Positions 1 to 64,000 of a stretch of 64,000 bases of DNA are shown in pieces (within the stretch, counting starts at the first letter, position 1; each line of letters begins with the position of its first letter). This stretch comes from Tardiphaga robiniae (GTDB lineage Bacteria; Pseudomonadota; Alphaproteobacteria; Rhizobiales; Xanthobacteraceae), in contig NZ_JABMCJ010000090.1 in assembly GCF_013359755.1 (NCBI RefSeq), positions 1 to 64,000 on the forward strand. The letters run 5' to 3'. A model generated the notes under the pieces. The model made no database searches, had not been told where the DNA came from, and saw nothing but the letters and a program-made list of their open reading frames with translations. A program made the position numbers and the translations under genes.

Positions 1-479
1 CTACGGGGGTCTGCCACTCATGCTGGCTGGACGTGGCATTGGTGAACGGCGGGAAACCGTCGGGATCAGCGGAGTGCGGAGCTCTGCGCCTTTGCCCGGA
101 AGAACGGTCCCGGGGACAGAAATCGCCGCGGTGGCGCGCCGGATGGCGTTGCGCGGTTGCAGCTTGCCGGCGTTCCGGCGGAGCGGATCGCGAAAATTAC
201 CACCATTTCGCGTCGTCAGGCGCGCTGCCACCCCTCATGTTTCAGGAGGGGACACCGCTTAGACAACCCCGAGCATGCGCTCGCGGGATCATAAAGGCGC
301 GGGTGTCTGAATCTTTTTCCAACTATCAAAACGCATTCATGATGCGTGTTCGAAAAGCCCAATGATCATAGGCTTCGCGCGATTCCCGCCACAATTTATC
401 CGGTAAAATTCGAGCGTTCCGCTGAACGGTTGCGCTAATGGTTGCTGTCATAACGCTGTCAGAAGCGATGAGGACAGCA
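1..479. other. Gene-free stretch at window start
   Basis: No reading frame here has a ribosome-binding site or protein-like composition. The short frames on both strands are rich in Arg, Pro and Ser, as expected of antisense noise in GC-rich DNA. Two small dyads are visible: CCCCTC/GAGGGG at 231-251 and ACGCAT/ATGCGT at 331-347. Neither is followed by a T tract. The 3' part probably contains the promoter of the small gene starting at 480. I see no tRNA or riboswitch consensus. Confidence 0.5.
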
Positions 480-692
480 ATGGTTGACAAAACAGAAACA
501 TCGGGACGGAACGTCGTCGATCTCAGGTCCTATCAACAGGCGCGCATGGCCAACGGTCGGGCGCAGGCGATGTCTGCGCGTACCTGCCGGCATTGTGGTG
601 CCGGGTTGATGGACGGCGAATCCGAAGACGATTGTTCCAGCGCGGGGATCAGCGCGGCTGCGCCGATGCCGCGGAAATTTTACGCGGACTAG
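480..692 (+). CDS. Small conserved-looking protein with one CxxC knuckle
   Basis: A 70-residue soluble protein of unknown function. A single CRHCG motif near residue 38 and one later Cys resemble half of a zinc ribbon, and the C-terminus ends in the basic/aromatic PMPRKFYAD. The ATG at 480 is preferred over one at 438 because GAGGAC lies just upstream of it. No signal peptide or membrane segment is present. From memory, similar short proteins occur in Bradyrhizobiaceae genomes, but I cannot assign a role. It lies alone, convergent with the SDR gene that follows. Confidence 0.65.
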   Translation: MVDKTETSGRNVVDLRSYQQARMANGRAQAMSARTCRHCGAGLMDGESEDDCSSAGISAAAPMPRKFYAD

Positions 693-767
693 AAAATCCC
701 GCGCTTTTCGAGGAGCGCCAGAATGGCGCGGTCCTCAGCATGACTATTCCCCACCCGTTACCGCTGA

Positions 768-1556
768 TCAGACGTGCTGGCCGCCATTGATGTGGATCTC
801 GGCGCCGTTCACGTATGAACTCGTTTCCGTACACAGCACATAGATGATCTTGGCGACTTCGTCGGGCGTGCCGAGCCGATGCAGCGGGATCTGCTGATCG
901 ACGATGGTCTGCGTGCCCGGCGAGAGGATCGAGGTGTCGATCTCGCCCGGCGCGATGGCGTTGACGCGGATGCCGAGGCGGCCGAAATCCGACGCCATTT
1001 CGCGGGTCAGCGACGCCAGCGCCGCTTTCGATGTGGCATAGGCCGCACCGGCAAACGGATGCACGCGCGAGCCGGCGATCGAGGTGACATTCACCACTGA
1101 GCCCTTCGCAGCCTTCAACTGCTCGATCAGCCCGCGGGCCATCATGATCGGTGCGAAGAAGTTGACGTTGAAGACATGGCTCCAGGTCGCGACGTCAGTA
1201 TCGATCGAGCCCATGCGCGCGCCACCTTCGGCCTTCGGCGAGATGGCGGCATTGTTCACCAGCGCATGCAGCGCGCCGCCGTTCAGCCGTTCCTTGATGT
1301 CGTCGATGGCGCGGACGGTGTCGTCATGGTCGGCGAGGTCGACCTGGATGTGATCTTCGGGGCCGGCATCCCATGGGCAGACTTCCGGAAACGGATGCCG
1401 CGAACAGGTCAGCACACGCCAGCCGGCGCTTGAAAAGCGCATCACGGTGGCATGACCGATGCCGCGGCTTGCGCCGGTGAGCAGCATGGTGCGCTTGGGC
1501 GCGTTCGATCCTGGATGGCTCACGGGTCTGGTTCTCGTCTCGTTGTCGGCGTTCAC
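768..1556 (-). CDS. SDR-family oxidoreductase
   Basis: A classical short-chain dehydrogenase/reductase of 262 residues. The Rossmann nucleotide site TGASRGIG is near residue 30, followed by the NNAA motif, the catalytic Ser in VTSIAGS, the YATSK Tyr-Lys pair, and a C-terminal [10 protein letters not shown] typical of 3-oxoacyl-ACP-reductase-like members. The substrate cannot be read from sequence. I chose a GTG start whose first bases overlap the pdxH stop (GTGA), with GGTGAGA upstream; starting at the internal ATG would cut into the first beta strand. The overlap implies translational coupling and one pdxH-SDR transcript. Whether the two enzymes share a pathway is unknown. Confidence 0.85.
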
Positions 1557-2203
1557 GGATACAGTCTCACCTTGGTCCAGGACGTATCTGGTGCCGCGGT
1601 GTCGCGGCGGAATTCGATGCGGTCGTGCAGGCGATACGGGCGGTCGTGCCAGAATTCGAACCGCTGTGGCGTGATGCGCCATCCGCTCCAGCCTGGCGGA
1701 CGCGGAACGGCGCCGATCAGGTGCTTTGCGCCTTCCTTGGCGATGGCCTGTTCGAAGGCAAAGCGGCTTTCCAGCGGCTGCGACTGCTTGCTCGCCCAGG
1801 CGCCGATCTGCGCCTGTTTCGGGCGGGTCGAGAAATACTCGTCGGCCTCGGCATCGGTCACGCGGGTGACGGGACCGCGAATGCGGACCTGCCGGCGCAG
1901 CGACTTCCAGTGAAACAGTAGCGCTGCCTTGGGATTGGCGGCGAGCTCCTGACCCTTCTGGCTGGCGATGTGGCTGTAGAACACGAAGCCGTCGGTGTCG
2001 TAGCCCTTCATCAGCACCATGCGGACATCCGGCAGGCCGTCGGCGTCGACGGTGGCCAGCGCCATCGCGTTCGGATCGTTGGGCTCGGACGCCTTCGCCT
2101 CGGTAAACCACTCGGAAAACAGCGCAAATGGTTCCGCAGCGGCCGTAAAATCACCTGACGTTAACGGAGTTGAGTCTTTGATGGGGGAGGTCGTGTCGGT
2201 CAT
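1553..2203 (-). CDS. pdxH: Pyridoxamine/pyridoxine 5'-phosphate oxidase
   Basis: Cytoplasmic FMN enzyme of the last step of pyridoxal 5'-phosphate synthesis and salvage, oxidising pyridoxine or pyridoxamine phosphate with O2. The 216-residue protein has the expected order: [22 protein letters not shown] (FMN-binding beta barrel), then [18 protein letters not shown], then [16 protein letters not shown]-like segment (here [17 protein letters not shown]), and the C-terminal dimerisation domain ending near RLYP. Length fits the family. The ATG used gives MTDTTSP; longer in-frame extensions have no protein-like character. It is the upstream gene of a two-gene overlapping unit with an SDR. Confidence 0.95.
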
Positions 2204-2217
2204 GTCCGGAGTTCCGC

Positions 2218-2739
2218 TTGCGTTGGCCTGTTGTAGAGAGCTCGCTGCTGCCCCTGCATAGGCAAGACCTATATAGGATACGGCAACGCATTGGCCTATC
2301 GGCCATCTGCCCGCTCGGTGCGGCTTTGACAGCAATTCTTATCGGCAGCACCCTCGGTGGTTGCAGTATGGGCCGAAACGAGTCCGCGCTGGCCAGGATG
2401 GAGGGCGGCGATGTCACCGGTTCGATTTCGCCGGCATCCGTCCAGGCCACCAATTACGAGCCTACCGAAGCCGATCTGGTCCTGACGCGTACGGCGGCCT
2501 CGGATGTGCTCACCAAGGGCAGCAAGGATTCCAGCCAGCCGTGGGAAAACCCGTCGACCGGCGCGCGCGGATCGGTGACGCCTCTGTCCAGTGCCTATGT
2601 CGCGGAAGGTCGCACCTGCAGGGATTTTCTGGCCAGCTATGTCAACGGCACCAGCGAAAGCTGGATGCAAGGTGCGGCCTGTAAGGGTGACCGCGGCAGC
2701 TGGGACGTGCATACGCTGAAGCCGTGGAAACGGAGCTAG
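2218..2739 (+). CDS. Putative surface-antigen-type lipoprotein
   Basis: A secreted protein with a hydrophobic stretch ending in the lipobox-like STLGGC, so probably lipid-modified at that Cys and anchored in the envelope. The rest contains a region resembling the short RT0821/Lpp0805-type surface proteins: [27 protein letters not shown] and a C-terminal WDVHTLKPW. Function is unknown. The start is unclear: a TTG at 2218 opens the frame but has no clear ribosome site, and a TTG at 2326 would leave a signal peptide without positive charge. It runs divergently from pdxH, so the promoter may overlap the first codons given here. Confidence 0.7.
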
Positions 2740-2879
2740 TTTTCACCGGCGGGCCGCTTGCGGCCGAGTTGCAAAAATGACACGAAGTCACCAGATGAAG
2801 AAGCAGGCGGGCCGTGGCCCGCAAACCCAACATGCGGGCCGATTGCCCGCCTTTTAGTTACCTGAAGGAGAGACGACGG

Positions 2880-3854
2880 ATGCGCGACCCCTATGAGGTC
2901 TTGGGGGTGCAGCGGGGCGCCAGCGCTGCGGCGATCAAGAGTGCCTATCGCAAGCTCGCCAAGAAGCATCATCCCGACAGCAACAAGGACGATCCGAAAG
3001 CCGCCGACCGGTTTTCGGAATTGAATGCGGCCAACGAGATCATCGGCGACGAGGACAAGCGCAAGCAGTTCGACCGCGGCGAGATCGATGCCGAGGGTAA
3101 AGCACGCTTCCAGGGATTTCCGGGCGGCGGCCGCGCCGGCGCGTCGCAGCGCGGCTTCGAGCATGCTTTCCGCGGCGGTCCCGGTGCGCAGCAGGGCTTT
3201 CCCGGCGGTGCCGGTGGCGGTTTCGAGGATATCCTCAACAGCATGTTCGGCGGCGCCAGCCCGCGCGGCGCGCGTCCCGGCGCGCAGGGCTTTGAATTCG
3301 ATACCGGTGGCTATGCCGGCGGGATGCCCGATCTGGATCTGAACGTCGCCATGACGGTGACGCTGGAAGAATCTGTGAAGGGCGCCGAGAAGCGCGTGCG
3401 CCTGCCGTCCGGCAAGGAACTGAACGTCAAGATACCGGCCGGCGTCACGTCGGGCCAGCAGATCCGGCTCCGCGGCCAGGGCGAAAGCGCGCCAGGACAT
3501 CGTCCCGGCGATCTGATGATCACCGTCACTATCGCTCCCCATTCCTTCTTCGAGGTGGATGGCAACGACCTGCGCGTCGATCTGCCGATCACGCTTTACG
3601 AAGCCGTGCTGGGGGCCAAGGTGCGCGCGCCGACACTCACCGGCGCCGTGGAGCTTTCAATTCCGAAGAACACGTCGAGCGGACGGGTGTTTCGCTTGAA
3701 GGGCAAGGGCCTGCCGCTGGCGGGAGGCGCCGCGGGCGATCTCTACTTCACCACCAGGATCATGCTGCCGGACGGCAACGACGCCGAACTGGAAGCCCTG
3801 ATGGAGAAGTGGCGCGACGGGCACCCGTATCATCCGCGGAGTGATTTGGGGTGA
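2880..3854 (+). CDS. DnaJ-class co-chaperone (CbpA-like)
   Basis: J-domain protein of 324 residues that should stimulate a DnaK ATPase. The J domain occupies residues 1-65 with the diagnostic HPD ([11 protein letters not shown]). A long Gly/Phe-rich linker (about 75-140, with repeated GFPGG and GGAR) follows, then the two beta-barrel DnaJ C-terminal substrate domains from about 150. There is no CxxCxGxG zinc-finger region, so this is a type B (CbpA/DjlA-like) member and not DnaJ itself. The ATG has AGGAGAG directly upstream; a longer frame upstream is not supported. It ends 26 bases before the convergent anti-sigma gene. Confidence 0.9.
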
Positions 3855-3880
3855 GGCGAGCAGCGATCAGCTCGCTGTCC

Positions 3881-4654
3881 TCATCCCCCGATCTTCTCCG
3901 TCTGGTCATAGATCTGGCGGGCGACCTGGTTGAGCCGGTCCTTGTCGGTCGGGCCTGACACGACATAGCCGACGCCCTTGTCAGCCCAGAACATGGCGCC
4001 GTCCTTGTCCTGCGCGGCATAGCGCATCTGGGTGGCGTCGGCTTTCGCCGCACGCGAAGTGTAGAGCGTGTAGCGCTCGCCCGACGGGCTCTCATACATG
4101 AAGAAGGCCGCAGGCGCTTCGGGGCCGGGCAGCAAGCGTCCGCCAACCAGCTTCAATCCGGCCACCTCAAGTTCGGGTGCCTTGATCTCATAGCCAACTC
4201 GCTTCGACAGCCACTGCTGCAGGTGTGCGCGTTCATTGGCTGCGACTTCGACCGGATGACGGACTTCGACCACATAAGTCCGGTGCGCACCGAGCGCATC
4301 CACCGTGAAACTCCGGAATATCGACGGCGTGGTCGCTGCGCCGCGTGCGACCCAGCCCGCGCTGCCACCTGCAACGAAGGCGACCAGCGTTGCGGCGACT
4401 GCGCCGTAGACCCAGCGCCGCGGCTGCTGAACCAGTCGCTCGATTTCCAGCCGCTTTGGCACTGCCTCGTCGGCGATCGAATCGTAACGGGCATGCAGCA
4501 ACTCGGCCATCGCGCGCCATGATGCGACGCGCTCGGCATCGTCGGGATGTGTCGTAAGCCATGCCTCGACATCGGCGCGGCGCTCAGCCGGCAATTCATT
4601 GTCGACGAAGGCGTGCAATTCGTCTTCGGTCACGGGAATGTTCGGTCCGGTCAT
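3881..4654 (-). CDS. Transmembrane anti-sigma factor
   Basis: Predicted anti-sigma factor for the ECF sigma encoded just upstream. The N-terminal cytoplasmic domain (residues 1-75, with ELHAFVDNELPAERR and an Asp/Ala-rich helix) resembles FecR/RsiW-type sigma-binding domains. A single membrane segment is near residues 82-103 (WVYGAVAATLVAFVAGG), and the rest is periplasmic with no recognised catalytic motif. Two ATGs two codons apart are possible; I take the second because AAGGGAAG is then well spaced. The gene follows the sigma gene by 18 bases, the usual sigma/anti-sigma operon. The inducing signal is unknown. Confidence 0.85.
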   Translation of the reverse strand: MTGPNIPVTEDELHAFVDNELPAERRADVEAWLTTHPDDAERVASWRAMAELLHARYDSIADEAVPKRLEIERLVQQPRRWVYGAVAATLVAFVAGGSAGWVARGAATTPSIFRSFTVDALGAHRTYVVEVRHPVEVAANERAHLQQWLSKRVGYEIKAPELEVAGLKLVGGRLLPGPEAPAAFFMYESPSGERYTLYTSRAAKADATQMRYAAQDKDGAMFWADKGVGYVVSGPTDKDRLNQVARQIYDQTEKIGG

Positions 4655-4672
4655 TATCATCTTCCCTTTAAA

Positions 4673-5230
4673 TCATTTGACCGCGCGCAGCGCCGGGCGC
4701 TCGCCGTCGAGATAGGCTTTGACATGGGCGCGGGCGCGGGCGAGGCGCGACATCACGGTGCCGATCGGCACGCCCTGGATGTCGGCGACTTCGCGGTAGC
4801 TCAGGCCCTCGAGCATCACGAGCAGCAGCACCGAGCGCTGCTCTTCGACGAGGGCGGCAAGGGCGCGCGAGATGTCGCGCCCTTCGGCTTCGGTGCCGCT
4901 GGCATCCGGATTGTTGTCGAACAGTTCGGTGAAGACCGGCTTGCGCGCCAGCGAGCGGCGGCGGTTGCGGTTCAGGTTGGTCAGGATCGTATAGAGCCAG
5001 CTTCTGAGGTCACCGCCGATGAACAGTTTTTCCGAGCGCAGCGCGCGCACCAGCGTGTCCTGCACCAGGTCGTCGGCAATGTCGGTGTCACGCGCCAGCG
5101 CTCGCGCATAGCGGCGCAGCGCCGGAATCATGCTCTCAACGCTTTCGCGAAAGGCGCTCATGGGGCTCGTGCCATCCGTTGCAATCCTGACGGTATCTTG
5201 GGCGGTCCGCAATTGCGCCGCATCTATCAT
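4673..5230 (-). CDS. ECF-family RNA polymerase sigma factor
   Basis: A 185-residue ECF sigma factor. Region 2 is at residues 35-100 (DDLVQDTLVRAL, LRSWLYTILTNLNRNRRR, core binding and -10 recognition) and region 4 at 120-180 (VMLEGLSYREVADI, PIGTVMSRLARAR helix-turn-helix for the -35). It should be held inactive by the membrane anti-sigma encoded directly downstream. The first ATG has AAGG five bases upstream; a second at residue 24 also suits the family length, so the N-terminus is not certain. This sigma is distinct from the EcfG general-stress sigma at 60.3 kb. Confidence 0.92.
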   Translation of the reverse strand: MIDAAQLRTAQDTVRIATDGTSPMSAFRESVESMIPALRRYARALARDTDIADDLVQDTLVRALRSEKLFIGGDLRSWLYTILTNLNRNRRRSLARKPVFTELFDNNPDASGTEAEGRDISRALAALVEEQRSVLLLVMLEGLSYREVADIQGVPIGTVMSRLARARAHVKAYLDGERPALRAVK

Positions 5231-5387
5231 AACACCTTGGCGGACCGTCTATTCCGGCGTTAAGCCCCGGACGGTAAACAGCCACATAACCGGGCTTTTG
5301 GGCTGTACCGGACGCAAGTGCTGGTGTACCCCCAAGGGCAGATCGGTATGGACTGCCAAGTTATCAGCCAAGCAAATAGGATGTGAT

Positions 5388-6209
5388 ATGAGCGAAGTTT
5401 CAGGCCTGATGAAGGGCAAGCGCGGCGTCATTCTCGGCGTGGCCAATAACCGTTCCATCGCCTGGGGCATTGCCAAGGCGTGCCAGGCGCAGGGCGCCGA
5501 AATCGCGCTGACCTATCAGGGCGATGCGCTGAAGAAGCGCGTGGAGCCGCTGGCGGCGGAACTGGGCGCGCTCGTGCTTGGTCATTGCGACGTCACGGAT
5601 GCCGCGACCATCGATGCGGTGTTCGACGAGCTCAAGGTGAAGTGGGGCAAGATCGACTTCGTCGTCCATGCCATTGCGTTTTCCGACAAGAACGAGCTCG
5701 AGGGCCGCTATGTCGACACCACGGCGGAGAACTTCAGCAAGAGCATGCTCATCTCCTGCTATTCGCTGACCGCGGTTGCGCAGCGCGCCGAGAAACTAAT
5801 GACCGACGGTGGTTCGATCATCACGCTGACTTATTACGGCGCCGAGAAGTGGATGCCGAACTACAACGTGATGGGCGTCGCCAAGGCCGCGCTCGAAGCC
5901 AGCGTGCGCTATCTGGCGGCTGACCTGGGCGAGAAGGGCATCCGCGTCAATGCGATCTCCGCCGGCCCGATCAAGACGCTGGCCTTCGCAGGGATTGCCG
6001 ACTCCCGCTATCTGCTGAAATACAACGAGGTCAATGCGCCGCTGCGCAAGAACGTCTCGATCGACGAAGTCGGCCAGAGCTCGATGTATTTCCTGTCTGA
6101 CCTGTCCTCTGGCGTCACCGGCGAAGTGCATCACGTCGATGCTGGCTATCACGTGCTCGGCACCAAGGTGCCGGATGCGCCGGATATCTCGATGGGCGGC
6201 AAGGACTGA
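5388..6209 (+). CDS. fabI: Enoyl-[acyl-carrier-protein] reductase (NADH), FabI type
   Basis: Catalyses the last reduction of each fatty-acid elongation cycle in the cytoplasm. The 273-residue protein has the divergent SDR features of FabI: KGKRGVILGVANNRSIAWGIA at the N-terminus for NADH, the catalytic pair in TYYGAEKWMPNYNVMGVAKAAL (Tyr-x6-Lys), and the loop AGPIKTLAFAGI that closes over substrate or triclosan. AGGATG precedes the ATG. Divergent from the ECF sigma gene, and 11 bases upstream of a histidine phosphatase gene, so perhaps co-transcribed with it. Confidence 0.95.
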   Translation: MSEVSGLMKGKRGVILGVANNRSIAWGIAKACQAQGAEIALTYQGDALKKRVEPLAAELGALVLGHCDVTDAATIDAVFDELKVKWGKIDFVVHAIAFSDKNELEGRYVDTTAENFSKSMLISCYSLTAVAQRAEKLMTDGGSIITLTYYGAEKWMPNYNVMGVAKAALEASVRYLAADLGEKGIRVNAISAGPIKTLAFAGIADSRYLLKYNEVNAPLRKNVSIDEVGQSSMYFLSDLSSGVTGEVHHVDAGYHVLGTKVPDAPDISMGGKD

Positions 6210-6220
6210 TCGCTTAGTCC

Positions 6221-6820
6221 ATGCCGAAACCAACGATCTATTATATTCGCCACGGTCAGACCGAATGGAATGCCGCCGGTCGCTTTCAGGGCTCGAAGGA
6301 CATTCCGCTCAACGATCTCGGTCGTGAGCAGGCGGCGCATGCCGGTGGTGTCCTTAAAGATCTGCTGGCGCGCGACGGGCGCACCAACGGCGATGTCGCA
6401 TTCGTCTCCAGTCCGCTCGGCCGCGCGCGCAACACCATGGAATTGGTGCGCGGCAAGCTGGATCTGCCGCATGACGACTACGGCCTCGACGATCGTCTGC
6501 GTGAGATCGGCTTCGGCCACTGGGAAGGATTCACGTTGGCCGAGCAGGAAGCTGCGCATCCCGACATCTTTGCGGCACGTCTTCTGGACAAATGGAGCCT
6601 GCCGGCGCCGGGCGGCGAGAGCTATGCTGAGGTGCAACTCCGGATGCGCGAATGGGTTGACGGCCTGACGGGCGATACCGTTGCCGTTGCCCATGGCGGT
6701 ACGGCGCGGGCGCTAATGGTGGCGCTGGGCCTTGAGACTCCGGACGGGGTCAGTGAGCTGCCGATCCAGCAGGGCGCGGTCTACGTGTTCAACGCCGACG
6801 GGATGGACAAGTTTAGTTAA
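6221..6820 (+). CDS. Histidine phosphatase (phosphoglycerate-mutase-like)
   Basis: A 199-residue member of the histidine phosphatase superfamily. The phosphohistidine motif IRHGQTEWN is at residues 9-17, and the second catalytic His lies in AVAHGGTARAL near 160, with the acidic ERxxGHWEG-like segment (REIGFGHWEGFTL) between. It is too short for a glycolytic dPGM and more like CobC/GpmB-type broad phosphatases. The substrate is unknown. It lies between fabI and aroC in one direction, with 11 bases to fabI. Confidence 0.88.
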   Translation: MPKPTIYYIRHGQTEWNAAGRFQGSKDIPLNDLGREQAAHAGGVLKDLLARDGRTNGDVAFVSSPLGRARNTMELVRGKLDLPHDDYGLDDRLREIGFGHWEGFTLAEQEAAHPDIFAARLLDKWSLPAPGGESYAEVQLRMREWVDGLTGDTVAVAHGGTARALMVALGLETPDGVSELPIQQGAVYVFNADGMDKFS

Positions 6821-6895
6821 GCATTGCGGCTGACCGGGCGATTTGACCCCTCGGACGGCCCGCGTTACGACATCTGCTCAAGCAGCGAGCGCCCC

Positions 6896-7981
6896 ATGTC
6901 CCACAACACCTTCGGCCACATGTTCCGTGTCACCACCTTTGGCGAGAGCCACGGGGTGGCGATCGGCTGCGTGGTCGATGGCTGTCCGCCGCTGATCCCG
7001 CTGGATGTTGCCGAGATCCAGGCCGATCTCGATCGCCGCCGTCCCGGCCAGTCGCGCTTCACCACGCAGCGGCAGGAGGCCGATGCGGTCAAGATCCTGT
7101 CCGGGGTCATGGCGCATCCGGAAACCGGTGTGCAGGTCACGACGGGGACGCCGATCGCGCTGCTGATCGAGAACACCGACCAGCGCTCGAAGGACTATTC
7201 GGACATCAAGGACAAGTTTCGGCCTGGTCATGCCGACTTCACCTATGAAGCCAAATACGGGTTGCGCGATTATCGCGGCGGTGGCCGTTCGTCGGCCCGC
7301 GAGACGGCGACGCGTGTTGCGGCCGGCGCGATCGCGCGCAAGATCGTGCCCGGAATGACGGTGCGTGCGGCGCTGGTGCAGATGGGACCGCACAAGATCG
7401 ACCGCGGCAATTGGGATTGGGACGAGGTCGCCCGCAATCCCTTCTTCTGCCCGGACAAGGACAAGGCCGCCTTCTTCGAAAGCTATCTCGACGGCATCCG
7501 GAAATCCGGCTCGTCGATCGGTGCGGTGATCGAGGTGGTCGCCGACGGCGTGCCGGCGGGATTGGGGGCTCCCATTTACGCCAAGCTCGACGGCGATCTG
7601 GCAGCGGCGCTGATGAGCATCAATGCGGTGAAGGGTGTCGAGATCGGCGACGGTTTCGGTGCTGCGGAATTGTCCGGCGAGGACAATGCCGACGAGATGC
7701 GCATGACCAATCACGGCCCGTCATTTCTCTCAAACCATGCTGGCGGCATCCTCGGCGGCATTTCCACAGGCCAGCCGGTCGTGGCACGTTTTGCAGTGAA
7801 GCCGACTTCGTCGATCCTGTCGCCGCGCAAGACCGTCGATCGCAATGGCGCCGATACGGACATCCTGACCAAGGGTCGTCATGATCCCTGCGTCGGCATC
7901 CGCGCCGTGCCGGTGGCGGAAGCCATGGCCGCTTGTGTGCTCGCCGATCATTTCATTCGGCATCGCGGACAGGTCGGCTAG
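6896..7981 (+). CDS. aroC: Chorismate synthase
   Basis: Converts 5-enolpyruvylshikimate 3-phosphate to chorismate, the last shared step of aromatic amino-acid synthesis; it needs reduced FMN. The 361-residue protein has all three family signatures: [17 protein letters not shown] at the N-terminus, [19 protein letters not shown] in the middle, and [17 protein letters not shown] near the C-terminus. I start at the ATG that gives [12 protein letters not shown], the usual N-terminus; there is no strong Shine-Dalgarno, and the upstream extension is not conserved in character. Confidence 0.96.
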
Positions 7982-8017
7982 AGTAAGTGACTGACCGAAG
8001 CCCGCGTTCGCGCGAGT

Positions 8018-9223
8018 TTGAAAGTGCCAGCCGTGTTGCCCGACAAGCTCAGAGAGATCATCGACTGGCTCAGTGACGGTGCGCGATCCGCGCCGACGCC
8101 ATCGCGCATGATGGCGGAATGTTGCGAACGGCTTGTCGCTGCGGGGCTGCCGCTATACCGCGTCGGCATCTTCATCCGCACCCTGCACCCGGAAATCTTC
8201 GGCCGAAATTTCATCTGGCGTCCGGAGACCGGGGTGGTCCTCAGCTCGGTTGATTTCGACATTCAGGAGGCGCCTGAATTCCTCAGCAGTCCGCTTGCGC
8301 TGGTCTTCCGTGAAGGTGTCGAGGTTCGCAGCCGACTTCATGAGCCATCAACCACACCCTTTCCTTTTTTCGACGATATGCGCGCCGAAGGCGTTACCGA
8401 CTACATCGCGATCCCGCTCACCTTCGTCGACAACATGCTCCACGCATCAAGCTGGACCACGAAGCAGCCTGGCGGTTTTACGGACGAGCAGCTTGCTGCC
8501 TTGAAAACGGTGCTGCCGACATTGGCGCGGTTGATCGAGGTCATCGGCATACGACGAGTGACGGTGACACTGCTCGATACCTATGTGGGCAATCGCGCTG
8601 GCGGACGTATTCTCGGTGGTCAGATCCGACGGGGCCACACCGAGACCATGCGCGCAGCGATCTGGTTGTCGGATCTGCGCGGCTTTACAGCGCTGTCGGA
8701 TCGATTGCCGCCGGAAAGCGTCGTCGAGATTCTCAACCTTTACTTCGATTGTCAGGTGCCTGCGATCCTCAAGCATGGCGGCGAAGTGCTCAAATTCATG
8801 GGCGATGGCCTGCTGGCCGTGTTTCCCATTGCTGAGGATGATACGGATCGTTCGATGGTTTGCGGTCATGCGCTGGAGGCTGCGCGTGAAGCCAGCGCTG
8901 CCGTTGAAGCGCTGCGCTGGTCGGATGCGGCAGGTGCCGAAGAGCGCTTTCGCTTCGGTCTGGCACTGCATGTCGGCAAGGTACTTTACGGCAATATCGG
9001 CGGCGGCAACCGGCTCGACTTCACCTGTATCGGCCCGGCGGTGAACCTCGCCGCACGTCTGGAGAAGATCGCGGGCAGGCTGCATCGTACAGTGGTCGCG
9101 TCGACCGCTTTTGCTGGTGCGACAGACGCCGACTGGGCCGATCTCGGTGAATTTCCCATCGCTGGCTTCGCCAAGGCCGAGCAGGTCTATGGATTGGGCG
9201 ATGAAACCGCGGTCGCCGGCTGA
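8018..9223 (+). CDS. Class III adenylate/guanylate cyclase with N-terminal sensory region
   Basis: Predicted soluble cyclic-nucleotide synthase of about 400 residues. Residues 1-185 form a GAF-like input region without clear ligand residues, and the class III catalytic domain runs from about 210. The metal-binding Asp is in WLSDLRGFTALSDR, the second in FMGDGLLAVF, and the C-terminal motif is FTCIGPAVNLAARLE. There are no membrane segments. The start could be the TTG used here or GTG codons two and five codons later. A cNMP-binding membrane protein is encoded at 27.7 kb, but no direct link is shown. Confidence 0.85.
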   Translation: MKVPAVLPDKLREIIDWLSDGARSAPTPSRMMAECCERLVAAGLPLYRVGIFIRTLHPEIFGRNFIWRPETGVVLSSVDFDIQEAPEFLSSPLALVFREGVEVRSRLHEPSTTPFPFFDDMRAEGVTDYIAIPLTFVDNMLHASSWTTKQPGGFTDEQLAALKTVLPTLARLIEVIGIRRVTVTLLDTYVGNRAGGRILGGQIRRGHTETMRAAIWLSDLRGFTALSDRLPPESVVEILNLYFDCQVPAILKHGGEVLKFMGDGLLAVFPIAEDDTDRSMVCGHALEAAREASAAVEALRWSDAAGAEERFRFGLALHVGKVLYGNIGGGNRLDFTCIGPAVNLAARLEKIAGRLHRTVVASTAFAGATDADWADLGEFPIAGFAKAEQVYGLGDETAVAG

Positions 9224-9225
9224 GG

Positions 9226-9999
9226 TCAGTCGCCGCGCAGATGGGATTGCTTGAGGGCCGCGGTCAGGATCATCAGGGTCACCCAAAGCCGCAGCATCGC
9301 GAAGCTGAAGATAAAGACGAAGAAGATCAGGTTTCGGATGAAGGTGTTCGTCGTCGGCGCCTGCCCGTAGATCGCAATCGCGTTGCGAACGAGACCCTGG
9401 ACAAAACCGAGGCCGAAATAGGCGGCGGTCAGGACCAGAAGGCCCACGCCGAGCCACGCGCTTCGCCTGGCGAATTCACGGCAAGCCGCGAAGAAACGAA
9501 CCCTGTTGTCATGGCGTTCGACGCCGACGATCATCAGCAAGATCAGCGTGGCGATGGAGGCATTCCAGATCTTTCCGGCCGCCGTCGGCTGATCGAACGC
9601 CATGCCATCGATGCCGCCCATGAAGTTCAGGTCCAGCGGCGAGATCCCGAGCGATACAGAGATCATGCTTGCTACAAGCATCAGCGCGCCGATACGCACC
9701 AGAATGCGCAGCGATAGTCGGAATTCATCCTCGAACGTCATGGCTCCGAGATGGGTCTCGCCGTCGGCAAGCTCGATCGACCGCCGTGCGGTCACCAGAA
9801 ACGCGAGAAGAACGGCAACCGTGGCGACGAAGATGGCCGGCAAGGCGATAACGCCACCGCTGAACGCGATCACGCGCATTCCCGCTGCCAGCACGAGCCA
9901 AGGCAGGCATTCGATGAAGCGCAAAGGCCCGAACGACAATTCCGGCCGGGATACATATTGCTTGCGGAGTGCAATCGACATCTGGCGAGCTTGCCACAT
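9226..9999 (-). CDS. Multi-pass membrane protein, function unknown
   Basis: An integral membrane protein of about 257 residues. Hydrophobic segments occur near residues 27-65 (two helices), 100-120, 150-168, 190-210 and 225-250. The cytoplasmic stretches are Arg-rich, for example VERHDNRVRFFAACREFARR. I do not recognise a family or catalytic motif. The ATG chosen has GAGG about nine bases upstream; another at 9981 gives MSIALRK. It is convergent with the cyclase gene, with two bases between stops, and unlinked in function as far as I can see. Confidence 0.7.
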   Translation of the reverse strand: MWQARQMSIALRKQYVSRPELSFGPLRFIECLPWLVLAAGMRVIAFSGGVIALPAIFVATVAVLLAFLVTARRSIELADGETHLGAMTFEDEFRLSLRILVRIGALMLVASMISVSLGISPLDLNFMGGIDGMAFDQPTAAGKIWNASIATLILLMIVGVERHDNRVRFFAACREFARRSAWLGVGLLVLTAAYFGLGFVQGLVRNAIAIYGQAPTTNTFIRNLIFFVFIFSFAMLRLWVTLMILTAALKQSHLRGD

Positions 10000-10071
10000 G
10001 CCGCCCAACCTCGGATTGAGCCGATCGTTAAATTTTTATCGTCTTGGTGGCCAAAGCAGAAGCGCCACGTC

Positions 10072-10383
10072 CTATTCTTCCGGCTCGGTCGTGAACAGAA
10101 GCGGATAGCCCTTGGCGCGGCCGGCATCTGTCGCGCGGGTCGCCTTGGTCTCGGCGACGTCACGGGTGAACACGGCGACGACGCAGACGCCGCGTTGATG
10201 CGCCGTCATCATTACCTTGGCGGCTTGATCCTCGGACATGCGAAATTCCGCCTTCAGCACCCGCACGACGAACTCCCGGGGCGTGAAGTCATCATTGACG
10301 AGGATAACCTTGTACAATTTCGGCCGCTCGACCTTCGGCTTGGTCTTAGTCTTGGTCTGCGGGGCGGTGACACTCTCGGGCAT
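10072..10383 (-). CDS. clpS: ATP-dependent Clp protease adaptor ClpS (ClpS2-like)
   Basis: N-degron adaptor delivering substrates with N-terminal bulky hydrophobic residues to ClpAP. The 103-residue protein has a flexible Lys/Thr-rich N-terminal tail and the ClpS core: KLYKVILVNDDFTPREFVV (substrate pocket Asn-Asp-Asp), AKVMMTAHQRGVCVV, and VAETKATRATDAGRAKGYPL. The end FTTEPEE matches the second ClpS paralogue found in many Rhizobiales, as I remember it. The ATG has GGATGAG upstream. No clpA lies next to it here. Confidence 0.93.
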   Translation of the reverse strand: MPESVTAPQTKTKTKPKVERPKLYKVILVNDDFTPREFVVRVLKAEFRMSEDQAAKVMMTAHQRGVCVVAVFTRDVAETKATRATDAGRAKGYPLLFTTEPEE

Positions 10384-10431
10384 GCACACTCATCCGGACG
10401 ATCGCGCTCTGTGGCGGCGGCGCGAGGATGG

Positions 10432-11793
10432 TCAGTCGGCCGGGCAATCCTTGAGGCGTTGCACGGCATCCTGATCGCCGCGCTGCACGGCCATTGGCTT
10501 CAGTTTACAGGCTCCGGGGACGTCGCGAAACTGCGGGTTCTGCGATAGTTTGAGATCGACCAATGCGGCGAGTGCGTCGGGCTCGCCAAGTTCCGCAGCC
10601 TGAACTGCCTCAAACAGAACGATGTTAAGCGAAGAGATCTGAATCTGCGGATGGCCGGCCAGCAACCGCAGGGCCTTTAGCCGGGAGTCGTAATCCCAAA
10701 CCCCGGCAGTGATCAGCAAGTCGATCCCCTTTGGCACGTCGCGTGGCACCAGCTTTCCATCGAGATAAAGCTGGCCGAGCAGGCCACTCGCGCTCGCTTG
10801 ATGGCGCTGGCTTTGCAAGATCGATAGCGCGCGCTTCGGATCGGCGGAGCCGCCTTCGCCATCGAGCAGCATCTGCGCCAGATCGGTATCGCCTCCCAGA
10901 TGATCGCGCGCAGCCTCTTCAAATAGTTTGCGGGCGCGCACGGGATCGTTGGGACGCGTGGCTTCAGCCAGCGCCGCCTTGGCGCCAAACGAGCCGCCTT
11001 GGGCGAGACGTTCGAGTAAATCCCGGCCGAGGGTCTGCTCGTCCGGCTGCGGGGATCGCGCGAGAAGCCGGGCAAGCCTGATCTGCTGGTCCGCACGGGT
11101 GACGTTCTCCGGCAGCGGCAACCGAAGCACGCGCTCGGTCCAGTATCGTTCGGCCGAGGGGGCCCGCTTTACGATGCCGCCACGGCCATAGAGGATGGCG
11201 AGCCTGTTTACCGCTGACGGGTTGTCCAGTTCGGCTGCCTTGATCAGCGCGTGCTGTGCCTCGTCGCGCGCAATCAGTTGCGGGCGATCAAGATGATAGT
11301 CCCATGAATTGTGCGACTCATAGATTGCGTAATTTGCCTCGCCGTCGTTCCGGGCTGCGGCCTCGCGCAACAGTGCGACCGCCTCGGCGCGCCGTTCATG
11401 CGGCAGCGATTGAGCAAAGGCCACCTTGTTGCGGACATCGTCCGGAGCTGCAGCGAATGCTTCGCTGCAGGCGGCCTGGCGCATCCGGTAACGCAGCTTC
11501 TCTTGTTGCTCGGGGAGGTATTCGGTGGCGTTCCGCAAAAGACGGCGGCATTCGTTGGCTGCGTTGGCGCCGAACGGCTGAATAGGTTCGTCCTGTTCGG
11601 CGGCCCCTGTCTTGCGCTGTTCGGCAGGTGTTGAAACGAACAAAGCGATCGCTGCGCCGATGCAAGCGAGCAGTACGGCCCACACGATTGCGTGCCGCGC
11701 TGCGGGCTGGCGGCCACCGTTCATCGGCGCGTTCAAGGCGGCACTCATGTCGGCCATTCTGGTCGGCAATAGTGGATGTGGCGTTGGCGACAT
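10432..11793 (-). CDS. Membrane-anchored Sel1/TPR-like repeat protein
   Basis: A protein of up to 453 residues. An N-terminal membrane anchor lies near residues 36-53 (AIVWAVLLACIGAAIALFV), and a long alpha-helical repeat region follows in the periplasm. Several units resemble Sel1-like repeats, e.g. AEYWLRAA-type helices rendered as AQHALIKAAELDNPSAVNRLAILYG and DTDLAQMLLDGEGGSADPKRA, suggesting a protein-interaction scaffold. The start is uncertain: ATGs at 11793, 11757 and 11748 are all possible and none has a clear ribosome site. Function unknown. Confidence 0.75.
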   Translation of the reverse strand: MSPTPHPLLPTRMADMSAALNAPMNGGRQPAARHAIVWAVLLACIGAAIALFVSTPAEQRKTGAAEQDEPIQPFGANAANECRRLLRNATEYLPEQQEKLRYRMRQAACSEAFAAAPDDVRNKVAFAQSLPHERRAEAVALLREAAARNDGEANYAIYESHNSWDYHLDRPQLIARDEAQHALIKAAELDNPSAVNRLAILYGRGGIVKRAPSAERYWTERVLRLPLPENVTRADQQIRLARLLARSPQPDEQTLGRDLLERLAQGGSFGAKAALAEATRPNDPVRARKLFEEAARDHLGGDTDLAQMLLDGEGGSADPKRALSILQSQRHQASASGLLGQLYLDGKLVPRDVPKGIDLLITAGVWDYDSRLKALRLLAGHPQIQISSLNIVLFEAVQAAELGEPDALAALVDLKLSQNPQFRDVPGACKLKPMAVQRGDQDAVQRLKDCPAD

Positions 11794-11968
11794 CCTGCGC
11801 TAGCTTTGTCGCGCGAACGTGCAAACCGTTCAAATCCGGGGGCAGGCGCCCGTTAACTCTGCCGCAGCGGCAGAGCCGCCATGACCGGATTGTGAACATG
11901 CCTGCAGGTTCCTGCTTTGCGGCTCGTCATTTGCATGTCACCATTCGATTCTCAACGGGAGGGCCGCT

Positions 11969-12814
11969 ATGCGCTGGTGTGTCTCGATTGGAGCGGTACT
12001 CGTCGCGGGAGCGATGGCCGGCGGCGACGTCGCGAGCATGGCTGCGACAGGCCCGAAAGCGCAGTTTGTCCAGAGCAAGCAGGACCCCGTGGTCGATGTC
12101 GAACTGGTGCTGGCGGTCGACGTTTCCTATTCGATGGATATGGACGAGCTGGCGATCCAGCGCGAAGGCTATGCCCAAGCCATCGTCTCCAAGGAATTTC
12201 TTACCGCGCTCAAGAGTGGCCCGACAGGCAAGATTGCGGTCACTTATTTCGAATGGGCGGCATCGTCAGACCAGAAGCTGATTATTCCCTGGCGTGTCAT
12301 CGATGGTCCTGAATCCGCCGACGCGGTGGCATCCGAAATCATGAAGACACCGATCCGCCGGGCATCGCGGACCTCGATCTCGGGCGCGATCTACTATGCC
12401 ATGCCGCTGTTCGACGAAAATGCGCTGCACGGTCTGCGCCGGGTCATCGATATCTCGGGCGATGGGCCGAACAACAATGGAGGACCGGTGACGGTCGCAC
12501 GCGACGAGGCAGTCGCGAAAGGCATCGTCATCAACGGCCTGCCGATCATGGCCAAGGAACTGTCCTACTCGACCATGGATATCGAAAATCTCGATCTCTA
12601 TTACGAGGACTGCGTGATCGGCGGCGCGGGCTCCTTCGTGGTGCCGATCAAGGAGCGCGACAAATTCAAGGAAGCGATCCGCACCAAACTGGTGTTGGAA
12701 GTCGCAGGATTGATGCCCGAGCCGCGCGCGATTCCTGTCGCCAACACGACGAAGGAGCCCCGCGTCAACTGCCTGATCGGCGAGAAGATCTGGCAGGATC
12801 GCTGGGGGCGTTAG
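11969..12814 (+). CDS. Secreted DUF1194 / von Willebrand A-like protein
   Basis: A 281-residue exported protein. Residues 1-27 are a signal peptide. A vWA-like fold follows, with a MIDAS-type start VLAVDVSYSMD (Asp-x-Ser-x-Ser) near residue 50 and a second conserved block ISGDGPNNNGG near 155. DUF1194 proteins are widespread in Alphaproteobacteria but without an assigned role; metal-dependent adhesion or binding is an inference from the MIDAS-like residues. The ATG has GGGAGGG seven bases upstream. Monocistronic, convergent with cobB. Confidence 0.88.
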   Translation: MRWCVSIGAVLVAGAMAGGDVASMAATGPKAQFVQSKQDPVVDVELVLAVDVSYSMDMDELAIQREGYAQAIVSKEFLTALKSGPTGKIAVTYFEWAASSDQKLIIPWRVIDGPESADAVASEIMKTPIRRASRTSISGAIYYAMPLFDENALHGLRRVIDISGDGPNNNGGPVTVARDEAVAKGIVINGLPIMAKELSYSTMDIENLDLYYEDCVIGGAGSFVVPIKERDKFKEAIRTKLVLEVAGLMPEPRAIPVANTTKEPRVNCLIGEKIWQDRWGR

Positions 12815-12820
12815 TTCCCG

Positions 12821-14140
12821 TTAGCCATCGACCCGCGCAATCGCGTGGAAAAACGTGCCGGTGACATGGCCGCGCCGTCCGCCGCGTTCTGCCATGGGTT
12901 CGGCCTGCGCGTTGCGGAGATCGACCAGCGGGTCGTCGCTGCCCGGATCAATCAGTGACGCATAGTGAAATTCATGGCCGCGGATGAGCGATCCCTTTGG
13001 TCCGATCGGACTGTCGGATAGCAATCGCGCCTCGCGATAGCCGAGATGCAAGCGCCGCTTGTGGAAACTCGTCGTGTGGCTGAGCAGCCCCGTCATCTCA
13101 TGCCGGTTGCCGTCGGCATCCTCCAGGCCTTCACCGAGCACCATATAGCCGCCGCACTCGCCGTGGACCGAACGTGTCTGTGCGAAGCGCACCAGCCCGT
13201 CGCGGAATTTTTGCGCCGAGGCAAGCGTCGCCACGTGAAGTTCGGGATAACCGCCTGGCAGCCAGCAGCTATCGCAATCATCCGGGGGAGCTTCATTGGC
13301 CAGCGGGGAGAAGCGCAGGATCTCCGCGCCCGCGTTGCGCCAGCCATCGATCAGGTGCGGATAGATGAAAGTGAATGCGGCATCGACGGCAAGCGCAATG
13401 CGTTGACCAGGCGGTGGCAATGCTGGCGTGGCATTGAGCGTGGGCTCCCGCTCGATGGGGGCGGCCAGCGCGATGATGGCATCGAGATCGAGGTGCTTCT
13501 CCGCCATGTCGGCGAGAACGCCCATCCGTGTGGCAAGGTTGCCATGTTCGCCGGCCTGGATCAGGCCGAGATGGCGCTCCGGCAGCGCCAGCGCGGCATC
13601 CCGCGGAATGGCACCGACGACGGGGATGCCGAGTGGCGCGATGGCATCCGTGATGAGGCGGCGATGTCGGTCGCTGCCGACGCGGTTCAGGATCACACCG
13701 GCGACGCGGACGTCAGGACGATGACTGGCAAAGCCGCGCACCATAGCGGCTGCTGATTGCGATTGCGCGGTCACGTCGAGCACCAGCAGCACCGGCAACT
13801 TGAACCGCGCGGCGATGCTGGCACTGCTGCCGTCGCGGTCGGCGACGCCGGGCACGCCGTCGAACAGGCCCATGACGCCTTCGACCACCAGCAGATCGGC
13901 GGCTTCGATGGTGCCAGCCATCAGCGCCTGCAGCAGCAAGGGCGGCATGGTCCAGCTATCGAGATTGATGCAGGGAGCGCCGGTGGCGACCGCGTGAAAG
14001 GCAGGGTCGATATAATCGGGCCCGGCCTTGGCCGCGCGCAGTACCATGCCGCGCCGCGCCAGTGCGGCGAGCAGGCCGAGCGTGACCGTGGTCTTGCCCG
14101 CGCCGGATCGCGCTGCGGAGACCAGCAGGCCGGCGGTCAT
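12821..14140 (-). CDS. cobB: Cobyrinate a,c-diamide synthase (CobB/CbiA)
   Basis: Amidates the a and c side chains of (hydrogeno)cobyrinic acid with glutamine and ATP. The 439-residue protein has an N-terminal dethiobiotin-synthase-like ATPase (SAARSGAGKTTVTLGLL P-loop, KAGPDYIDP, VVEGVMGLFDG) and a C-terminal class I glutamine amidotransferase with nucleophile Cys in HGECGGYMVLGE and the LPGGYPEL turn. Length is typical. It stands alone here: no other cob gene flanks it, and the 64-base upstream gap is too short for a cobalamin riboswitch. Confidence 0.94.
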   Translation of the reverse strand: MTAGLLVSAARSGAGKTTVTLGLLAALARRGMVLRAAKAGPDYIDPAFHAVATGAPCINLDSWTMPPLLLQALMAGTIEAADLLVVEGVMGLFDGVPGVADRDGSSASIAARFKLPVLLVLDVTAQSQSAAAMVRGFASHRPDVRVAGVILNRVGSDRHRRLITDAIAPLGIPVVGAIPRDAALALPERHLGLIQAGEHGNLATRMGVLADMAEKHLDLDAIIALAAPIEREPTLNATPALPPPGQRIALAVDAAFTFIYPHLIDGWRNAGAEILRFSPLANEAPPDDCDSCWLPGGYPELHVATLASAQKFRDGLVRFAQTRSVHGECGGYMVLGEGLEDADGNRHEMTGLLSHTTSFHKRRLHLGYREARLLSDSPIGPKGSLIRGHEFHYASLIDPGSDDPLVDLRNAQAEPMAERGGRRGHVTGTFFHAIARVDG

Positions 14141-14204
14141 GATGGATGAACTTGCGACATCGCGGCGGATTACCGCGGCGACTGCGATGCCGCAAGGGCG
14201 AGGT

Positions 14205-15749
14205 CTAGGCAGACGCCTTTTCGCTCTTCGGCCAGTACTTGTCCCGCAAATGGCGCTTCACCAGTTTGCCGGTCGGCGTGCGTGGCAGTTCGGCCTCGAA
14301 GTCGATGCTCTTGGGGCATTTGATCGGGGACAGATGCTTGCGGCAGTACAAGATCAATTCGGCCTCCAGCGCCTTGCCGGCGCGGCTCATGTCGTGCGGC
14401 TGCACCACGGCCTTGACCTCTTCGCCCATCTCCTCGTTCGGCACGCCGAACACCGCAACATCGGCGATGTCCGGATGCGTGATGAGAACGTCCTCGGTCT
14501 CCTGCGGATAGATGTTCACGCCACCGGAAATAATCATGTAAGACTTGCGGTCGGTGAGGTAGAGGAAGCCCTCGTCGTCGAGATAGCCGACATCGCCGAG
14601 GGTGGACCAGCCGCGCGCGTTATAGGCGCGCTTCGTCTTCTCGGGATCGTTGTGATAGCTGAACTGCGGCGTATCGGCGAAATACACCGTGCCGATTTCG
14701 CCGGTCGGCGCTTCCTGGTCTTCTTCATTGACGATCTTGACGCTGCCGACCACAGCCTTGCCGACGGTCCCGCGATGCGACAGCCACTGCTGCGAGTTCG
14801 ACACGGTGACGCCGTTGCCTTCGGAGCCGGCGTAATATTCGATCAGGATCGGTCCCCACCAGTCGATCATCCGCGCCTTGACGTCGACGGGGCAGGGGGC
14901 TGCGGCATGGATCGCGCCGTTCAATGAAGAGACGTCGTATTTCAAACGGACTTCATCAGGCAGCTTCAGCATGCGGACAAACATGGTTGGCACAAGCTGC
15001 GACTGGGTGATCTTGTGCTTTTCGACAAGCTTGAGGAATTCCTCGGCGTCGAAATGCTCCATGATCACCGACGTGCCGCCGAGCGTGATCGCCATCATGT
15101 TAAAACGTAACGGAGCCGCGTGATACAGCGGCGCCGGTGACAGATAGATCGAGTCCGATGTCATGCCGCACATGTTCGCGCAGAGCAGCTTCAGGAACGG
15201 ATTCGGCACGTCGATCGGATTGTTCTCCGAGGCGCGCTTGATGCCCTTGGGGCGGCCCGTCGTGCCCGACGAATACAGCATGTCGTAGCCGGCAACCTCG
15301 TCGGCAATCGGCGTGGCGGGCTGAGTGGCGAGGGCGGTATTCCAGTCGCGGAAACCGGGGCGCGAACCGTCGACGATATAAAACATTGGCTCCGCGGCGT
15401 TGGTAATCAGCGGCGCAACCACATCGGCGCATTTCTCGGAAGTGATGACGACCCGTGCGCCGCAGTCTTTCACGATATAGGCGATTTCGTCCTGCGTGAG
15501 GTAGCGGCTGATCGCCGTGTAATACAGCCCGCTGCGCTGTGCAGCCCAGCAGATCTCCATGAAGTCGAGGCGATTCTCCATCAAGAGCGCGATGTGATCG
15601 CCGGCCTTCAGGCCGAGTGAGCGAAACAACTGCGCGCCGCGGTTGGAGCATTCGTCGAGTTCGCGATAGCTGAGCGCCTGGCCGGAGCCGGCCATGCGGT
15701 AGGCAATCTTGTCGGGACTGGTCTTCGCGTGAATCGACGGATGCGTCAT
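14205..15749 (-). CDS. Fatty-acyl/aryl-CoA ligase (AMP-binding)
   Basis: An adenylate-forming CoA ligase of 514 residues that activates a carboxylic acid as acyl-AMP, then thioesterifies it. The P-loop-like motif YSSGTTGRPKGIKR is near residue 165, the YYAGSEGNG segment (A5) near 300, and A7/A8 are at GDVGYLDDEGFLYLTDRKSYMIISGG; the catalytic Lys is in PRTPTGKLVKR near the C-terminus. The substrate is not readable. AAGGAATTC precedes the chosen ATG (MTHPSIHAK). It follows the thiolase gene in the same direction after a 210-base gap containing a palindromic repeat, so co-transcription is possible but uncertain. Confidence 0.9.
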   Translation of the reverse strand: MTHPSIHAKTSPDKIAYRMAGSGQALSYRELDECSNRGAQLFRSLGLKAGDHIALLMENRLDFMEICWAAQRSGLYYTAISRYLTQDEIAYIVKDCGARVVITSEKCADVVAPLITNAAEPMFYIVDGSRPGFRDWNTALATQPATPIADEVAGYDMLYSSGTTGRPKGIKRASENNPIDVPNPFLKLLCANMCGMTSDSIYLSPAPLYHAAPLRFNMMAITLGGTSVIMEHFDAEEFLKLVEKHKITQSQLVPTMFVRMLKLPDEVRLKYDVSSLNGAIHAAAPCPVDVKARMIDWWGPILIEYYAGSEGNGVTVSNSQQWLSHRGTVGKAVVGSVKIVNEEDQEAPTGEIGTVYFADTPQFSYHNDPEKTKRAYNARGWSTLGDVGYLDDEGFLYLTDRKSYMIISGGVNIYPQETEDVLITHPDIADVAVFGVPNEEMGEEVKAVVQPHDMSRAGKALEAELILYCRKHLSPIKCPKSIDFEAELPRTPTGKLVKRHLRDKYWPKSEKASA

Positions 15750-15825
15750 GGAGAATTCCTTGGTGTTTCCTCGAAGACCGGCGGATTTTTCCGCTCGTGG
15801 TGTGGTTTGGTAGGCTCTCTCAGTT

Positions 15826-15941
15826 GTCATCCCCGCGAAGGCGGGGATCCATAACCTCCTTCAGTTGAGATGGCACGCGGCGGCCTCCGCGTTCTTGCTA
15901 TCTCGATCGAGAGTATGGGTCCCCGCCTTCGCGGGGACGAC
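15826..15941. repeat. Intergenic palindromic repeat (CCCCGCGAAGGCGGGG type)
   Basis: Two arms face each other: GTCATCCCCGCGAAGGCGGG on the left and CCCGCCTTCGCGGGGACGAC on the right, each itself a hairpin, around a 60-base centre. Such elements are dispersed between genes in Bradyrhizobiaceae. Related elements are at 34815, 37392 and 51574. Confidence 0.8.
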
Positions 15942-15960
15942 ACCATTGTTGTCGGAGTGC

Positions 15961-17133
15961 TTACAACCGCTCCACGATCGTCACATTGGCCATGCCGCCG
16001 CCTTCGCACATGGTCTGCAGCCCGTAGCGCTTCTTGTTCTGCTGGAGCGCATGGACCAGCGTGGTCATCAGCTTGGTACCGGAGCCGCCGAGCGGATGGC
16101 CGAGCGCGATGGCGCCGCCATTGACGTTGAGGCGCTTCGGGTCGGCGCCGGTGGCCTTCAGCCAGGCCGTCGGAATCGAGGCGAAGGCTTCGTTGACTTC
16201 GAACAGGTCGATGTCGTCGATCTTCATTCCGGCCTTTTCGAGCGCGCGCTTGGTGGCGGGCAGGGGCGCTTCCAGCATGATCACGGGATCGCCGCCCATC
16301 ATGGTCATGTGGTGGATGCGCGCCAGCGGCTTGATGCCGAGTTGCTTGAGGCCCTTCTCGTTGACAACCATCACGCCCGACGCACCATCGCAGATCTGGC
16401 TGGCGGATGCTGCGGTGAGCTTGCCGTTCTCGGCGATCAGCTTGACGCCGCGAATGCCGTCGAGCGTCGCATCGAAACGGATGCCCTCGTCGATGTGATG
16501 GGTGTCCACGGAGCCATCGGCGCGGGTGATCTGCAGCGGGATGATTTCGTCCTTGAACCGGCCGGCCTCGGTCGCCGCAATAGCGCGCTGGTGGCTCTCG
16601 AAGGCGTATGTGTCGAGGTCATCCTTCGACAGTCCGTATTTCTCGGCGACCATCTCGGCGCCGGTGAACTGGCTGAACTGGATGTTGGGATAGCGCGCTT
16701 CCATGCCGGGGCTCTTGTAGTGGCCCATGCCGGCCTTGGACGCGAGAATGCTTGGCGAGCCCATTGGCACGCGGGTCATGCTCTCGACGCCGGCGGCGAT
16801 CACGATATCCATGGAGCCGGCCATCACGGCCTGGGCGGCGAAATGCAGCGCCTGCTGCGATGAACCGCACTGGCGGTCGATGGAGGTGCCCGGCACGCTT
16901 TCCGGAAGCTTCGAGGCCAGCACCGCGTTGCGCGCGACGTTGACCGCCTGCTCGCCGCCCTGGCCGACGCAGCCCATGATGACGTCCTCAACCGAGGCGG
17001 GATCTGCGCCGGTGCGTTCAACCAGCGTGTTCAAAACCGAGGCTGCGAGGTCGGCCGGGTGCCAGCCGGCTAAACGCCCGCCCTTGCGGCCACCAGCGGT
17101 GCGTGCAGCGGCGACGATATAGGCCTCGGCCAT
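15961..17133 (-). CDS. Acetyl-CoA acetyltransferase (thiolase)
   Basis: Thiolase of 390 residues. The acylated Cys is in DRQCGSSQQALHFAAQ near residue 90, the NEAFA motif near 325, GGAIALGHPLGGSGT near 350 and the C-terminal acid-base Cys in CEGGGMANVT. It would cleave a 3-ketoacyl-CoA or condense acetyl-CoA. Its divergent partner is a TetR regulator and the nearby genes are beta-oxidation enzymes, so a degradative role is likely. A promoter with TTGACT and TTAAAT spaced by 17 bases lies about 60-90 bases upstream. Confidence 0.93.
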   Translation of the reverse strand: MAEAYIVAAARTAGGRKGGRLAGWHPADLAASVLNTLVERTGADPASVEDVIMGCVGQGGEQAVNVARNAVLASKLPESVPGTSIDRQCGSSQQALHFAAQAVMAGSMDIVIAAGVESMTRVPMGSPSILASKAGMGHYKSPGMEARYPNIQFSQFTGAEMVAEKYGLSKDDLDTYAFESHQRAIAATEAGRFKDEIIPLQITRADGSVDTHHIDEGIRFDATLDGIRGVKLIAENGKLTAASASQICDGASGVMVVNEKGLKQLGIKPLARIHHMTMMGGDPVIMLEAPLPATKRALEKAGMKIDDIDLFEVNEAFASIPTAWLKATGADPKRLNVNGGAIALGHPLGGSGTKLMTTLVHALQQNKKRYGLQTMCEGGGMANVTIVERL

Positions 17134-17192
17134 GCGTGATCTCCCTTTTTTGCCTTGTTTGGCGGCGTTTTTCGTGGCGTTGAATGCGCGGG

Positions 17193-17221
17193 ATTTAAGT
17201 GTCCGCGGAGAGTTTAGTCAA
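17193..17221 (-). promoter_or_regulatory. Sigma70-like promoter of the thiolase gene, with possible TetR site
   Basis: Reading the minus strand, TTGACT and TTAAAT are separated by exactly 17 bases, placing the start of transcription about 50 bases before the thiolase ATG. The -35 overlaps a repeated GTCAAT (GTCAATCGGTCAATTAAC on the plus strand), a plausible site for the divergent TetR regulator. On the plus strand TATTAT at 17258-17263 may be the regulator's own -10. Confidence 0.5.
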
Positions 17222-17274
17222 TCGGTCAATTAACTCTTGAGTGCGGCCGATTGTTCGTATTATCTGCGCTCCGA

Positions 17275-17940
17275 ATGGCACCGACTTTGAACCCCAGCAC
17301 CTCTGTGAAAACCGCCGCTGCCCGTAATCCGACGGCCGACAAGCTGTTGCTCGCGGCGAGCGAGCTGATGATTGCCAGCAACTCCATCGAGGTGTCGCTG
17401 AGCGAGATTGCGCAGCAGTCCGGGGTCAATGCGGCGCTGGTGAAATATCATTTCGGCAACAAGGACGGCCTGCTGCTGGCGCTGCTTGCGCGCGACGCCG
17501 CCACCGAGATGACCAATCTGGAATATCTGCTGGCGCAGCCGATCTCGGCCACCGCAAAACTGCGGCTGCACATCGCCGGCATCATCAAGGCCTATTACCA
17601 GTTTCCCTACATGAACCGGCTGATCCACTACTTGCTGCATGAGAGCAGCAACGAGGCAGCCGATGAAGTATCGAAGTTCTTCGTGGGGCCGCTGCTCGGC
17701 TTCCATCGCCGACTGCTGGCAGAGGGGCTCGACTCCGGCGAATTTCGCAAGGTCGATCCGGTGCTGTTCTACACCAGTTTGATCGGCGCCTGCGACAACC
17801 TGTTCTTCAGCCGTCATGCCATGTCGCGCGCCATTGGCGTCGGCCCGGTGACCGATGAAGTCTGCCGCGACTACGTCGCCCATATGGAAGCGATGCTGCT
17901 CGGCGGGATCCTCACAAACAAGAAGGCCGCCAAGGCCTGA
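17275..17940 (+). CDS. TetR-family transcriptional regulator
   Basis: A 221-residue DNA-binding regulator. The N-terminal helix-turn-helix (residues 15-65) includes SLSEIAQQSGVNAALVKYHFGNKDGLLLALL. The C-terminal part is the ligand-binding and dimerisation domain, which resembles fatty-acid or aromatic-CoA responsive members in its length only. The ATG giving MAPTLN is chosen; an upstream TTG has no support. Divergent from the thiolase gene and upstream of the SDR-hydratase-ligase-dehydrogenase block, it probably controls one or both, with an acyl-CoA as likely effector. Confidence 0.9.
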   Translation: MAPTLNPSTSVKTAAARNPTADKLLLAASELMIASNSIEVSLSEIAQQSGVNAALVKYHFGNKDGLLLALLARDAATEMTNLEYLLAQPISATAKLRLHIAGIIKAYYQFPYMNRLIHYLLHESSNEAADEVSKFFVGPLLGFHRRLLAEGLDSGEFRKVDPVLFYTSLIGACDNLFFSRHAMSRAIGVGPVTDEVCRDYVAHMEAMLLGGILTNKKAAKA

Positions 17941-17956
17941 CATCACGAGCTCAGAA

Positions 17957-18156
17957 GAAACGGCCCAAGGAAAACTGCCAAGAAAATTCAAAAATGTCGG
18001 GAAACGCCCAAGGAACTAAATTCAAGAACCAACAATAAGAAACGCCCAAGGACCAGTTCCAAGAACAACAACCAAGAAAACGCCCAAGGACCACTTCTTC
18101 TTTTTCTTCTTCGTCGCGACTCAAGAATTCAAGAAACGATCAGAAACGCCCAAGGA
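17957..18156 (+). repeat. Leader with five GAAACGCCCAAGGA-like motifs
   Basis: The 228 bases between the TetR stop and the SDR start are unlike the surrounding DNA: A-rich and G-poor on the plus strand, with five copies of GAAACGCCCAAGGA or one-base variants at 17957, 18001, 18039, 18076 and 18143. CAAGAA pieces lie between them, and one pyrimidine run CTTCTTCTTTTTCTTCTTCG is at 18094. The last copy supplies the AAGGA in front of the SDR ATG. Copy spacing is irregular (44, 38, 37, 67), so it is not a CRISPR or simple tandem repeat. No reading frame crosses it. Confidence 0.75.
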
Positions 18157-18168
18157 AAGGCTCTATCC

Positions 18169-18927
18169 ATGCAGTTGAAAGACGTAGCCGTATTCATCAC
18201 CGGCGGTGGTTCGGGCCTCGGTGCCGCGACCGCACGCGCGATGGCTGCCAAAGGCGCCAAGGTCGCCGTGTTCGACCGCGCGCAGGACAATGCCGAGAAG
18301 GTCGCTGCCGAAGTTAAGGGCGTTGCCACCGTCGGCGATGTCACCAGCGAGAGTGACGTGAAGGCGGCGCTCGCCAAGGCAGCGGCTGCGCATGGTACCG
18401 CGCGCGTGCTGATGAACTGCGCCGGTATCGGCGGTTCGCAGCGCATCGTCGGCAAGCAGGGCGTTTATCCGCTCGAGAAGTTCACCAATGTCATCATGGT
18501 GAACTTGATCGGAACCTTCAACTGCCTGCGTCTGTTCGCCGAGCAGCTTGCCACCGCCGAACCGATCGGCGAGGAGCGCGGCGTCATCATCAACACCGCC
18601 AGCGTCGCCGCCTATGAAGGCCAGATCGGCCAGATCGCCTACTCCGCCTCGAAGGGGGGCGTTGTCGGCCTCACGCTGCCGGCTGCCCGCGATCTCGCCT
18701 CCAGCAAGATCCGCGTCAACACCATCGCGCCGGGCCTGTTCCTGACGCCGCTGCTGATGGGCCTCAACGAGGAAGCCCGCGCCAGTCTGGGCGCGCAGGT
18801 GCCGCATCCGGCCCGCCTCGGCGACGCCTCGGAATACGGCAACCTCGCGGTCCACATCGTCGAGAACCCGATGTTGAACGGCGAAACCATCCGCCTCGAC
18901 GGCGCCATCCGTATGGCGCCGCGGTAG
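18169..18927 (+). CDS. SDR 3-hydroxyacyl-CoA dehydrogenase-like (HSD10 type)
   Basis: A 252-residue SDR that by similarity of layout would oxidise a 3-hydroxyacyl-CoA with NAD. The cofactor motif is TGGGSGLGAAT, then the NCAG motif, the catalytic Ser in NTASVAAYEGQIGQ and the Tyr-Lys in AYSASKGG; the C-terminus ends RLDGAIRMAPR. It is a clear paralogue of the SDR at 43.9 kb, which has the same first residues (MQLK) and the same end (RMAPR). The start is preceded by AAGGAAAGG from the last motif of the unusual leader. First gene of the hydratase/ligase/dehydrogenase block. Confidence 0.9.
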   Translation: MQLKDVAVFITGGGSGLGAATARAMAAKGAKVAVFDRAQDNAEKVAAEVKGVATVGDVTSESDVKAALAKAAAAHGTARVLMNCAGIGGSQRIVGKQGVYPLEKFTNVIMVNLIGTFNCLRLFAEQLATAEPIGEERGVIINTASVAAYEGQIGQIAYSASKGGVVGLTLPAARDLASSKIRVNTIAPGLFLTPLLMGLNEEARASLGAQVPHPARLGDASEYGNLAVHIVENPMLNGETIRLDGAIRMAPR

Positions 18928-18933
18928 TACTTG

Positions 18934-19118
18934 TCTTCTTCCCCTCGTAGCCGCGCGCCGCGGGAGAGGGTGCCTGAGCAAGCGAAGGCGGGAGAGGGCT
19001 CGTTGTGGCACCCCTCTCCCAAGTGAGTTTGTTTCTAACTCCTGCGCTGCCCTCTCCCGCAAGGGGAGAGGGCGCGGCAATGAGCGTCGGCAAGGCGCCA
19101 ACGAGTGAAACGGGAGAG
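18934..19118. repeat. Dispersed intergenic repeat, CTCTCCC/GGGAGAGG family, copy 1
   Basis: Alternating CCTCTCCC and GGGAGAGGG arms with Gly/Arg-codon-like filler, able to form several hairpins; the TGCCTGAGCAAGCGAAGG segment recurs inverted in copies 3 and 4. The right end GGGAGAG serves as ribosome-binding site for the hydratase gene that starts six bases on. Confidence 0.75.
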
Positions 19119-19123
19119 CGCGT

Positions 19124-19930
19124 GTGTCTAATCCACTGCTGATCGAACACGACGATGGCGTGGACCGGGTGACGCTTAATCGTCCGGACAGTCTCAACGC
19201 GCTCGATCCCGTGCTGATCGACGCACTGAACGACTACTTCCAAAGCCTGCAGCGCAATCGCAAGACACGCGTGGTCGTCCTCAAGGGCGCCGGCGCCAAT
19301 TTCTGCGCCGGGCTCGATCTCAAACACGCAATGGCCGCGCGCTCCGGGCAGAATGCACCGCGCACCGTCACCGAATCCCTCGATTCCCAGCGCCGCATCG
19401 CGGATATCGTGATGCTGATGCGCCGCTGTCCGCAGCCGATCATCGCGCTGGTGCAGGGGGCTGCCGCCGGTGGCGGTTTCGCGCTGGCGCTCGCAGCAGA
19501 TATCCGCATCGCCGCCAAGTCAGCGCGCATGAATTGCGCCTTCATCAAGCTCGGCCTCGGCGGCTGCGACATCGGCTCAAGCTATTTCCTGCCGCGTCTC
19601 GTCGGTGTCTCCGTCGCCTCTGAACTGATCCTCACCGGCCGCTTCATCCATGCCGATCGCGCGCTGGCTGTTGGGTTGGTGTCGGAAGTTGTCGACGACG
19701 GTCAACTCGAAGCTGCCGCTGCGCCCTATGTCGATGCGATGATGACCGCGTCGCCGGTAGGGCTGCGGCTGTCGAAGGAATGCATCAACATGTCCGTGGA
19801 TGCCGGCTCGATCGAGGCCGTCATCGCCATGGAAGATCGCAATCAGGTGCTGTGCAGCCGCTCGGAAGATTTCGAGGAAGGCATTCGCGCATTCATCGAG
19901 AAACGAAAGCCGGTTTACGTCACACGTTGA
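19124..19930 (+). CDS. Enoyl-CoA hydratase/isomerase (crotonase family)
   Basis: A 268-residue crotonase-fold protein. The oxyanion-hole segments are FCAGLDLKHAM near residue 65 and GAAAGGGFALALAADIRIA near 115. A Cys-Asp replaces the usual Glu region in FIKLGLGGCDIGSSYFLPRLVG, so whether it is a standard hydratase is uncertain; an isomerase or hydrolase-type role is possible. It starts with GTG, supported by GGGAGAG at optimal spacing. It sits between the SDR and a feruloyl-CoA-synthase-like ligase, consistent with hydrating the enoyl-CoA in the same pathway. Confidence 0.88.
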   Translation: MSNPLLIEHDDGVDRVTLNRPDSLNALDPVLIDALNDYFQSLQRNRKTRVVVLKGAGANFCAGLDLKHAMAARSGQNAPRTVTESLDSQRRIADIVMLMRRCPQPIIALVQGAAAGGGFALALAADIRIAAKSARMNCAFIKLGLGGCDIGSSYFLPRLVGVSVASELILTGRFIHADRALAVGLVSEVVDDGQLEAAAAPYVDAMMTASPVGLRLSKECINMSVDAGSIEAVIAMEDRNQVLCSRSEDFEEGIRAFIEKRKPVYVTR

Positions 19931-20008
19931 AGCGTGATCTCACGCACCGAATACAAGGTCCGACAAACGAGACCATGGTTCGACAAGAACGGTTTTGGGA
20001 GAAACTAC

Positions 20009-21883
20009 ATGAACGCCCAGGCTGCCGCGGTGCTGACAAAGCCCGCCTTCCGCAAGATCCACTGGATGGAGCGCGACATCGATGTCGAGCGCCGGCCGGA
20101 CGGCGTCATCGTCATGAAGTCGCTGATACCGTTGATGCCCTATGAGACGCATCTGCCGGCGTCTCTGGCGAAGTGGGCCAAGGAGCGTCCCGATCACACC
20201 TGGCTGGCCCAGCGCGCCGGCGATGACCGGCAATGGCGTCGGCTCAGCTATGGCGAGGCGAAGCGGACCGCCGATGCGCTGACCCAGGCGCTACTCGACA
20301 TGAAGCTCGCGGCCGATGGACCGGTTGCGATCCTTTCGGGCAATTCCATCGAGCATGCACTAATGACCATGGCGGCGATGCAGGCGCGGCATCCGGCAGC
20401 GCCGGTGTCGCCGGCCTATTCGCTGATGAGCCAGGATCACGCCAAGCTCAAATATCTGTTCGACCTGATCAAGCCTGTCGCGGTCATGGTGCAGGACGGG
20501 CCGACCTTCCAGAAGGCGCTGGATGCGCTCGATCTCACCGACATCAAGATCATCCATGTGGCGCGCCCGCCGACGGGGATCGCCAGCACCGCCTATGCCG
20601 ACATGGTCGCGACCATGGTTACGCCCACGGTCGACGCATCGCTCGCCCAGATCATGCCCGATACGGTCGGCAAGCTGCTGTTCACCTCGGGCTCCACCGG
20701 CATGCCCAAGGCGGTCATCAACACGCAGCGGATGATGACGGCGAATGCCGCGATGATGATGCAGACGCGCCCGCGCGATCCGAACGCGCAGCCGCCGGTC
20801 TATCTCGACTGGATGCCGTGGAATCACACCATGGGCGGCAACGCTTTGTTCAACCCGCTGCTGATCGATGGCGGCACGCTCTATATCGACGATGGCCGTC
20901 CAATGCCGGGCATGATCGACGAGACATTGCGCAATCTGCGCGAAATCTCGCCGACCTATTACGCCAATGTTCCCGCCGGCTATGCTGCCATCGCCAGCGC
21001 GATGGAGAAAGACGATGCGCTGGCGCGCTCGTTCTTCAAGAACCTGAATCTGATGGCCTATGGCGGCGCGCGTCTCCCTGACGATCTCTATGATCGTATG
21101 CAGGCGCTGGCCGTGCGCGCCACCGGCGAGCGCATCGTGTTCTATACCGGTTGGGGCTGCACCGAGACCTCGCCGACCTCGACCGGCACCTATTGGGACA
21201 CCGAGCGCGTCGGCCTGATCGGCCTGCCGTTCCCCGGCGTCGAACTCAAGATGGTGCCGGTGGATTCGAAATACGAATTGCGCTTGCGCGGCGTCAACGT
21301 GATGCCGGGCTACTATCGCCAGCCGGACCTCACCAAAGCGGCCTTCGACGAGGAAGGCTTCTACAAGATCGGCGACGCTGGCATTTTCGTCGACGACAAT
21401 GACCCCGTGCAGGGCCTGATCTTCTCCGGCCGCGTGGTGGAGGACTTCAAGCTGACGACCGGCACCTTCGTGCATGTCGGCTCGTTGCGCACCGATGTGA
21501 TCGCTGCTGCGACGCCGGTGGTGCAGGACGCGCTGATCACGGGACAGGATCGCCCCTATATCGGCGTGCTCGCCTGGCCCAACCTGCCGGCCTGCCGCAT
21601 CATGATCGGCGAGCCCGAGGCGACATTTGCCGATGTGGTGAAACATCCTGCGGTTCTTGCCTGTCTGAAGAAGGGGCTGCAGGCACATAATGCGTCGTGC
21701 GAAGGCGCCAGCAGCAGGCGCATTGCGCGCGCGATGTTCATGGTCGAGCCGGCGTCCATCGACGGCAACGAACTCACCGACAAGGGCTACATCAACCAAC
21801 GCGCCGGCCTCGAACGCCGCGCGGCACTGGTCGCCCAGCTTTACGCCGAGCACCCCGGCGAAGACGTCATCATCCTCAACTAG
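20009..21883 (+). CDS. Feruloyl-CoA synthase-like AMP-dependent ligase
   Basis: A 624-residue CoA ligase of the feruloyl-CoA synthase type, longer than ordinary acyl-CoA synthetases. The motif LLFTSGSTGMPKAVINTQ is near residue 220, LDWMPWNHTMGGN near 270, GWGCTETSPTST (A5) near 375 and GRVVEDFKLTTGTFVHVG, the FCS-type replacement of A8, near 475; the C-terminal Lys lies in GNELTDKGYINQRA. GGGAGAAAC precedes the ATG. It parallels the CouB-like ligase at 41.9 kb, and should activate an aromatic propenoic or propionic acid, though the exact acid is unknown. Confidence 0.9.
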   Translation: MNAQAAAVLTKPAFRKIHWMERDIDVERRPDGVIVMKSLIPLMPYETHLPASLAKWAKERPDHTWLAQRAGDDRQWRRLSYGEAKRTADALTQALLDMKLAADGPVAILSGNSIEHALMTMAAMQARHPAAPVSPAYSLMSQDHAKLKYLFDLIKPVAVMVQDGPTFQKALDALDLTDIKIIHVARPPTGIASTAYADMVATMVTPTVDASLAQIMPDTVGKLLFTSGSTGMPKAVINTQRMMTANAAMMMQTRPRDPNAQPPVYLDWMPWNHTMGGNALFNPLLIDGGTLYIDDGRPMPGMIDETLRNLREISPTYYANVPAGYAAIASAMEKDDALARSFFKNLNLMAYGGARLPDDLYDRMQALAVRATGERIVFYTGWGCTETSPTSTGTYWDTERVGLIGLPFPGVELKMVPVDSKYELRLRGVNVMPGYYRQPDLTKAAFDEEGFYKIGDAGIFVDDNDPVQGLIFSGRVVEDFKLTTGTFVHVGSLRTDVIAAATPVVQDALITGQDRPYIGVLAWPNLPACRIMIGEPEATFADVVKHPAVLACLKKGLQAHNASCEGASSRRIARAMFMVEPASIDGNELTDKGYINQRAGLERRAALVAQLYAEHPGEDVIILN

Positions 21884-21915
21884 ACTTTCCATCGATCAGA
21901 ACAGAGTACACCGCC

Positions 21916-23043
21916 ATGAACTTCGATTTCTCCGACGACCAGAAGCAGCTCCGCGACGAGGCCCGGCGTTTTCTCACCGAGAAGTGCCCGCCGAAGGCTG
22001 TGCGCGCCGTGATCGACGGCAAGGCGCCCTATGATCGCGAGCTCTGGAAGGGCCTTGCGGATATGGGCTTCCTCGGCGTTGCCATCCCGGAAGCCTTTGG
22101 CGGCTCGGGTGCCGGTCATCTCGAACTCTGCGTGATCGCCGAGGAAATGGGCCGTGCACTCGCCCCGGTGCCGTTCTCCTCGACGGTCTACCTCGCCGCA
22201 GAAGCGCTGCTGCTCGCCGGTTCCGATGCGCAAAAGCAGAAGTGGCTGCCGGCGATTGCACAGGGCAATGCCGTCGGCACGCTGGCGCTGTTCGAAGGTT
22301 CCGGTAATCCGTCGCCAAAGGCGATCAAGCTCACCGCGGCTAACGGCGTGCTCAACGGCACCAAGAAGCCGGTGGCCGATGGCGCCATCGCTGACTTCGC
22401 GATCGTCGCCGCGCGCACCGGTTCGACTGGCCGCGATACCGACATCGCGCTGTATCTTGTCGATCTCACCAGCGAGGGCGTCGAGGCCAAGGCACTGACA
22501 TCCATCGATCCCTCGCGCAATCAGGCCGAGATCTCGTTCAAGAATGTCAAGGCTGAGCTGCTCGGCGCTGCGAATGAAGGCTGGAGCATCCTCTCGCAGG
22601 TGCTCGACCGCGCCGCGGTGTTGATCAGCTTCGAACAGGTCGGCGGTTCCGACCGCGCGCTGGAAATGGGCCGCGACTACGCGCTCGACCGCATTGCCTT
22701 CGGCCGCCAGATCGGTTCGTTCCAAGCGGTCAAGCACATGCTCGCCGACATGTATGTCTCGGCGACGCTGGCGCGCTCGAATTGCTATTACGGCGCATGG
22801 GCGCTTTCGACCAACGCGTCCGAACTGCCGGAAGCCGCCGCTGCAGCACGCATCAGTGCGACGCAGGCGTTCCAGCACTGCTCCAAGAACAACATCCAGG
22901 TTCATGGCGGCATGGGCTTCACCTGGGAGTTCGACTGCCACCTCTACTATCGCCGCTCCAACGCGGTGGCGGTCGGGCTCGGCTCACTGTCTTATTGGGA
23001 AGACCAGTTGATCGAGCGCATGCGCCAGAAGAATGCGGCGTAA
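21916..23043 (+). CDS. Acyl-CoA dehydrogenase
   Basis: FAD-dependent dehydrogenase of 375 residues that introduces a 2,3-double bond into an acyl-CoA. The N-terminal helical domain starts MNFDFSDDQKQLRDEARRFL; the middle beta domain is degenerate (LALFEGSGNPSPKAIKL) and the C-terminal helical domain has RIAFGRQIGSFQAVKHMLADM and QVHGGMGFTWEFDCHLYYRR, with the usual catalytic base region less obvious than in its neighbours. It follows the ligase by 32 bases and precedes the next dehydrogenase by 12. Electrons would go to ETF. It may pair with one of the 414-residue paralogues as a heteromer, which is common for aromatic and steroid side-chain substrates. Confidence 0.9.
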   Translation: MNFDFSDDQKQLRDEARRFLTEKCPPKAVRAVIDGKAPYDRELWKGLADMGFLGVAIPEAFGGSGAGHLELCVIAEEMGRALAPVPFSSTVYLAAEALLLAGSDAQKQKWLPAIAQGNAVGTLALFEGSGNPSPKAIKLTAANGVLNGTKKPVADGAIADFAIVAARTGSTGRDTDIALYLVDLTSEGVEAKALTSIDPSRNQAEISFKNVKAELLGAANEGWSILSQVLDRAAVLISFEQVGGSDRALEMGRDYALDRIAFGRQIGSFQAVKHMLADMYVSATLARSNCYYGAWALSTNASELPEAAAAARISATQAFQHCSKNNIQVHGGMGFTWEFDCHLYYRRSNAVAVGLGSLSYWEDQLIERMRQKNAA

Positions 23044-23055
23044 GGATCAATCGAG

Positions 23056-24300
23056 ATGAATTTCGATGACACCCCGCAGGAGGCCGCGTTTCGCGCCGAG
23101 GCGAAAGCCTGGATCGCGGCCAATGCGCCGAAGCAATATGAAGACGAGCTGAAAAAGGCCGCGCTCGGCCGCATTCAGCTCAAGAGTGCGAATATTCTGG
23201 AAGTCGCGAAAGCCTGGCAGAAGAAGAAGGCCGATGCCGGCTGGGCCGTACCGCACTGGCCGAAGGAGTATGGCGGCCGCGGCGCATCGCCCATCGAGCG
23301 GGTGATCTGGCAGCAGGAAGAGGGCGTGTTCGGCAAGCTCGGGGCGCTCTTCATTATCGGTCACGGCATGTGCGGCCCGACCATGATGGCCTATGCCGCC
23401 GAGGAGCATAAGCGGCAGTATCTGCCGCCGCTGGCGTCCGGCGAGAAGATCTGGTGCCAGTTGTTCTCCGAACCCGCCGGCGGATCCGACGTCGCGGGTC
23501 TCCGCACCCGCGCGGAAAAGGACGGCGATGACTGGGTCATCAACGGCCAGAAGATCTGGACCTCCGGCGCGCACTACTCGGATTACGGCATCCTGATCAC
23601 CCGTACCGATCCCACCGTGCCGAAGCACAAGGGCCTCACCATGTTCTTCCTGGACATGAAGAGCCCGGGCGTGGAGGTGAAGCCGATCAAGCAGGCCAAC
23701 GGTCAGGCCGAGTTCAACGAGGTGTATTTCACCGACGTGCGGATTCCCGATGCGCAGCGGCTCGGCGCTGTGGGTGACGGCTGGAACGTCTCGCTCACCA
23801 CGCTGATGAACGAGCGTATGGCGATCGGCGCCAATGTCGCCACCGGCTTCCCGGAATTGTTCGAGTTCTGCAGCAGCCTGATGCTGGATGACGGTCCGGC
23901 CATCGACGACCCCGCCGTGCGCTCCAAGCTTGCCAACTGGGCGGTGCGTGCCTCGGGCCTGCGTTATACGGCATTCCGTTCGATCTCGGCGCTGTCGCGC
24001 GGTGAACGTCCGGGTCCGGAAAACTCCATCGGTAAGCTCGTTGCCGGCGCCATGCTGCAGGATGTCGCGACCTATGCGCTCGATCTGCAGGGCGCGGCCG
24101 GCGTGCTGAACGGGCCGGAGGACGCGGAGGTCGCCGGCAAGTTCCAGGCGATGCTGCTGCGCTCGCCCGCCACGCGCGTCGAAGGCGGCACTGACGAGAT
24201 TCTGCGCAACATCATCGCGGAACGTGTGCTCGGCCTGCCGGGCGACATCCGCGTCGACAAGGACGTGCCATTCAACAAGATCCCGACCAAGGGACGATAA
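23056..24300 (+). CDS. Acyl-CoA dehydrogenase, tandem paralogue 1
   Basis: A 414-residue dehydrogenase of the family starting MNFDDTPQEAAFR. Features in order: HWPKEYGGRGASPIERVIWQ, QLFSEPAGGSDVAGLRTRAE (FAD-binding loop), NGQKIWTSGAHYSDYGIL, GDGWNVSLTTLMNERM and near the end EGGTDEILRNIIAERVLGLPG, the typical GGT-x-EI-x-R motif. It sits 12 bases after the preceding dehydrogenase, so they are probably co-translated. It closely matches the following gene along its whole length and so is half of a tandem duplication. Confidence 0.93.
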   Translation: MNFDDTPQEAAFRAEAKAWIAANAPKQYEDELKKAALGRIQLKSANILEVAKAWQKKKADAGWAVPHWPKEYGGRGASPIERVIWQQEEGVFGKLGALFIIGHGMCGPTMMAYAAEEHKRQYLPPLASGEKIWCQLFSEPAGGSDVAGLRTRAEKDGDDWVINGQKIWTSGAHYSDYGILITRTDPTVPKHKGLTMFFLDMKSPGVEVKPIKQANGQAEFNEVYFTDVRIPDAQRLGAVGDGWNVSLTTLMNERMAIGANVATGFPELFEFCSSLMLDDGPAIDDPAVRSKLANWAVRASGLRYTAFRSISALSRGERPGPENSIGKLVAGAMLQDVATYALDLQGAAGVLNGPEDAEVAGKFQAMLLRSPATRVEGGTDEILRNIIAERVLGLPGDIRVDKDVPFNKIPTKGR

Positions 24301-24308
24301 GTCAGCCT

Positions 24309-24391
24309 GTAGGATGGGTAGAACGCAGCGAAACCCATCAATGTCCGCGCAAGCCCATCGATGGGTTTCGCAAGGGCTCTACCCATCCTAC
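24309..24391. repeat. Palindromic repeat GTAGGATGGGTA ... TACCCATCCTAC
   Basis: Terminal arms GTAGGATGGGTA and TACCCATCCTAC are perfect inverted copies, and a second inner pair AAACCCATC/GATGGGTTT lies between them. This element type is scattered in Bradyrhizobiaceae intergenic DNA. Here it separates two duplicated acyl-CoA dehydrogenase genes. Confidence 0.85.
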
Positions 24392-24420
24392 GCTTTCTTT
24401 TCTCATTAAGGACTACTGCC

Positions 24421-25662
24421 ATGAACTTCGATGACACGCCGCAGGAAGCCGAATTCCGCGCTATCGCGCGCAAGTGGATCGATGCCAACGCGCCGAAAGA
24501 ACTGGAAGCCGAGCTGACCAAGCCGTCGGCCAAGCGCGCCTCTGAGAAGCGCGACGCGATGCTCGATGTCGCCAAGGCCTGGCAGAAGAAGAAGGCAGAT
24601 GCCGGCTGGGCCTGTCTGCATTGGCCGAAGGAATATGGCGGTCGCGGCTCGACGCCGATCGAGCGCGTGATCTGGCAGCAGGAAGAGGGCGTCTATGACA
24701 AGCTCGCGCGGCCCTTCGCCATTGGGCAGGGCATGTGCGGCCCCACCGTGATGGCCTATGCCTCCGAAGACCAGAAGCGCAAATATCTGCCGCCGCTGGC
24801 CTCCGGCGAGAAGGTCTGGTGTCAGCTGTTCTCTGAACCCGCCGGTGGTTCCGACGTCGCTGGCCTTCGTACCCGCGCGGAGAAGGATGGTGACGACTGG
24901 ATCGTCAACGGCCAGAAGATCTGGACCTCCGGCGCGCATTACTCTGATTATGGCATCCTGATCACCCGCACTGACCCGAATGTGCCCAAGCACAAGGGTC
25001 TGACCATGTTCTTCCTCGACATGAAGAGTGAGGGCGTCGAGGTAAAGCCGATCAAGCAGGCCAATGGCATGCAGGAATTCAACGAGGTGTTCTTCACCAA
25101 TGTAAGGATCCCGGATAGCCAGCGGCTCGGCGCCGTCGGTGACGGCTGGAACGTGTCGCTGACCACGCTGATGAATGAGCGTATGTCGATCGGCTCCCGC
25201 GTCGCCACGGGTTTCCCGGAGCTGTTCGAGTTCTGCAGCAACCTGATGCTGGAAGACGGTCTCGCCATCGACGATCCCAATGTGCGCTCCAAGCTTGCAA
25301 GCTGGGCGGTGAAGAATTCCGGCCTGAAATACACCAGCTATCGCTCGATTTCGGCGCTGTCGAAGGGCGAGCGTCCGGGTCCGGAGAACTCCATCGGCAA
25401 GCTGGTCTCCGGCATGATGATGCAGGACATCGCGATGTTCGCCGCCGATCTGCAGGGCGCTTCCGGCGCGCTGGTCGGCGCCGATGCGGAAGCAGCCGGC
25501 GAATTCCAGGCGACCATTCTGGGCTCGCCGTCCATGCGTATCGCCGGCGGCACCGACGAGATCCTGCGCAACATCATCGCCGAGCGCGTGCTCGGCCTGC
25601 CGGGCGACATCCGCGTTGACAAGGACGTGCCGTTCAACAAGGTCCCGACCAAGGGACGGTAA
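24421..25662 (+). CDS. Acyl-CoA dehydrogenase, tandem paralogue 2
   Basis: A 413-residue dehydrogenase nearly co-linear with the gene before it: AWQKKKADAGWA, PIERVIWQQEEGV, FSEPAGGSDVAGLRTRAEK and GGTDEILRNIIAERVLGLPG are shared, while residues 20-45 and the segment near 355 differ most. AAGGAC precedes the ATG. The substrate is unknown; retaining two copies suggests either different acyl chains or two subunits of one complex. The intergenic palindrome may weaken or stabilise the message between the two copies. Confidence 0.93.
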   Translation: MNFDDTPQEAEFRAIARKWIDANAPKELEAELTKPSAKRASEKRDAMLDVAKAWQKKKADAGWACLHWPKEYGGRGSTPIERVIWQQEEGVYDKLARPFAIGQGMCGPTVMAYASEDQKRKYLPPLASGEKVWCQLFSEPAGGSDVAGLRTRAEKDGDDWIVNGQKIWTSGAHYSDYGILITRTDPNVPKHKGLTMFFLDMKSEGVEVKPIKQANGMQEFNEVFFTNVRIPDSQRLGAVGDGWNVSLTTLMNERMSIGSRVATGFPELFEFCSNLMLEDGLAIDDPNVRSKLASWAVKNSGLKYTSYRSISALSKGERPGPENSIGKLVSGMMMQDIAMFAADLQGASGALVGADAEAAGEFQATILGSPSMRIAGGTDEILRNIIAERVLGLPGDIRVDKDVPFNKVPTKGR

Positions 25663-25669
25663 GCTCTTT

Positions 25670-25833
25670 CTTCCCCTCTCCCCCGTGCGAAGCGAAGCTT
25701 CGCTAGGTGGGAGAGGGTGGCCGCGCGAAGCGCGGACGGGTGAGGGGTGCCACAAGCTCCGAGCCCAGCCGTACCCCTCATCCGTCACGGCCTTCGGCCG
25801 TGCCACCTTCTCCCACAAGGGGAGAAGGAAGAA
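25670..25833. repeat. Dispersed intergenic repeat, CTCTCCC/GGGAGAGG family, copy 2
   Basis: Begins CTTCCCCTCTCCCCCGTG, contains GGGAGAGGGTGGCC, a CTCATCCGTCACGGCCTTCG-type middle, and ends in ACAAGGGGAGAAGGAAGAAG. Same architecture as copies at 18.9, 26.5 and 53.0 kb. Confidence 0.75.
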
Positions 25834-25854
25834 GTCGCGACGACAGAGGCTCCC

Positions 25855-26532
25855 ATGACCGACTCCATCGACACGCTCGAAACCCTTCTGGCGTCACGTT
25901 ACTCCTGCCGTGCCTACAAGACCGAGCAGGTGCCGCGCGCCATCATCGACCGCATTCTCAATGCCGCGCAAAAGACCGCGTCGTGGTGCAACAGCCAGCC
26001 GTGGCAGGTCACGATCACGTCGGGTGAAGCCACCAAGAAGTTTCGCGACGTGCTCTATCCCGTCGCGGCCGCGGGTACGCCGAATTCGGGCGACTTCCCC
26101 TTTCCGCGCGAATATCGCGGGGTCTATCTGGACCGCCGTCGCGAAAGCGGCTTCCAGCTCTACAATACGCTGGGCATCGCGCGTGGCGACAAGACGGCCT
26201 ATGCCGAGCAGGCGCTGCAGAACTTCAATTTCTTCGGCGCGCCGCATGTGGCGATCATCACGTCGGACGAGGCGCTCGGCGTCTATGGCGCAGTGGACTG
26301 CGGCGGCTATGTAAACAATTTCATGCTGGCTGCGCAGGCGCTCGGCCTCGCGACCGTGCCGCAGGCGGCGCTGGCGTTTCACTCGGCCGTGGTGCGCCAG
26401 CATTTCGGCATGAGCGACGACCGCCGCGTCGTTTGCGGCATTTCGTTCGGCTATCCGGACCGCGAGCACAAGGTCAACAGCTACCGAACCAACCGCGCGC
26501 AGTTAGGCGATGTGGCGACGTTTGTGGAGTGA
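25855..26532 (+). CDS. Nitroreductase-family flavoprotein
   Basis: A 225-residue FMN enzyme of the nitroreductase superfamily. The FMN phosphate-binding start is SRYSCRAYKTEQV, the conserved CNSQPWQV segment follows near residue 45, and a Gly-rich C-terminal segment AAQALGLATVPQAAL sits near 165, then GISFGYPD. Members reduce nitro groups, quinones or enones with NAD(P)H; the true substrate here cannot be told. AGAGG lies before the ATG. It follows the dehydrogenases but is separated from them by a repeat element. Confidence 0.9.
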   Translation: MTDSIDTLETLLASRYSCRAYKTEQVPRAIIDRILNAAQKTASWCNSQPWQVTITSGEATKKFRDVLYPVAAAGTPNSGDFPFPREYRGVYLDRRRESGFQLYNTLGIARGDKTAYAEQALQNFNFFGAPHVAIITSDEALGVYGAVDCGGYVNNFMLAAQALGLATVPQAALAFHSAVVRQHFGMSDDRRVVCGISFGYPDREHKVNSYRTNRAQLGDVATFVE

Positions 26533-26541
26533 CTCTGCTCA

Positions 26542-26707
26542 CTTCCCCTCTCCCCCAGCGCAGCGAAGCTGCGCGCCGTGGGAGAGGGTGGATCGAACGC
26601 GAAGCGGTCGAGACGGGAGAGGGGCTGCCACGAGCTCCGAGCTTGGCTACCCCTCTCCCGCCGTCGCTTCGCTCAGGCACCCTCTCCCGCAAGGGGAGAG
26701 GGGAAGA
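26542..26707. repeat. Dispersed intergenic repeat, CTCTCCC/GGGAGAGG family, copy 3
   Basis: Starts CTTCCCCTCTCCCCCAGCGC, has a GAAGCTGCGCGCC hairpin, GGGAGAGGGTGGATCGAACG, TCGCTTCGCTCAGGCACCCT and ends AAGGGGAGAGGGGAAG. Very close to copy 4 at 53.0 kb, which carries the same blocks in the same order. Confidence 0.78.
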
Positions 26708-26728
26708 AAAGTGCCACGGGCTTAACGT

Positions 26729-27535
26729 TTAAAACCGCGGTGCCCGTTTCTCCGCGAACGCCTTCGTGCCTTCCTTGATCTCATCGCCCCGCATGCTGTC
26801 CCGCGCGCGCTGATCGGCGGCAGCCTCGTCCAGTTCACCGCGGGCGAATTCGTTGATCGCCTGCTTCATGCCGCGCATGGCGATCGGGGCGTTGCCGGCC
26901 AGAATCATGGCGAGCTTGTCGACTTCCTCGTCCAGCGCCTCGGTCGGCACCATGGCGGTGAGGTAGCCGATCCGCAGCAGTTCGCTGGCTTCCAGCTTCT
27001 GCGCGGTGAGAAACAATCGCTTGGCGTTGTCGACCCCGAGCCGGCTCACGTAGCGTTTGATGCCGCCCTTGTAATAATGCAGCCCGAGCCGGGCGGCCGG
27101 CATGAACATCTCGCAGGTGTCGACGCCGATGCGGAAGTCGCAGGCCAGTGCCATGTCGGTGGAGCCGCCATAGACGCCGCCATTGAGCCGGCAGATCGTC
27201 GGGAGCGCCAGGTCCTCCAGCCGGTTTGCCACGGCCTCAAAGGCCGATCCGGACGAACCTTCGGCCACGGGCTTGGGCGCGCTGGCAGCCCGTTCGGAGA
27301 TCGCATTGAGATCGAAGCCGGCGCTGAAAGCGCGGCCGGTGCCGGTGAGCACCAGCACCCGGACGGCGCGATTGGCCTCTACGCGATCGAACAGCTGTAC
27401 CAAGGTGTCCAGGTCGAGCTGGGACAGCCGGTTCAGCTTTTGGGGGCGGTTCAGGCGGATGGTGGCGCGGGGGCCGTCGATGGTCAGAATGGGGGGCGAG
27501 GACTGGTCAGATGCGGTTTCCGTCGTTTCCGACAT
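26729..27535 (-). CDS. Enoyl-CoA hydratase/isomerase family protein
   Basis: A 268-residue crotonase-fold protein. The N-terminal strand is ATIRLNRPQKLNRLS, the first oxyanion segment FSAGFDLNAISE near residue 70 and the second LNGGVYGGSTDMALACDFRIG near 118. The expected Glu of hydratases is not evident in MPAARLGLHYYKGGIKR, so an isomerase or another crotonase-type reaction is possible. CAAAGGAGAAC precedes the ATG. It is convergent with the nitroreductase and divergent from the cNMP-binding protein gene; no partner gene on its strand. Confidence 0.88.
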   Translation of the reverse strand: MSETTETASDQSSPPILTIDGPRATIRLNRPQKLNRLSQLDLDTLVQLFDRVEANRAVRVLVLTGTGRAFSAGFDLNAISERAASAPKPVAEGSSGSAFEAVANRLEDLALPTICRLNGGVYGGSTDMALACDFRIGVDTCEMFMPAARLGLHYYKGGIKRYVSRLGVDNAKRLFLTAQKLEASELLRIGYLTAMVPTEALDEEVDKLAMILAGNAPIAMRGMKQAINEFARGELDEAAADQRARDSMRGDEIKEGTKAFAEKRAPRF

Positions 27536-27702
27536 GTTGTTCTCCTTTGGGATGCGAGCGACGGTGCCCGCACCGGCGGATCGCGTCAATCTGCGCACGA
27601 CTCCGTGATTTTTGCGGGTTGCAACACGGGCTATTTTAACCAGATGGGCTATATTGCGGCTGCAAAGGCCCGGTCATTCGCGCTTCATAGTCGCGGAGGA
27701 CG

Positions 27703-28395
27703 GTGCGGCCGTTCCTGGAAACCCGGTTTGCTCCCATGGATATGTCCTATCTCCATCACTTTGGCAGCGCCGCCGCCACGATCTTCGTGGTCGCGACCGC
27801 CACGATGCGGACGATGATTCCGCTGCGGGTGTTTGGCATCATGGCCAATGTCCTGCTAATCGCGATCTCGATCCCAACCCACAACTATCCGACCATGGCA
27901 TTGCATGCGGTACTGCTGCCGCTCAACATCTACCGCCTGCGCCAGATGCTGCAATTGGTCCAGGATGTGAAAAAGTCGGTGAACTCCGACCTGTCGATGG
28001 AATGGCTGAAGCCGTTCATGACCAAGCGTCCCTGTAAGGCCGGTGAGGTGTTGTTTTACAAGGACGAGAAGGCCGAAGACATGTTCTACATCGTCAGTGG
28101 CCGTTATCGTCTGGTCGAATCCGGGATCGAATTGCCGGTCGGCGCCATTGTCGGTGAACTCGGCATGCTGTCGCCCTTGAACGAACGCACCCAGACGCTG
28201 GAATGTATCGAGCCCGGCATGGTGCTCAGCGTCAGCTACAGCCAGGTCGAAGAGCTCTACGTGCAGAATCCGGAATTCGGTTTCTTCTTCCTGCGTCTCG
28301 CCAGCGCGCGATTGTTCGAGAATATCGACAAGCTGGAAGCGCGTCTGATGAAGCAGGACGCGCCCGCATTGCCCATGGCGCCGCAGCACGCATAA
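27703..28395 (+). CDS. Membrane protein with C-terminal cyclic-nucleotide-binding domain
   Basis: A 230-residue protein. Two or three short hydrophobic segments lie in residues 15-75 (SAAATIFVVATATM, FGIMANVLLIAISIPT, MALHAVLLPLNIYRL), followed by a cNMP-binding beta barrel (about 95-200): GEVLFYKDEKAEDMFYIVSG, then VGELGMLSPLNERTQTLECIE. The phosphate-binding cassette Gly-Glu-Leu is present, but the usual following Arg-x-Ala is replaced. The layout, membrane helices then CNB and no DNA-binding domain, resembles Popeye-domain proteins. GTG at 27703 has GGAGGA close upstream; ATG at 27736 is an alternative. The DUF6537 gene follows 15 bases later. Confidence 0.8.
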   Translation: MRPFLETRFAPMDMSYLHHFGSAAATIFVVATATMRTMIPLRVFGIMANVLLIAISIPTHNYPTMALHAVLLPLNIYRLRQMLQLVQDVKKSVNSDLSMEWLKPFMTKRPCKAGEVLFYKDEKAEDMFYIVSGRYRLVESGIELPVGAIVGELGMLSPLNERTQTLECIEPGMVLSVSYSQVEELYVQNPEFGFFFLRLASARLFENIDKLEARLMKQDAPALPMAPQHA

Positions 28396-28410
28396 GCATC
28401 AGGACGTCCC

Positions 28411-29256
28411 GTGGCAGGTTTCATCAACGTCATCCGCTCCACGCTCGCCGAGCTGGCGAACAGGAGCGAACCTGCAGCGCCGGTTTTGCCGGTGGGGCTG
28501 CCGGCTGCGGTGCGTCCTGTGGCGGAAGATGGCGTGGCCCTGTTGATTAACTATCAGAGCGCAGTCTACGCGCAGCTCTACAGCGACCGGCTGCGTCGCT
28601 TTGTCGGACGGCGCAACGTCAGCGACGAACTGTTTAGCGAGATTGCGCGGCTGCTCACGATGCGCATGAGCTATCACGATCCGATCCGCATCGCGCAGCT
28701 CAAGCTGCAGGAGCCCGTGATGCCCGGCCGGCCGCCCGTCGTCGACAGGCGGCGTTTTCGCCTCGACGAGTTGGTGTCGGCATTGCCGGAGATCGTCGGC
28801 GATCCCCTGATGTGGGCGCTCGAGCGCATCTATTGTGCGCATCGCACGGTGCCGATCCGTTTCAGCAAGGCGAGCATCTGGGGCATCAAGCGCCTTGAGT
28901 TCGAATCCTGGCTGCGACGTTGGCGCCTGTTGTCGACGCGTTATGAAACCGAGCGCGTCTGGGTCGAACGCTGGCTGCACATGATTGATCGGGCACTGAC
29001 CAGGCAGCCGGACGCGGCAATGGCCATCGTGCAGACGGCAACCATGATCGAAGGTTACGGCACGGGCTATCGGCAGGGCATGGCCGCCTGGCATCAGATC
29101 ATCGATGGGCTGGCCAAGCCGGTTTTCGATGGGACGCTGGTTATCACCGATCTGGCGGACGCGATCACGCGTGCCCGTGCGGTGCCGCGCGACCCGAAGG
29201 GTGACCAATTACGCAAGGTGATCGGCGAGCTCCGGGCGCATGCCGTCCTGAACTAG
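28411..29256 (+). CDS. Stand-alone DUF6537-like protein
   Basis: A soluble 281-residue protein resembling the C-terminal domain found on indolepyruvate:ferredoxin oxidoreductase beta-type proteins: VALLINYQSAVYAQLYSDRLRRF, LTMRMSYHDPIRIAQLKLQE, IKRLEFESWLRRWRLLSTRYETE and MIEGYGTGYRQGMAAW. The usual N-terminal ketoacid-oxidoreductase gamma domain is missing, since the first residues MAGFINVIRSTLAEL do not resemble it. So this is an orphan domain, and I do not assign a reaction. GTG start with AGGAC upstream. It is probably co-transcribed with the cNMP-binding protein gene. Confidence 0.65.
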   Translation: MAGFINVIRSTLAELANRSEPAAPVLPVGLPAAVRPVAEDGVALLINYQSAVYAQLYSDRLRRFVGRRNVSDELFSEIARLLTMRMSYHDPIRIAQLKLQEPVMPGRPPVVDRRRFRLDELVSALPEIVGDPLMWALERIYCAHRTVPIRFSKASIWGIKRLEFESWLRRWRLLSTRYETERVWVERWLHMIDRALTRQPDAAMAIVQTATMIEGYGTGYRQGMAAWHQIIDGLAKPVFDGTLVITDLADAITRARAVPRDPKGDQLRKVIGELRAHAVLN

Positions 29257-29402
29257 CGAGAAAGTGGAACGTGCGCAGTGTTTTCCCGACCAGGCTGGCT
29301 CTGCAGGAAGCGGTGGGTTTTCGGTTCCGCGGCGTGCATTCCCGGTTTCGGAGTGTCATAAATAGGGCGAGTGATCGGGCCGGCTAAGCGGGCCAGCCTG
29401 TC

Positions 29403-29831
29403 GTGACCGGTGAGAGGGACGTCAGCTTGTTGTTTCCTGCAATGTCGTCGTCGATTGCTCTGGGCGGGCTCGTCGGGTGGATGCTCGTCCTCACCGTCAA
29501 GCATGTGATCGCTGATTTCCTGCTGCAAAACGCCTGGATGGCGATAGGCAAGGATCAACGGACCGGATGGGCGCTGCCGCTGCTGGCGCATTGCGCGATC
29601 CATGGCGTGCTGACGACGCTGTTCATTGCCGTCGTACAACCCAAGCTCTGGTTCCTGGGACTGGTCGACTTTGCGATCCACATCACCATCGATCGGCTCA
29701 AGGGCATCTGTGTCTCGCATTTCGGTGTGACGCAGGGCCATCGCTGGTTCTGGTGGCTGATCGGCATCGATCAGGCGCTGCATCACCTGACCGACTTCTT
29801 CCTGGCCATCTTCATCGTCGCCAACAGCTGA
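29403..29831 (+). CDS. DUF3307 membrane protein
   Basis: A small integral membrane protein of up to 142 residues. Hydrophobic helices with embedded His residues carry LTVKHVIADFLLQN, LLAHCAIHGVLTTLF, DFAIHITIDRLKG and IDQALHHLTDFFLAIFIV, the characteristic HxxxDxxxQ and His-rich pattern of DUF3307, where His and Asp inside helices could bind a metal. Function is unknown. Start unclear: GTG at 29403, or TTG at 29427 which has GAGAGGGAC at good spacing. A hairpin with arms AATGTGGC/GCCACATT follows the stop. Confidence 0.8.
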   Translation: MTGERDVSLLFPAMSSSIALGGLVGWMLVLTVKHVIADFLLQNAWMAIGKDQRTGWALPLLAHCAIHGVLTTLFIAVVQPKLWFLGLVDFAIHITIDRLKGICVSHFGVTQGHRWFWWLIGIDQALHHLTDFFLAIFIVANS

Positions 29832-29856
29832 TGCGCGTTTGAACGCATCGAGTTCC

Positions 29857-29889
29857 AATGTGGCGGTAGCAGGGCACGGCTGCCACATT
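29857..29889 (+). terminator. Possible terminator hairpin after DUF3307 gene
   Basis: Arms AATGTGGC and GCCACATT pair perfectly around a 17-base loop that can extend the stem with AGC/GCT. Only a weak T-rich tail follows, so it may stabilise the 3' end and not terminate by itself. Confidence 0.4.
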
Positions 29890-29987
29890 TCAAACTGTTA
29901 CTCAAGAGTCGCACGCGGCCATTAAGGCTGTTGGTTAACCCTGCGTTAGGAAATTCAACCGCATCCTCATTAACGAGGAGAAACCCC

Positions 29988-30404
29988 ATGCGGTCCAGCC
30001 GTCAAGCTTTTGAGAACGATTTTTGCCCCGTCGAGGAAGATCTGCTCGGTGCAATGTATCGTGCAAATGAAAATGGCCTGCCCCATCTCGTGGCCAGCGT
30101 TTCATCCGACGTCCGCGCGATGCTGGCTCTGTTCTGCTATCGCCGCAGTCATCTTCACGCTTTGGCAATCTCGATCGCATCGAGCTGCAGCGAGCGTGAG
30201 CTGATCGAATTCGGTGGCCGCGTTGGTTCCACGCTCTACGCGCTGTCACACGACACCGCCGTGGCGCGTCCTTCGGTGTCGGCCTATCACAACCGTAAGG
30301 CCATCACGCTGTCGACCAAGCCGCTCTCGACGCTGGCGCCGATGGATGATGATCTCGACGACGAGCTGGATGACAAGGAATTCGCTCACGCCGTCACGGC
30401 GTAA
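29988..30404 (+). CDS. Hypothetical protein with acidic tail
   Basis: A soluble 138-residue protein of unknown function. A helical region (residues 10-85: FCPVEEDLLGAMYRANENGL, VSSDVRAMLALFCYRRSHLHALAI) precedes a linker and a strongly acidic stretch MDDDLDDELDDKEF near the end. No catalytic motif or signal peptide. The ATG has AACGAGGAG nine bases upstream, which rules out the longer frame. It lies alone, convergent with the cysteine-cluster gene by 11 bases. Codon usage is like its neighbours, so it is probably a resident genus-level gene. Confidence 0.72.
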   Translation: MRSSRQAFENDFCPVEEDLLGAMYRANENGLPHLVASVSSDVRAMLALFCYRRSHLHALAISIASSCSERELIEFGGRVGSTLYALSHDTAVARPSVSAYHNRKAITLSTKPLSTLAPMDDDLDDELDDKEFAHAVTA

Positions 30405-30415
30405 GCTGACATCAA

Positions 30416-30745
30416 CTACTCTGCAGCTGCCAGAATTGGCAGCCCGTGCCGGCGCCGCGCCATGGCGCATTCGGGATCGCCAGGCATGCAGGTTCGGCAC
30501 ACGTCCGGCCTCACAGCATAAATCCCGCAGGCTGTTGCCTCTCCAACCTTTCCGGTCAATGCGCTGCAGCGGTCTCCGTCGCAGCGCATTCCCGATTCAC
30601 GGTCGTTGACATATTTGGCCGGGATCAGATCGAGATCGGCATCGTCCTCGATGGTGAAGCGCGGCCAGTTGCTGGAATACGAACAGCACGCACCACAGGC
30701 CTGGCATGGGCTGGCGTCGCTGATCGTGGTGGCATCGCTTGTCAT
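30416..30745 (-). CDS. YkgJ-type cysteine-cluster protein
   Basis: A 109-residue protein with the zinc/iron-chelating cysteine-cluster pattern: CQACGACC at residues 14-21, then MRCDGDRC, ACGIYAVRPDVCRTC and a final Cys in GDPEC. Members of the family are thought to bind a metal, possibly an Fe-S cluster, but no enzyme activity is established. It is 60 bases downstream of the WYL regulator on the same strand and may be co-transcribed with it. Confidence 0.85.
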   Translation of the reverse strand: MTSDATTISDASPCQACGACCSYSSNWPRFTIEDDADLDLIPAKYVNDRESGMRCDGDRCSALTGKVGEATACGIYAVRPDVCRTCMPGDPECAMARRRHGLPILAAAE

Positions 30746-30805
30746 GCCGCGGTTTATCCCGATCGGACCGGTTTCGCCAGCCGTGCAGATGCAGGCTCGG
30801 CTGTT

Positions 30806-31504
30806 TCAGGTATCCTGTGGCCGCTCCCAGCTCAGCGTCTTGCGCCATTTGCTGCGCAGCGTCTCACGCCGCTCCGGATACTTCTCATCGAGGAAATGGG
30901 CCTCGATTGCGCGATCGGTTCGAAAACTGCGGAAATCCTGGCGGAGCTCGCACCACGCCGCCAGCAGCCGCACCGCTTCCAGATAACCCACCGCGATCGG
31001 CCAGACGATGCGCTCGCTGTCGCGACCGGCTTCGTCCCGGTAAAGCAGCCGGACCTTCTTGCCCGCATGAATATGCGCGCGCATCTGCACCATATCCATG
31101 CTGTCGGCGGTGCCGCGGAAATGCGGCCGCGCGCGGCTCGCGGGTTCCAGCACGAAGGGGCGCAAGCGCTCGGGCACGGTGTCCGCGATCTTCGCAATGA
31201 GATCCTGTGCGGCCTTGGCCAATGCCGGATCGGCGTGCCCCATCACCCATTGCGCGCCGAGCACTGCGGCTTCGATCTCGTCGGGTGTCAGCATCAGCGG
31301 CGGCATGTCGAAGCCGCGTTCGAGGATATACCCCATGCCGGCTTCGCCGCGGATCGGGACGCGCTGTGCCATCAGCGTCGCGATGTCGCGATAGATCGTG
31401 CGCTTGGACGTTTCCAGTTCGGCGGCAATGGCATCCGCCGTCAACGGCTTCCGCGTGCGCCGGAGTACCTGGATGATCTGAAACAGGCGGTCTGCGCGTC
31501 TCAT
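30806..31504 (-). CDS. WYL-domain transcriptional regulator (YafY type)
   Basis: A 232-residue regulator. The N-terminal HTH_11 domain (MRRADRLFQIIQVLRR, TADAIAAELETSKRTIYRDIATL) is followed by a WYL domain from about residue 135 (VRLLYRDEAGRDSERIVWPIAVGYLEAVRLLAAWCELR). It is one of the short YafY class, whose WYL domains bind nucleic-acid or nucleotide ligands in some systems. It is divergent from a small gene and a GST-like gene, its likely targets. Confidence 0.88.
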   Translation of the reverse strand: MRRADRLFQIIQVLRRTRKPLTADAIAAELETSKRTIYRDIATLMAQRVPIRGEAGMGYILERGFDMPPLMLTPDEIEAAVLGAQWVMGHADPALAKAAQDLIAKIADTVPERLRPFVLEPASRARPHFRGTADSMDMVQMRAHIHAGKKVRLLYRDEAGRDSERIVWPIAVGYLEAVRLLAAWCELRQDFRSFRTDRAIEAHFLDEKYPERRETLRSKWRKTLSWERPQDT

Positions 31505-31608
31505 CGTCGTCTCTCTGTCCGTGTTGGTCCGCTGTCGATGCTGACAGCATGTTGGCAGCAGGGGGCAGTCATACAGGACCCAGGTTCAAACGAACGAAGG
31601 ATTCTGCA

Positions 31609-31812
31609 ATGACCGCTTTCGATAGCCTCGAGGCATTTTCGCATGATGACCGGCTCTGGCGCATCCGGGCATGGCTGCTGGAACGCGCCATTCTCGCCCT
31701 GTCGGGCGACCTCCGCTGGGCCCTGATCGGGCTCGGCTGGCGCATGGTCTCCACCGCGGCGGTCCAGGCGCGCGCTTGGGTCGCCGGCGTCATCCGGCGT
31801 GACGGCTGCTGA
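31609..31812 (+). CDS. Small protein of 67 residues, unknown
   Basis: Reads MTAFDSLEAFSHDDRLWRIR, then a Trp-rich, amphipathic stretch (WLLERAILALSGDLRWALIGLGWRM) and a C-terminal basic end. It could be a short membrane-associated peptide. GAAGGA lies at good spacing before the ATG. Divergent from the WYL regulator and 58 bases upstream of the GST-like gene, so possibly an operon with it. No family recognised. Confidence 0.55.
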   Translation: MTAFDSLEAFSHDDRLWRIRAWLLERAILALSGDLRWALIGLGWRMVSTAAVQARAWVAGVIRRDGC

Positions 31813-31870
31813 CACCACGGTGGCAGCAGCAACTGCCTAGTTTCTTGTCCCTATCACTTGGAGAAACCAC

Positions 31871-32596
31871 ATGATCGTCCTTCACGGCGTAGGTGCAGGC
31901 TTTGGCCTGCCGGAAATCAGCCCTTTCGTCACCAAGACGGAAGTCCAGCTCAAGATGGCCGGCTTGCCCTACGAGAAGCAACCGGCACGGCCGCAGGATT
32001 CGCCGAAGGGGCAGATGCCCTATATCGATGACGGCGCTGAGTGCATTGCCGACTCCACCTTTATCCGCGCCTATATCGAACGCAAATATGAGGTCGATTT
32101 CGATAGGGGTCTCGATCTCGCCCAGCGCGCTCAGGCCTGGGCGATCGAGCGGATGATCGAGCATCACCTCTACTGGTCGCTGGTCGGCGTGCGCTGGGTC
32201 GATGCCGATAATTTCGCCAAGGGACCGTCGCATTTCTTCGACGGCATTCCCGAAGCGCAGCGCGACGAGATTCGTGCATCCGCGCGCAAATCCGTCATTC
32301 AGAACCATCTGGCGAATGGCCTCGGCCGGCATCCTGCCGATGAGGCGCTGCAACTCGCGGATCGTTCGCTGATGGCTCTGTCGGTGCTGCTGGCCGGGAA
32401 GTCTCACTTGATGAGCAACCGCCCGGCCGGTGTCGATGCGACCGCATTCGGCGTTCTGGCCGGGATCCTGTCGCCGTTGTTTCCGTCGCCCCTGCAGCGT
32501 CAGTTGCACCGCTATGGCAACCTCGTCACCTACGTGGATCGGATGATGGCAGAGTATTATCCCGAACACGTCTGGCAGTGCAGCGTCGCTGCCTGA
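31871..32596 (+). CDS. Glutathione S-transferase-like protein
   Basis: A 241-residue protein with the two-domain GST layout. The thioredoxin-like N-terminal half starts MIVLHGVGAGFGLPEISPFV and contains QMPYIDDGAECIADSTFI, the cis-Pro and substrate-binding loop. An all-helical C-terminal half follows (AQRAQAWAIERMIEHHLYW). The first helix lacks a clear SxxC or SxxS active site, so it resembles Fax/metaxin-like GST relatives, and the thiol substrate is uncertain. GGAG precedes the ATG. Probably regulated by the divergent WYL protein. Confidence 0.82.
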   Translation: MIVLHGVGAGFGLPEISPFVTKTEVQLKMAGLPYEKQPARPQDSPKGQMPYIDDGAECIADSTFIRAYIERKYEVDFDRGLDLAQRAQAWAIERMIEHHLYWSLVGVRWVDADNFAKGPSHFFDGIPEAQRDEIRASARKSVIQNHLANGLGRHPADEALQLADRSLMALSVLLAGKSHLMSNRPAGVDATAFGVLAGILSPLFPSPLQRQLHRYGNLVTYVDRMMAEYYPEHVWQCSVAA

Positions 32597-32609
32597 GGCT
32601 GTGTCGCCT

Positions 32610-33236
32610 TCAATGCGGCGACGCTGCCCCCTTCAGCGTCGCCAGTTCTGCTTCCAACTCCGCAATTCGCGCATCGCGCGCTGCCAGTACTGCTGCAACA
32701 TCGGCGGCATCGAACTTCTGCGGGATATGTTGCGGGCAATTGGTGTCCCACGCGGCGATCGTGAACAGGATCACCTGTTCCGGCTTGGCACGATAACCTT
32801 GCGGCATTAGCGACGCCAGCAGCGCCGGATCGTCCTCGACCACCCGCGCGGTGCCCCAGAGCTTGACGCGTCGGCGATGTGCATAATCCATGATGAAGAT
32901 GTTGGCCTTGGGATTCTCGGCGAGATTGCCCTGGGTGATGTATTGCCGATTGCCGCTATAGTCCGCAAAGGCCAGCGTCTGCTTGTCGAGGATCTTCACG
33001 AAGCCCTTCGGCCCGCCGCGATGTTGCATATAAGGCTGACCGTCAGCGCTGGCGGTAGCCAGAAAGAAGCTGTTCGCCTCGGCGAGAAACGCTGCGAGAT
33101 TGTCGTCGATCTCGGTGCGCCAGCCGCCGTTTTCCTCGACATGCGCATAGCCGGAACGCGACCCCTTGCGGGTCTGGATCGCCTTGACGGTCGGCGTGAA
33201 CGCAATGTCGCTGGAATAGGTGTGGATGTCTGACAT
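32610..33236 (-). CDS. Pyridoxamine 5'-phosphate oxidase-family (split-barrel flavin) protein
   Basis: A 208-residue split-barrel protein. The core is at residues 45-160 (FFLATASADGQPYMQHRGGPKGFVKILD, ANIFIMDYAHRRRVKLWGTARVV). A C-terminal coiled coil (LAARDARIAELEAELATLKGAA) follows and may mediate multimerisation. These relatives bind FMN or F420-like cofactors, and the substrate is not known. This gene is not pdxH, which is at 1.5 kb. It is divergent from a LysR gene by 123 bases, suggesting that regulator controls it. Confidence 0.88.
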   Translation of the reverse strand: MSDIHTYSSDIAFTPTVKAIQTRKGSRSGYAHVEENGGWRTEIDDNLAAFLAEANSFFLATASADGQPYMQHRGGPKGFVKILDKQTLAFADYSGNRQYITQGNLAENPKANIFIMDYAHRRRVKLWGTARVVEDDPALLASLMPQGYRAKPEQVILFTIAAWDTNCPQHIPQKFDAADVAAVLAARDARIAELEAELATLKGAASPH

Positions 33237-33359
33237 GACTTACTCCCTGATTGGAGCTTGGGACGGGATGCGTTCCCGCCGCCCCAAGTTGGCTATTTCC
33301 TCGCACAAGAACAATCATCGGAATTGACACCTCATTATTGCTGGATATGAAATGGTTCG

Positions 33360-34259
33360 ATGGATCGCATCGAAGCCATGACCGTCTTCGTCGCCGTGGC
33401 GGACCTGCAGGGGTTTGCGCCTGCGGCCCGCAAGCTCGGACTCTCCGCGTCGGCGGTCACCCGCATGGTGGCGGCGCTGGAGGAGCGCCTTGGCGCCCGC
33501 CTGCTGCAGCGGACCACGCGCTCGGTGATGCTGACCGATGTCGGCGCGCGCTATCTGCAACGAGCGCGCCAGATTCTCGCGGATATCGAGGAGGCCGAAG
33601 GCTCCGCGCAGGCCGAACGCGCCAGGCCGACCGGGCGTCTGGTCGTCTCGGCGCCAGTCGGCTTCGGGCGGCTGCATGTGACGCCGCTGATCTCGGCCTA
33701 TCTGCAGCGCTATCCCGATGTCTCGGGTGAATTGCGGCTGACCGATCGCATGGTCAGTCTGGTCGAGGACGGAATCGATGTTGCCGTCCGGATCGGTCAT
33801 CTCCCCGATTCGAGTCTGGTGGCGCGCCACGTCGGCAGCATGCCGCGCATCGTCGTTGCGTCGCCGGATTATCTGGTGCGGCGCGGCCAGCCGGAGACGC
33901 CGGACGATATCGCGAAGCACGATACGATCCAGTTCGGTGTCATTGCATCAGCGCCGGAATGGCGCTTCGTGCAGGATGGCGATGACATTCGCATCACGCA
34001 TATGCCGCGTTTCACCACCGATGTCGCCGATGCTGCCATCTGGCATGCCGAGCATGGTGGCGGCCTGACCCGCGTGCTGGCCTATCAGGCGGCAGACGCG
34101 CTGGTGGCCGGCCGCCTCAAACGTGTGCTCACGCAGTTCGAGCCGCCGGCGGTGCCGATCCACATCGTCTATCCGACCTCGCGCTTGCTGTCGGCGAAAG
34201 TGCGCGTCTTCATCGATCTCGCCGCCGATACCTGCCAGTGGGATTTCGGCAAGCGATAG
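33360..34259 (+). CDS. LysR-family transcriptional regulator
   Basis: A 299-residue regulator. The winged HTH is at the N-terminus (MDRIEAMTVFVAVADLQGFAPAARKLGLS, then ASAVTRMVAALEERLGARLL); the effector-binding domain follows from about residue 90 (GRLVVSAPVGFGRLHVTPLI, VEDGIDVAVRIGHLPDSSLVAR). The type is the CrgA/DsdC-like short-linker class with the C-terminal GGGLTRVLAYQ. Divergent from a flavin-binding split-barrel gene, its likely target, by 123 bases. Confidence 0.92.
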   Translation: MDRIEAMTVFVAVADLQGFAPAARKLGLSASAVTRMVAALEERLGARLLQRTTRSVMLTDVGARYLQRARQILADIEEAEGSAQAERARPTGRLVVSAPVGFGRLHVTPLISAYLQRYPDVSGELRLTDRMVSLVEDGIDVAVRIGHLPDSSLVARHVGSMPRIVVASPDYLVRRGQPETPDDIAKHDTIQFGVIASAPEWRFVQDGDDIRITHMPRFTTDVADAAIWHAEHGGGLTRVLAYQAADALVAGRLKRVLTQFEPPAVPIHIVYPTSRLLSAKVRVFIDLAADTCQWDFGKR

Positions 34260-34265
34260 TCATCG

Positions 34266-34685
34266 CTACGACTTTGGCGGTGCCACGCTGAATGTGCCAT
34301 TGGCCCGGGCGCACGGCTCGCCGTCTGCCGTGATTAGTGCCTGCGCAAAGCAGAGACGCTTGCCGGTCTTGATGACCTCGGTCTCGATCTGCAGCCATTG
34401 CCCGATCTGCGCGGAGCCAAGAAAATCAGCAGAGAGATTCACGGTGAGCAGCCGCGCACCGCCGCCCAGTACATGGCCGCAGCTCAGGCCCATCGCATTG
34501 TCGGCCAGAGCCGTGATCAGCCCACCATGTGCCATGCCGCGCGAATTGGTGTGCGCTTCGGCGATGTGGAGACCAAGGATGATATTGGTGTCGGTCACCT
34601 TCGAATAGATCGGCTCCCACGGCGCGGTGAGGGGGCTCTTGCGATAGTGCGGCGCGAAGCCGTCGGGAATAGCGGTGTCAGTCAT
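34266..34685 (-). CDS. PaaI-type acyl-CoA thioesterase (hotdog fold)
   Basis: A 139-residue hotdog-fold protein. The motif NSRGMAHGGLITALADNAMG contains the HGG and Asp pattern of PaaI-type thioesterases, which hydrolyse aromatic or medium-chain acyl-CoA. The ATG giving MTDTAIPDGF is preferred over the longer MCFRFYGANN start because the added stretch is not typical, though neither has a strong ribosome site. It is convergent with LysR by six bases and lies before the pobA end, with a repeat element between. It could relieve CoA trapping during aromatic catabolism, by inference from location only. Confidence 0.82.
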   Translation of the reverse strand: MTDTAIPDGFAPHYRKSPLTAPWEPIYSKVTDTNIILGLHIAEAHTNSRGMAHGGLITALADNAMGLSCGHVLGGGARLLTVNLSADFLGSAQIGQWLQIETEVIKTGKRLCFAQALITADGEPCARANGTFSVAPPKS

Positions 34686-34814
34686 GGCGCATCGATCCGG
34701 ATTGTTTGCGCCATAGAAGCGAAAGCACAAGCAAAGGACAGACCAACAAAGTTTGAAACGGGTCTGACGGGATGTTTAAAACAGGTGTGACAGCGATAAC
34801 GCCAAACTCAGTCT

Positions 34815-34913
34815 GTCGTCACCCGCGAAAGCGGTGATCCAGTAAACGCAGGCGGTTCGGGTCATCACACTTGCCGGTCTTTACTGGGACACCCGGTCAA
34901 GCCGGGTGACGAC
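34815..34913. repeat. Intergenic palindromic repeat (GTCGTCACCCGCGAAAGCGG type)
   Basis: Left arm GTCGTCACCCGCGAAAGCGG and right arm CCGGTCAAGCCGGGTGACGAC are hairpins in opposite orientation. Same family as 15826, 37392 and 51574. Confidence 0.75.
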
Positions 34914-34936
34914 ATGCAGAGTGTGAGTGGGAAGGC

Positions 34937-36164
<1,228 letters not shown>

Positions 36165-36218
36165 GCGGGGTCGCGACACTGGCTCCGCAACGCGTGCAAT
36201 CGCACCGCTTGCAAGGAT

Positions 36219-36235
36219 GATTATAACATATAACA
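36219..36235. promoter_or_regulatory. TTAT-N5-ATAA dyad before the TRAP operon (candidate MarR site 1)
   Basis: TTATAACATATAA forms the same TTAT-N5-ATAA dyad found upstream of the crotonase gene (41045) and in the region divergent to the MarR gene (50976). Located about 110 bases before the DctP start and equally able to affect pobA. Confidence 0.55.
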
Positions 36236-36329
36236 ATATTCGCAAAGGGCCATTCAAGGTCCGGTGAACAAGTTCGATAGAACAGGTTCGAGAGAACACG
36301 TCCAAACGGGCGTAGAGGGAGAGACGTCG

Positions 36330-37352
36330 ATGAAAAGGGCAATCTTTGCATTGCTGGCGGCTGGCTGTCTGACGACGGCAATGAGCCCGGCCCAGGCGCA
36401 AGACAAAACCGTCAATATGAAAGTATCCCTGTGGGTGCCGCCGGCGCATCCGCTGGTGCCGGCCACGCAGGCCTGGGCCGCCGATATCGAGAAGGCCTCG
36501 GGCGGCAGCATCAAGATGTCGGTATTCCCTTCGGAACAGCTCGGCAAGGCGTTCGATCATTACGACATGGCGCGCGATGGTATCGCCGATATCACCTATG
36601 TGAATCCCGGCTATCAGCCCGGCCGCTTCCCCATCGTGGCCGCAGGCCAGCTGCCCTTCGTGTTCTCGGACGGCAAGAAGGGTACCCTCGCGCTCAACGA
36701 GTGGTATCAGAAATACGCCAAGACCGAGATGAAGGACACGAAGCTGTGCTTCGCTTTCATCCACGATCCCGGATCGATCCACGGCAAGAAGAAGATCGTA
36801 GTGCCGTCAGACCTCAACGGCGTGAAGGTCCGCCCGGCGCAGAGCACCATCGGCGAAATGGTCAAGCTGTTCGGCGGAACCAATGTGCAGGCCTCGGCGC
36901 CGGAATCGCGCGATGCGATCGAGCGCGGCGTTGCTGACGAGATCGCGTTCCCGTGGGGCTCGATCTTCCTGTTCGGTATCGACAAGGTGGTGAAGTATCA
37001 CATCGACGTGCCGCTCTATTCGACGGTGTTCACCTACAACATCAACCTCGCCAAGTATAATTCCATGTCCGCAGCGCAGAAGAAGATCATCGACGATCAC
37101 TGCACACCGGAATGGGCCTCCAAGGTCACCGATCCCTGGGTCGACTTCGAAGCCAATGGCCGCACCAAGATGAAGGCGCTGCTGGATCACGAAGTCTACA
37201 AGCTGACGCCCGAGCAGCTCGCCGAGTGGAAGAAGGGCGTTCAACCGCTCAACGCCGCCTGGGCTGCGGCCGTGAAGAAGGCCGGCGGCGATGCCGATGC
37301 CATCGACGCCGACCTCAAGGCGATGCTGAAGAAGCACGACGCGGGGCTGTAG
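36330..37352 (+). CDS. TRAP transporter substrate-binding protein (DctP family, TarP-like)
   Basis: A periplasmic 340-residue TRAP solute receptor. The signal peptide is residues 1-24 (MKRAIFALLAAGCLTTAMSP..AQA), the mature part begins VNMKVSLWVPPAHPLVPATQAWAAD, and conserved DctP motifs are AFDHYDMARDGIADITYV, the substrate Arg in VRPAQSTIGEMV and SAAQKKIIDDHC. Gene order and the coumarate-type neighbours fit TarP of the R. palustris TarPQM hydroxycinnamate transporter, so p-coumarate/ferulate-like acids are the likely ligand. Strong GAGGGAGAG ribosome site. First gene of the transporter operon. Confidence 0.9.
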   Translation: MKRAIFALLAAGCLTTAMSPAQAQDKTVNMKVSLWVPPAHPLVPATQAWAADIEKASGGSIKMSVFPSEQLGKAFDHYDMARDGIADITYVNPGYQPGRFPIVAAGQLPFVFSDGKKGTLALNEWYQKYAKTEMKDTKLCFAFIHDPGSIHGKKKIVVPSDLNGVKVRPAQSTIGEMVKLFGGTNVQASAPESRDAIERGVADEIAFPWGSIFLFGIDKVVKYHIDVPLYSTVFTYNINLAKYNSMSAAQKKIIDDHCTPEWASKVTDPWVDFEANGRTKMKALLDHEVYKLTPEQLAEWKKGVQPLNAAWAAAVKKAGGDADAIDADLKAMLKKHDAGL

Positions 37353-37391
37353 CTTTCCGCCGAGTCCGTTGATCGCACGGACCTCTCACCA

Positions 37392-37496
37392 CGTCATGGC
37401 CGGGCTTGACCCGGCCATCCACTTTCCTTCGCCACCCAGAAGATGAATGCCCGGGTCATCTAGTGAAGTTCGCTTCGCGCTGCCCGGGCATGACGA
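37392..37496. repeat. Intergenic palindromic repeat (CGTCATGGCCGGGCTTGACC type)
   Basis: Begins CGTCATGGCCGGGCTTGACC and ends GCCCGGGCATGACG, with further short GGGTCATCTAGTGAAGTTC parts between. It lies between dctP and dctQ, an unusual place for a repeat inside a transporter operon. Confidence 0.75.
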
Positions 37497-37545
37497 TCGA
37501 GAGGGCGGAGGCTGGCTTCTCCTCTTGAGCATTGTGACATCGACG

Positions 37546-38112
37546 ATGACCGCCACGTCCGAAATCTCCCAATCCAGCGCCCTCGGCATTCCGCCGGAGC
37601 CGCCCCGCAAGAACGTGATGGATCGCTTTATCGATTCCATCGAGTGGATTGCCGCGTTCTTCGTCGGTATCGTCGCGCTGAACACTTTCATCGCGGTGTT
37701 TATGCGAAAATTCTTTGCGGTCACGATCCCCGATTATTACAATATCGGCCAGTTCATGCTTGGCGTGCTGATCTTCTGGGGCATCGCCGCGACGTCCTAT
37801 CGCGGCTCGCACATCACCGTCGATCTGGTCTGGGCCAATGCCACGCCAAAGTATCAGCGCTGGATCGACGTGTTCGCAACCTTGGTGCTGCTGTTCGTCG
37901 TGACCGTGCAGACCTACACGCTGTTCGACAAGGTTGTGGATACTTATTCGAGCCACATCGTCACCATGGATCTGCAACTGCCGGTCTGGCCGTTCTTCCT
38001 GCTGTCATGGATCGGCGACGTTTCGGCGGTGCTGTTGATCGCGATCCGCACTTACAGGCTGATCTTCCATCCGGAAGAGATGCATGAACCCGAAATCAAG
38101 ACGGCAGAGTAA
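37546..38112 (+). CDS. TRAP transporter small permease (DctQ)
   Basis: A 188-residue four-helix membrane subunit. Helices: DSIEWIAAFFVGIVALNTFI, FMLGVLIFWGIAATSYRG, FATLVLLFVVTVQTYTLF and WPFFLLSWIGDVSAVLLI. The conserved arginine-rich RGSHITVDL motif is present near residue 80. The start at ATG (MTATSEISQ) is the best of several; GTG at 37534 is also in frame. It is 5 bases upstream of dctM and downstream of a palindromic repeat, so still in the same operon. Confidence 0.85.
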   Translation: MTATSEISQSSALGIPPEPPRKNVMDRFIDSIEWIAAFFVGIVALNTFIAVFMRKFFAVTIPDYYNIGQFMLGVLIFWGIAATSYRGSHITVDLVWANATPKYQRWIDVFATLVLLFVVTVQTYTLFDKVVDTYSSHIVTMDLQLPVWPFFLLSWIGDVSAVLLIAIRTYRLIFHPEEMHEPEIKTAE

Positions 38113-38117
38113 ATCGC

Positions 38118-39428
38118 ATGGATCTCAGTAACGAAGCGGTTGCCGTCATCGGCTTTGTCAGCCTGTTCGTGTTGATGCTGTTGCGCGTGCCGGTTGGTAT
38201 GGCAATGGGGCTCGTGGGCATCACGGGCTTTGGCTATCTCACTGGTTTTGCGCCAGCGCTGAAACTGGTCGGCCAGACTACCATGCGGACGGTGACGGAC
38301 TATTCCTTTGGCGTGATCCCGATGTTCCTCCTGATGGGCGCCTTCGTTTCGGTGTCGGGTATCAGCCGTGAACTATTTCGCGCGGCCAACACCTTTGTCG
38401 GCCACTGGAAGGGCGGATTGGGCATCGCGACCATCGCCGCCTGCGGCGGCTTTGCCGCGATCTCCGGTTCGTCGGTGGCGACGGCCGCGACATTCTCCGC
38501 CGTTGCCTATCCGGAAATGCGGCGTTTCAATTATCCGCAGAGCTTCGCCACGGGTGTCATCGCCGTGGGCGGCACGCTCGGCGCGATGCTGCCGCCGTCC
38601 ACGGTATTGGCGGTTTACGGCATTATTACCCAGCAAGACATAGGCAAGCTGTTCATCGCCGGCATCGTGCCGGGCCTGCTCGCTATCGTCATGCACATGA
38701 TCACCATTGCGATCATCGGCGTGGTCAAGCCGGGCTTCTTGCCGGCTGGCCCGAAAGCCTCGTGGCGCGAGCGCGCCGCGGCGATCCGCGATGTCTGGTC
38801 GCCATTGTTGCTGTTCGTCTTCGTGATTGGCGGCCTTTATGGCGGCTTCTTCATCCCGACCGAAGCCGGTGCGGTCGGCGCGGTCGGCGCCTTCATCATC
38901 GGCGTGCTGCGCGGCAAGCTGAACAAGGACGGCATCCTGCAGTCATTGCTGCAAGCGACGCGGACCGCTGCCGCCGTGTTCACCGTGCTCATCGGTGCGC
39001 TGTGCTTTGGCTATTTTCTCACGATTACCCAGACCCCGCAGCACGTCACCGAGTTCCTCACCGGCCTCGGCATCGGCCCCTACGGCGTACTGGCGCTGAT
39101 CCTCCTGATGTATCTGGTGCTGGGCTGCCTGATGGATGCCATGGCCATGGTGATCCTCACCGTGCCGATCGTGTTTCCGGTGATTATGGCGCTTGGTTTC
39201 GATCCGATCTGGTTCGGCATCGTCATTGTCATGACCGTCGAGCTCGGCCTGATTCACCCGCCGGTTGGCATGAACGTGTTCGTCATCAAGAGTGTGATCA
39301 AGGACGTCAGCATGTCGACGATATTCAAAGGCGTGCTGCCATTCGTGGTTACCGACCTGATCCGTCTCGTGCTGCTGATCCTGTTCCCGCTGATTGCCAC
39401 CTGGCTGCCGATGCGGATGATTGGATGA
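38118..39428 (+). CDS. TRAP transporter large permease (DctM)
   Basis: A 436-residue, about 12-helix subunit that carries out sodium-coupled transport. Typical segments are LLRVPVGMAMGLVGITGFGYL, MGAFVSVSGISRELF, CGGFAAISGSSVATAAT, GTLGAMLPPSTVLAVYG and GLIHPPVGMNVFVI. Length and motifs are standard. It starts 5 bases after dctQ. With DctP and DctQ it makes a full TRAP system, matching the R. palustris TarM position. Confidence 0.93.
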   Translation: MDLSNEAVAVIGFVSLFVLMLLRVPVGMAMGLVGITGFGYLTGFAPALKLVGQTTMRTVTDYSFGVIPMFLLMGAFVSVSGISRELFRAANTFVGHWKGGLGIATIAACGGFAAISGSSVATAATFSAVAYPEMRRFNYPQSFATGVIAVGGTLGAMLPPSTVLAVYGIITQQDIGKLFIAGIVPGLLAIVMHMITIAIIGVVKPGFLPAGPKASWRERAAAIRDVWSPLLLFVFVIGGLYGGFFIPTEAGAVGAVGAFIIGVLRGKLNKDGILQSLLQATRTAAAVFTVLIGALCFGYFLTITQTPQHVTEFLTGLGIGPYGVLALILLMYLVLGCLMDAMAMVILTVPIVFPVIMALGFDPIWFGIVIVMTVELGLIHPPVGMNVFVIKSVIKDVSMSTIFKGVLPFVVTDLIRLVLLILFPLIATWLPMRMIG

Positions 39429-39432
39429 CATC

Positions 39433-39897
39433 ATGACGACACCGCAGCTTGTGACGAGATATGTCTTCAGCCTGTCGATCAAGGTCGGCACGCCGGTCGT
39501 GGCCGGTGATCTCGGATATGGCATCCGTCGCGTCATCCCGGTCCTTGGCGGCACCGTGCAGGGCGAGGGCATCAAGGGCACGATCCATCCAAGCGGCGCC
39601 GACTTCCAGGTCATCCGCCCGGATGGCTTTACCGAGCTTGAAGCGAAATACACATTCGAACTCGATGACGGCGCCGTGATCTATATCGAGAATATAGGCG
39701 TCCGCTTTGGCCCGAAGGAGGCGCTTGATCGCATCGCTCGGGGCGAGGCGGTCGATCCCACCCTGATCTATTTCCGCTCGGTGCCGAAATTCGAGACAGG
39801 GCATCCCAAGTATCGTTGGCTGATGCAGAACCTGTTCATCGGTGTCGGCGCACGGCATCCCGACCGTGTCGAGCTTGCGGTGCATCAGGTGCTGTGA
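39433..39897 (+). CDS. DUF3237 protein
   Basis: A 154-residue beta-barrel-like protein of DUF3237: SLSIKVGTPVVAGDLGYGIRRVIPVLGGTVQGEG, then GTIHPSGADFQVIRPDGFTELEAKYTFELDDGAVIYIENIGVRFGP and FRSVPKFETGHPKYRWL. No catalytic residues are established for this family. The gene starts four bases after dctM, so it is translated from the TRAP operon, and it is found near hydroxycinnamate genes here; a role in handling a pathway intermediate is an inference. Confidence 0.85.
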   Translation: MTTPQLVTRYVFSLSIKVGTPVVAGDLGYGIRRVIPVLGGTVQGEGIKGTIHPSGADFQVIRPDGFTELEAKYTFELDDGAVIYIENIGVRFGPKEALDRIARGEAVDPTLIYFRSVPKFETGHPKYRWLMQNLFIGVGARHPDRVELAVHQVL

Positions 39898-39992
39898 CAG
39901 CGTTGTGGCAATTCCATGAACGCGGGCGGCGGCGTCCTGACGCGTAGTTTCGCATACGCAACATGATCTTTGTGTAGTTAACTTCCGATCGA

Positions 39993-40007
39993 CCGGCAAA
40001 AAGCCGG
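39993..40007 (+). repeat. Short hairpin CCGGC-AAAAA-GCCGG before cyclase gene
   Basis: A 5-bp stem with five-A loop ending nine bases before the GGGAGG ribosome-binding sequence at 40016-40021. It could influence translation or be a weak terminator for the DUF3237 gene, lacking a T tract. Confidence 0.35.
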
Positions 40008-40029
40008 CCAACATAGGGAGGCGACGAGG

Positions 40030-40923
40030 CTGAGAGCGTATCTGCTTGGGACTGCCATTTCGCTTGTCATGGTTGTTCCGTCGATAGCGCAGGACTGGAC
40101 CAAATCTAAATGGGGGCCAAACGACGAAATCGGCGCCGCCAACTACATGAAGCCCGATCTGGTGAAGTCGGCCGCGCAACTGGTGAAGACCGGGAAGACC
40201 TATGCGCTCGGCATTCCGGTGGGCGCTGACACGCCGGCCTATCCGCCCCGCGGTTTCAAGATCACCGTGGTACAGCCCGGTCAGGCCGGCAATCCCGGGC
40301 TCGGTCCCAATCACGCGACCTACAACGACGACATGCTCAACGGCTGGGTCGGCGTCAATCACGTCTACTATAACGGCAACAAAATTGCAGACTTTGGTGA
40401 TCCTACTGGCCTTAAGAAGCTCGGCATCGACAAGGTGCCGCCGCTCGTCACCCGTGGCGTGCTGCTGGACATGGCGGCCTACCACAAGACCGACGTGGTC
40501 AAGGAAGGCACTGCTTTCAATGTCAAGGAAATCGAGGAGGTCGCCAAGGCGCAGGGCGTTGAGATCAGGCAAGGCGACGTCGTGCTGTTCCACACCGGAT
40601 GGCTCAGCCTGCTCGGCAAGGACGATAAACGCTACAATGCCGGCGAGCCCGGCCTCGGCGCCGAGGGCGCTAAGTATCTAACCAGCAAGGGTGTCGTCGC
40701 GGTCGGCGCCGATACCTGGGGCGTCGAGGTGCTGCCGTTCGAAACCGGCAATGTATTTGAAATCCACCAGATACTTCTGGCGATGAACGGGACTTACATC
40801 CTCGAAAACATGGACACATCCGAACTGGCCAAGGACAAAGGCTACGAGTTCCTGTTCGTGCTTGGTCAGCCCCGCTTCAAGGGCGGTGTGCAGAGCATGA
40901 TCAACCCGGTGGCGATCCGCTAG
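40030..40923 (+). CDS. Exported cyclase/kynurenine-formamidase-family protein
   Basis: A protein of the PF04199 cyclase family, about 297 residues. With a CTG start, preceded by GGGAGG at eight bases, the product begins RAYLLGTAISLVMVVPSIAQDW, a normal signal peptide cleaved after AQ; the only ATG, 13 codons on, removes half of it. Conserved blocks: PPLVTRGVLLDMAAYH, VEIRQGDVVLFHTGWLSLLG, VVAVGADTWGVEVLPFETG and ILENMDTSELAKDKGYEFLFVLGQPR. The metal-binding Asp-Gly-x-x-His core is not seen: GWVGVNHVYYNG has Val in place of Asp. Possibly inactive or altered. A 12-bp hairpin follows. Confidence 0.75.
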   Translation: MRAYLLGTAISLVMVVPSIAQDWTKSKWGPNDEIGAANYMKPDLVKSAAQLVKTGKTYALGIPVGADTPAYPPRGFKITVVQPGQAGNPGLGPNHATYNDDMLNGWVGVNHVYYNGNKIADFGDPTGLKKLGIDKVPPLVTRGVLLDMAAYHKTDVVKEGTAFNVKEIEEVAKAQGVEIRQGDVVLFHTGWLSLLGKDDKRYNAGEPGLGAEGAKYLTSKGVVAVGADTWGVEVLPFETGNVFEIHQILLAMNGTYILENMDTSELAKDKGYEFLFVLGQPRFKGGVQSMINPVAIR

Positions 40924-40937
40924 CCCTGGTAAGAGAG

Positions 40938-40969
40938 GCGATCCGGTCTATCAGGCGAGACCGGATCGC
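40938..40969 (+). terminator. 12-bp perfect hairpin after the cyclase gene
   Basis: GCGATCCGGTCT and AGACCGGATCGC pair fully around an eight-base loop, 14 bases after the stop. There is no T tract, so this is a stabilising hairpin or Rho-dependent end, and not a canonical terminator. Confidence 0.5.
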
Positions 40970-41044
40970 TGTCGCACCGGAATACCTGACTTTATGCAGG
41001 ACGAGATCAGCCTATTGCACCGCAAGATTGACTCATGCGCTATT

Positions 41045-41061
41045 CGTTATAAGATATAATT
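41045..41061. promoter_or_regulatory. TTAT-N5-ATAA dyad before the crotonase gene (candidate MarR site 2)
   Basis: TTATAAGATATAA shares the TTAT-N5-ATAA pattern with 36219 and 50976, and overlaps a perfect TATAAT (41055-41060). TTGACT at 41028 is the likely -35 but spacing to TATAAT is 21, so the exact promoter is unclear. A repressor bound here would block it. Confidence 0.55.
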
Positions 41062-41087
41062 ATTCTAGCCAGGACCTAATCGCGCTC

Positions 41088-41879
41088 ATGAACCAAGCCG
41101 TCGCCGCTACCGCTGCCATGCTCCAGATCGAAACCCAAGGCCGCGTGCTGATCGTGGGCCTGAACCGTCCTGCCAAGCGCAACGCGCTGAACGATGGACT
41201 GATCCTGGACATCGAGCGTTGCTTCGCGTCGCTGCCCGAGGAAATCGGTGCCGTCGTCGTCCACGGCATCGGCGGGCATTTTTCCGCGGGTCTCGATCTG
41301 TCCGAACTCACCGAGCGCGACGCGACAGCCGGCTTGATGCATTCGCGGATGTGGCACCGGGTGTTCGATATCATCCAGCATTGCCGCGTCCCAGTGATCG
41401 CCGCACTACAGGGCGCAGTGATCGGCGGCGGCCTTGAACTGGCTTGCTCCGCGCATATTCGCGTTGCCGATCCCTCGGCCTATTACGCGCTGCCGGAAGG
41501 CAGCCGCGGTATCTTCGTCGGTGGCGGCGGCTCGATGCGTCTGCCGCGCCTGATCGGTGTGCACCGGATGGCCGACATGATGCTCACCGGCCGTGTTTAC
41601 AAGGCGGAGGAGGGCGTGGCGCTCGGCTTCGCGCAGTATCTGACGGAAGCCGGCGGCGCCTTGCCCAAGGCCATAGAGCTTGCCGAGCGTGTCGCGCAGA
41701 ACGCACCGTTGACAAATTTTGCCGTGCTGCAGGCCTTGCCGCTGATCGCCGAAGCCAGTCCGCAGACAGGCCTGATGCTCGAAGCGCTGATGGCCTCGGT
41801 GGCGCAGAGCGATCAGGAGGCGAAAAATCGCATCAGGGATTTTCTGGAGCGCAAGGCAGGCAAGGTGAAGCCCGGCTAA
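41088..41879 (+). CDS. couA: Crotonase (CouA-like hydroxycinnamoyl-CoA hydratase/lyase)
   Basis: A 263-residue crotonase-fold protein. The oxyanion segments are HFSAGLDLSELTERD and LQGAVIGGGLELACSAHIRVA, with a GRPxG-like SRGIFVGGGGSMRLPRLIG segment. From neighbours (feruloyl-CoA-synthase-like ligase, SDR, transporters, pobA) and matching order at the R. palustris cou locus, the likely reaction is hydration and cleavage of p-coumaroyl- or feruloyl-CoA. This is inference; the sequence alone does not prove lyase activity. Start at the ATG giving MNQAVAAT. First gene of the couA-couB-SDR operon, with a 65-base gap to couB. Confidence 0.75.
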   Translation: MNQAVAATAAMLQIETQGRVLIVGLNRPAKRNALNDGLILDIERCFASLPEEIGAVVVHGIGGHFSAGLDLSELTERDATAGLMHSRMWHRVFDIIQHCRVPVIAALQGAVIGGGLELACSAHIRVADPSAYYALPEGSRGIFVGGGGSMRLPRLIGVHRMADMMLTGRVYKAEEGVALGFAQYLTEAGGALPKAIELAERVAQNAPLTNFAVLQALPLIAEASPQTGLMLEALMASVAQSDQEAKNRIRDFLERKAGKVKPG

Positions 41880-41944
41880 TCCTGCAAGACGACAACGAAC
41901 AAAAATAAAAGCAACAATCGGGACGAATACACAGGGCGGAAACA

Positions 41945-43828
41945 ATGTCTGCAAGTGCCGACAAAATCGATCAGACAAAGCGAGCGATAACCGCGCATCC
42001 GCTGCGGCCGATTTCCTATGGCGATCCCGCGGTCACCATCGAGCGCCACGACGACGGCACCATCTATCTGCGTCCGACCAATGCCATCGGCGACTATCCG
42101 GACCGTGTCACCGACTATCTGCATCACTGGGCCAGGGAAGCGCCGGATCGCGTCTTCATGGCTGAGCGCGCGGAAGGCGGCGGCTGGCGTGAAGTCACTT
42201 ACGCGCAGATGCTGGATGCGGTGCGCCACATCGCCTCGGCGCTGCTGTCGCGCGAGTTGTCCGCCGACAAGCCCATCGTCATTCTCTCCGGCAATTCGGT
42301 CGATCATGCACTGATCGCCTTCGGCGCGCTCTATGCCGGCATTCCCTACGCTCCAGTGTCGCCGGCCTATTCGCTGGTGTCGAAGGACTACGGCAAGCTC
42401 GGCTATCTCATGAAGCTGCTGACGCCGGGGCTGGTCTTTGTCGATGACGCCAATGCATTCACGAACGCTATTCACTTCAATGTGCCCGAAGGCACTGAAG
42501 TCGTCGTAAGTACCGGCGCTCTGCCGGACCGGCGCGTGACCAAACTCTCTGATCTGCTCGTGACACCGGAGGCCGCCAATCTCGACGCAGCGAACGCAGC
42601 CATCGGTCCCGATTCCATCGCGAAGTTTTTGCTGACCTCAGGCTCCACCGGCAATCCGAAGGCTGTGATCAACACCCAGCGCATGATGTGCGCCAACCAG
42701 ATCATGCTACGCGATACGCTGGCCTTCCTGAAGGACGAGCCGCCGGTGATCATCGACTGGCTGCCATGGAATCACACCTTTGGCGGTAATCACAATATCG
42801 GGCTGACACTGTTCAATGGCGGTTCGATGTATCTCGACGACGGCAAGCCGACGCCCGCGGGTATCGAACAGACAATTCGTAATCTCCGCGAGATCTCGCC
42901 GACGGTCTATTTCAACGTCCCCAAAGGCTATGAATCGCTGCTGCCCTATCTGCGCGAAGATGCCGCGCTGCGTGAAAAATTCTTCGCGCGGCTGCACGCA
43001 ATGTTCTTCTCCGGCGCAGCGCTGTCCGCCTATGTCTGGGACAGTCTTGACGAACTGTCGGTGCAAGCCACGGGCGTGCGCGTGCCTATGCTGACGGGTC
43101 TCGGCGCGACCGAGACCTCGCCCTTCTTCATGTGCGTCAATCCGGTGACCAGTCGCTCAGGCCATGTCGGCCTTCCGGTGCCGGGCAACGATGCCAAGCT
43201 GGTGCCGAACAACGGCAAGATGGAAGTGCGCGCTAAAGGGCCGAACATCACGCCGGGCTATTGGCGCGAGCCGGAACTGACCGCGAAGGCGTTCGACGAG
43301 GAAGGCTATTACATCTTCGGCGATGCGCTGAAGGCCGTCGATCCCGATGATCTCTCCGCCGGGTTTGATTTCGACGGCCGCATCTCCGAGGATTTCAAGC
43401 TCGGCAGCGGCACCTGGGTCAGTGTTGGCCCGCTGCGCGCGCGCTTCGTCGGCACCTGCGCGCCGCTGGTGCGCGATGTCGTCATCGCCGGCATCAACCG
43501 CGACGAACTCGCAGCTCTCGTTATTCTCGATCTCGATGGCTGCCGTGTGATCAATCCCGATCTTCCTGTGGGCGACCTCACTGCGGCGGCCAATGATCCG
43601 ATCATCCGCAACGCGTTTCGTGAGCGCCTCGCACGTTTCATGGCTGGCGCGACGGGGTCCTCCACGCGGATTGCCAAGGTGGTGCTGCTCGACACACCAC
43701 TGTCCATCGATCGCGGCGAGGTCACGGACAAGGGCTCGGTCAATCAGCGCGCGGTGCTGGAGCATCGCGCCAGGTTGATCGACGATATCTATGGGAATCC
43801 GGAAGTCGCGAAAGTGATCGCGATCTAG
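41945..43828 (+). CDS. couB: Feruloyl/p-coumaroyl-CoA ligase (CouB-like)
   Basis: A 627-residue aryl-CoA ligase of the FCS type. Key features are LLTSGSTGNPKAVINTQ near residue 225, IIDWLPWNHTFGGNHN near 270, GLGATETSPFF near 385, GRISEDFKLGSGTWVSVG near 480 and the Lys in DRGEVTDKGSVNQ near 585. The same landmarks are in the paralogue at 20.0 kb. It activates hydroxycinnamates by inference from its place beside the crotonase. AGGGCGGAAACA before the ATG is a good ribosome site. Co-transcribed with the SDR 48 bases downstream. Confidence 0.8.
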   Translation: MSASADKIDQTKRAITAHPLRPISYGDPAVTIERHDDGTIYLRPTNAIGDYPDRVTDYLHHWAREAPDRVFMAERAEGGGWREVTYAQMLDAVRHIASALLSRELSADKPIVILSGNSVDHALIAFGALYAGIPYAPVSPAYSLVSKDYGKLGYLMKLLTPGLVFVDDANAFTNAIHFNVPEGTEVVVSTGALPDRRVTKLSDLLVTPEAANLDAANAAIGPDSIAKFLLTSGSTGNPKAVINTQRMMCANQIMLRDTLAFLKDEPPVIIDWLPWNHTFGGNHNIGLTLFNGGSMYLDDGKPTPAGIEQTIRNLREISPTVYFNVPKGYESLLPYLREDAALREKFFARLHAMFFSGAALSAYVWDSLDELSVQATGVRVPMLTGLGATETSPFFMCVNPVTSRSGHVGLPVPGNDAKLVPNNGKMEVRAKGPNITPGYWREPELTAKAFDEEGYYIFGDALKAVDPDDLSAGFDFDGRISEDFKLGSGTWVSVGPLRARFVGTCAPLVRDVVIAGINRDELAALVILDLDGCRVINPDLPVGDLTAAANDPIIRNAFRERLARFMAGATGSSTRIAKVVLLDTPLSIDRGEVTDKGSVNQRAVLEHRARLIDDIYGNPEVAKVIAI

Positions 43829-43876
43829 TTGAAAGCCGCCAATGAACGGCAGAGAAATCGAACAGGGGAGGACATC

Positions 43877-44638
43877 ATGCAATTGAAGAACCAGGCCGCT
43901 ATCGTCACGGGTGGCGCTTCCGGTCTCGGCGCTGCGACCGCCCGCAGGCTCGCCGCGCAGGGCGCGAAAGTCGCGCTGCTCGATCTCAACATCGCCCTCG
44001 CCGAAGCCGTCGCCAAGGAAATCGGCGGTGTTGCCATTTCCTGCGACGTGTCCGACGCCGCCTCCGCTGAAACCGCGGTCGCCGCCGCCGCCAATGCGCA
44101 CGGCCCGGCGCGTGTGCTGGTGAACTGCGCTGGCGTCGGCGTCGCCAAGCGCGTGATCGGCCGCGATGGTCCGATGGCGCTCGGCGATTTCGACAAGGTC
44201 ATTCGCGTCAACCTGATTGGCTCGTTCAATATGATCCGCCTGGCAACGGACCCGATGTCCAAGCTGGAGCCGCTGGAGACCGGCGAGCGCGGCGTGGTGA
44301 TCTCGACAGCCTCGGTGGCGGCCTATGACGGCCAGATCGGCCAGTCCGCCTATTCGGCGTCCAAGGGCGGCATCGTCGGCATGACGCTGCCCATTGCCCG
44401 CGAGATGGCCCAGTTCGGCATCCGCGTGCTGACCATCGCGCCGGGCCTGTTCATGACGCCGCTTTTGGCGGGCCTGCCGCAGGAGGCGCAGGACAGTCTC
44501 GCCGCAGCGATCCCGTTCCCACGCCGGCTCGGCCATGCCGACGAATTCGCGTCTCTCGCACTGCACATGATCGATAATCCGTATCTGAACGGCGAGGTGG
44601 TCCGGCTCGACGCCTCGCTGCGCATGGCGCCACGTTAA
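43877..44638 (+). CDS. SDR 3-hydroxyacyl-CoA dehydrogenase-like
   Basis: A 253-residue SDR beginning MQLKNQAAIVTGGASGLGAATARRL. The NCAG motif, catalytic Ser in STASVAAYDGQIGQ, AYSASKGG Tyr-Lys and the C-terminal RLDASLRMAPR are present, the same plan as the SDR at 18.2 kb. It probably oxidises a 3-hydroxyacyl-CoA in the side-chain pathway, giving the operon a beta-oxidative option in addition to the lyase reaction. GGGGAGGAC precedes the ATG. Last gene of the couA-couB operon. Confidence 0.85.
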   Translation: MQLKNQAAIVTGGASGLGAATARRLAAQGAKVALLDLNIALAEAVAKEIGGVAISCDVSDAASAETAVAAAANAHGPARVLVNCAGVGVAKRVIGRDGPMALGDFDKVIRVNLIGSFNMIRLATDPMSKLEPLETGERGVVISTASVAAYDGQIGQSAYSASKGGIVGMTLPIAREMAQFGIRVLTIAPGLFMTPLLAGLPQEAQDSLAAAIPFPRRLGHADEFASLALHMIDNPYLNGEVVRLDASLRMAPR

Positions 44639-44653
44639 GCCTGCGGCAAAGCA

Positions 44654-44690
44654 TCAGTGCGCCAGCCCTTTACCGGTACGGGCGCACTGA
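44654..44690. repeat. 10-bp inverted repeat TCAGTGCGCC / GGCGCACTGA
   Basis: A perfect 10-bp stem with 17-base loop that contains a further ACCGGT palindrome, between the SDR stop and the first substrate-binding gene. No T tract follows, so it is a possible RNA hairpin or operator; the ABC receptor promoter must lie downstream of it. Confidence 0.45.
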
Positions 44691-44767
44691 CCTAAAGAAG
44701 GGGCTGATAAGCCAGCCGAACTTTGATTTAGCTGACCATATAAAAAATGACCTTGAGGGAGAGACCC

Positions 44768-45916
44768 ATGACCAAGCATCACTTGGCGATCGCGGCCGTT
44801 GCCGCTTCGCTGGCACTGGCCGGCCCGGCTGTTGCCCAGACCTCTGACATCACTATCGGCATCACCACGTCAACCACGGGCCCCGCGGCCGCGCTGGGCA
44901 TTCCCGAACGCAACGCGCTGGAATTCGTGCCGAAGGAAATCGGCGGCGTGCCGCTCAAGATCATCGTGCTCGACGATGGCGGCGATCCGACCACCGCGAC
45001 CACCAATGCCCGTCGTTTCATGACCGAATCCAAGGCCGACCTCATCATGGGCTCGGCGGTGACGCCAACCAGCATTGCGGTGTCCAATGTGGCCAACGAA
45101 GCCGGCATCCCGCATTTCGCGTTGTCGCCGCTGCCGATCACGCCGGAACGCGCCAAGTGGTCAGTGGCCATGCCCCAGCCCGTGCCAATCGTCGGCAAGG
45201 TGATGTACGACCACATGAAGTCCAAGGGCATCAAGACCATCGGCTATATCGGCTATTCCGATAGCTACGGCGATCTGTGGTTCAACGATCTCAAGACCCA
45301 GGCAGTGCCGATGGGTATCAACATCGCGGCGGAAGAGCGCTTTGCCCGTCCGGATACGTCGGTCACGGGCCAGGTGCTGAAACTTATCGCTGCCAATCCT
45401 GACGCGATCCTGGTCGGTGCCTCCGGCACCGCGGCAGCGCTGCCGCAGACCGAATTGCGCGACAAGGGCTATAAGGGCCTGATCTACCAGACCCACGGCG
45501 CTGCCTCGATGGACTTCATCCGCATCGCCGGCAAGGCCGCCGAGGGCGTGCTGATGGCCTCCGGCCCCGTGATGTATCCGGAAGGCCAGGCCGACACGGC
45601 GCTGACCAAGAAGCCCGGCATGGCGCTCAACACCGCCTATGAGGCCAAATATGGCCCCAACAGCCGCAGCCAGTTCGCCGGCCACTCCTATGACGCCTTC
45701 GAGGTGCTGAAGCGAGTGATCCCGACGGCGCTGAAGACCGCCAAGCCTGGCACTCCGGAGTTCCGCGAGGCGATCCGGCAGGCGCTGCTCACCGAGCGTG
45801 AGATTGCCGCCACCCAGGGCGTCTACAACTTCACGGAAAAGGATCGGTATGGTCTGGATGAGCGTTCGCGCATCTTGCTGACGGTGAAAGACGGCAAATA
45901 CGTTCTCGCCCAGTAA
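44768..45916 (+). CDS. Branched-chain-type ABC substrate-binding protein, copy A (CouP-like)
   Basis: A periplasmic 382-residue receptor of the LivJ/type I binding fold. The signal peptide ends near AGPAVAQT; mature motifs include GITTSTTGPAAALGIPERNALEF, NEAGIPHFALSP, GYIGYSDSYGDLWFN and YDAFEVLKRVIPTALKTAKPGT. Homologues such as R. palustris CouP bind hydroxycinnamates; here the neighbours support that ligand. Nearly the same as the next gene. TTGAGGGAGAG precedes the ATG, and an intrinsic terminator lies after the stop, so it is its own transcript. Confidence 0.88.
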   Translation: MTKHHLAIAAVAASLALAGPAVAQTSDITIGITTSTTGPAAALGIPERNALEFVPKEIGGVPLKIIVLDDGGDPTTATTNARRFMTESKADLIMGSAVTPTSIAVSNVANEAGIPHFALSPLPITPERAKWSVAMPQPVPIVGKVMYDHMKSKGIKTIGYIGYSDSYGDLWFNDLKTQAVPMGINIAAEERFARPDTSVTGQVLKLIAANPDAILVGASGTAAALPQTELRDKGYKGLIYQTHGAASMDFIRIAGKAAEGVLMASGPVMYPEGQADTALTKKPGMALNTAYEAKYGPNSRSQFAGHSYDAFEVLKRVIPTALKTAKPGTPEFREAIRQALLTEREIAATQGVYNFTEKDRYGLDERSRILLTVKDGKYVLAQ

Positions 45917-45981
45917 TGCAGATCTGACGGAGGGCAGTGGCGCGAAGCGCCTTTGCTTCGCCGGCATTTTTCGATAACAAG

Positions 45982-46010
45982 GCCGGCCCTCGCCAGAGGG
46001 TCGGCTTTTT
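45982..46010 (+). terminator. Intrinsic terminator of substrate-binding copy A
   Basis: GCCGGCCCTC-GCCA-GAGGGTCGGC with one G-U pair, followed by five Ts. Standard Rho-independent form. Confidence 0.85.
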
Positions 46011-46108
46011 GCTGTGCGCGAGCCTTCGCGCGGCCACAACCAGCGCCACGTCTGCCGGTATCGCTGCCGCTTTCGGCGCTCTCCGCTTCCACACGAGAAA
46101 GATAAGAC

Positions 46109-47257
46109 ATGTCTAAGCTTCACCTGGCGATCGCGGCTGTTGCCGTCTCGCTGGCGATTGCCACCCCCGCCGAAACCCAGACTGCCGACATCACCGTCGG
46201 CATCAGCATTTCCACCACGGGCCCCGCGGCCGCGCTGGGCGTGCCCGAGCGCAACGCGCTGGAATTCGTGCCCAAGGACATCGGCGGCGTGCCGTTGAAG
46301 CTGATTGTGCTCGACGACGGCGGCGATCCGTCCATCGCCACCACCAACGCGCGCCGGTTCGTGTCGGAATCCAAGGCCGACATCATGGTCGGCTCGTCGA
46401 TCGTGCCGTCCTCGGTCGCCATCTCGGCGGTCGCTAATGAAGCCGGCATTCCGCATTTCAGCCTGTCGCCGATGCCGTTTACGCCGGCGCGCATCAAGTG
46501 GTCGGTGGATATGCCGCAGCCGGTCGAGATCGTCGGCAAGGTCATGTACGACCACATGAAGGTCCACGGCGTGAAGACCATCGGCTATGTCGGCTATTCG
46601 GATTCCTATGGCGACCTGTGGTTCAACGACCTCAAGGCGCAGACATCAACGATGGGCATGTCCATTGTCGATGATGAGCGCTTCGCGCGTCCGGATACGT
46701 CGATCACCGGCCAGGCGCTGAAGCTGATCGCCGCCAATCCCGATGCCATCCTGATCGGTGCCGCCGGCACCGGCGCCGGCATGCCGCAGTCCGAACTGCG
46801 CGATCGCGGCTACAAGGGCCTGATCTATCAGACCCACGGCGCCGCCTCATCAGACTTCATCCGCATCGCCGGAAAATCCGCCGAAAACGTGCTGATGGCT
46901 GCGGGTCCGGTGATGTATCCGGAAGGCCAGCCGGAATCCGCGCTGACCAAGAAGCCCGGCCTCGAACTCAATGCGGCCTACGAGGCCAAATACGGCGCCA
47001 ACAGCCGCAGCCAGTTCGCGGGTCACGCCTATGACGTGTTCGAAGTGCTGAAGCGCGTCGTGCCCGTGGCGTTGAAGACCGCCAAGCCCGGCACCCCGGA
47101 ATTCCGCGAGGCCATCCGCCAGGCGCTGATGAGCGAGAAGGAAATCGCCGCGACACAGGGCGTTTACAACTACACCGAACAGGACCGCAACGGCGTCGAT
47201 GATCGCTCGCGGATCCTGCTGACGGTCAAGGACGGGAAGTACGTTCCAGCGAAGTAA
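46109..47257 (+). CDS. Branched-chain-type ABC substrate-binding protein, copy B (CouP-like)
   Basis: A periplasmic 382-residue protein highly similar to copy A over its whole length: GISISTTGPAAALGVPERNALEF, NEAGIPHFSLSPMPF, GYVGYSDSYGDLWFN, YDVFEVLKRVVPVALKTAKPGT. Differences cluster in the ligand-pocket regions (for example ARIKWSVDMPQPVE), suggesting a divided ligand range after duplication. The ribosome site is weak (GAGAAAGAT). Bounded by terminators on both sides and convergent with the transporter ATPase, so it is a separate unit. Confidence 0.88.
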   Translation: MSKLHLAIAAVAVSLAIATPAETQTADITVGISISTTGPAAALGVPERNALEFVPKDIGGVPLKLIVLDDGGDPSIATTNARRFVSESKADIMVGSSIVPSSVAISAVANEAGIPHFSLSPMPFTPARIKWSVDMPQPVEIVGKVMYDHMKVHGVKTIGYVGYSDSYGDLWFNDLKAQTSTMGMSIVDDERFARPDTSITGQALKLIAANPDAILIGAAGTGAGMPQSELRDRGYKGLIYQTHGAASSDFIRIAGKSAENVLMAAGPVMYPEGQPESALTKKPGLELNAAYEAKYGANSRSQFAGHAYDVFEVLKRVVPVALKTAKPGTPEFREAIRQALMSEKEIAATQGVYNYTEQDRNGVDDRSRILLTVKDGKYVPAK

Positions 47258-47280
47258 ACCGGAGCACAGTTCAAACAAAG

Positions 47281-47309
47281 GCCGGCTGTCACGAGGCAGC
47301 CGGCTTTTT
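47281..47309 (+). terminator. Intrinsic terminator of substrate-binding copy B
   Basis: Perfect 8-bp GCCGGCTG/CAGCCGGC stem followed by five Ts; shape close to that after copy A. Confidence 0.85.
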
Positions 47310-47322
47310 CATATGATCGAGA

Positions 47323-48054
47323 TCAGATTGCGCTCGCGCCTTCGTGCTGAAAGCCAAGATAGCTCGCCACCACGCGCTGGTTGCTGGCGATATCGCTGGC
47401 GGCGCCATCCAGGATGAACTCGCCGAGCTCCATCACATAAGCGCGGTCGGCGATCTTCAGTGCGGCCTGCGCGTTCTGCTCGACCAGCAGCACTGAGACG
47501 CCGGCAGCCTTCAGCTCGCTGACGATGCGGAAAATGTCGGCGACGATGATCGGGGCGAGGCCGAGGCTTGGTTCGTCGAGCATTAGCAGCTTCGGCGCGC
47601 CCATCAGTGCGCGGCCCATGGCCAGCATCTGCTGTTCGCCGCCCGATAATGTGCCGGCGAGCTGCTTGCGGCGTTCCTTGAGGCGCGGGAACAGGGTGTA
47701 GACGTGCTCGAAAGATCGCGCGGCAGTCGCCTTGTCGATACGGAAGGCGCCGAGCAGCAGGTTGTCTTCCACATTCATCGTGGCGAACAATTCGCGATGC
47801 TCGGGCACGAGGCTGAGGCCGGCAGCGACGCGGTCTTCGATGTCGATCTTGGAGACGTCATGTCCGGCGAATGCCACGCTACCCTTCAGCGGCAGGATAC
47901 CCATCACCGCATTGAGCAGCGTGGTTTTGCCGGCGCCATTGGCGCCAATGATCGTGACGATCTCGTCGGTGCGAACCTCGAGATTGACCGCACGCACGGC
48001 CTCGACCTTGCCATAGGCGACATGCGCATCAGAGACTTGTAGCAACGCGCTCAT
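47323..48054 (-). CDS. livF: Branched-chain-type ABC transporter ATP-binding protein (LivF family)
   Basis: A 243-residue ATPase. Walker A is in IIGANGAGKTTLLNAVMG, the signature LSGGEQQMLAMGRALM, Walker B PKLLMLDEPSLGLAP, and the H-loop region uses LLVEQNAQ in place of the usual H, typical for LivF. It overlaps the fused permease-ATPase gene by four bases, giving translational coupling. Convergent with substrate-binding copy B. It powers uptake of hydroxycinnamate-like acids if the neighbouring receptors are its partners. Confidence 0.95.
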   Translation of the reverse strand: MSALLQVSDAHVAYGKVEAVRAVNLEVRTDEIVTIIGANGAGKTTLLNAVMGILPLKGSVAFAGHDVSKIDIEDRVAAGLSLVPEHRELFATMNVEDNLLLGAFRIDKATAARSFEHVYTLFPRLKERRKQLAGTLSGGEQQMLAMGRALMGAPKLLMLDEPSLGLAPIIVADIFRIVSELKAAGVSVLLVEQNAQAALKIADRAYVMELGEFILDGAASDIASNQRVVASYLGFQHEGASAI

Positions 48055-49826
48055 GCGACCGCTCCCAGATAGGCCTTGATGACGTCGGGATTGGTCTTGA
48101 TGTCAGCCGGTGTGCCCTCGGCGATCTTGGTACCGAAATCGAGCACCACGATGCGGTTGGCGAGATTCATGACGAAGCCCATGTCGTGTTCGACCAGCAG
48201 CACCGACATGCCGCCGTCGCGGAGCTGGCGCAGCAGCGATGCCAGTTGCTGCTTCTCCATGTGGCGCAAGCCGGCCGCGGGCTCGTCGAGCAGCAGCAGC
48301 ATCGGATCGACGCAGAGTGCGCGGGCGATCTCGACGATGCGCTGCTGGCCGAGCGACAAGGATCCCGCAAGCTGGTTCATCTGGTCGCCGAGACCGACAC
48401 GTTCGATCTGCTTGGCAGCTTCCGCGAGCAGCTTCGCTTCGTCGGCGCGGTCAAGCCTCAGCATGCTGGCGATAGCGCCCGAACGTCCGCGCAGATGCGC
48501 GCCGAGGGCGACGTTTTCCAGCACGGTCATATCGGGCACCAGCTTCACATGCTGGAAGGTACGGGCAATGCCGAGCTTGACGATCTCCTGCGGCGGCGCG
48601 CCGGACACACCCTTGCCGAGTACCGTGACCTTGCCGGCGGTTGCGGCCAGTACGCCGGTGATTAGGTTGAAGGTCGTACTCTTGCCGGCGCCGTTGGGGC
48701 CGATCAAAGCGACGATCTCGCGCGCCTGCACATTGAACGACACGTCGTTGACGGCGACGACGCCGCCGAACTGTTTGCGCGCCTTGTCGACCTGCAGCAA
48801 GACGCCGGTATCCGGACGGTGGTCGTTGCGGGCGGGCAGTGCATCGGCTGGCGCGGGGCGCTTGCGGCTGTCGCCGGCCGGCAGCCACGCGGTCAGCCAC
48901 GGCCACATGCCAGTTGGCGCGAGTTGCAGCAGCGCGACGAGCAGGATGCCGAACACGATGGTTTCGAGCTGGCCTCCGCCGCCGCCGAAGATCAGCGGGA
49001 GATAGCTTTGAAGCACTTCCTTGAGGATCACGACCACGGCCGCACCGAGCACACCGCCCCAGACATAGCCGGCGCCGCCGACCACCGCGATGAACAGATA
49101 TTCGATGCCAAGATGCGGTCCGAACGGCGTCGGATTCGCAGCGCGCTGGAAATGCGCGTAGAGCCAGCCGGACAGGCCGGCGAGAACTGCTGCGTAGATG
49201 AAGACCAAGAGCTTTGCGCGTGCGGTCTGTACGCCGAAGGCTTCGGCTGCGATATGGCCGCGGCGTAGCGCGCGGATGGCGCGGCCGGTCCGCGAGTCCA
49301 GAAGGTTCATCGACAGCAGCGCGCAGATGATGACCGCGATCCAGATCGGGAAATAGATCGAACCGGGATCCAGCATCTTCCACGTGCCGATCGACAGCGG
49401 CGGGATGCCCGAGATGCCGTCGTTACGGCCGAGGAATTCCAGCTTGCTGAACAGATAGAACAGGCTGATGCCCCAGGCGATGGTGCCGAGCGGAAGATAG
49501 TGGCCCGACAGACGCATGGTGATGATGCCGAGCAGTACCGCGGCGAGGCCCGAGACGATCAGTGACATCGGCAGCGTCAGCCACGGCGACATGCCATAGG
49601 CGGTGCTGAGATAGGCCGTCGTATAGGCGCCGAAACCGCAGAACGCCGCCTGGCCAAATGAGGTCAGGCCGCCGACGCCAGTGAGCAGCACGAGGCCCAT
49701 GGCGACGAGCGCGGCGAGGCCGATATTGTCGAGCAGCACGATCCAGAATGGCGGCACGCCCGGCACGAACGGGATCGCAGCCATCACCAGCGCGAAGACG
49801 AGAATGGGAAGGAGACGCTGTCGCAT
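48051..49826 (-). CDS. Fused ABC permease-ATPase (LivM-LivG fusion)
   Basis: A 591-residue single chain joining LivM and LivG. Residues 1-315 are a multi-helix permease ([65 protein letters not shown]), followed by a linker rich in Pro/Arg/Asp and, from about 345, an ATPase: [45 protein letters not shown] and VEHDMGFVM. Such LivMG fusions are known and fit the three-gene CouSTU arrangement. Start codon follows the LivH stop by five bases. Confidence 0.93.
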
Positions 49827-49831
49827 GGCGC

Positions 49832-50872
49832 TTAATCCTTCTCTTCTTCGACTTCAGGTGCGGCGAGCGAGCGCAGCACCAAAACCGGAAGGATCAGCGT
49901 GAAGACGATGACCTCTTTGTAGTTGCTCGCATAGAAGGACGAGAATGCCTCGACGCAGCCGACCAGGATCGCGGCGGCAGCCGTCAGCGGATAGCTGACG
50001 AGGCCGCCGATGATCGCGGCGACGAAGCCCTTCAGGCCGATCAGGAAGCCGGTGTCGTAATAGAGCGTGGTGATCGGCACGATCAGAATGCCTGAGATGG
50101 CGCCGATGACCGAGGCCAGCAGGAATGCGATCTGACCCGACAGTGAGGTGCGGATGCCGGCGAGGCGAGCACCGAGGCGGTTTACCGCCGTGGCGCGCAG
50201 CGCTTTGCCATAAAGCGTGTAGCCGAAGAACAGCCACAACCCGACGATCAGCGCGATGGTGATGCCATAGACGGCGATGCTCTGGCCGGTGAAGCGCAGC
50301 GCGCCGATGGTGATGGCGTCAGACGAGATCGCAGGGCCGCGCTGGCCTTCGGCGCCGAAGAAGACGAGGCCAAACCCCTGCAGCGCGAGGTGGCAGCCCA
50401 CCGAGGCGATCAGCAGTACCAGAACCGATGTGTGGGCGATCGGCTGGAACGCGATGCGATAGAGATAAAGGCCGATGGCGGCGACGATCAGCAGCGAAAG
50501 CGCGATGTTGAGGGCGATATTCCCCGGCCGTCCACCCAGCGCCCACATCACGCCCCAGATCGCCAGCGGGAACACGATATTGACCGCAATCGAGCGCAGT
50601 ACGCGCCTGGCATGGAGCGCCTTGCGGAAGGTGAAGAGATCGAAGGCAAAGGCCACGACGCCCATGGCGACGGCGAGCTTGATGGTGCCAGGCATCTGGC
50701 CGGCCGAGAGGCTGGCATAGGTCAGCGCGCCAAAGGTGATGAATTCGCCCTGGGGGATCAGGATGATACGTGTGACCGCAAAGACCAGCACCAGGGCCAG
50801 CCCGAGCAGCGCATAAATCGCGCCATTGGTGATGCCGTCCTGCAAAAGGAACAGCAAAATCGTCGTATTCAA
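49832..50872 (-). CDS. livH: Branched-chain-type ABC transporter permease (LivH family)
   Basis: A 346-residue permease with about eight helices, containing GAIYALLGLALVLVFAVTRIIL, IPQGEFITFGALTYAS, GKALRATAVNRLGARLAGIRTSLSGQIAFLLAS and the conserved LKGFVAAIIGGL. I choose the TTG at 50872 (MNTTILLFLLQDG), the normal LivH N-terminus, with GGGGAG upstream; a GTG 14 codons earlier is less likely. First gene of the livH-livMG-livF operon, divergent from the MarR gene. Confidence 0.92.
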   Translation of the reverse strand: MNTTILLFLLQDGITNGAIYALLGLALVLVFAVTRIILIPQGEFITFGALTYASLSAGQMPGTIKLAVAMGVVAFAFDLFTFRKALHARRVLRSIAVNIVFPLAIWGVMWALGGRPGNIALNIALSLLIVAAIGLYLYRIAFQPIAHTSVLVLLIASVGCHLALQGFGLVFFGAEGQRGPAISSDAITIGALRFTGQSIAVYGITIALIVGLWLFFGYTLYGKALRATAVNRLGARLAGIRTSLSGQIAFLLASVIGAISGILIVPITTLYYDTGFLIGLKGFVAAIIGGLVSYPLTAAAAILVGCVEAFSSFYASNYKEVIVFTLILPVLVLRSLAAPEVEEEKD

Positions 50873-50975
50873 AGCCGCGCGCTCCCCCACACTGTCTGGC
50901 GCGCCGGATACCACAGGCGCGGGACGATCAACAATGGCGGTTGAAACCCGCCCTCTATTTGATATACTTCATAAC

Positions 50976-50992
50976 GATTATTGAACATAATC
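50976..50992. promoter_or_regulatory. GATTAT-N5-ATAATC dyad between MarR gene and livH (candidate MarR site 3)
   Basis: A perfect six-base dyad GATTAT-TGAAC-ATAATC, about 65 bases before the MarR ATG, matching the core TTAT-N5-ATAA seen at 36219 and 41045. It is a good candidate for the regulator's autoregulatory and transporter-controlling site. Confidence 0.6.
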
Positions 50993-51057
50993 TCAAGGCC
51001 TGTCGCACGTCGCCCAGGTGTTTCATTCAAGCCGCCGGGTATCGCGGAAAGCGAGCG

Positions 51058-51564
51058 ATGACTGTTTCAAAGATGACGTCTCAGGATCAAGCCAAGCAGG
51101 TCGCGCCCGTCGGGTTCGACGAGGAGGGCGGTGCGCTGCAGCTCGGCGAACTGTCCGAACTGCTAGGCTATTCGCTGAAACGTGCGCAGTTGAAAGTGTT
51201 TGAAGACTTCCTACGCTGCATGGCGCCACTGCAGCTGACGCCGGCGCAGTTCTCGGTGCTGCTGCTGCTGGACAAGAACCCGGGCCGCAACCAGACCGAA
51301 ATCGCCAATACGCTCGGCATTCTCCGTCCGAATTTCGTTTCGCTGCTTGACGCTCTCGAGAGTCGCGACTTGCTGACGCGGATGCGCTCGCCGAGCGATC
51401 GCCGCTCCCACGTGCTGATGCTCACCGACAAGGGGCGTGCCACGCTGGCCCGCGCCAAGAAGCTGGTGGCGACGCGGCATGAAGCGCGGCTGATCGAGGT
51501 GCTGGGGCCGGCCGAGCACAAGGCGCTGCTCGGGATGATGGCGAAGATTGCCCGCGAGTTTTAG
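51058..51564 (+). CDS. couR: MarR-family regulator (CouR-like)
   Basis: A 168-residue winged-helix regulator. Helices with DNA-recognition motif NQTEIANTLGILRPNFVSLLDALESRDLLTR, wing RSPSDRRSHVLMLTDKGRATL, and a dimerising C-terminal helix. Its place at the end of a hydroxycinnamate cluster and divergent from the livH transporter matches CouR, the p-coumaroyl-CoA-responsive MarR repressor of R. palustris, so an acyl-CoA effector is likely. GAAAGCGAG lies before the ATG. The shared dyad at three promoters is proposed as its operator. Confidence 0.75.
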   Translation: MTVSKMTSQDQAKQVAPVGFDEEGGALQLGELSELLGYSLKRAQLKVFEDFLRCMAPLQLTPAQFSVLLLLDKNPGRNQTEIANTLGILRPNFVSLLDALESRDLLTRMRSPSDRRSHVLMLTDKGRATLARAKKLVATRHEARLIEVLGPAEHKALLGMMAKIAREF

Positions 51565-51573
51565 CCAAACACT

Positions 51574-51714
51574 CGTCATTCCGGGGCGGGACCGGCGCCG
51601 CAGGCGACGGGACCGAGCCCGGAACCTCGACATGTGACACTCATATCGGGATCGCCACTCCAAGTGGAGTGGCTGAGGTTCACGCGAGCGGCGCTCGCAC
51701 GCCCCGGAATGACG
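51574..51714. repeat. Intergenic palindromic repeat (CGTCATTCCGGGGCGGGACC type)
   Basis: Starts CGTCATTCCGGGGC and ends GCCCCGGAATGACG, perfect terminal inverted arms, with inner GGGACCGAGCCCGG segments. Placed between the convergent MarR and glycerate kinase genes. Confidence 0.8.
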
Positions 51715-51721
51715 GTGTGGG

Positions 51722-53002
51722 TTACCCCACCAAAATCACCCTGATATCATTCACATTGGTCAGCGTCGGCCCGGTCTGCAGCAGATCGCCTGTCGCGGTG
51801 AAGAACGTCGTCGCGTCGTTATTCGCCAGCGTTGCCTTCGCATCGAGCTTCTGTGCGCGCATTGCCTCGAACGTACGCGCATCGATGACCGCGCCGGCGG
51901 GATCGCTGGCGCTGCCGGCGCCGCCATCAGCGCCGTCGGTGTCGCCGGCGAGCGCGACGATGCCGGTGGTATCCTTGAAAGCATCCGCGAGCGCTAGCGC
52001 GTATTCCTGGTTCGGGCCGCCGCGGCCGTTGCCCGTGACGGTCACAGTGAGTTCGCCGCCGGAGAGGATCGCGAGCTTCTTGCCGTCGGCCTTGGCCTTA
52101 AGCGCCAGCTTCGCATGCTCGGCGGCAACCTCGCGCGCTTCGCCTTCGAGATCGGCGCCGAGATCGACAATCTCATAGCCGGCATCACTGGCCACCTTGA
52201 TCGCGGCATCGAGTGACTCGCGCGGACGCGCGATCAGCTCAAAACGCGCACGTGCGAATGCGACGTCGTTCGGCTTCACGCTTTCATTGGCCTCATCGCT
52301 GAGCGCCGCCCGTACCGCGTCATCGATGGCGAGATTGAATTTCGCGATGATGGCACGGGCATCGGCCAGCGTTGTTGTATCCGGCACCGTCGGTCCCGAT
52401 GCGATCACGGCGGGATCGTCATGCGGCACGTCGGAAATCGCCAGCGACACGATCTCGGCCTTCTGCCCAGCGCGGGCAAGGCGGCCGCCCTTGATACGCG
52501 ACAGATGCTTGCGCACGGTGTTGATCTCGCCGATCACCGCGCCGGAGCGAAGTAGCGCGCGGTTGAGCTGCTGCTTCTGCTGGAAGGTGATGCCCGCCAC
52601 AGGCGCGGTCCAGTTGGCGGAGCCGCCGCCCGAGATCAGCACCAGCAACAGGTCGTCGGCAGTGGCTTCCGCCGCGAGCTTGAGGCTGTCATCGGCACCC
52701 TTGAGGCCTGCTTCATCGGGCACGGGATGGCCGGCCTCGACCACATGAATGCGCCGTGTCGGCACCCCATGGCCATGGCGCGTGGTGGCGATGCCGGTGA
52801 GGCGCGCGGGATCGAGCTTCAGCGTGTCGAGATAATGCGCCTCTGCGGCAGCGGCCATGGCCGCGGCGCCCTTGCCGGCGGCGAGGCAGATGATGCGGCC
52901 TTTCGGCGGCGCCGGCAGGTGGGCGCTGAGGATGACATCGGGATGGGCCGCAGCAACTGCGGCATCGAAAATTGCGCGGAGCAGGGGGCGTTTGTCGGTC
53001 AT
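51722..53002 (-). CDS. Glycerate 2-kinase (MOFRL/GckA-TtuD type)
   Basis: A 426-residue kinase converting D-glycerate to 2-phosphoglycerate; older annotations call it hydroxypyruvate reductase TtuD. The N-terminal glycerate kinase domain has IICLAAGKGAAAMAAAAEAHY and DLLLVLISGGGSANWTAP, and the C-terminal MOFRL domain is KLAILSGGELTVTVTGNGRGGPNQEYALA with GDTDGADGGAGSAS. Length is typical. No other glyoxylate or tartrate genes flank it in the window, so it stands alone between the cou island and the receptor array. Confidence 0.92.
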   Translation of the reverse strand: MTDKRPLLRAIFDAAVAAAHPDVILSAHLPAPPKGRIICLAAGKGAAAMAAAAEAHYLDTLKLDPARLTGIATTRHGHGVPTRRIHVVEAGHPVPDEAGLKGADDSLKLAAEATADDLLLVLISGGGSANWTAPVAGITFQQKQQLNRALLRSGAVIGEINTVRKHLSRIKGGRLARAGQKAEIVSLAISDVPHDDPAVIASGPTVPDTTTLADARAIIAKFNLAIDDAVRAALSDEANESVKPNDVAFARARFELIARPRESLDAAIKVASDAGYEIVDLGADLEGEAREVAAEHAKLALKAKADGKKLAILSGGELTVTVTGNGRGGPNQEYALALADAFKDTTGIVALAGDTDGADGGAGSASDPAGAVIDARTFEAMRAQKLDAKATLANNDATTFFTATGDLLQTGPTLTNVNDIRVILVG

Positions 53003-53041
53003 GCTCGGGGTTATGCCGCTCTACGGCAGGGACGGCAAGCG

Positions 53042-53227
53042 CTTCCCCTCGCCCCCGGACGCGGCGCAGTCGCGACTGGTGGGAGAGGGTGGATCGAAGC
53101 GCCGAGCGGTTCGAGACGGGAGAGGGGGGCTTCGCTTAAGAAGCAAGGAGCCCTCTCCCGCCTTCGCTTCGCTCAGGCACCCTCTCCCGCGGCGCGCAGC
53201 TTCGCTGCGCTGGGGGAGAGGGGAAGT
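53042..53227. repeat. Dispersed intergenic repeat, CTCTCCC/GGGAGAGG family, copy 4
   Basis: Begins CTTCCCCTCGCCCCCGGACG, has GGGAGAGGGTGGATCGAAGC, TCGCTTCGCTCAGGCACCCT and ends GGGGGAGAGGGGAAG. It closely parallels copy 3 at 26.5 kb. Confidence 0.78.
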
Positions 53228-53232
53228 AAGAG

Positions 53233-54474
53233 CTAACCGCCCTTGCCGCTTTCGCCGAGTTCACCGGTCAGCACGTCGCCGAACAGTTTCCAGTTCTCAC
53301 CCTCGAACCGCATCAGCTGCATCTGCTCAATGGGCGAGAAGTCGGTGGGCGAGGTGTTGACCTTGACGCCCGGCAGCAGCGTCGACTGCTGGACGTCTTT
53401 CAGGTTCGCCGCCTGCTTCATCACATTGGCGCGGGTGAGATCGTCGCCACACTGCTTGAGCAGGATCGCCATGGTCTCGGCGATATTGTAGCCGGACATC
53501 AGCGACGAATCCGACGGGTTGCCGTCCGGCACGTATTTGGCGAGAAATTCGCGATAGGCCTTGATGCCCGGATCGTCCTTCCACTGCGGGTCGGTGGCGT
53601 CCTTGGAGTAGTGCGCGGAGAGCAAGCCCTGCGCGTTCTCGAAGCCTGCGGGACGCAGCACCTGACCGATCGATACGCTGACGCCCGGAACGATCATGGT
53701 CGGCTTCCAGCCGAGTTCGGCGATCTTCTTGATGGTCTGTGCGGCAAACTTCGGCGTCGCGAAGATGATGACAACGTCGGGATTGAGCGACTTCATCTTG
53801 ACGATGTGGGAATCCACGGTCGGCTCGGTGAGCTCATAACTCTCCTCGATGACGATGGACGAGGCCTTGTCGCCAAGGCCGTCTTTGACGCCCTTCAGGT
53901 AGTCCTTTCCGAAGTCGTCATTCTGATAGAGCACGCCGATCTTGGCGCCGGCCTTTTCCTTCAGCAGGTACTTGGCGTAGATGCGGCCTTCGCTCTGGTA
54001 GCTGGGCAGCCAGCCCATGGTCCAGGGGAAGTTCTTCGGGTCGGCCCATTTGGTAGCGCCGGTGGCGAGGAACAGCTGCGGCACCCTCTTGGCGTTGAGA
54101 TATTTCTGGATCGCCGTATTGGACGGCGTGCCGAGCGCCGAGAACATCAAGAGCACTTCGTCGGACTCGACGAGCTTGCGGGTCTGCTCGACAGCCTTCG
54201 GCGGCGAATAGGCATCATCATAGCTGACGTAGTTGATCATGCGGCCGTTGATGCCGCCCTGATCGTTGATCATCTTGAAATAGCCTGCCTGCGCCTTGCC
54301 CACCGCGCCATAGGCCGAAGCGGGGCCGCTGTAGGGCACGATATTGCCGAGCTTGATTTCGGTGTCGCTGGCGCCGGTGTCGTATTTCTTTTGGGCGAGG
54401 ACGTGGGTCGAGGAAACGACGAGCAACACGGTGGCGGCCGAGAGCGACAACAGCCGCGCGGACGTGGCAGACAT
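53233..54474 (-). CDS. ABC substrate-binding protein, array member 1
   Basis: A periplasmic 413-residue LivK-type receptor. The signal peptide ends at VLAQ; the mature part opens KKYDTGASDTEIKLGNIVPYSGPASAYG and contains INYVSYDDAYSPPKAVEQTRKL, VPQLFLATGATKWADPKNFPWTMGW and YQNDDFGKDYLKGVKDGLG. The ligand is not readable; many relatives bind aromatic acids. AAGGAACTC precedes the ATG. Most distant of the first four copies in its signal region. Confidence 0.88.
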   Translation of the reverse strand: MSATSARLLSLSAATVLLVVSSTHVLAQKKYDTGASDTEIKLGNIVPYSGPASAYGAVGKAQAGYFKMINDQGGINGRMINYVSYDDAYSPPKAVEQTRKLVESDEVLLMFSALGTPSNTAIQKYLNAKRVPQLFLATGATKWADPKNFPWTMGWLPSYQSEGRIYAKYLLKEKAGAKIGVLYQNDDFGKDYLKGVKDGLGDKASSIVIEESYELTEPTVDSHIVKMKSLNPDVVIIFATPKFAAQTIKKIAELGWKPTMIVPGVSVSIGQVLRPAGFENAQGLLSAHYSKDATDPQWKDDPGIKAYREFLAKYVPDGNPSDSSLMSGYNIAETMAILLKQCGDDLTRANVMKQAANLKDVQQSTLLPGVKVNTSPTDFSPIEQMQLMRFEGENWKLFGDVLTGELGESGKGG

Positions 54475-54598
54475 TTGAGTTCCTTCCCTTGCTTGCAAGG
54501 CGAGATTTTCTTGTTCTGCAGGCTCTTTTGCGCCTGCGAGATAGTCATACCGCGATTGCACAATGGCTCAAATGGAAAGCGACCAAAAACGCAATAAG

Positions 54599-54623
54599 GC
54601 CCGCGCCGTTTTTGACGCGGGCC
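54599..54623 (-). terminator. Hairpin after array member 2
   Basis: GGCCCGCG/CGCGGGCC stem reading on the minus strand, with TTATTGCGTTTTT downstream. Likely terminator of the receptor gene ending at 54657. Confidence 0.65.
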
Positions 54624-54656
54624 TCACGTATTTTCCGTTATGTGGAATGAGGGCGA

Positions 54657-55898
54657 TCAGCCGCCTACATCAGCGCTAATGACCTCGCCGAACAGCTCCC
54701 ATTTATCGCCTTTGAAACGCATCAGCTGAAGCTGGCTGATCGGCGCGAAGTCGGTCGCAGATGTGTTGATCTTGATGCCGGGCAGCAGCACCTCGGTTCG
54801 GAAGTCCTTCAGGCTGGCCGCCTGCTTCATGACGTTTTCGCGGGTCAGGTTGTCACCGCACTTCTTGAGAACCTCAACCAGCGTCTGGGCGACCCCGTAA
54901 CCGGTGACGATCAATCCATCGAGCTTGTTGCCTTCCGGAAAATCTTTGTCGAGGAAGGCGAGAAATTCCTTCATGCCGGGGTCGTTGTTCCACTGGGTGT
55001 CCGCGACGTCCTTCAGATACGCAGCGGAAATAATGTCCTGCGAGTTTTCGAAGCCGGCCGGCTTCATCACGCTGCCGATCGAGTTGGACACGTTGTTGAG
55101 GAAGTGCATCGGTTTCCAGCCGATCTCGGCGGCCTTCTTGATAGCCTGCGCCGCAAATTTCGGCGTCGTGATGTTGACGAATACGTCGGCGTTCAACGAC
55201 TTCAGCTTGACGATGTGATTGTCGATGGTCGGCTCGGAGGTCTCGTAGCTCTCCTCCACTACGATCATCGAGGCGGCCTTTGCGCCAAGGCCGTCCTTCA
55301 GACCTTTGAGATAGTCCTTGCCATAGTCATCGTTCTGGTAAAGGACGGCAATCTTCGCGCCGGGCTTTTCCTTCAGAAGATATTTCGCATAGATCTGCGT
55401 CTCGCTCTGGTAGTTGGGCTGCCAGCCCATGGTCCAGGGGAAGTCCTTCGGGTCGTTCCACTTCGTGGCGCCGGTGGCCACGAACAGTTGCGGCACCTTC
55501 TTGCTGTTCATGTATTTCTGGATCGCCGAGTTCGGCGGTGTGCCGAGCGAGTTGAACACCAGCAGAACTTCGTCCGATTCCACCAGCTTGCGCGCCTGCT
55601 CGACGGTTTTTGGCGGCGAATAGGCATCGTCATAACTGATGAAGTTGATCTTGCGGCCGTTGATGCCGCCAGCAGCATTGATCTTCTTGAAGTAGGCTTC
55701 CTCGGTTTTTCCGATCACGCCATAGGCGGAGGCGGGTCCGCTATAGGGCATGATGTTGCCGATCTTGATTTCGGTATCTGAGGCGCCGGTGTCATATTTT
55801 TTCTGGGCGAGCGCCCCGGTGGCGGACGCGGCGAGCAAAGCCAAGCCAGCCAAAGAGGCGGCTGAAAACGCGGCCAAACGCAAGTGCATTGCGGGCAT
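54657..55898 (-). CDS. ABC substrate-binding protein, array member 2
   Basis: A periplasmic 413-residue receptor with signal peptide to about GALAQ, then KKYDTGASDTEIKIGNIMPYSGPASAYG. It shares NFISYDDAYSPPKTVEQARKLVE, VPQLFVATGATKWNDPKDFPWTMGW and YQNDDYGKDYLKGLKDGLG with its neighbours. Ligand-pocket changes include VFVNITTPKFAAQAIKK and MHFLNNVSNSIG. GGGAGATCAG before the ATG. Own terminator after the stop. Confidence 0.88.
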   Translation of the reverse strand: MPAMHLRLAAFSAASLAGLALLAASATGALAQKKYDTGASDTEIKIGNIMPYSGPASAYGVIGKTEEAYFKKINAAGGINGRKINFISYDDAYSPPKTVEQARKLVESDEVLLVFNSLGTPPNSAIQKYMNSKKVPQLFVATGATKWNDPKDFPWTMGWQPNYQSETQIYAKYLLKEKPGAKIAVLYQNDDYGKDYLKGLKDGLGAKAASMIVVEESYETSEPTIDNHIVKLKSLNADVFVNITTPKFAAQAIKKAAEIGWKPMHFLNNVSNSIGSVMKPAGFENSQDIISAAYLKDVADTQWNNDPGMKEFLAFLDKDFPEGNKLDGLIVTGYGVAQTLVEVLKKCGDNLTRENVMKQAASLKDFRTEVLLPGIKINTSATDFAPISQLQLMRFKGDKWELFGEVISADVGG

Positions 55899-55995
55899 TT
55901 CTGATCTCCCTGATCAATTGTGATGTGTCACGTTTCTTGACGTGGAGCTCTGCGGCTCCTGAGAGCATTCAACACCCACCTGCATGTCGCAGCAA

Positions 55996-56025
55996 GAAAA
56001 AGCCCCCGCGACGATGTCGCGGGGG
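55996..56025 (-). terminator. Intrinsic terminator after array member 3
   Basis: CCCCCGCGAC-GAT-GTCGCGGGGG, a 10-bp perfect stem, followed on the minus strand by CTTTTTC. Strong terminator. Confidence 0.85.
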
Positions 56026-56074
56026 CGGTATAATTCGTGTTCGCTGATGCAGCAGAGCTGCTGCCGCAGCCGAG

Positions 56075-57313
56075 CTATTGCGTGACGGCGTCGGCGCTGA
56101 AGATCTCGCCGAAGCGCTCCCATTTGTCGCCCTTGAAACGCTGCATCTGCAATTGCGAGATCGGCGCGAAATCGGTGGGCGAGGTATTGATGGTGATGCC
56201 CGGCAGCAGCGTGTCGGGGGTAAAGTCCTTCAGGCTGGCGGTCTGCTTCATGACATTCGCCCGGGTCAGGTCGTCGCCGCACATCTGCAGCACCTTGACC
56301 AGCGTCTGCGCAGCACCATAGCCATAGACCGTGCTCGAATCCGCCTTGTTGGCGTCCGGCATGTATTTGTCGAGGAACGCATTCCACTTCTTCATGCCGG
56401 GATCGTCCTTCCACTGCGAGTCGGTACCGTCCTTGGTGTAGGAGGCCGACAGCACGCCCTGCGCATTGTCGAAGCCGGCGGGCTGCATCACGGCTCCTAC
56501 GGAGACGCTGACATTGGCGAGGATCTGCAACGGCTTCCAGCCAAGCTCGGCGGTCTTCTTGATAGTCTGTGCCGCGAATTTTGGCGTCGTGAAGATCATT
56601 AGCACGTCGGGGTTCGCAGCTTTCAGCTTCACTACATGAGTGTCAATGGTCGGCTCGGCGATCTCGTAGCTGTCCTCGATGGCGATCATCGATGCTGCCT
56701 TGTCGCCGAGACCGTCCTTGAAGCCCTTCAGATAGTCCTTGCCGAAATCGTCGTTCTGGTAAAGCACGCCGATTTTCGCGTTCGGCTTCTCCTTCAGAAG
56801 ATACTTCGCATAGATCTGCGCTTCGCTCTGATAGGAGGGCTGCCAGCCGATCGTCCACGGGAAGTTCTTCGGATCGTTCCACTTGGTGGCGCCGGTGGCA
56901 ACGAAAAGCTGCGGCACTTTCTTGCCGTTCAGATATTTCTGGATCGCGGTGTTCGAGGGCGTACCCAGTGGATTGAACACCACCAGCACCTCGTCGGATT
57001 CGACCAGCCTTCGCACCTGCTCCACGGCTTTCGGCGGCGAATAGGCGTCGTCGTAACTGATGAAATTGATCTTGCGTCCGTTGATGCCGCCCTGTGCGTT
57101 GATCATATTGAAATAGGCGGTCTCGGTTTTGCCGATCGTTCCATAGGCAGATGCGGGGCCGCTGTAAGGAATGATGTTGCCGATCTTGATTTCAGTATCG
57201 GTGGCGCCGGTGTCGTATTTCTTTTGCGCGAGCGCGCCGGACACACTGGCGGCGGCCAGAAGCGCCATAGCAGCAGGCAGTGCTGCAAGGCGCATGGATC
57301 GTGCGAGCATCAT
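56075..57313 (-). CDS. ABC substrate-binding protein, array member 3
   Basis: A periplasmic 412-residue receptor. Signal peptide MMLARSMRLAALPAAMALL to GALAQ, then KKYDTGATDTEIKIGNIIPYSG. Shared blocks are ISYDDAYSPPKAVEQVRRLVES, LFVATGATKWNDPKNFPWTIGW and YQNDDFGKDYLKGFKDGLGDK; variable pocket region LQILANVSVSVGAVMQPAGFDN is close to member 4. Two adjacent ATGs are possible, the first with GGAGATCC upstream. A conserved leader block lies just before the gene. Confidence 0.88.
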   Translation of the reverse strand: MMLARSMRLAALPAAMALLAAASVSGALAQKKYDTGATDTEIKIGNIIPYSGPASAYGTIGKTETAYFNMINAQGGINGRKINFISYDDAYSPPKAVEQVRRLVESDEVLVVFNPLGTPSNTAIQKYLNGKKVPQLFVATGATKWNDPKNFPWTIGWQPSYQSEAQIYAKYLLKEKPNAKIGVLYQNDDFGKDYLKGFKDGLGDKAASMIAIEDSYEIAEPTIDTHVVKLKAANPDVLMIFTTPKFAAQTIKKTAELGWKPLQILANVSVSVGAVMQPAGFDNAQGVLSASYTKDGTDSQWKDDPGMKKWNAFLDKYMPDANKADSSTVYGYGAAQTLVKVLQMCGDDLTRANVMKQTASLKDFTPDTLLPGITINTSPTDFAPISQLQMQRFKGDKWERFGEIFSADAVTQ

Positions 57314-57397
57314 GGATCTCCGTGATCATTTCTTCCCAGGTCTTTGGTGGAGTTCTGCGACTCCTGTCCGCATTGAATACCCCTGATGCGCCAGCCA

Positions 57398-57432
57398 CAA
57401 GAATAAGCCCCTGCGACCAAATCGCAGGGGCT
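57398..57432 (-). terminator. Intrinsic terminator after array member 4
   Basis: AGCCCCTGCGA-CCAAA-TCGCAGGGGCT, 11-bp perfect stem, then TTATTCTTG on the minus strand. Same position relative to its gene as the neighbouring terminators. Confidence 0.75.
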
Positions 57433-57469
57433 CCGTTATTTCAGTGGTGCAGTGCAAAGTGCTGCGGCA

Positions 57470-58705
57470 CTAGTCCGGCGCAGTTGTATCGGCATTGATC
57501 ACGTCGCCGAACAGCTCCCACTTGTCACCCTTGAAGCGCATCATCCGCAACTGCGCGATCGGCGCATAGTCGGTGGCCGAGGTGGAGATGGTAATGCCCG
57601 GCAGCAGCGTGTCTGGCGCGAAGTCCTTCAGGCTTGCCGCCTGCTTCATGACATTCTCGCGGGTCAGGTTGTCACCGCACATCTCCAGCACCTTCACTAG
57701 TGTCTGCGCGGCGCCATAACCGTAGACGAGGCTGTTGTCGGTGCGATCGGCGCCCGGCATGTATTTGTCGATGAAGGCCGACCATTTCTTCATGCCCGCA
57801 TCGTCTTTCCATTGCGAATCCGCGCCGTCCTTGCGGTAGTCGGCCGACAGGACGCCCTCTGCATTGGCAAAGCCTGCCGGCTGCATCACTGCTCCGACGG
57901 AGACGCTGACATTGGTCACGAGCTGCAGCGGCTTCCAGCCGAGTTCACCGATCTTCTTGATGCCTTGAGCCGCGAATTTCGGCGTTACGAAATGGACGAC
58001 AACATCAGGATTGAGCGACTTCACTTTCACGATGTGGGAATCGATGGTCGGCTCGGAAATCTCATAGCTCTCTTCCGTGACCAGCATCGTGGCAGCCTTG
58101 GCACCCAGCGCGTCTTTGAACGCCTTCTGGTAGTCCTTGCCGAAATCGTCGTTCTGATAGATCACCGCGACCTTGGCGTCCGGCTTCTCCTTCATCAGAT
58201 ATTTTGCGTAGATTTGTGCTTCGACCGCGTAGCTCGGCTGCCAGCCCATCGTCCACGGGAAGTGCTTCGGATCGTTCCACTTGCTGGCGCCGGTGGCGAC
58301 GAAGAGTTGCGGCACCTTCTTGGCATTCATGTATTTCTGGAACGCGGTATTCGACGGCGTGCCGAGCGAATTGAAGATGAACAGTGCCTCGTCGCTTTCG
58401 ACCAGCTTGCGGGCCTGTTCGACCGCCTTGGGCGGCGAATAGGCGTCGTCGTAGCTGATGAAATTGATCTTGCGGCCGTTGATGCCGCCCTGGTCATTGA
58501 TCATTTTGAAATAGGCGGTTTCGGTCTTGCCGATCAGTCCGTAGGACGAGGCAGGGCCGCTATACGGCATAATGTTGCCGATCGTGATTTCGGTGTCAGT
58601 GGCGCCGGTGTCGTATTTCTTCTGGGCCAGCGCGCTGCCGCTGGCCGCGACGCTGAGGGCCGCGGCAACCGATAGAGCCAGTGCGCGCGATCGGATCGAA
58701 GGCAT
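57470..58705 (-). CDS. ABC substrate-binding protein, array member 4
   Basis: A periplasmic 411-residue receptor. Signal peptide MPSIRSRALALSVAAALSV up to ALAQ, then KKYDTGATDTEITIGNIMPYSG. Shared: ISYDDAYSPPKAVEQARKLVES, LFVATGASKWNDPKHFPWTMGW; distinct: YQKAFKDALGAKAATMLV and LQLVTNVSVSVGAVMQPAGFAN. Closest to member 3 by these blocks. Terminator and leader flank it as in members 2 and 3. Confidence 0.88.
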   Translation of the reverse strand: MPSIRSRALALSVAAALSVAASGSALAQKKYDTGATDTEITIGNIMPYSGPASSYGLIGKTETAYFKMINDQGGINGRKINFISYDDAYSPPKAVEQARKLVESDEALFIFNSLGTPSNTAFQKYMNAKKVPQLFVATGASKWNDPKHFPWTMGWQPSYAVEAQIYAKYLMKEKPDAKVAVIYQNDDFGKDYQKAFKDALGAKAATMLVTEESYEISEPTIDSHIVKVKSLNPDVVVHFVTPKFAAQGIKKIGELGWKPLQLVTNVSVSVGAVMQPAGFANAEGVLSADYRKDGADSQWKDDAGMKKWSAFIDKYMPGADRTDNSLVYGYGAAQTLVKVLEMCGDNLTRENVMKQAASLKDFAPDTLLPGITISTSATDYAPIAQLRMMRFKGDKWELFGDVINADTTAPD

Positions 58706-58793
58706 TTCAGAACTCCCTGATTTTTATTCGTCTTGTTTTGCGGGCCTTTGCGGCTCCGGCCGGATTGAACACCGTTCACGTGTATGCGGCAAC

Positions 58794-58826
58794 AAAAAGC
58801 CCCTCGCCATGACACCGCGAAGGGCT
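58794..58826 (-). terminator. Intrinsic terminator after array member 5
   Basis: AGCCCCTCGC/GCGAAGGGCT stem with one mismatch, then CTTTTTG on the minus strand. Confidence 0.8.
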
Positions 58827-58865
58827 GCTTTATTGGGCAATGGATATGCCATCCCCCGGTATAAT

Positions 58866-60089
58866 TCAGCGGCTGATCTCGCCCGAGATCACAGGGCCAA
58901 ATAGCTCCCATTTGTCGCCCTTGAAGCGCATCATCTGCAACTGTTCGATCGGGTAGAAATCAGTCGCGGACGTGTTGAGCTTGACGCCGGGCAGCATCGT
59001 GTCCGGCGCGAAGTCCTTCAGGCGGGCGGCTTGCTTCATTACATTGGCACGGGTGAGATCGTCGCCTGCCTGCTTCAGCACCTGAACCATGGTCTGAGCT
59101 GCGCCGTAGCCATAGACCACGGAGATGTCGTTGCGGCGGGCGTCCGGCGCGTATTTGGCGAGGAACGTATAGAAGCGCTGCATGCCGGGGTCATTGTCCC
59201 ATTGCGGATCTGAGCCGTCCTTGGCGTAATAGGCCGACAGGATGCCTTGCGAACTCTCCTGTCCCGCCGGTTTCAGCACGGAACTGATCGACGCGCTGGC
59301 ATAGCCCTGGATGTAGAGCGGCTTCCAGCCGAGTTCAGCCACCTTGCGGATACTCTGGACCGCCGACTTCGGTGTCGTGACGCTGATGAAGGTATCGGCG
59401 CCGGAGGCTTTCAGATTGATGATGTGGGAGTCGATGGTCGGCTCGGTGACCTCATAGCTTTCGGCGGCGATCAGCATGCCCCCAGCTTTGTCGCCGAGAC
59501 CATCTTTCAGGCCCTTCAGCACGTCCTTGCCGAGGTCGTCGTTCTGATAGAGCACCGCGATCTTCGCGTCGGGCTTTTCCTTCAGCAGATATTTCGCATA
59601 GATGCGGCCCTCGCTCTCATAGGGCGGCTGCCACGCCATGGTCCACGGGAAAGCCTTGTGATTTCCGAAATAGGTCGCGCCGGCGGCGACGAACAGTTGC
59701 GGCACTTTCTTGATGTTGAGATATTTCTGGATCGCCGCATTGGACGGCGTGCCTAGTGGATTGAACACGACGAGCACCTCGTCGGATTCGACCAGCTTGC
59801 GGGCCTGCTCGACGGCCTTGGACGGATTATAGGCATCGTCATAGCTGATGAAACTGATCTTGCGGCCGTTGATGCCGCCCTGATCGTTGATCATGCGGAA
59901 ATAGGCAGCCTCGATGATGCCCGCGATGCCATAGGCTGAAGCCGGCCCGCTATAGGGCATGATGTTGCCGATCTTGATCTCGGTGTCGGATGCGCCGGGA
60001 TCGTATTGCTTCTGCGCGAGGGCATGGCCGGCGCAAGCGAGGCTCAGTGCCGCGGTAAGCGAGATGGTTCGTGGTCGAAAGGCAGGCAT
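58866..60089 (-). CDS. ABC substrate-binding protein, array member 5
   Basis: A periplasmic receptor of about 407 residues, the most divergent of the array: mature start KQYDPGASDTEIKIGNIMPYSG, ISYDDAYNPSKAVEQARK, ATYFGNHKAFPWTMAWQPPYESEGRIYAKYLL and LYIQGYASASISSVLKPAGQES. The ATG giving MPAFRPRTISLTAALS with GAGGACC upstream is preferred to a longer start, because it makes a normal signal peptide (to ALAQ). The array's outermost gene, next to ecfG. Confidence 0.85.
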   Translation of the reverse strand: MPAFRPRTISLTAALSLACAGHALAQKQYDPGASDTEIKIGNIMPYSGPASAYGIAGIIEAAYFRMINDQGGINGRKISFISYDDAYNPSKAVEQARKLVESDEVLVVFNPLGTPSNAAIQKYLNIKKVPQLFVAAGATYFGNHKAFPWTMAWQPPYESEGRIYAKYLLKEKPDAKIAVLYQNDDLGKDVLKGLKDGLGDKAGGMLIAAESYEVTEPTIDSHIINLKASGADTFISVTTPKSAVQSIRKVAELGWKPLYIQGYASASISSVLKPAGQESSQGILSAYYAKDGSDPQWDNDPGMQRFYTFLAKYAPDARRNDISVVYGYGAAQTMVQVLKQAGDDLTRANVMKQAARLKDFAPDTMLPGVKLNTSATDFYPIEQLQMMRFKGDKWELFGPVISGEISR

Positions 60090-60264
60090 CCCGGGTTGGT
60101 CCTCGTACAGCAGTCGCGAGGCGTTCATGGCATGTGCATCAACAAAAATCCCCGGCGATGTGAGCGCGAGGGGCACTTTCTGTGTGGCGGAAAGATGGTG
60201 GCGGTTCTTCGCCCCGATTGCGGAAGAAGTCGGCGCGCTGCTGATACACTCATACCAACTCGCA

Positions 60265-60293
60265 CAAAAAAAGCGGCCACCGAAGTGACCGCT
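60265..60293 (-). terminator. Intrinsic terminator of nepR-ecfG
   Basis: AGCGGCCAC-CGAA-GTGACCGCT stem with a U tract (TTTTTTT) on the minus strand. It ends the ecfG transcript 27 bases after the stop and insulates the receptor array. Confidence 0.85.
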
Positions 60294-60319
60294 TGTCTTG
60301 CTTCAATTGTCGGATCGAA

Positions 60320-60868
60320 CTAACCGCCCGATCCGCCGATCACTGCGCGGACGGTATCGTCCGGGCCGAAATCTTCCGCGCCATCCACATAGAGAAGAGC
60401 GCTGAGCTTCGAACGCGCGCGGTTGACGCGGCTCTTGATGGTGCCGACGGCGCAGCCGCAGATTGTGGCCGCGTCCTCATAGGAGAAGCCCGATGCGCCG
60501 ACGAGAATAAGCGCTTCGCGCTGATCTTGCGGAAGCTTCTCAAGCGCCGCGCGAAACTCCTCAAATTCCAGATGGGCGTTTTGTGCCGGCTGGGTCTTCA
60601 GAGTCTTGGCATAGCTACCGTCCGCATCCTCAACTTCCCGTCGCCGCTTGCGATAGTCCGACCGGAACAGGTTGCGCAGAATGGTGAACAACCACGCAGG
60701 GAGATTCGAGCCGACCTGGAAGGAGTCGATATTGGCGAGAGCGCGCAACAGCGTTTCCTGAACGAGGTCGTCGGCCCGGTCGCCGTTGCCGGAGAGCGAG
60801 ATCGCGAAGGCGCGCAGGCTAGGCACCGACGCCAGAATGTCGTCGCGGAGTGAGTCTGTGAGAGGCAT
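60320..60868 (-). CDS. ecfG: General stress response sigma factor EcfG
   Basis: A 182-residue ECF sigma factor controlling the alphaproteobacterial general stress response. Region 2 is DDLVQETLLRALANIDSFQ with NLPAWLFTILRNLFRSDYRKRRRE, region 4 LPQDQREALILVGASGFSYEDAATICGCAVGTIKSRVNRARSKL, characteristic of EcfG. It starts by overlapping the nepR stop by one base (TAATG), so the antagonist and sigma are made together. Transcribed with nepR and ended by an intrinsic terminator. Confidence 0.95.
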   Translation of the reverse strand: MPLTDSLRDDILASVPSLRAFAISLSGNGDRADDLVQETLLRALANIDSFQVGSNLPAWLFTILRNLFRSDYRKRRREVEDADGSYAKTLKTQPAQNAHLEFEEFRAALEKLPQDQREALILVGASGFSYEDAATICGCAVGTIKSRVNRARSKLSALLYVDGAEDFGPDDTVRAVIGGSGG

Positions 60869-61065
60869 TATTCCCCTCCTTCATTTTTGCCAGGATCGCC
60901 AGCGATCTGGGCTTGAGCCTCAGCCCCGTCCAGCTTGCGGATCAGCTCCGCAAATCGGTCCGGCACACCCTGTCGCACGACATCGTCGTACATGGCGCGC
61001 AACTGATGCCCGATCCGTGACTGGATTTCGGCGTTTAATCCGCCCTTTGGCTTCACATCTTTCAT
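60868..61065 (-). CDS. nepR: Anti-sigma factor NepR
   Basis: A 65-residue helical anti-sigma factor that sequesters EcfG until phosphorylated PhyR takes it away. The core LNAEIQSRIGHQLRAMYDDVVRQGVPDRFAELIRKLD is the conserved NepR helix pair. The ATG at 61065 is preferred; a longer frame has no supporting ribosome site. Order nepR-ecfG with divergent phyR is the classic locus. Its promoter carries an EcfG-type GGAAC, implying feedback. Confidence 0.94.
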   Translation of the reverse strand: MKDVKPKGGLNAEIQSRIGHQLRAMYDDVVRQGVPDRFAELIRKLDGAEAQAQIAGDPGKNEGGE

Positions 61066-61153
61066 GACCCGTTCCACATTCCCCAGAAGACATATCCCTG
61101 GAATTTGAGAAATTTTCTTGATTTTTGAAGCCTTTGCGGCGTCTGTCGGCGAT

Positions 61154-61180
61154 CTAATGCGGAGCGTGGCCGAAAGTTCC
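61154..61180 (-). promoter_or_regulatory. EcfG-type promoter of nepR-ecfG
   Basis: On the minus strand GGAAC, 16 bases, then CATTAG. The -35 fits the GGAAC element of EcfG-dependent promoters well; the -10 departs from the cGTT consensus at one position. It would give autoregulation with an 80- to 90-base leader. Confidence 0.5.
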
Positions 61181-61188
61181 GACCCGAT

Positions 61189-61215
61189 GGAACTTTTGTC
61201 TGGCTGGGGCGTAAA
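61189..61215 (+). promoter_or_regulatory. EcfG-type promoter of phyR
   Basis: GGAAC, 16 bases, then CGTAAA on the plus strand. It lies eight bases from the divergent GGAAC for nepR, so the two elements share one short region. Confidence 0.5.
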
Positions 61216-61302
61216 CAAGCACAACGAGGGAGCCGGATTGTATCCGAATACCCCTTCGACTTTGACGTAGAGTCGTCTTTGACCAGACAGGATGGAGTGG
61301 GG

Positions 61303-62103
61303 ATGTCCCGATCACAGCTCGTAGCTGAACACTTGCCGCTGTTGCGGCGCTATGCCCGCGCCCTCACAGGTAACCAGGCCTCAGGCGATGCCTATGTAGG
61401 CGCCATGCTGGAAGCGTTGCTACAGGACCAGTCGTTGCTCGACGAGCAACACGGGGCCCGTGCCGGCTTGTTTCGTCTGTTCACCCAGATTTGGAACTCT
61501 GTCGCCTTGAACGACAATCCGGACGTCGCGCCGCTGCAGGCCGCCTCCGAGAAGCGCATTTCCAACATCACCCCGCTGCCACGACAGGCCTTCCTGTTGC
61601 TGTCGCTCGAAGGCTTCTCGGAAGAGGAAGTCGCCTTCGTACTCGATGCTGATGTGGCGGAAGTGCGTACGCTGGCCGATACGGCCGGCCGAGAAATGGC
61701 CGCCGAAATCGCCACCGACGTTCTCATCATCGAGGACGAGACCTTCATCGCGATGGATCTCGAAAGCCTCGTGAAGAATCTCGGTCATAACGTCATCGGC
61801 GTTGCACGCACCCATGCAGATGCGGTGGCGCTCGCGAAGAACAAGAAGCCCGGCCTGATCCTCGCTGATATCCAGCTCGCCGATGGCAGCTCGGGTCTTG
61901 ACGCGGTGAACGAGTTGCTGCGCATCTTCGAAGTGCCGGTGGTCTTCATCACCGCCTATCCGGAGCGTTTTCTAACCGGCGAACGTCCGGAGCCGGCCTT
62001 CCTGATCTCGAAGCCGTTCCAGCCCGCGATGGTCTCGGCCGTCGCCAGCCAGGCGCTGTTCTTCCAGCGCAACTCAAAGAACAAGACGGCCAAGGCGTCC
62101 TGA
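61303..62103 (+). CDS. phyR: Anti-anti-sigma response regulator PhyR
   Basis: A 266-residue protein. The sigma-like N-terminal domain (residues 1-135: EHLPLLRRYARALTGNQASGDAYV, PRQAFLLLSLEGFSEEEVAFVLDADVAEVRTLAD) is followed by a receiver domain (DVLIIEDETFIAMDLESL, phosphoacceptor Asp in LILADIQLADGSSG, FITAYPERF, ISKPFQPA). On phosphorylation the sigma-like domain binds NepR and frees EcfG. GGATGGAG precedes the ATG. Its cognate HWE/HisKA2 kinase is not in this window. Three 16-base repeats straddle its stop codon. Confidence 0.96.
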   Translation: MSRSQLVAEHLPLLRRYARALTGNQASGDAYVGAMLEALLQDQSLLDEQHGARAGLFRLFTQIWNSVALNDNPDVAPLQAASEKRISNITPLPRQAFLLLSLEGFSEEEVAFVLDADVAEVRTLADTAGREMAAEIATDVLIIEDETFIAMDLESLVKNLGHNVIGVARTHADAVALAKNKKPGLILADIQLADGSSGLDAVNELLRIFEVPVVFITAYPERFLTGERPEPAFLISKPFQPAMVSAVASQALFFQRNSKNKTAKAS

Positions 62104-62139
62104 TTTCAAGGCGTCCTGATTTCAAGGCGTCCTAGCTTC
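62092..62139 (+). repeat. Triple 16-base repeat across the phyR stop
   Basis: AAGGCGTCCTGATTTC occurs at 62092 and 62108, and AAGGCGTCCTAGCTTC at 62124. The first unit contains the last three phyR codons and the stop. GGGACGCC at 62139 can pair with GGCGTCC of the units, forming a hairpin. Confidence 0.8.
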
Positions 62140-62435
62140 GGGACGCCCTGATCTCGCTGGTATTGATTGACATCGAAGCGGCTGGGCCATGTGCCCGGCC
62201 GCTTTCGTTTGGCCAGAAGCCATCCAGAGCGCGCCGGATGATACCTGCTCAATAAGTCCTCTTCGCTTGCGCAAACTATCAGCGGGCAGAAGGAGGGGGC
62301 TGACAGTATTGTGTTGATGCAGCGATCAATGCCGATATCATCCCTCGATAAGCGGCAAATTGCCACGTCCCGCAGGGCTCATAGGCTTTGACGGGCTGGC
62401 GGGGCTGCGTGACCCTTCTGGTCGAACCGGTGCGC
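62104..62435 (+). other. Non-coding stretch between phyR and the ABC ATPase
   Basis: 332 bases without a supported gene. It holds the end of the 16-base repeats, the phyR terminator at 62176-62210, and then a non-coding region with no clear promoter. A GAAGGAGGGGG at 62288-62301 looks like a ribosome site but no frame follows. Confidence 0.55.
62176..62210 (+). terminator. Terminator of phyR
   Basis: AAGCGGCTGGGC-CATGT-GCCCGGCCGCTT, 12 pairs with one wobble, followed by TCGTTT. Good Rho-independent candidate. Confidence 0.7.
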
Positions 62436-63266
62436 ATGAACTCAACTGCCGACGCTGAACCTCATATCTATCAATCCACAGTGACACGCCCCGTTGCGGT
62501 CGATGTCAGCAAGGTGTCGCTCACTTTCGATACGGCCGACGGCAAGGTCGAAGCGCTATCCAATGTCGATCTGCAAATCAGTGGTGGGGAGTTCGTCTCC
62601 TTCATCGGTCCCTCCGGCTGCGGCAAGACCACGCTGCTGCGTGTGATCGCGGACCTGCAGCAACCAAGCTCTGGTAGCGTCACGGTCAATGGCATGAGTG
62701 CCGAGCAGGCGCGGCTCGGGCGCAATTACGGTTATGTATTTCAGGCGCCGGCGCTGTTTCCCTGGCGCAGCATCGAGGCCAATCTCAAGCTGCCGCTGGA
62801 GCTGATGGGCTTTTCGCCGACCGAACAAAAGCAGCGCGCCGCGCGCTACCTCGACCTCGTCAATCTCACCGGATTTGAACGCAAGTTTCCCTGGCAGCTC
62901 TCCGGCGGCATGCAGCAGCGGGTTTCCATCGCACGGGCGCTGTCGTTCGATCCCGAATTGCTGCTAATGGACGAGCCGTTCGGAGCACTGGATGAGATCG
63001 TGCGCGATCATCTCAACGAACAGCTCCTGCAGCTCTGGGCCAAGACCCGCAAGACCGTGTTGTTCGTGACGCATTCGATTCCCGAAGCGGTGTTTCTTTC
63101 CACCAAGATCGTGGTGATGTCGCCGCGGCCGGGCCGTATCACTGATATCATCGACTGCAATTTCCGGCGCGACCGCACGCTGGAAATTCGCGAGACGCCG
63201 GAATTCATGGCGATCGCGCAGCGCGTGCGCACCGGGCTGCGCGCCGGACATTCCTATGACGAGTAG
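62436..63266 (+). CDS. ABC transporter ATP-binding protein (SsuB/TauB/NrtD type)
   Basis: A 276-residue ATPase. Walker [21 protein letters not shown]-loop [24 protein letters not shown], signature [17 protein letters not shown], Walker [13 protein letters not shown] and switch H in [12 protein letters not shown]. The C-terminal [14 protein letters not shown] is common to sulfonate/nitrate/pyrimidine importers. The ATG giving MNSTADAE is chosen; no strong ribosome site is visible. It overlaps the permease gene by 11 bases, so an operon. The substrate needs the receptor gene, outside the window. Confidence 0.92.
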
Positions 63267-64000
63267 CACGGTGGATACGATGCCGGTCGCGCGTGCGGCA
63301 TGGCGCACGCATCCGCTGGTCAAGCGTAGCGCGCCGGTGGTGACCATTGTCGCGGTGCTGATCGTCGTCTGGTACATCGGCGCCGTGCTGATGAACCTGT
63401 CGCTTGTGCGCGGCGGCTTCGAGCGCGAGGAAGCGCCTTACACGACGATGGAATTGCTGGAAGGCACCATGAGCGCGGAACGGCCGCTGCTGCCGGCGCC
63501 GCATCAGGTGGTCGGTGCTTTCATCGACGGCGTGTTCGGCTATGCGCCGACGGCGCCGCGTAGCCTCGTCTATCATTCCATGGTGACGCTGTCGGCGACG
63601 CTGCTCGGCTTCGCGCTGGGCGCGCTGCTCGGCATCGTGCTGGCGCTCGCCATCGTGCACAGCCGCGTGCTGGAGCGTAGCCTGATGCCGTGGATCATCT
63701 GCTCGCAGATGGTGCCCATATTGGCGCTGGCGCCGATCTTCATTGTGGTGCTCGGTGCCATCGGCCTACAGGGCCTGCTGCCGAAATCGATTATCTCGGC
63801 CTATCTGAGCTTCTTCCCCATCACCATCGGCATGGTGAAAGGCTTCACCTCGCCCGATCCGATGCAGATGGATCTGATGCGGACATGGTCGGCGACATCT
63901 AGGCAGGTGCTGTCGAAACTGCGCTGGCCCTCGGCGGTGCCCTATCTCTTTGCCAGCCTCAAGGTCGCCATCACCATTTCGCTGATCGGCGCCATCGTCG
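63256..64000 (+). CDS. ABC transporter permease, partial at window end
   Basis: The first 248 residues of a permease of the SsuC/TauC/NrtB type, open to the end of the window. An unusual N-terminal periplasmic extension precedes the domain: a first helix near 27-48 ([19 protein letters not shown]), a soluble stretch rich in Glu/Pro ([29 protein letters not shown]), then [29 protein letters not shown] and the typical EAA-like FITxVKGF replaced by [23 protein letters not shown]. Begins with ATG inside the end of the ATPase gene. Confidence 0.88.

Follow-up and report, generated by a model that had tools for sequence, protein, structure and literature searches.

The stretch of DNA analyzed here (the window) comprises 64,000 nucleotides from Tardiphaga robiniae. 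It contains a gene on the forward strand (18169–18927; PF00106) for a short-chain dehydrogenase/reductase (SDR) that is similar to type II 3-hydroxyacyl-CoA dehydrogenases and is the presumed regulated gene. Its best relatives of solved structure are named short-chain dehydrogenase/reductase, Rv1144 and 3-hydroxyacyl-CoA dehydrogenase. A gene for a TetR-family regulator (PF00440, PF14514) lies upstream on the same strand at 17275–17940, with its start chosen in our analysis. The SDR cluster further includes thiolase, enoyl-CoA hydratase and acyl-CoA ligases, one of which is divergently transcribed from the reverse strand (14205–15749, with the start reassigned to the ATG at 15749). Given this similarity and these neighboring genes, a link to acyl-CoA and storage metabolism would make sense. 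Intergenic palindromic repeats of the CCCTCTCCC...GGGAGAGGG and CCCCGC...GCGGGG types are located beside the cluster at 18940–19080 and 15860–15930, and similar repeats come after the SDR gene in several relatives.

The TetR stop codon and the SDR start codon are separated by a 228-nt leader (17941–18168, forward strand), which we consider a candidate array of sites for the small RNA MmgR. A preliminary description of this region had claimed five near-identical motifs in the leader, and we found them on the forward strand as one variant and four near-exact copies of GAAACGCCCAAGGA. Copy 1 (17957–17971) reads GAAACGGCCCAAGGA, with one inserted G; copies 2 (18001–18014), 3 (18039–18052) and 5 (18143–18156) are exact; and copy 4 (18077–18090) reads AAAACGCCCAAGGA. 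The copies are irregularly spaced, as had been described, but the start-to-start distances are 44, 38, 38 and 66 nt rather than the 44, 38, 37 and 67 given earlier. With this spacing, and with spacers unlike each other, the array is neither a tandem repeat nor a CRISPR, in agreement with the preliminary description. Its view of the leader as A-rich and G-poor was equally accurate: the leader contains 40.4% A and 17.5% G, compared to 18.6% A and 31.4% G in the whole window. Copy 5 occupies positions −26 to −13 relative to the SDR start. It had been taken for the ribosome site of the SDR, and it does end only 12 nt before the ATG; however, a second purine run, AAAGG, is situated 8 nt ahead of the ATG, a more favorable position for a Shine-Dalgarno sequence, so that the earlier assignment holds only in part.

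How unusual the array appears depends on the stringency of the comparison. The exact 12-mer occurs four times in the leader, a count also obtained in 34 of 20,000 dinucleotide shuffles, perhaps owing to low-complexity runs. When up to three mismatches are allowed, the whole window contains nine matches, and 10 of 100 shuffles reach this number; with up to two mismatches, the genome of the strain contains 51 matches to the motif and 48 to the reversed motif. Since these loosely matched counts are not unusual, the signal resides in exactness and clustering. In the same genome, the exact 14-mer is confined to the three exact leader copies and two small-RNA genes, and the exact 13-mer AAACGCCCAAGGA has six matches, compared to one for the reversed control. 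The bipartite pattern GAAACG, 0–4 bases, CAAGGA is matched ten times in this genome, comprising four matches in the leader, two in the MmgR genes and four elsewhere (C3:111254, C6:307434, C7:301100 and C83:161783). The last four may be due to chance, as the reversed control has six matches.

Other features of the leader were also considered. Its predicted folding is somewhat weaker than that of shuffled versions (z 1.48, with 189 of 200 shuffles equaling or exceeding it). Rfam covariance models detected no leader element or riboswitch at the gathering score in the window or in the corresponding loci of five relatives, and a collection of plasmids contained no match to the leader. A promoter scan of 17100–18300 revealed no sigma-70-like site, a result that is uninformative as the shuffles average 0.6 sites. 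A 14-residue upstream reading frame starting from the ATG at 17994 was rejected because this codon reads ACG in three relatives (G001, G005 and G016). The preliminary description had also proposed that a pyrimidine run pairs with the purine-rich parts of the leader. The run is found in part of the genus and is missing from the rest, and we rejected it as a general partner of the repeats.

A more specific partner is suggested by the motif itself. The 14-mer GAAACGCCCAAGGA is the exact reverse complement of the conserved core of the alphaR8 small RNA MmgR (Rfam RF00519), and its two places outside the leader in this genome are both MmgR genes. Each of these genes carries the complement of the motif on the RNA strand, ahead of a terminator-like hairpin, and Rfam assigns both loci to RF00519 (suhB/MmgR) with 71.2 and 61.8 bits, well above the gathering score of 41; the leader and its cognate alphaR8 small RNA are thus encoded in the same genome. 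The first gene adjoins a gene for N-formylglutamate amidohydrolase (PF05013), the neighbor beside which most alphaR8 genes are located according to PMC12559287. The second (L203 4256–4329, reverse strand, corresponding to C83:247755–247828) is surrounded by phage major head, head-tail connector and tail genes, and is therefore probably prophage-borne. Similar DNA was detected in five records of phages (Bradyrhizobium, three; Microcystis, two), and the exact 22-nt alphaR8 core occurs in at least 100 viral stretches of IMG/VR.

RF00519 was detected in 36 of 37 genomes of the family, the one miss being a genome that is 74% complete, and the alphaR8 core is identical in all 34 of the small-RNA copies read, which were the best-scoring ones. 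The number of RF00519 matches varies within the genus of the window, with four each in G014 and G017 and one in other genomes. The complement of the alphaR8 10-mer, AGGGAGGAAA, occurs three times in the 6.3 Mb of this genome, twice in the MmgR genes; its rarity may be compositional, since the reversed pattern does not occur at all. MmgR is Hfq-dependent in S. meliloti, and the genome studied here encodes Hfq as well as a PhaR-type regulator (PF07879). PhaR is reported to bind the mmgR promoter in S. meliloti (PMC12542648), MmgR to limit polyhydroxybutyrate storage in the same species (PMC7143759, PMC12559287), and the alphaR8 family to occur throughout the Alphaproteobacteria except the Rickettsiales (PMC12559287).

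The restriction of the exact motif to SDR leaders and alphaR8 genes extends to related organisms. Sixteen genomes from nine genera contain 61 exact 14-mers, 37 of them in SDR leaders, 22 in alphaR8 genes and two in other places, compared to none for the reversed control. Of the 24 non-leader matches, 22 were read, and by sequence 20 of them belong to alphaR8 genes and two (G272 C26 and G171 C2) do not; Rfam confirmed 16 of the 18 non-leader loci submitted, with the same two negative. The remaining non-leader matches coincide with RF00519 positions, and these are four of those read (in G001, in G033 and two in G010) and two others (in G022 and G010). The exception in G171 is the leader of an acyl-CoA ligase in the same gene cluster. 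In G272 the exact motif at C26:191257–191270 (locus L356) lies outside the SDR leader and any MmgR gene and is possibly another MmgR target. Had the motif been absent from close relatives or scattered over genomes, the proposal of a regulatory leader made in the preliminary description would have suffered; for exact copies the opposite was found. A scan of a genome collection for two exact copies returned 24 stretches, two of which are Rhodopseudomonas SDR leaders and three of which belong to the genus of the window (G001, G002 and G005). The remaining 19 come from other organisms; in each, the match lies within an open frame of 124 codons or more, as would be expected of coding repeats. One viral contig also carries two motif copies, which appear in or beside coding sequence.

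A possible second MmgR-like site, GGAAACACCAAGGA, is located in the window at the ribosome-binding site (RBS) of the divergent acyl-CoA ligase gene (15757–15770, reverse strand; −30.5 kcal/mol). Twenty loci were taken for comparison, in three of which the ligase start was not found. The site spans both motif halves in the window and in four of 17 relatives (G001, G005, G171 and G080), and is full in G171 and near-full in G080, a member of genus g64 that has no SDR site. G011 and G255 score similarly through incomplete or displaced matches, and the match is weaker in the remaining 11 relatives.

Repeated GGA-containing sites, one of them at the RBS, are what is expected of a target of the RNA-binding protein CsrA, whose motif CANGGA is resembled by the CAAGGA of the copies, and a CsrA-like protein was among the readers proposed in the preliminary description. 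This proposal fails on the gene content: CsrA (PF02599) was found in none of 41 genomes, including that of the strain, although three of 14 control genomes were positive. We consider the chance that CsrA or a similar RNA-binding protein accounts for the array to be close to negligible.

We compared the leaders of SDR orthologs across the family. An ortholog at E 1e-105 or better is present in 101 of 296 family genomes, and the leaders of 92 were covered; the nine genomes left out belong to g50 (eight) and g52 (one), and the leader of G250 ends at a contig end. The genus labels g1 and g52 denote Tardiphaga and Rhodopseudomonas, and g49 is a genus with mostly a single site. Allowing up to two mismatches, a copy was found in 61 of the 92 leaders and two or more in 36, with none in 31; the reversed motif was found in no leader and the reverse complement in one (G017). 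In 57 of the 61 copy-bearing leaders a copy starts 25–39 nt before the start codon, which means that complementarity of 14 nt or more near the RBS is conserved. All 18 Tardiphaga leaders carry copies (1–4 each), as do all 15 of Rhodopseudomonas (2–8), both of g6 (6 and 9), the one of g70 (9) and both of g20 (1–2). In g49, 23 of 26 leaders have one copy each, at −26 to −30 or at −38/−39. No copy within two mismatches was found in the leaders of g50 (0/14), g64 (0/7), g67 (0/3), g69 (0/2) and g17 (0/2), all of which are genera with RF00519.

Counting by pairing, with wobble and gaps allowed, gave a similar distribution: 2–5 sites in Tardiphaga, 2–8 in Rhodopseudomonas, 8 and 10 in g6, nine in g70, 1–2 in g20 and at least one in 25 of 26 g49 leaders, one of which has two. 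A single match was obtained for nine of 14 leaders in g50, one of seven in g64 and one of three in g67. In shuffled leaders the mean is 0 to 0.53 such sites per genus, and 1.0 in g70. This count superseded an energy threshold of −17 and a fuzzy regular-expression count, both of which proved to be poor measures of copy number. In 91 of 92 cases the leader is preceded by the TetR gene on the same strand, the other leader being cut at a contig end, and the gap to TetR is 1.2–1.3 kb in g50, g67 and g69. When these three long-gap genera are omitted, copy number increases with mean leader length (Spearman 0.97 over eight genera); longer leaders raise the number of chance matches too, though to fewer than observed. 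The mostly single-site state of g49 looks like the simplest one and may be ancestral.

The rise of copy number with leader length is what segment duplication would produce, and it raises the question of whether only the copy at the RBS works and the upstream copies are inert remnants. The apparent sufficiency of one site in g49, and the variation of copy positions between genera, would also fit such relics. The conservation of the upstream motifs argues against them: across 18 aligned Tardiphaga leaders the motifs have stayed intact while the spacers diverged, with an identity of 0.79 in motif columns compared to 0.52 in spacer columns, although the contrast is small in the five closest leaders (0.90 and 0.83). 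Moreover, R. palustris JSC-3b and R. faecalis retain eight upstream copies each, none closer to the start than 158 nt, and have no copy at the RBS. Taken together, we regard inert upstream copies as unlikely. Simple RBS blocking, for its part, does not fit three Rhodopseudomonas leaders in which the RBS is free of copies and the nearest ones are at −158, −158 and −71 (the last in G236).

The sequence variation among the copies was compared with the small RNA. In 143 distinct copies, the fit to MmgR by Watson-Crick or wobble pairing is at least 94% at positions 1–13, 85% at position 0 and 6% at position 14; the first of these figures are inflated because the copies were picked with up to two mismatches in the 14-mer. 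Raw variants at positions 3–12, uncorrected for ancestry, comprise 42 that preserve the pair and 18 that break it, and at positions 3, 6, 7, 9 and 10 all 42 of 42 variants retain a wobble pair. Counted once per genus, positions 3–12 have 14 preserving transitions, four breaking transitions and six transversions. As a pattern in sequence this would favor RNA pairing but is suggestive only. The g49 sites extend the complementarity past the 14-mer: 19 of 23 fit MmgR at 22–24 of 26 nt, only 14 of these positions having been used to find the sites. Seven of the sites read AAGTCTAGAGAAGAAACGCCCAAGGA (24 of 26), 12 fit at 22 or 23 positions and four at 16–19; the last copies of the Tardiphaga leaders fit at 15–21 of 26. 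The commonest g49 form has two mismatches, which are located in the anti-Shine-Dalgarno stretch and avoid a strong GGGAGG.

These data bear on two further explanations. The preliminary description had proposed standby ribosome sites, and tandem Shine-Dalgarno sequences that collect ribosomes, with no small RNA involved, would be in line with the AAGGA in each copy and with a G-poor, weakly folded leader. They leave unexplained, however, the conservation of the GAAACGCC half of the motif and its match to MmgR. ACGCCC, which belongs to the most invariant part, has to our knowledge no role in ribosome binding, and the exact motif hardly occurs anywhere other than in the leaders and MmgR genes; standby sites are accordingly very improbable. 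The other explanation places the function at the DNA level, as an operator array for the neighboring TetR protein or another regulator, since direct repeats adjoin a regulator gene. The motif is non-palindromic, irregularly spaced and located after the TetR stop, and many of its variants keep RNA wobble pairs, and we give this reading very little credence.

The predicted duplexes are −24.4 kcal/mol for copy 1, which pairs with a 1-nt bulge, −32.7 for copy 2, where complementarity to MmgR covers 15 nt, −28.3 for copy 3, −25.9 for copy 4 and −31.4 for copy 5. In three g49 leaders, the duplex reaches −47.2, −49.4 and −50.0 kcal/mol over 45 nt. With 32-nt windows, g49 reaches −45.4 at best, and among 66,600 background windows drawn from 400 kb of the strain's genome the best value is −36.4. 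As 184 of these background windows reach −28, and other windows within the 64 kb reach −32, the energies of the five copies are unexceptional on their own. We did not accept duplex energy by itself as proof, and the case for pairing rests on exactness, repetition and conservation. The predicted accessibility of the 14 bases, as the probability of being unpaired, is 0.002, 0.004, 0.13, 0.029 and 0.032 for copies 1–5, compared to a median of 0.0025 for the leader region and 3.9e-5 for a stretch of the SDR coding region. Copy 3 is the most accessible of the five, and copies 1 and 2 are not above the leader median.

On these grounds we propose, with a probability of about 0.86, that the leader copies are pairing sites for MmgR and that the SDR messenger is a multi-site target of this RNA, a proposal derived from sequence. 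Folded alone, MmgR is predicted to form a 5-pair hairpin with a UCCUU loop, so that the AAGGA of a copy can nucleate there. Each copy would pair with UCCUUGGGCGUUUC, which consists of the loop and 3' arm of hairpin 1 and the first single-stranded part of the core; AAGGA would make the first contact at the loop, and pairing would then open the short hairpin. That hairpin 1 must open counts against this scheme, as does the involvement of no more than part of the 10-mer core employed in Caulobacter. By prediction, the window copies pair with UCCUUGGGCGUUUC(C) and thereby with only part of the 10-mer UUUCCUCCCU of MmgR, while the g49 complementarity does cross this 10-mer, with mismatches. Pairing at copy 5 would cover nucleotides shortly before the SDR start and thereby block translation, and repression of the SDR by this route is probable. 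The preliminary description had named an Hfq-like protein as a possible reader of the motif; Hfq is indeed encoded, but would act as a chaperone and probably not as a specific reader.

What the upstream copies contribute is less certain. Located in the A-rich leader, they could bind further MmgR molecules, leading to more capture and repression of the SDR mRNA, and such cooperative capture is a tentative proposal. With similar reserve we suggest that they titrate MmgR from other targets when the SDR mRNA is abundant. A decoy array titrating a small RNA had already been considered in the preliminary description. This option comes close to the evidence, in that every copy complements MmgR perfectly or nearly so; titration as such is presumed. 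By sequence, the sites could compete with target pairing, because they overlap the UUUC of the core and several are present per molecule. The array might even be primarily a sponge that soaks up MmgR upon transcription of the TetR-SDR operon and frees its other targets, with SDR repression secondary. The up to 8–10 sites per leader exceed what repression should need, the two Rhodopseudomonas leaders with eight distant copies point in the same direction, and an alphaR8 sponge, CrfA, exists in Caulobacter. We nevertheless find this primacy rather doubtful, as an RBS copy is so widespread among the copy-bearing leaders (all 23 in g49 and 57 of 61 overall) and a sponge would need abundant mRNA. 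With the SDR messenger as a multi-site MmgR target, both the target and the sponge role may be true.

We infer that the leader is transcribed, that pairing takes place in the cell and that site number proceeded from one to many. It is conceivable, though we hold it only tentatively, that the leader is a natural small-RNA sponge array. On this view, a single MmgR site at the RBS would have been amplified stepwise in several genera until 800 nt carried around ten copies, and the repressed messenger would have become a stoichiometric sink connecting fatty-acid oxidation with a carbon-storage small RNA. The leader is a strong candidate for a direct pairing partner of MmgR; the accessible parts of PMC7143759 and PMC12559287 name no direct MmgR target or pairing. 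Natural variants with 0, 1, 2–5 and up to 10 sites exist, and repression, cooperativity and sponging would therefore be separable in one system. The leader may show a path from small-RNA target to sponge, and a sponge array would be a bacterial counterpart of multi-site microRNA sponges.

Among known systems, MmgR of Sinorhizobium and SisA-D of Caulobacter are the closest: the RNA matching the array is a clear member of RF00519 with the same amidohydrolase neighbor. The Caulobacter alphaR8 RNA SisA is described in PMC12559287 as repressing a target by pairing near the start codon, which fits the array site near the SDR start. The reported alphaR8 pairing uses the 10-mer UUUCCUCCCU, while the array would use the loop and arm of hairpin 1 plus UUUC, a pairing surface that the accessible parts of the alphaR8 literature (PMC12559287, PMC7143759) do not describe. 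Searches of the open-licence literature brought up no report of this SDR leader, nor of any natural mRNA leader in which sites for one small RNA form an array. What sets the leader apart from known small-RNA targets and sponges is the amplification of its sites and the surface of MmgR with which they would pair. CrfA of Caulobacter has been shown to bind alphaR8 small RNAs, as the leader is predicted to do, and carbon metabolism is involved in both; CrfA, however, is a separate small RNA that pairs by a G/A-rich stem loop, whereas the 1–10 sites described here are within an mRNA leader. The chbBC intercistronic decoy for ChiX in enterobacteria likewise would be matched as a sponge between genes of an operon mRNA, but it offers essentially one site and the array also reaches an RBS. 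The CsrB/RsmY RNAs, with many short repeated sites that titrate the protein CsrA, share with the array the presence of many repeated sites on one RNA; the array differs in matching a base-pairing RNA, in genomes where CsrA was not found.
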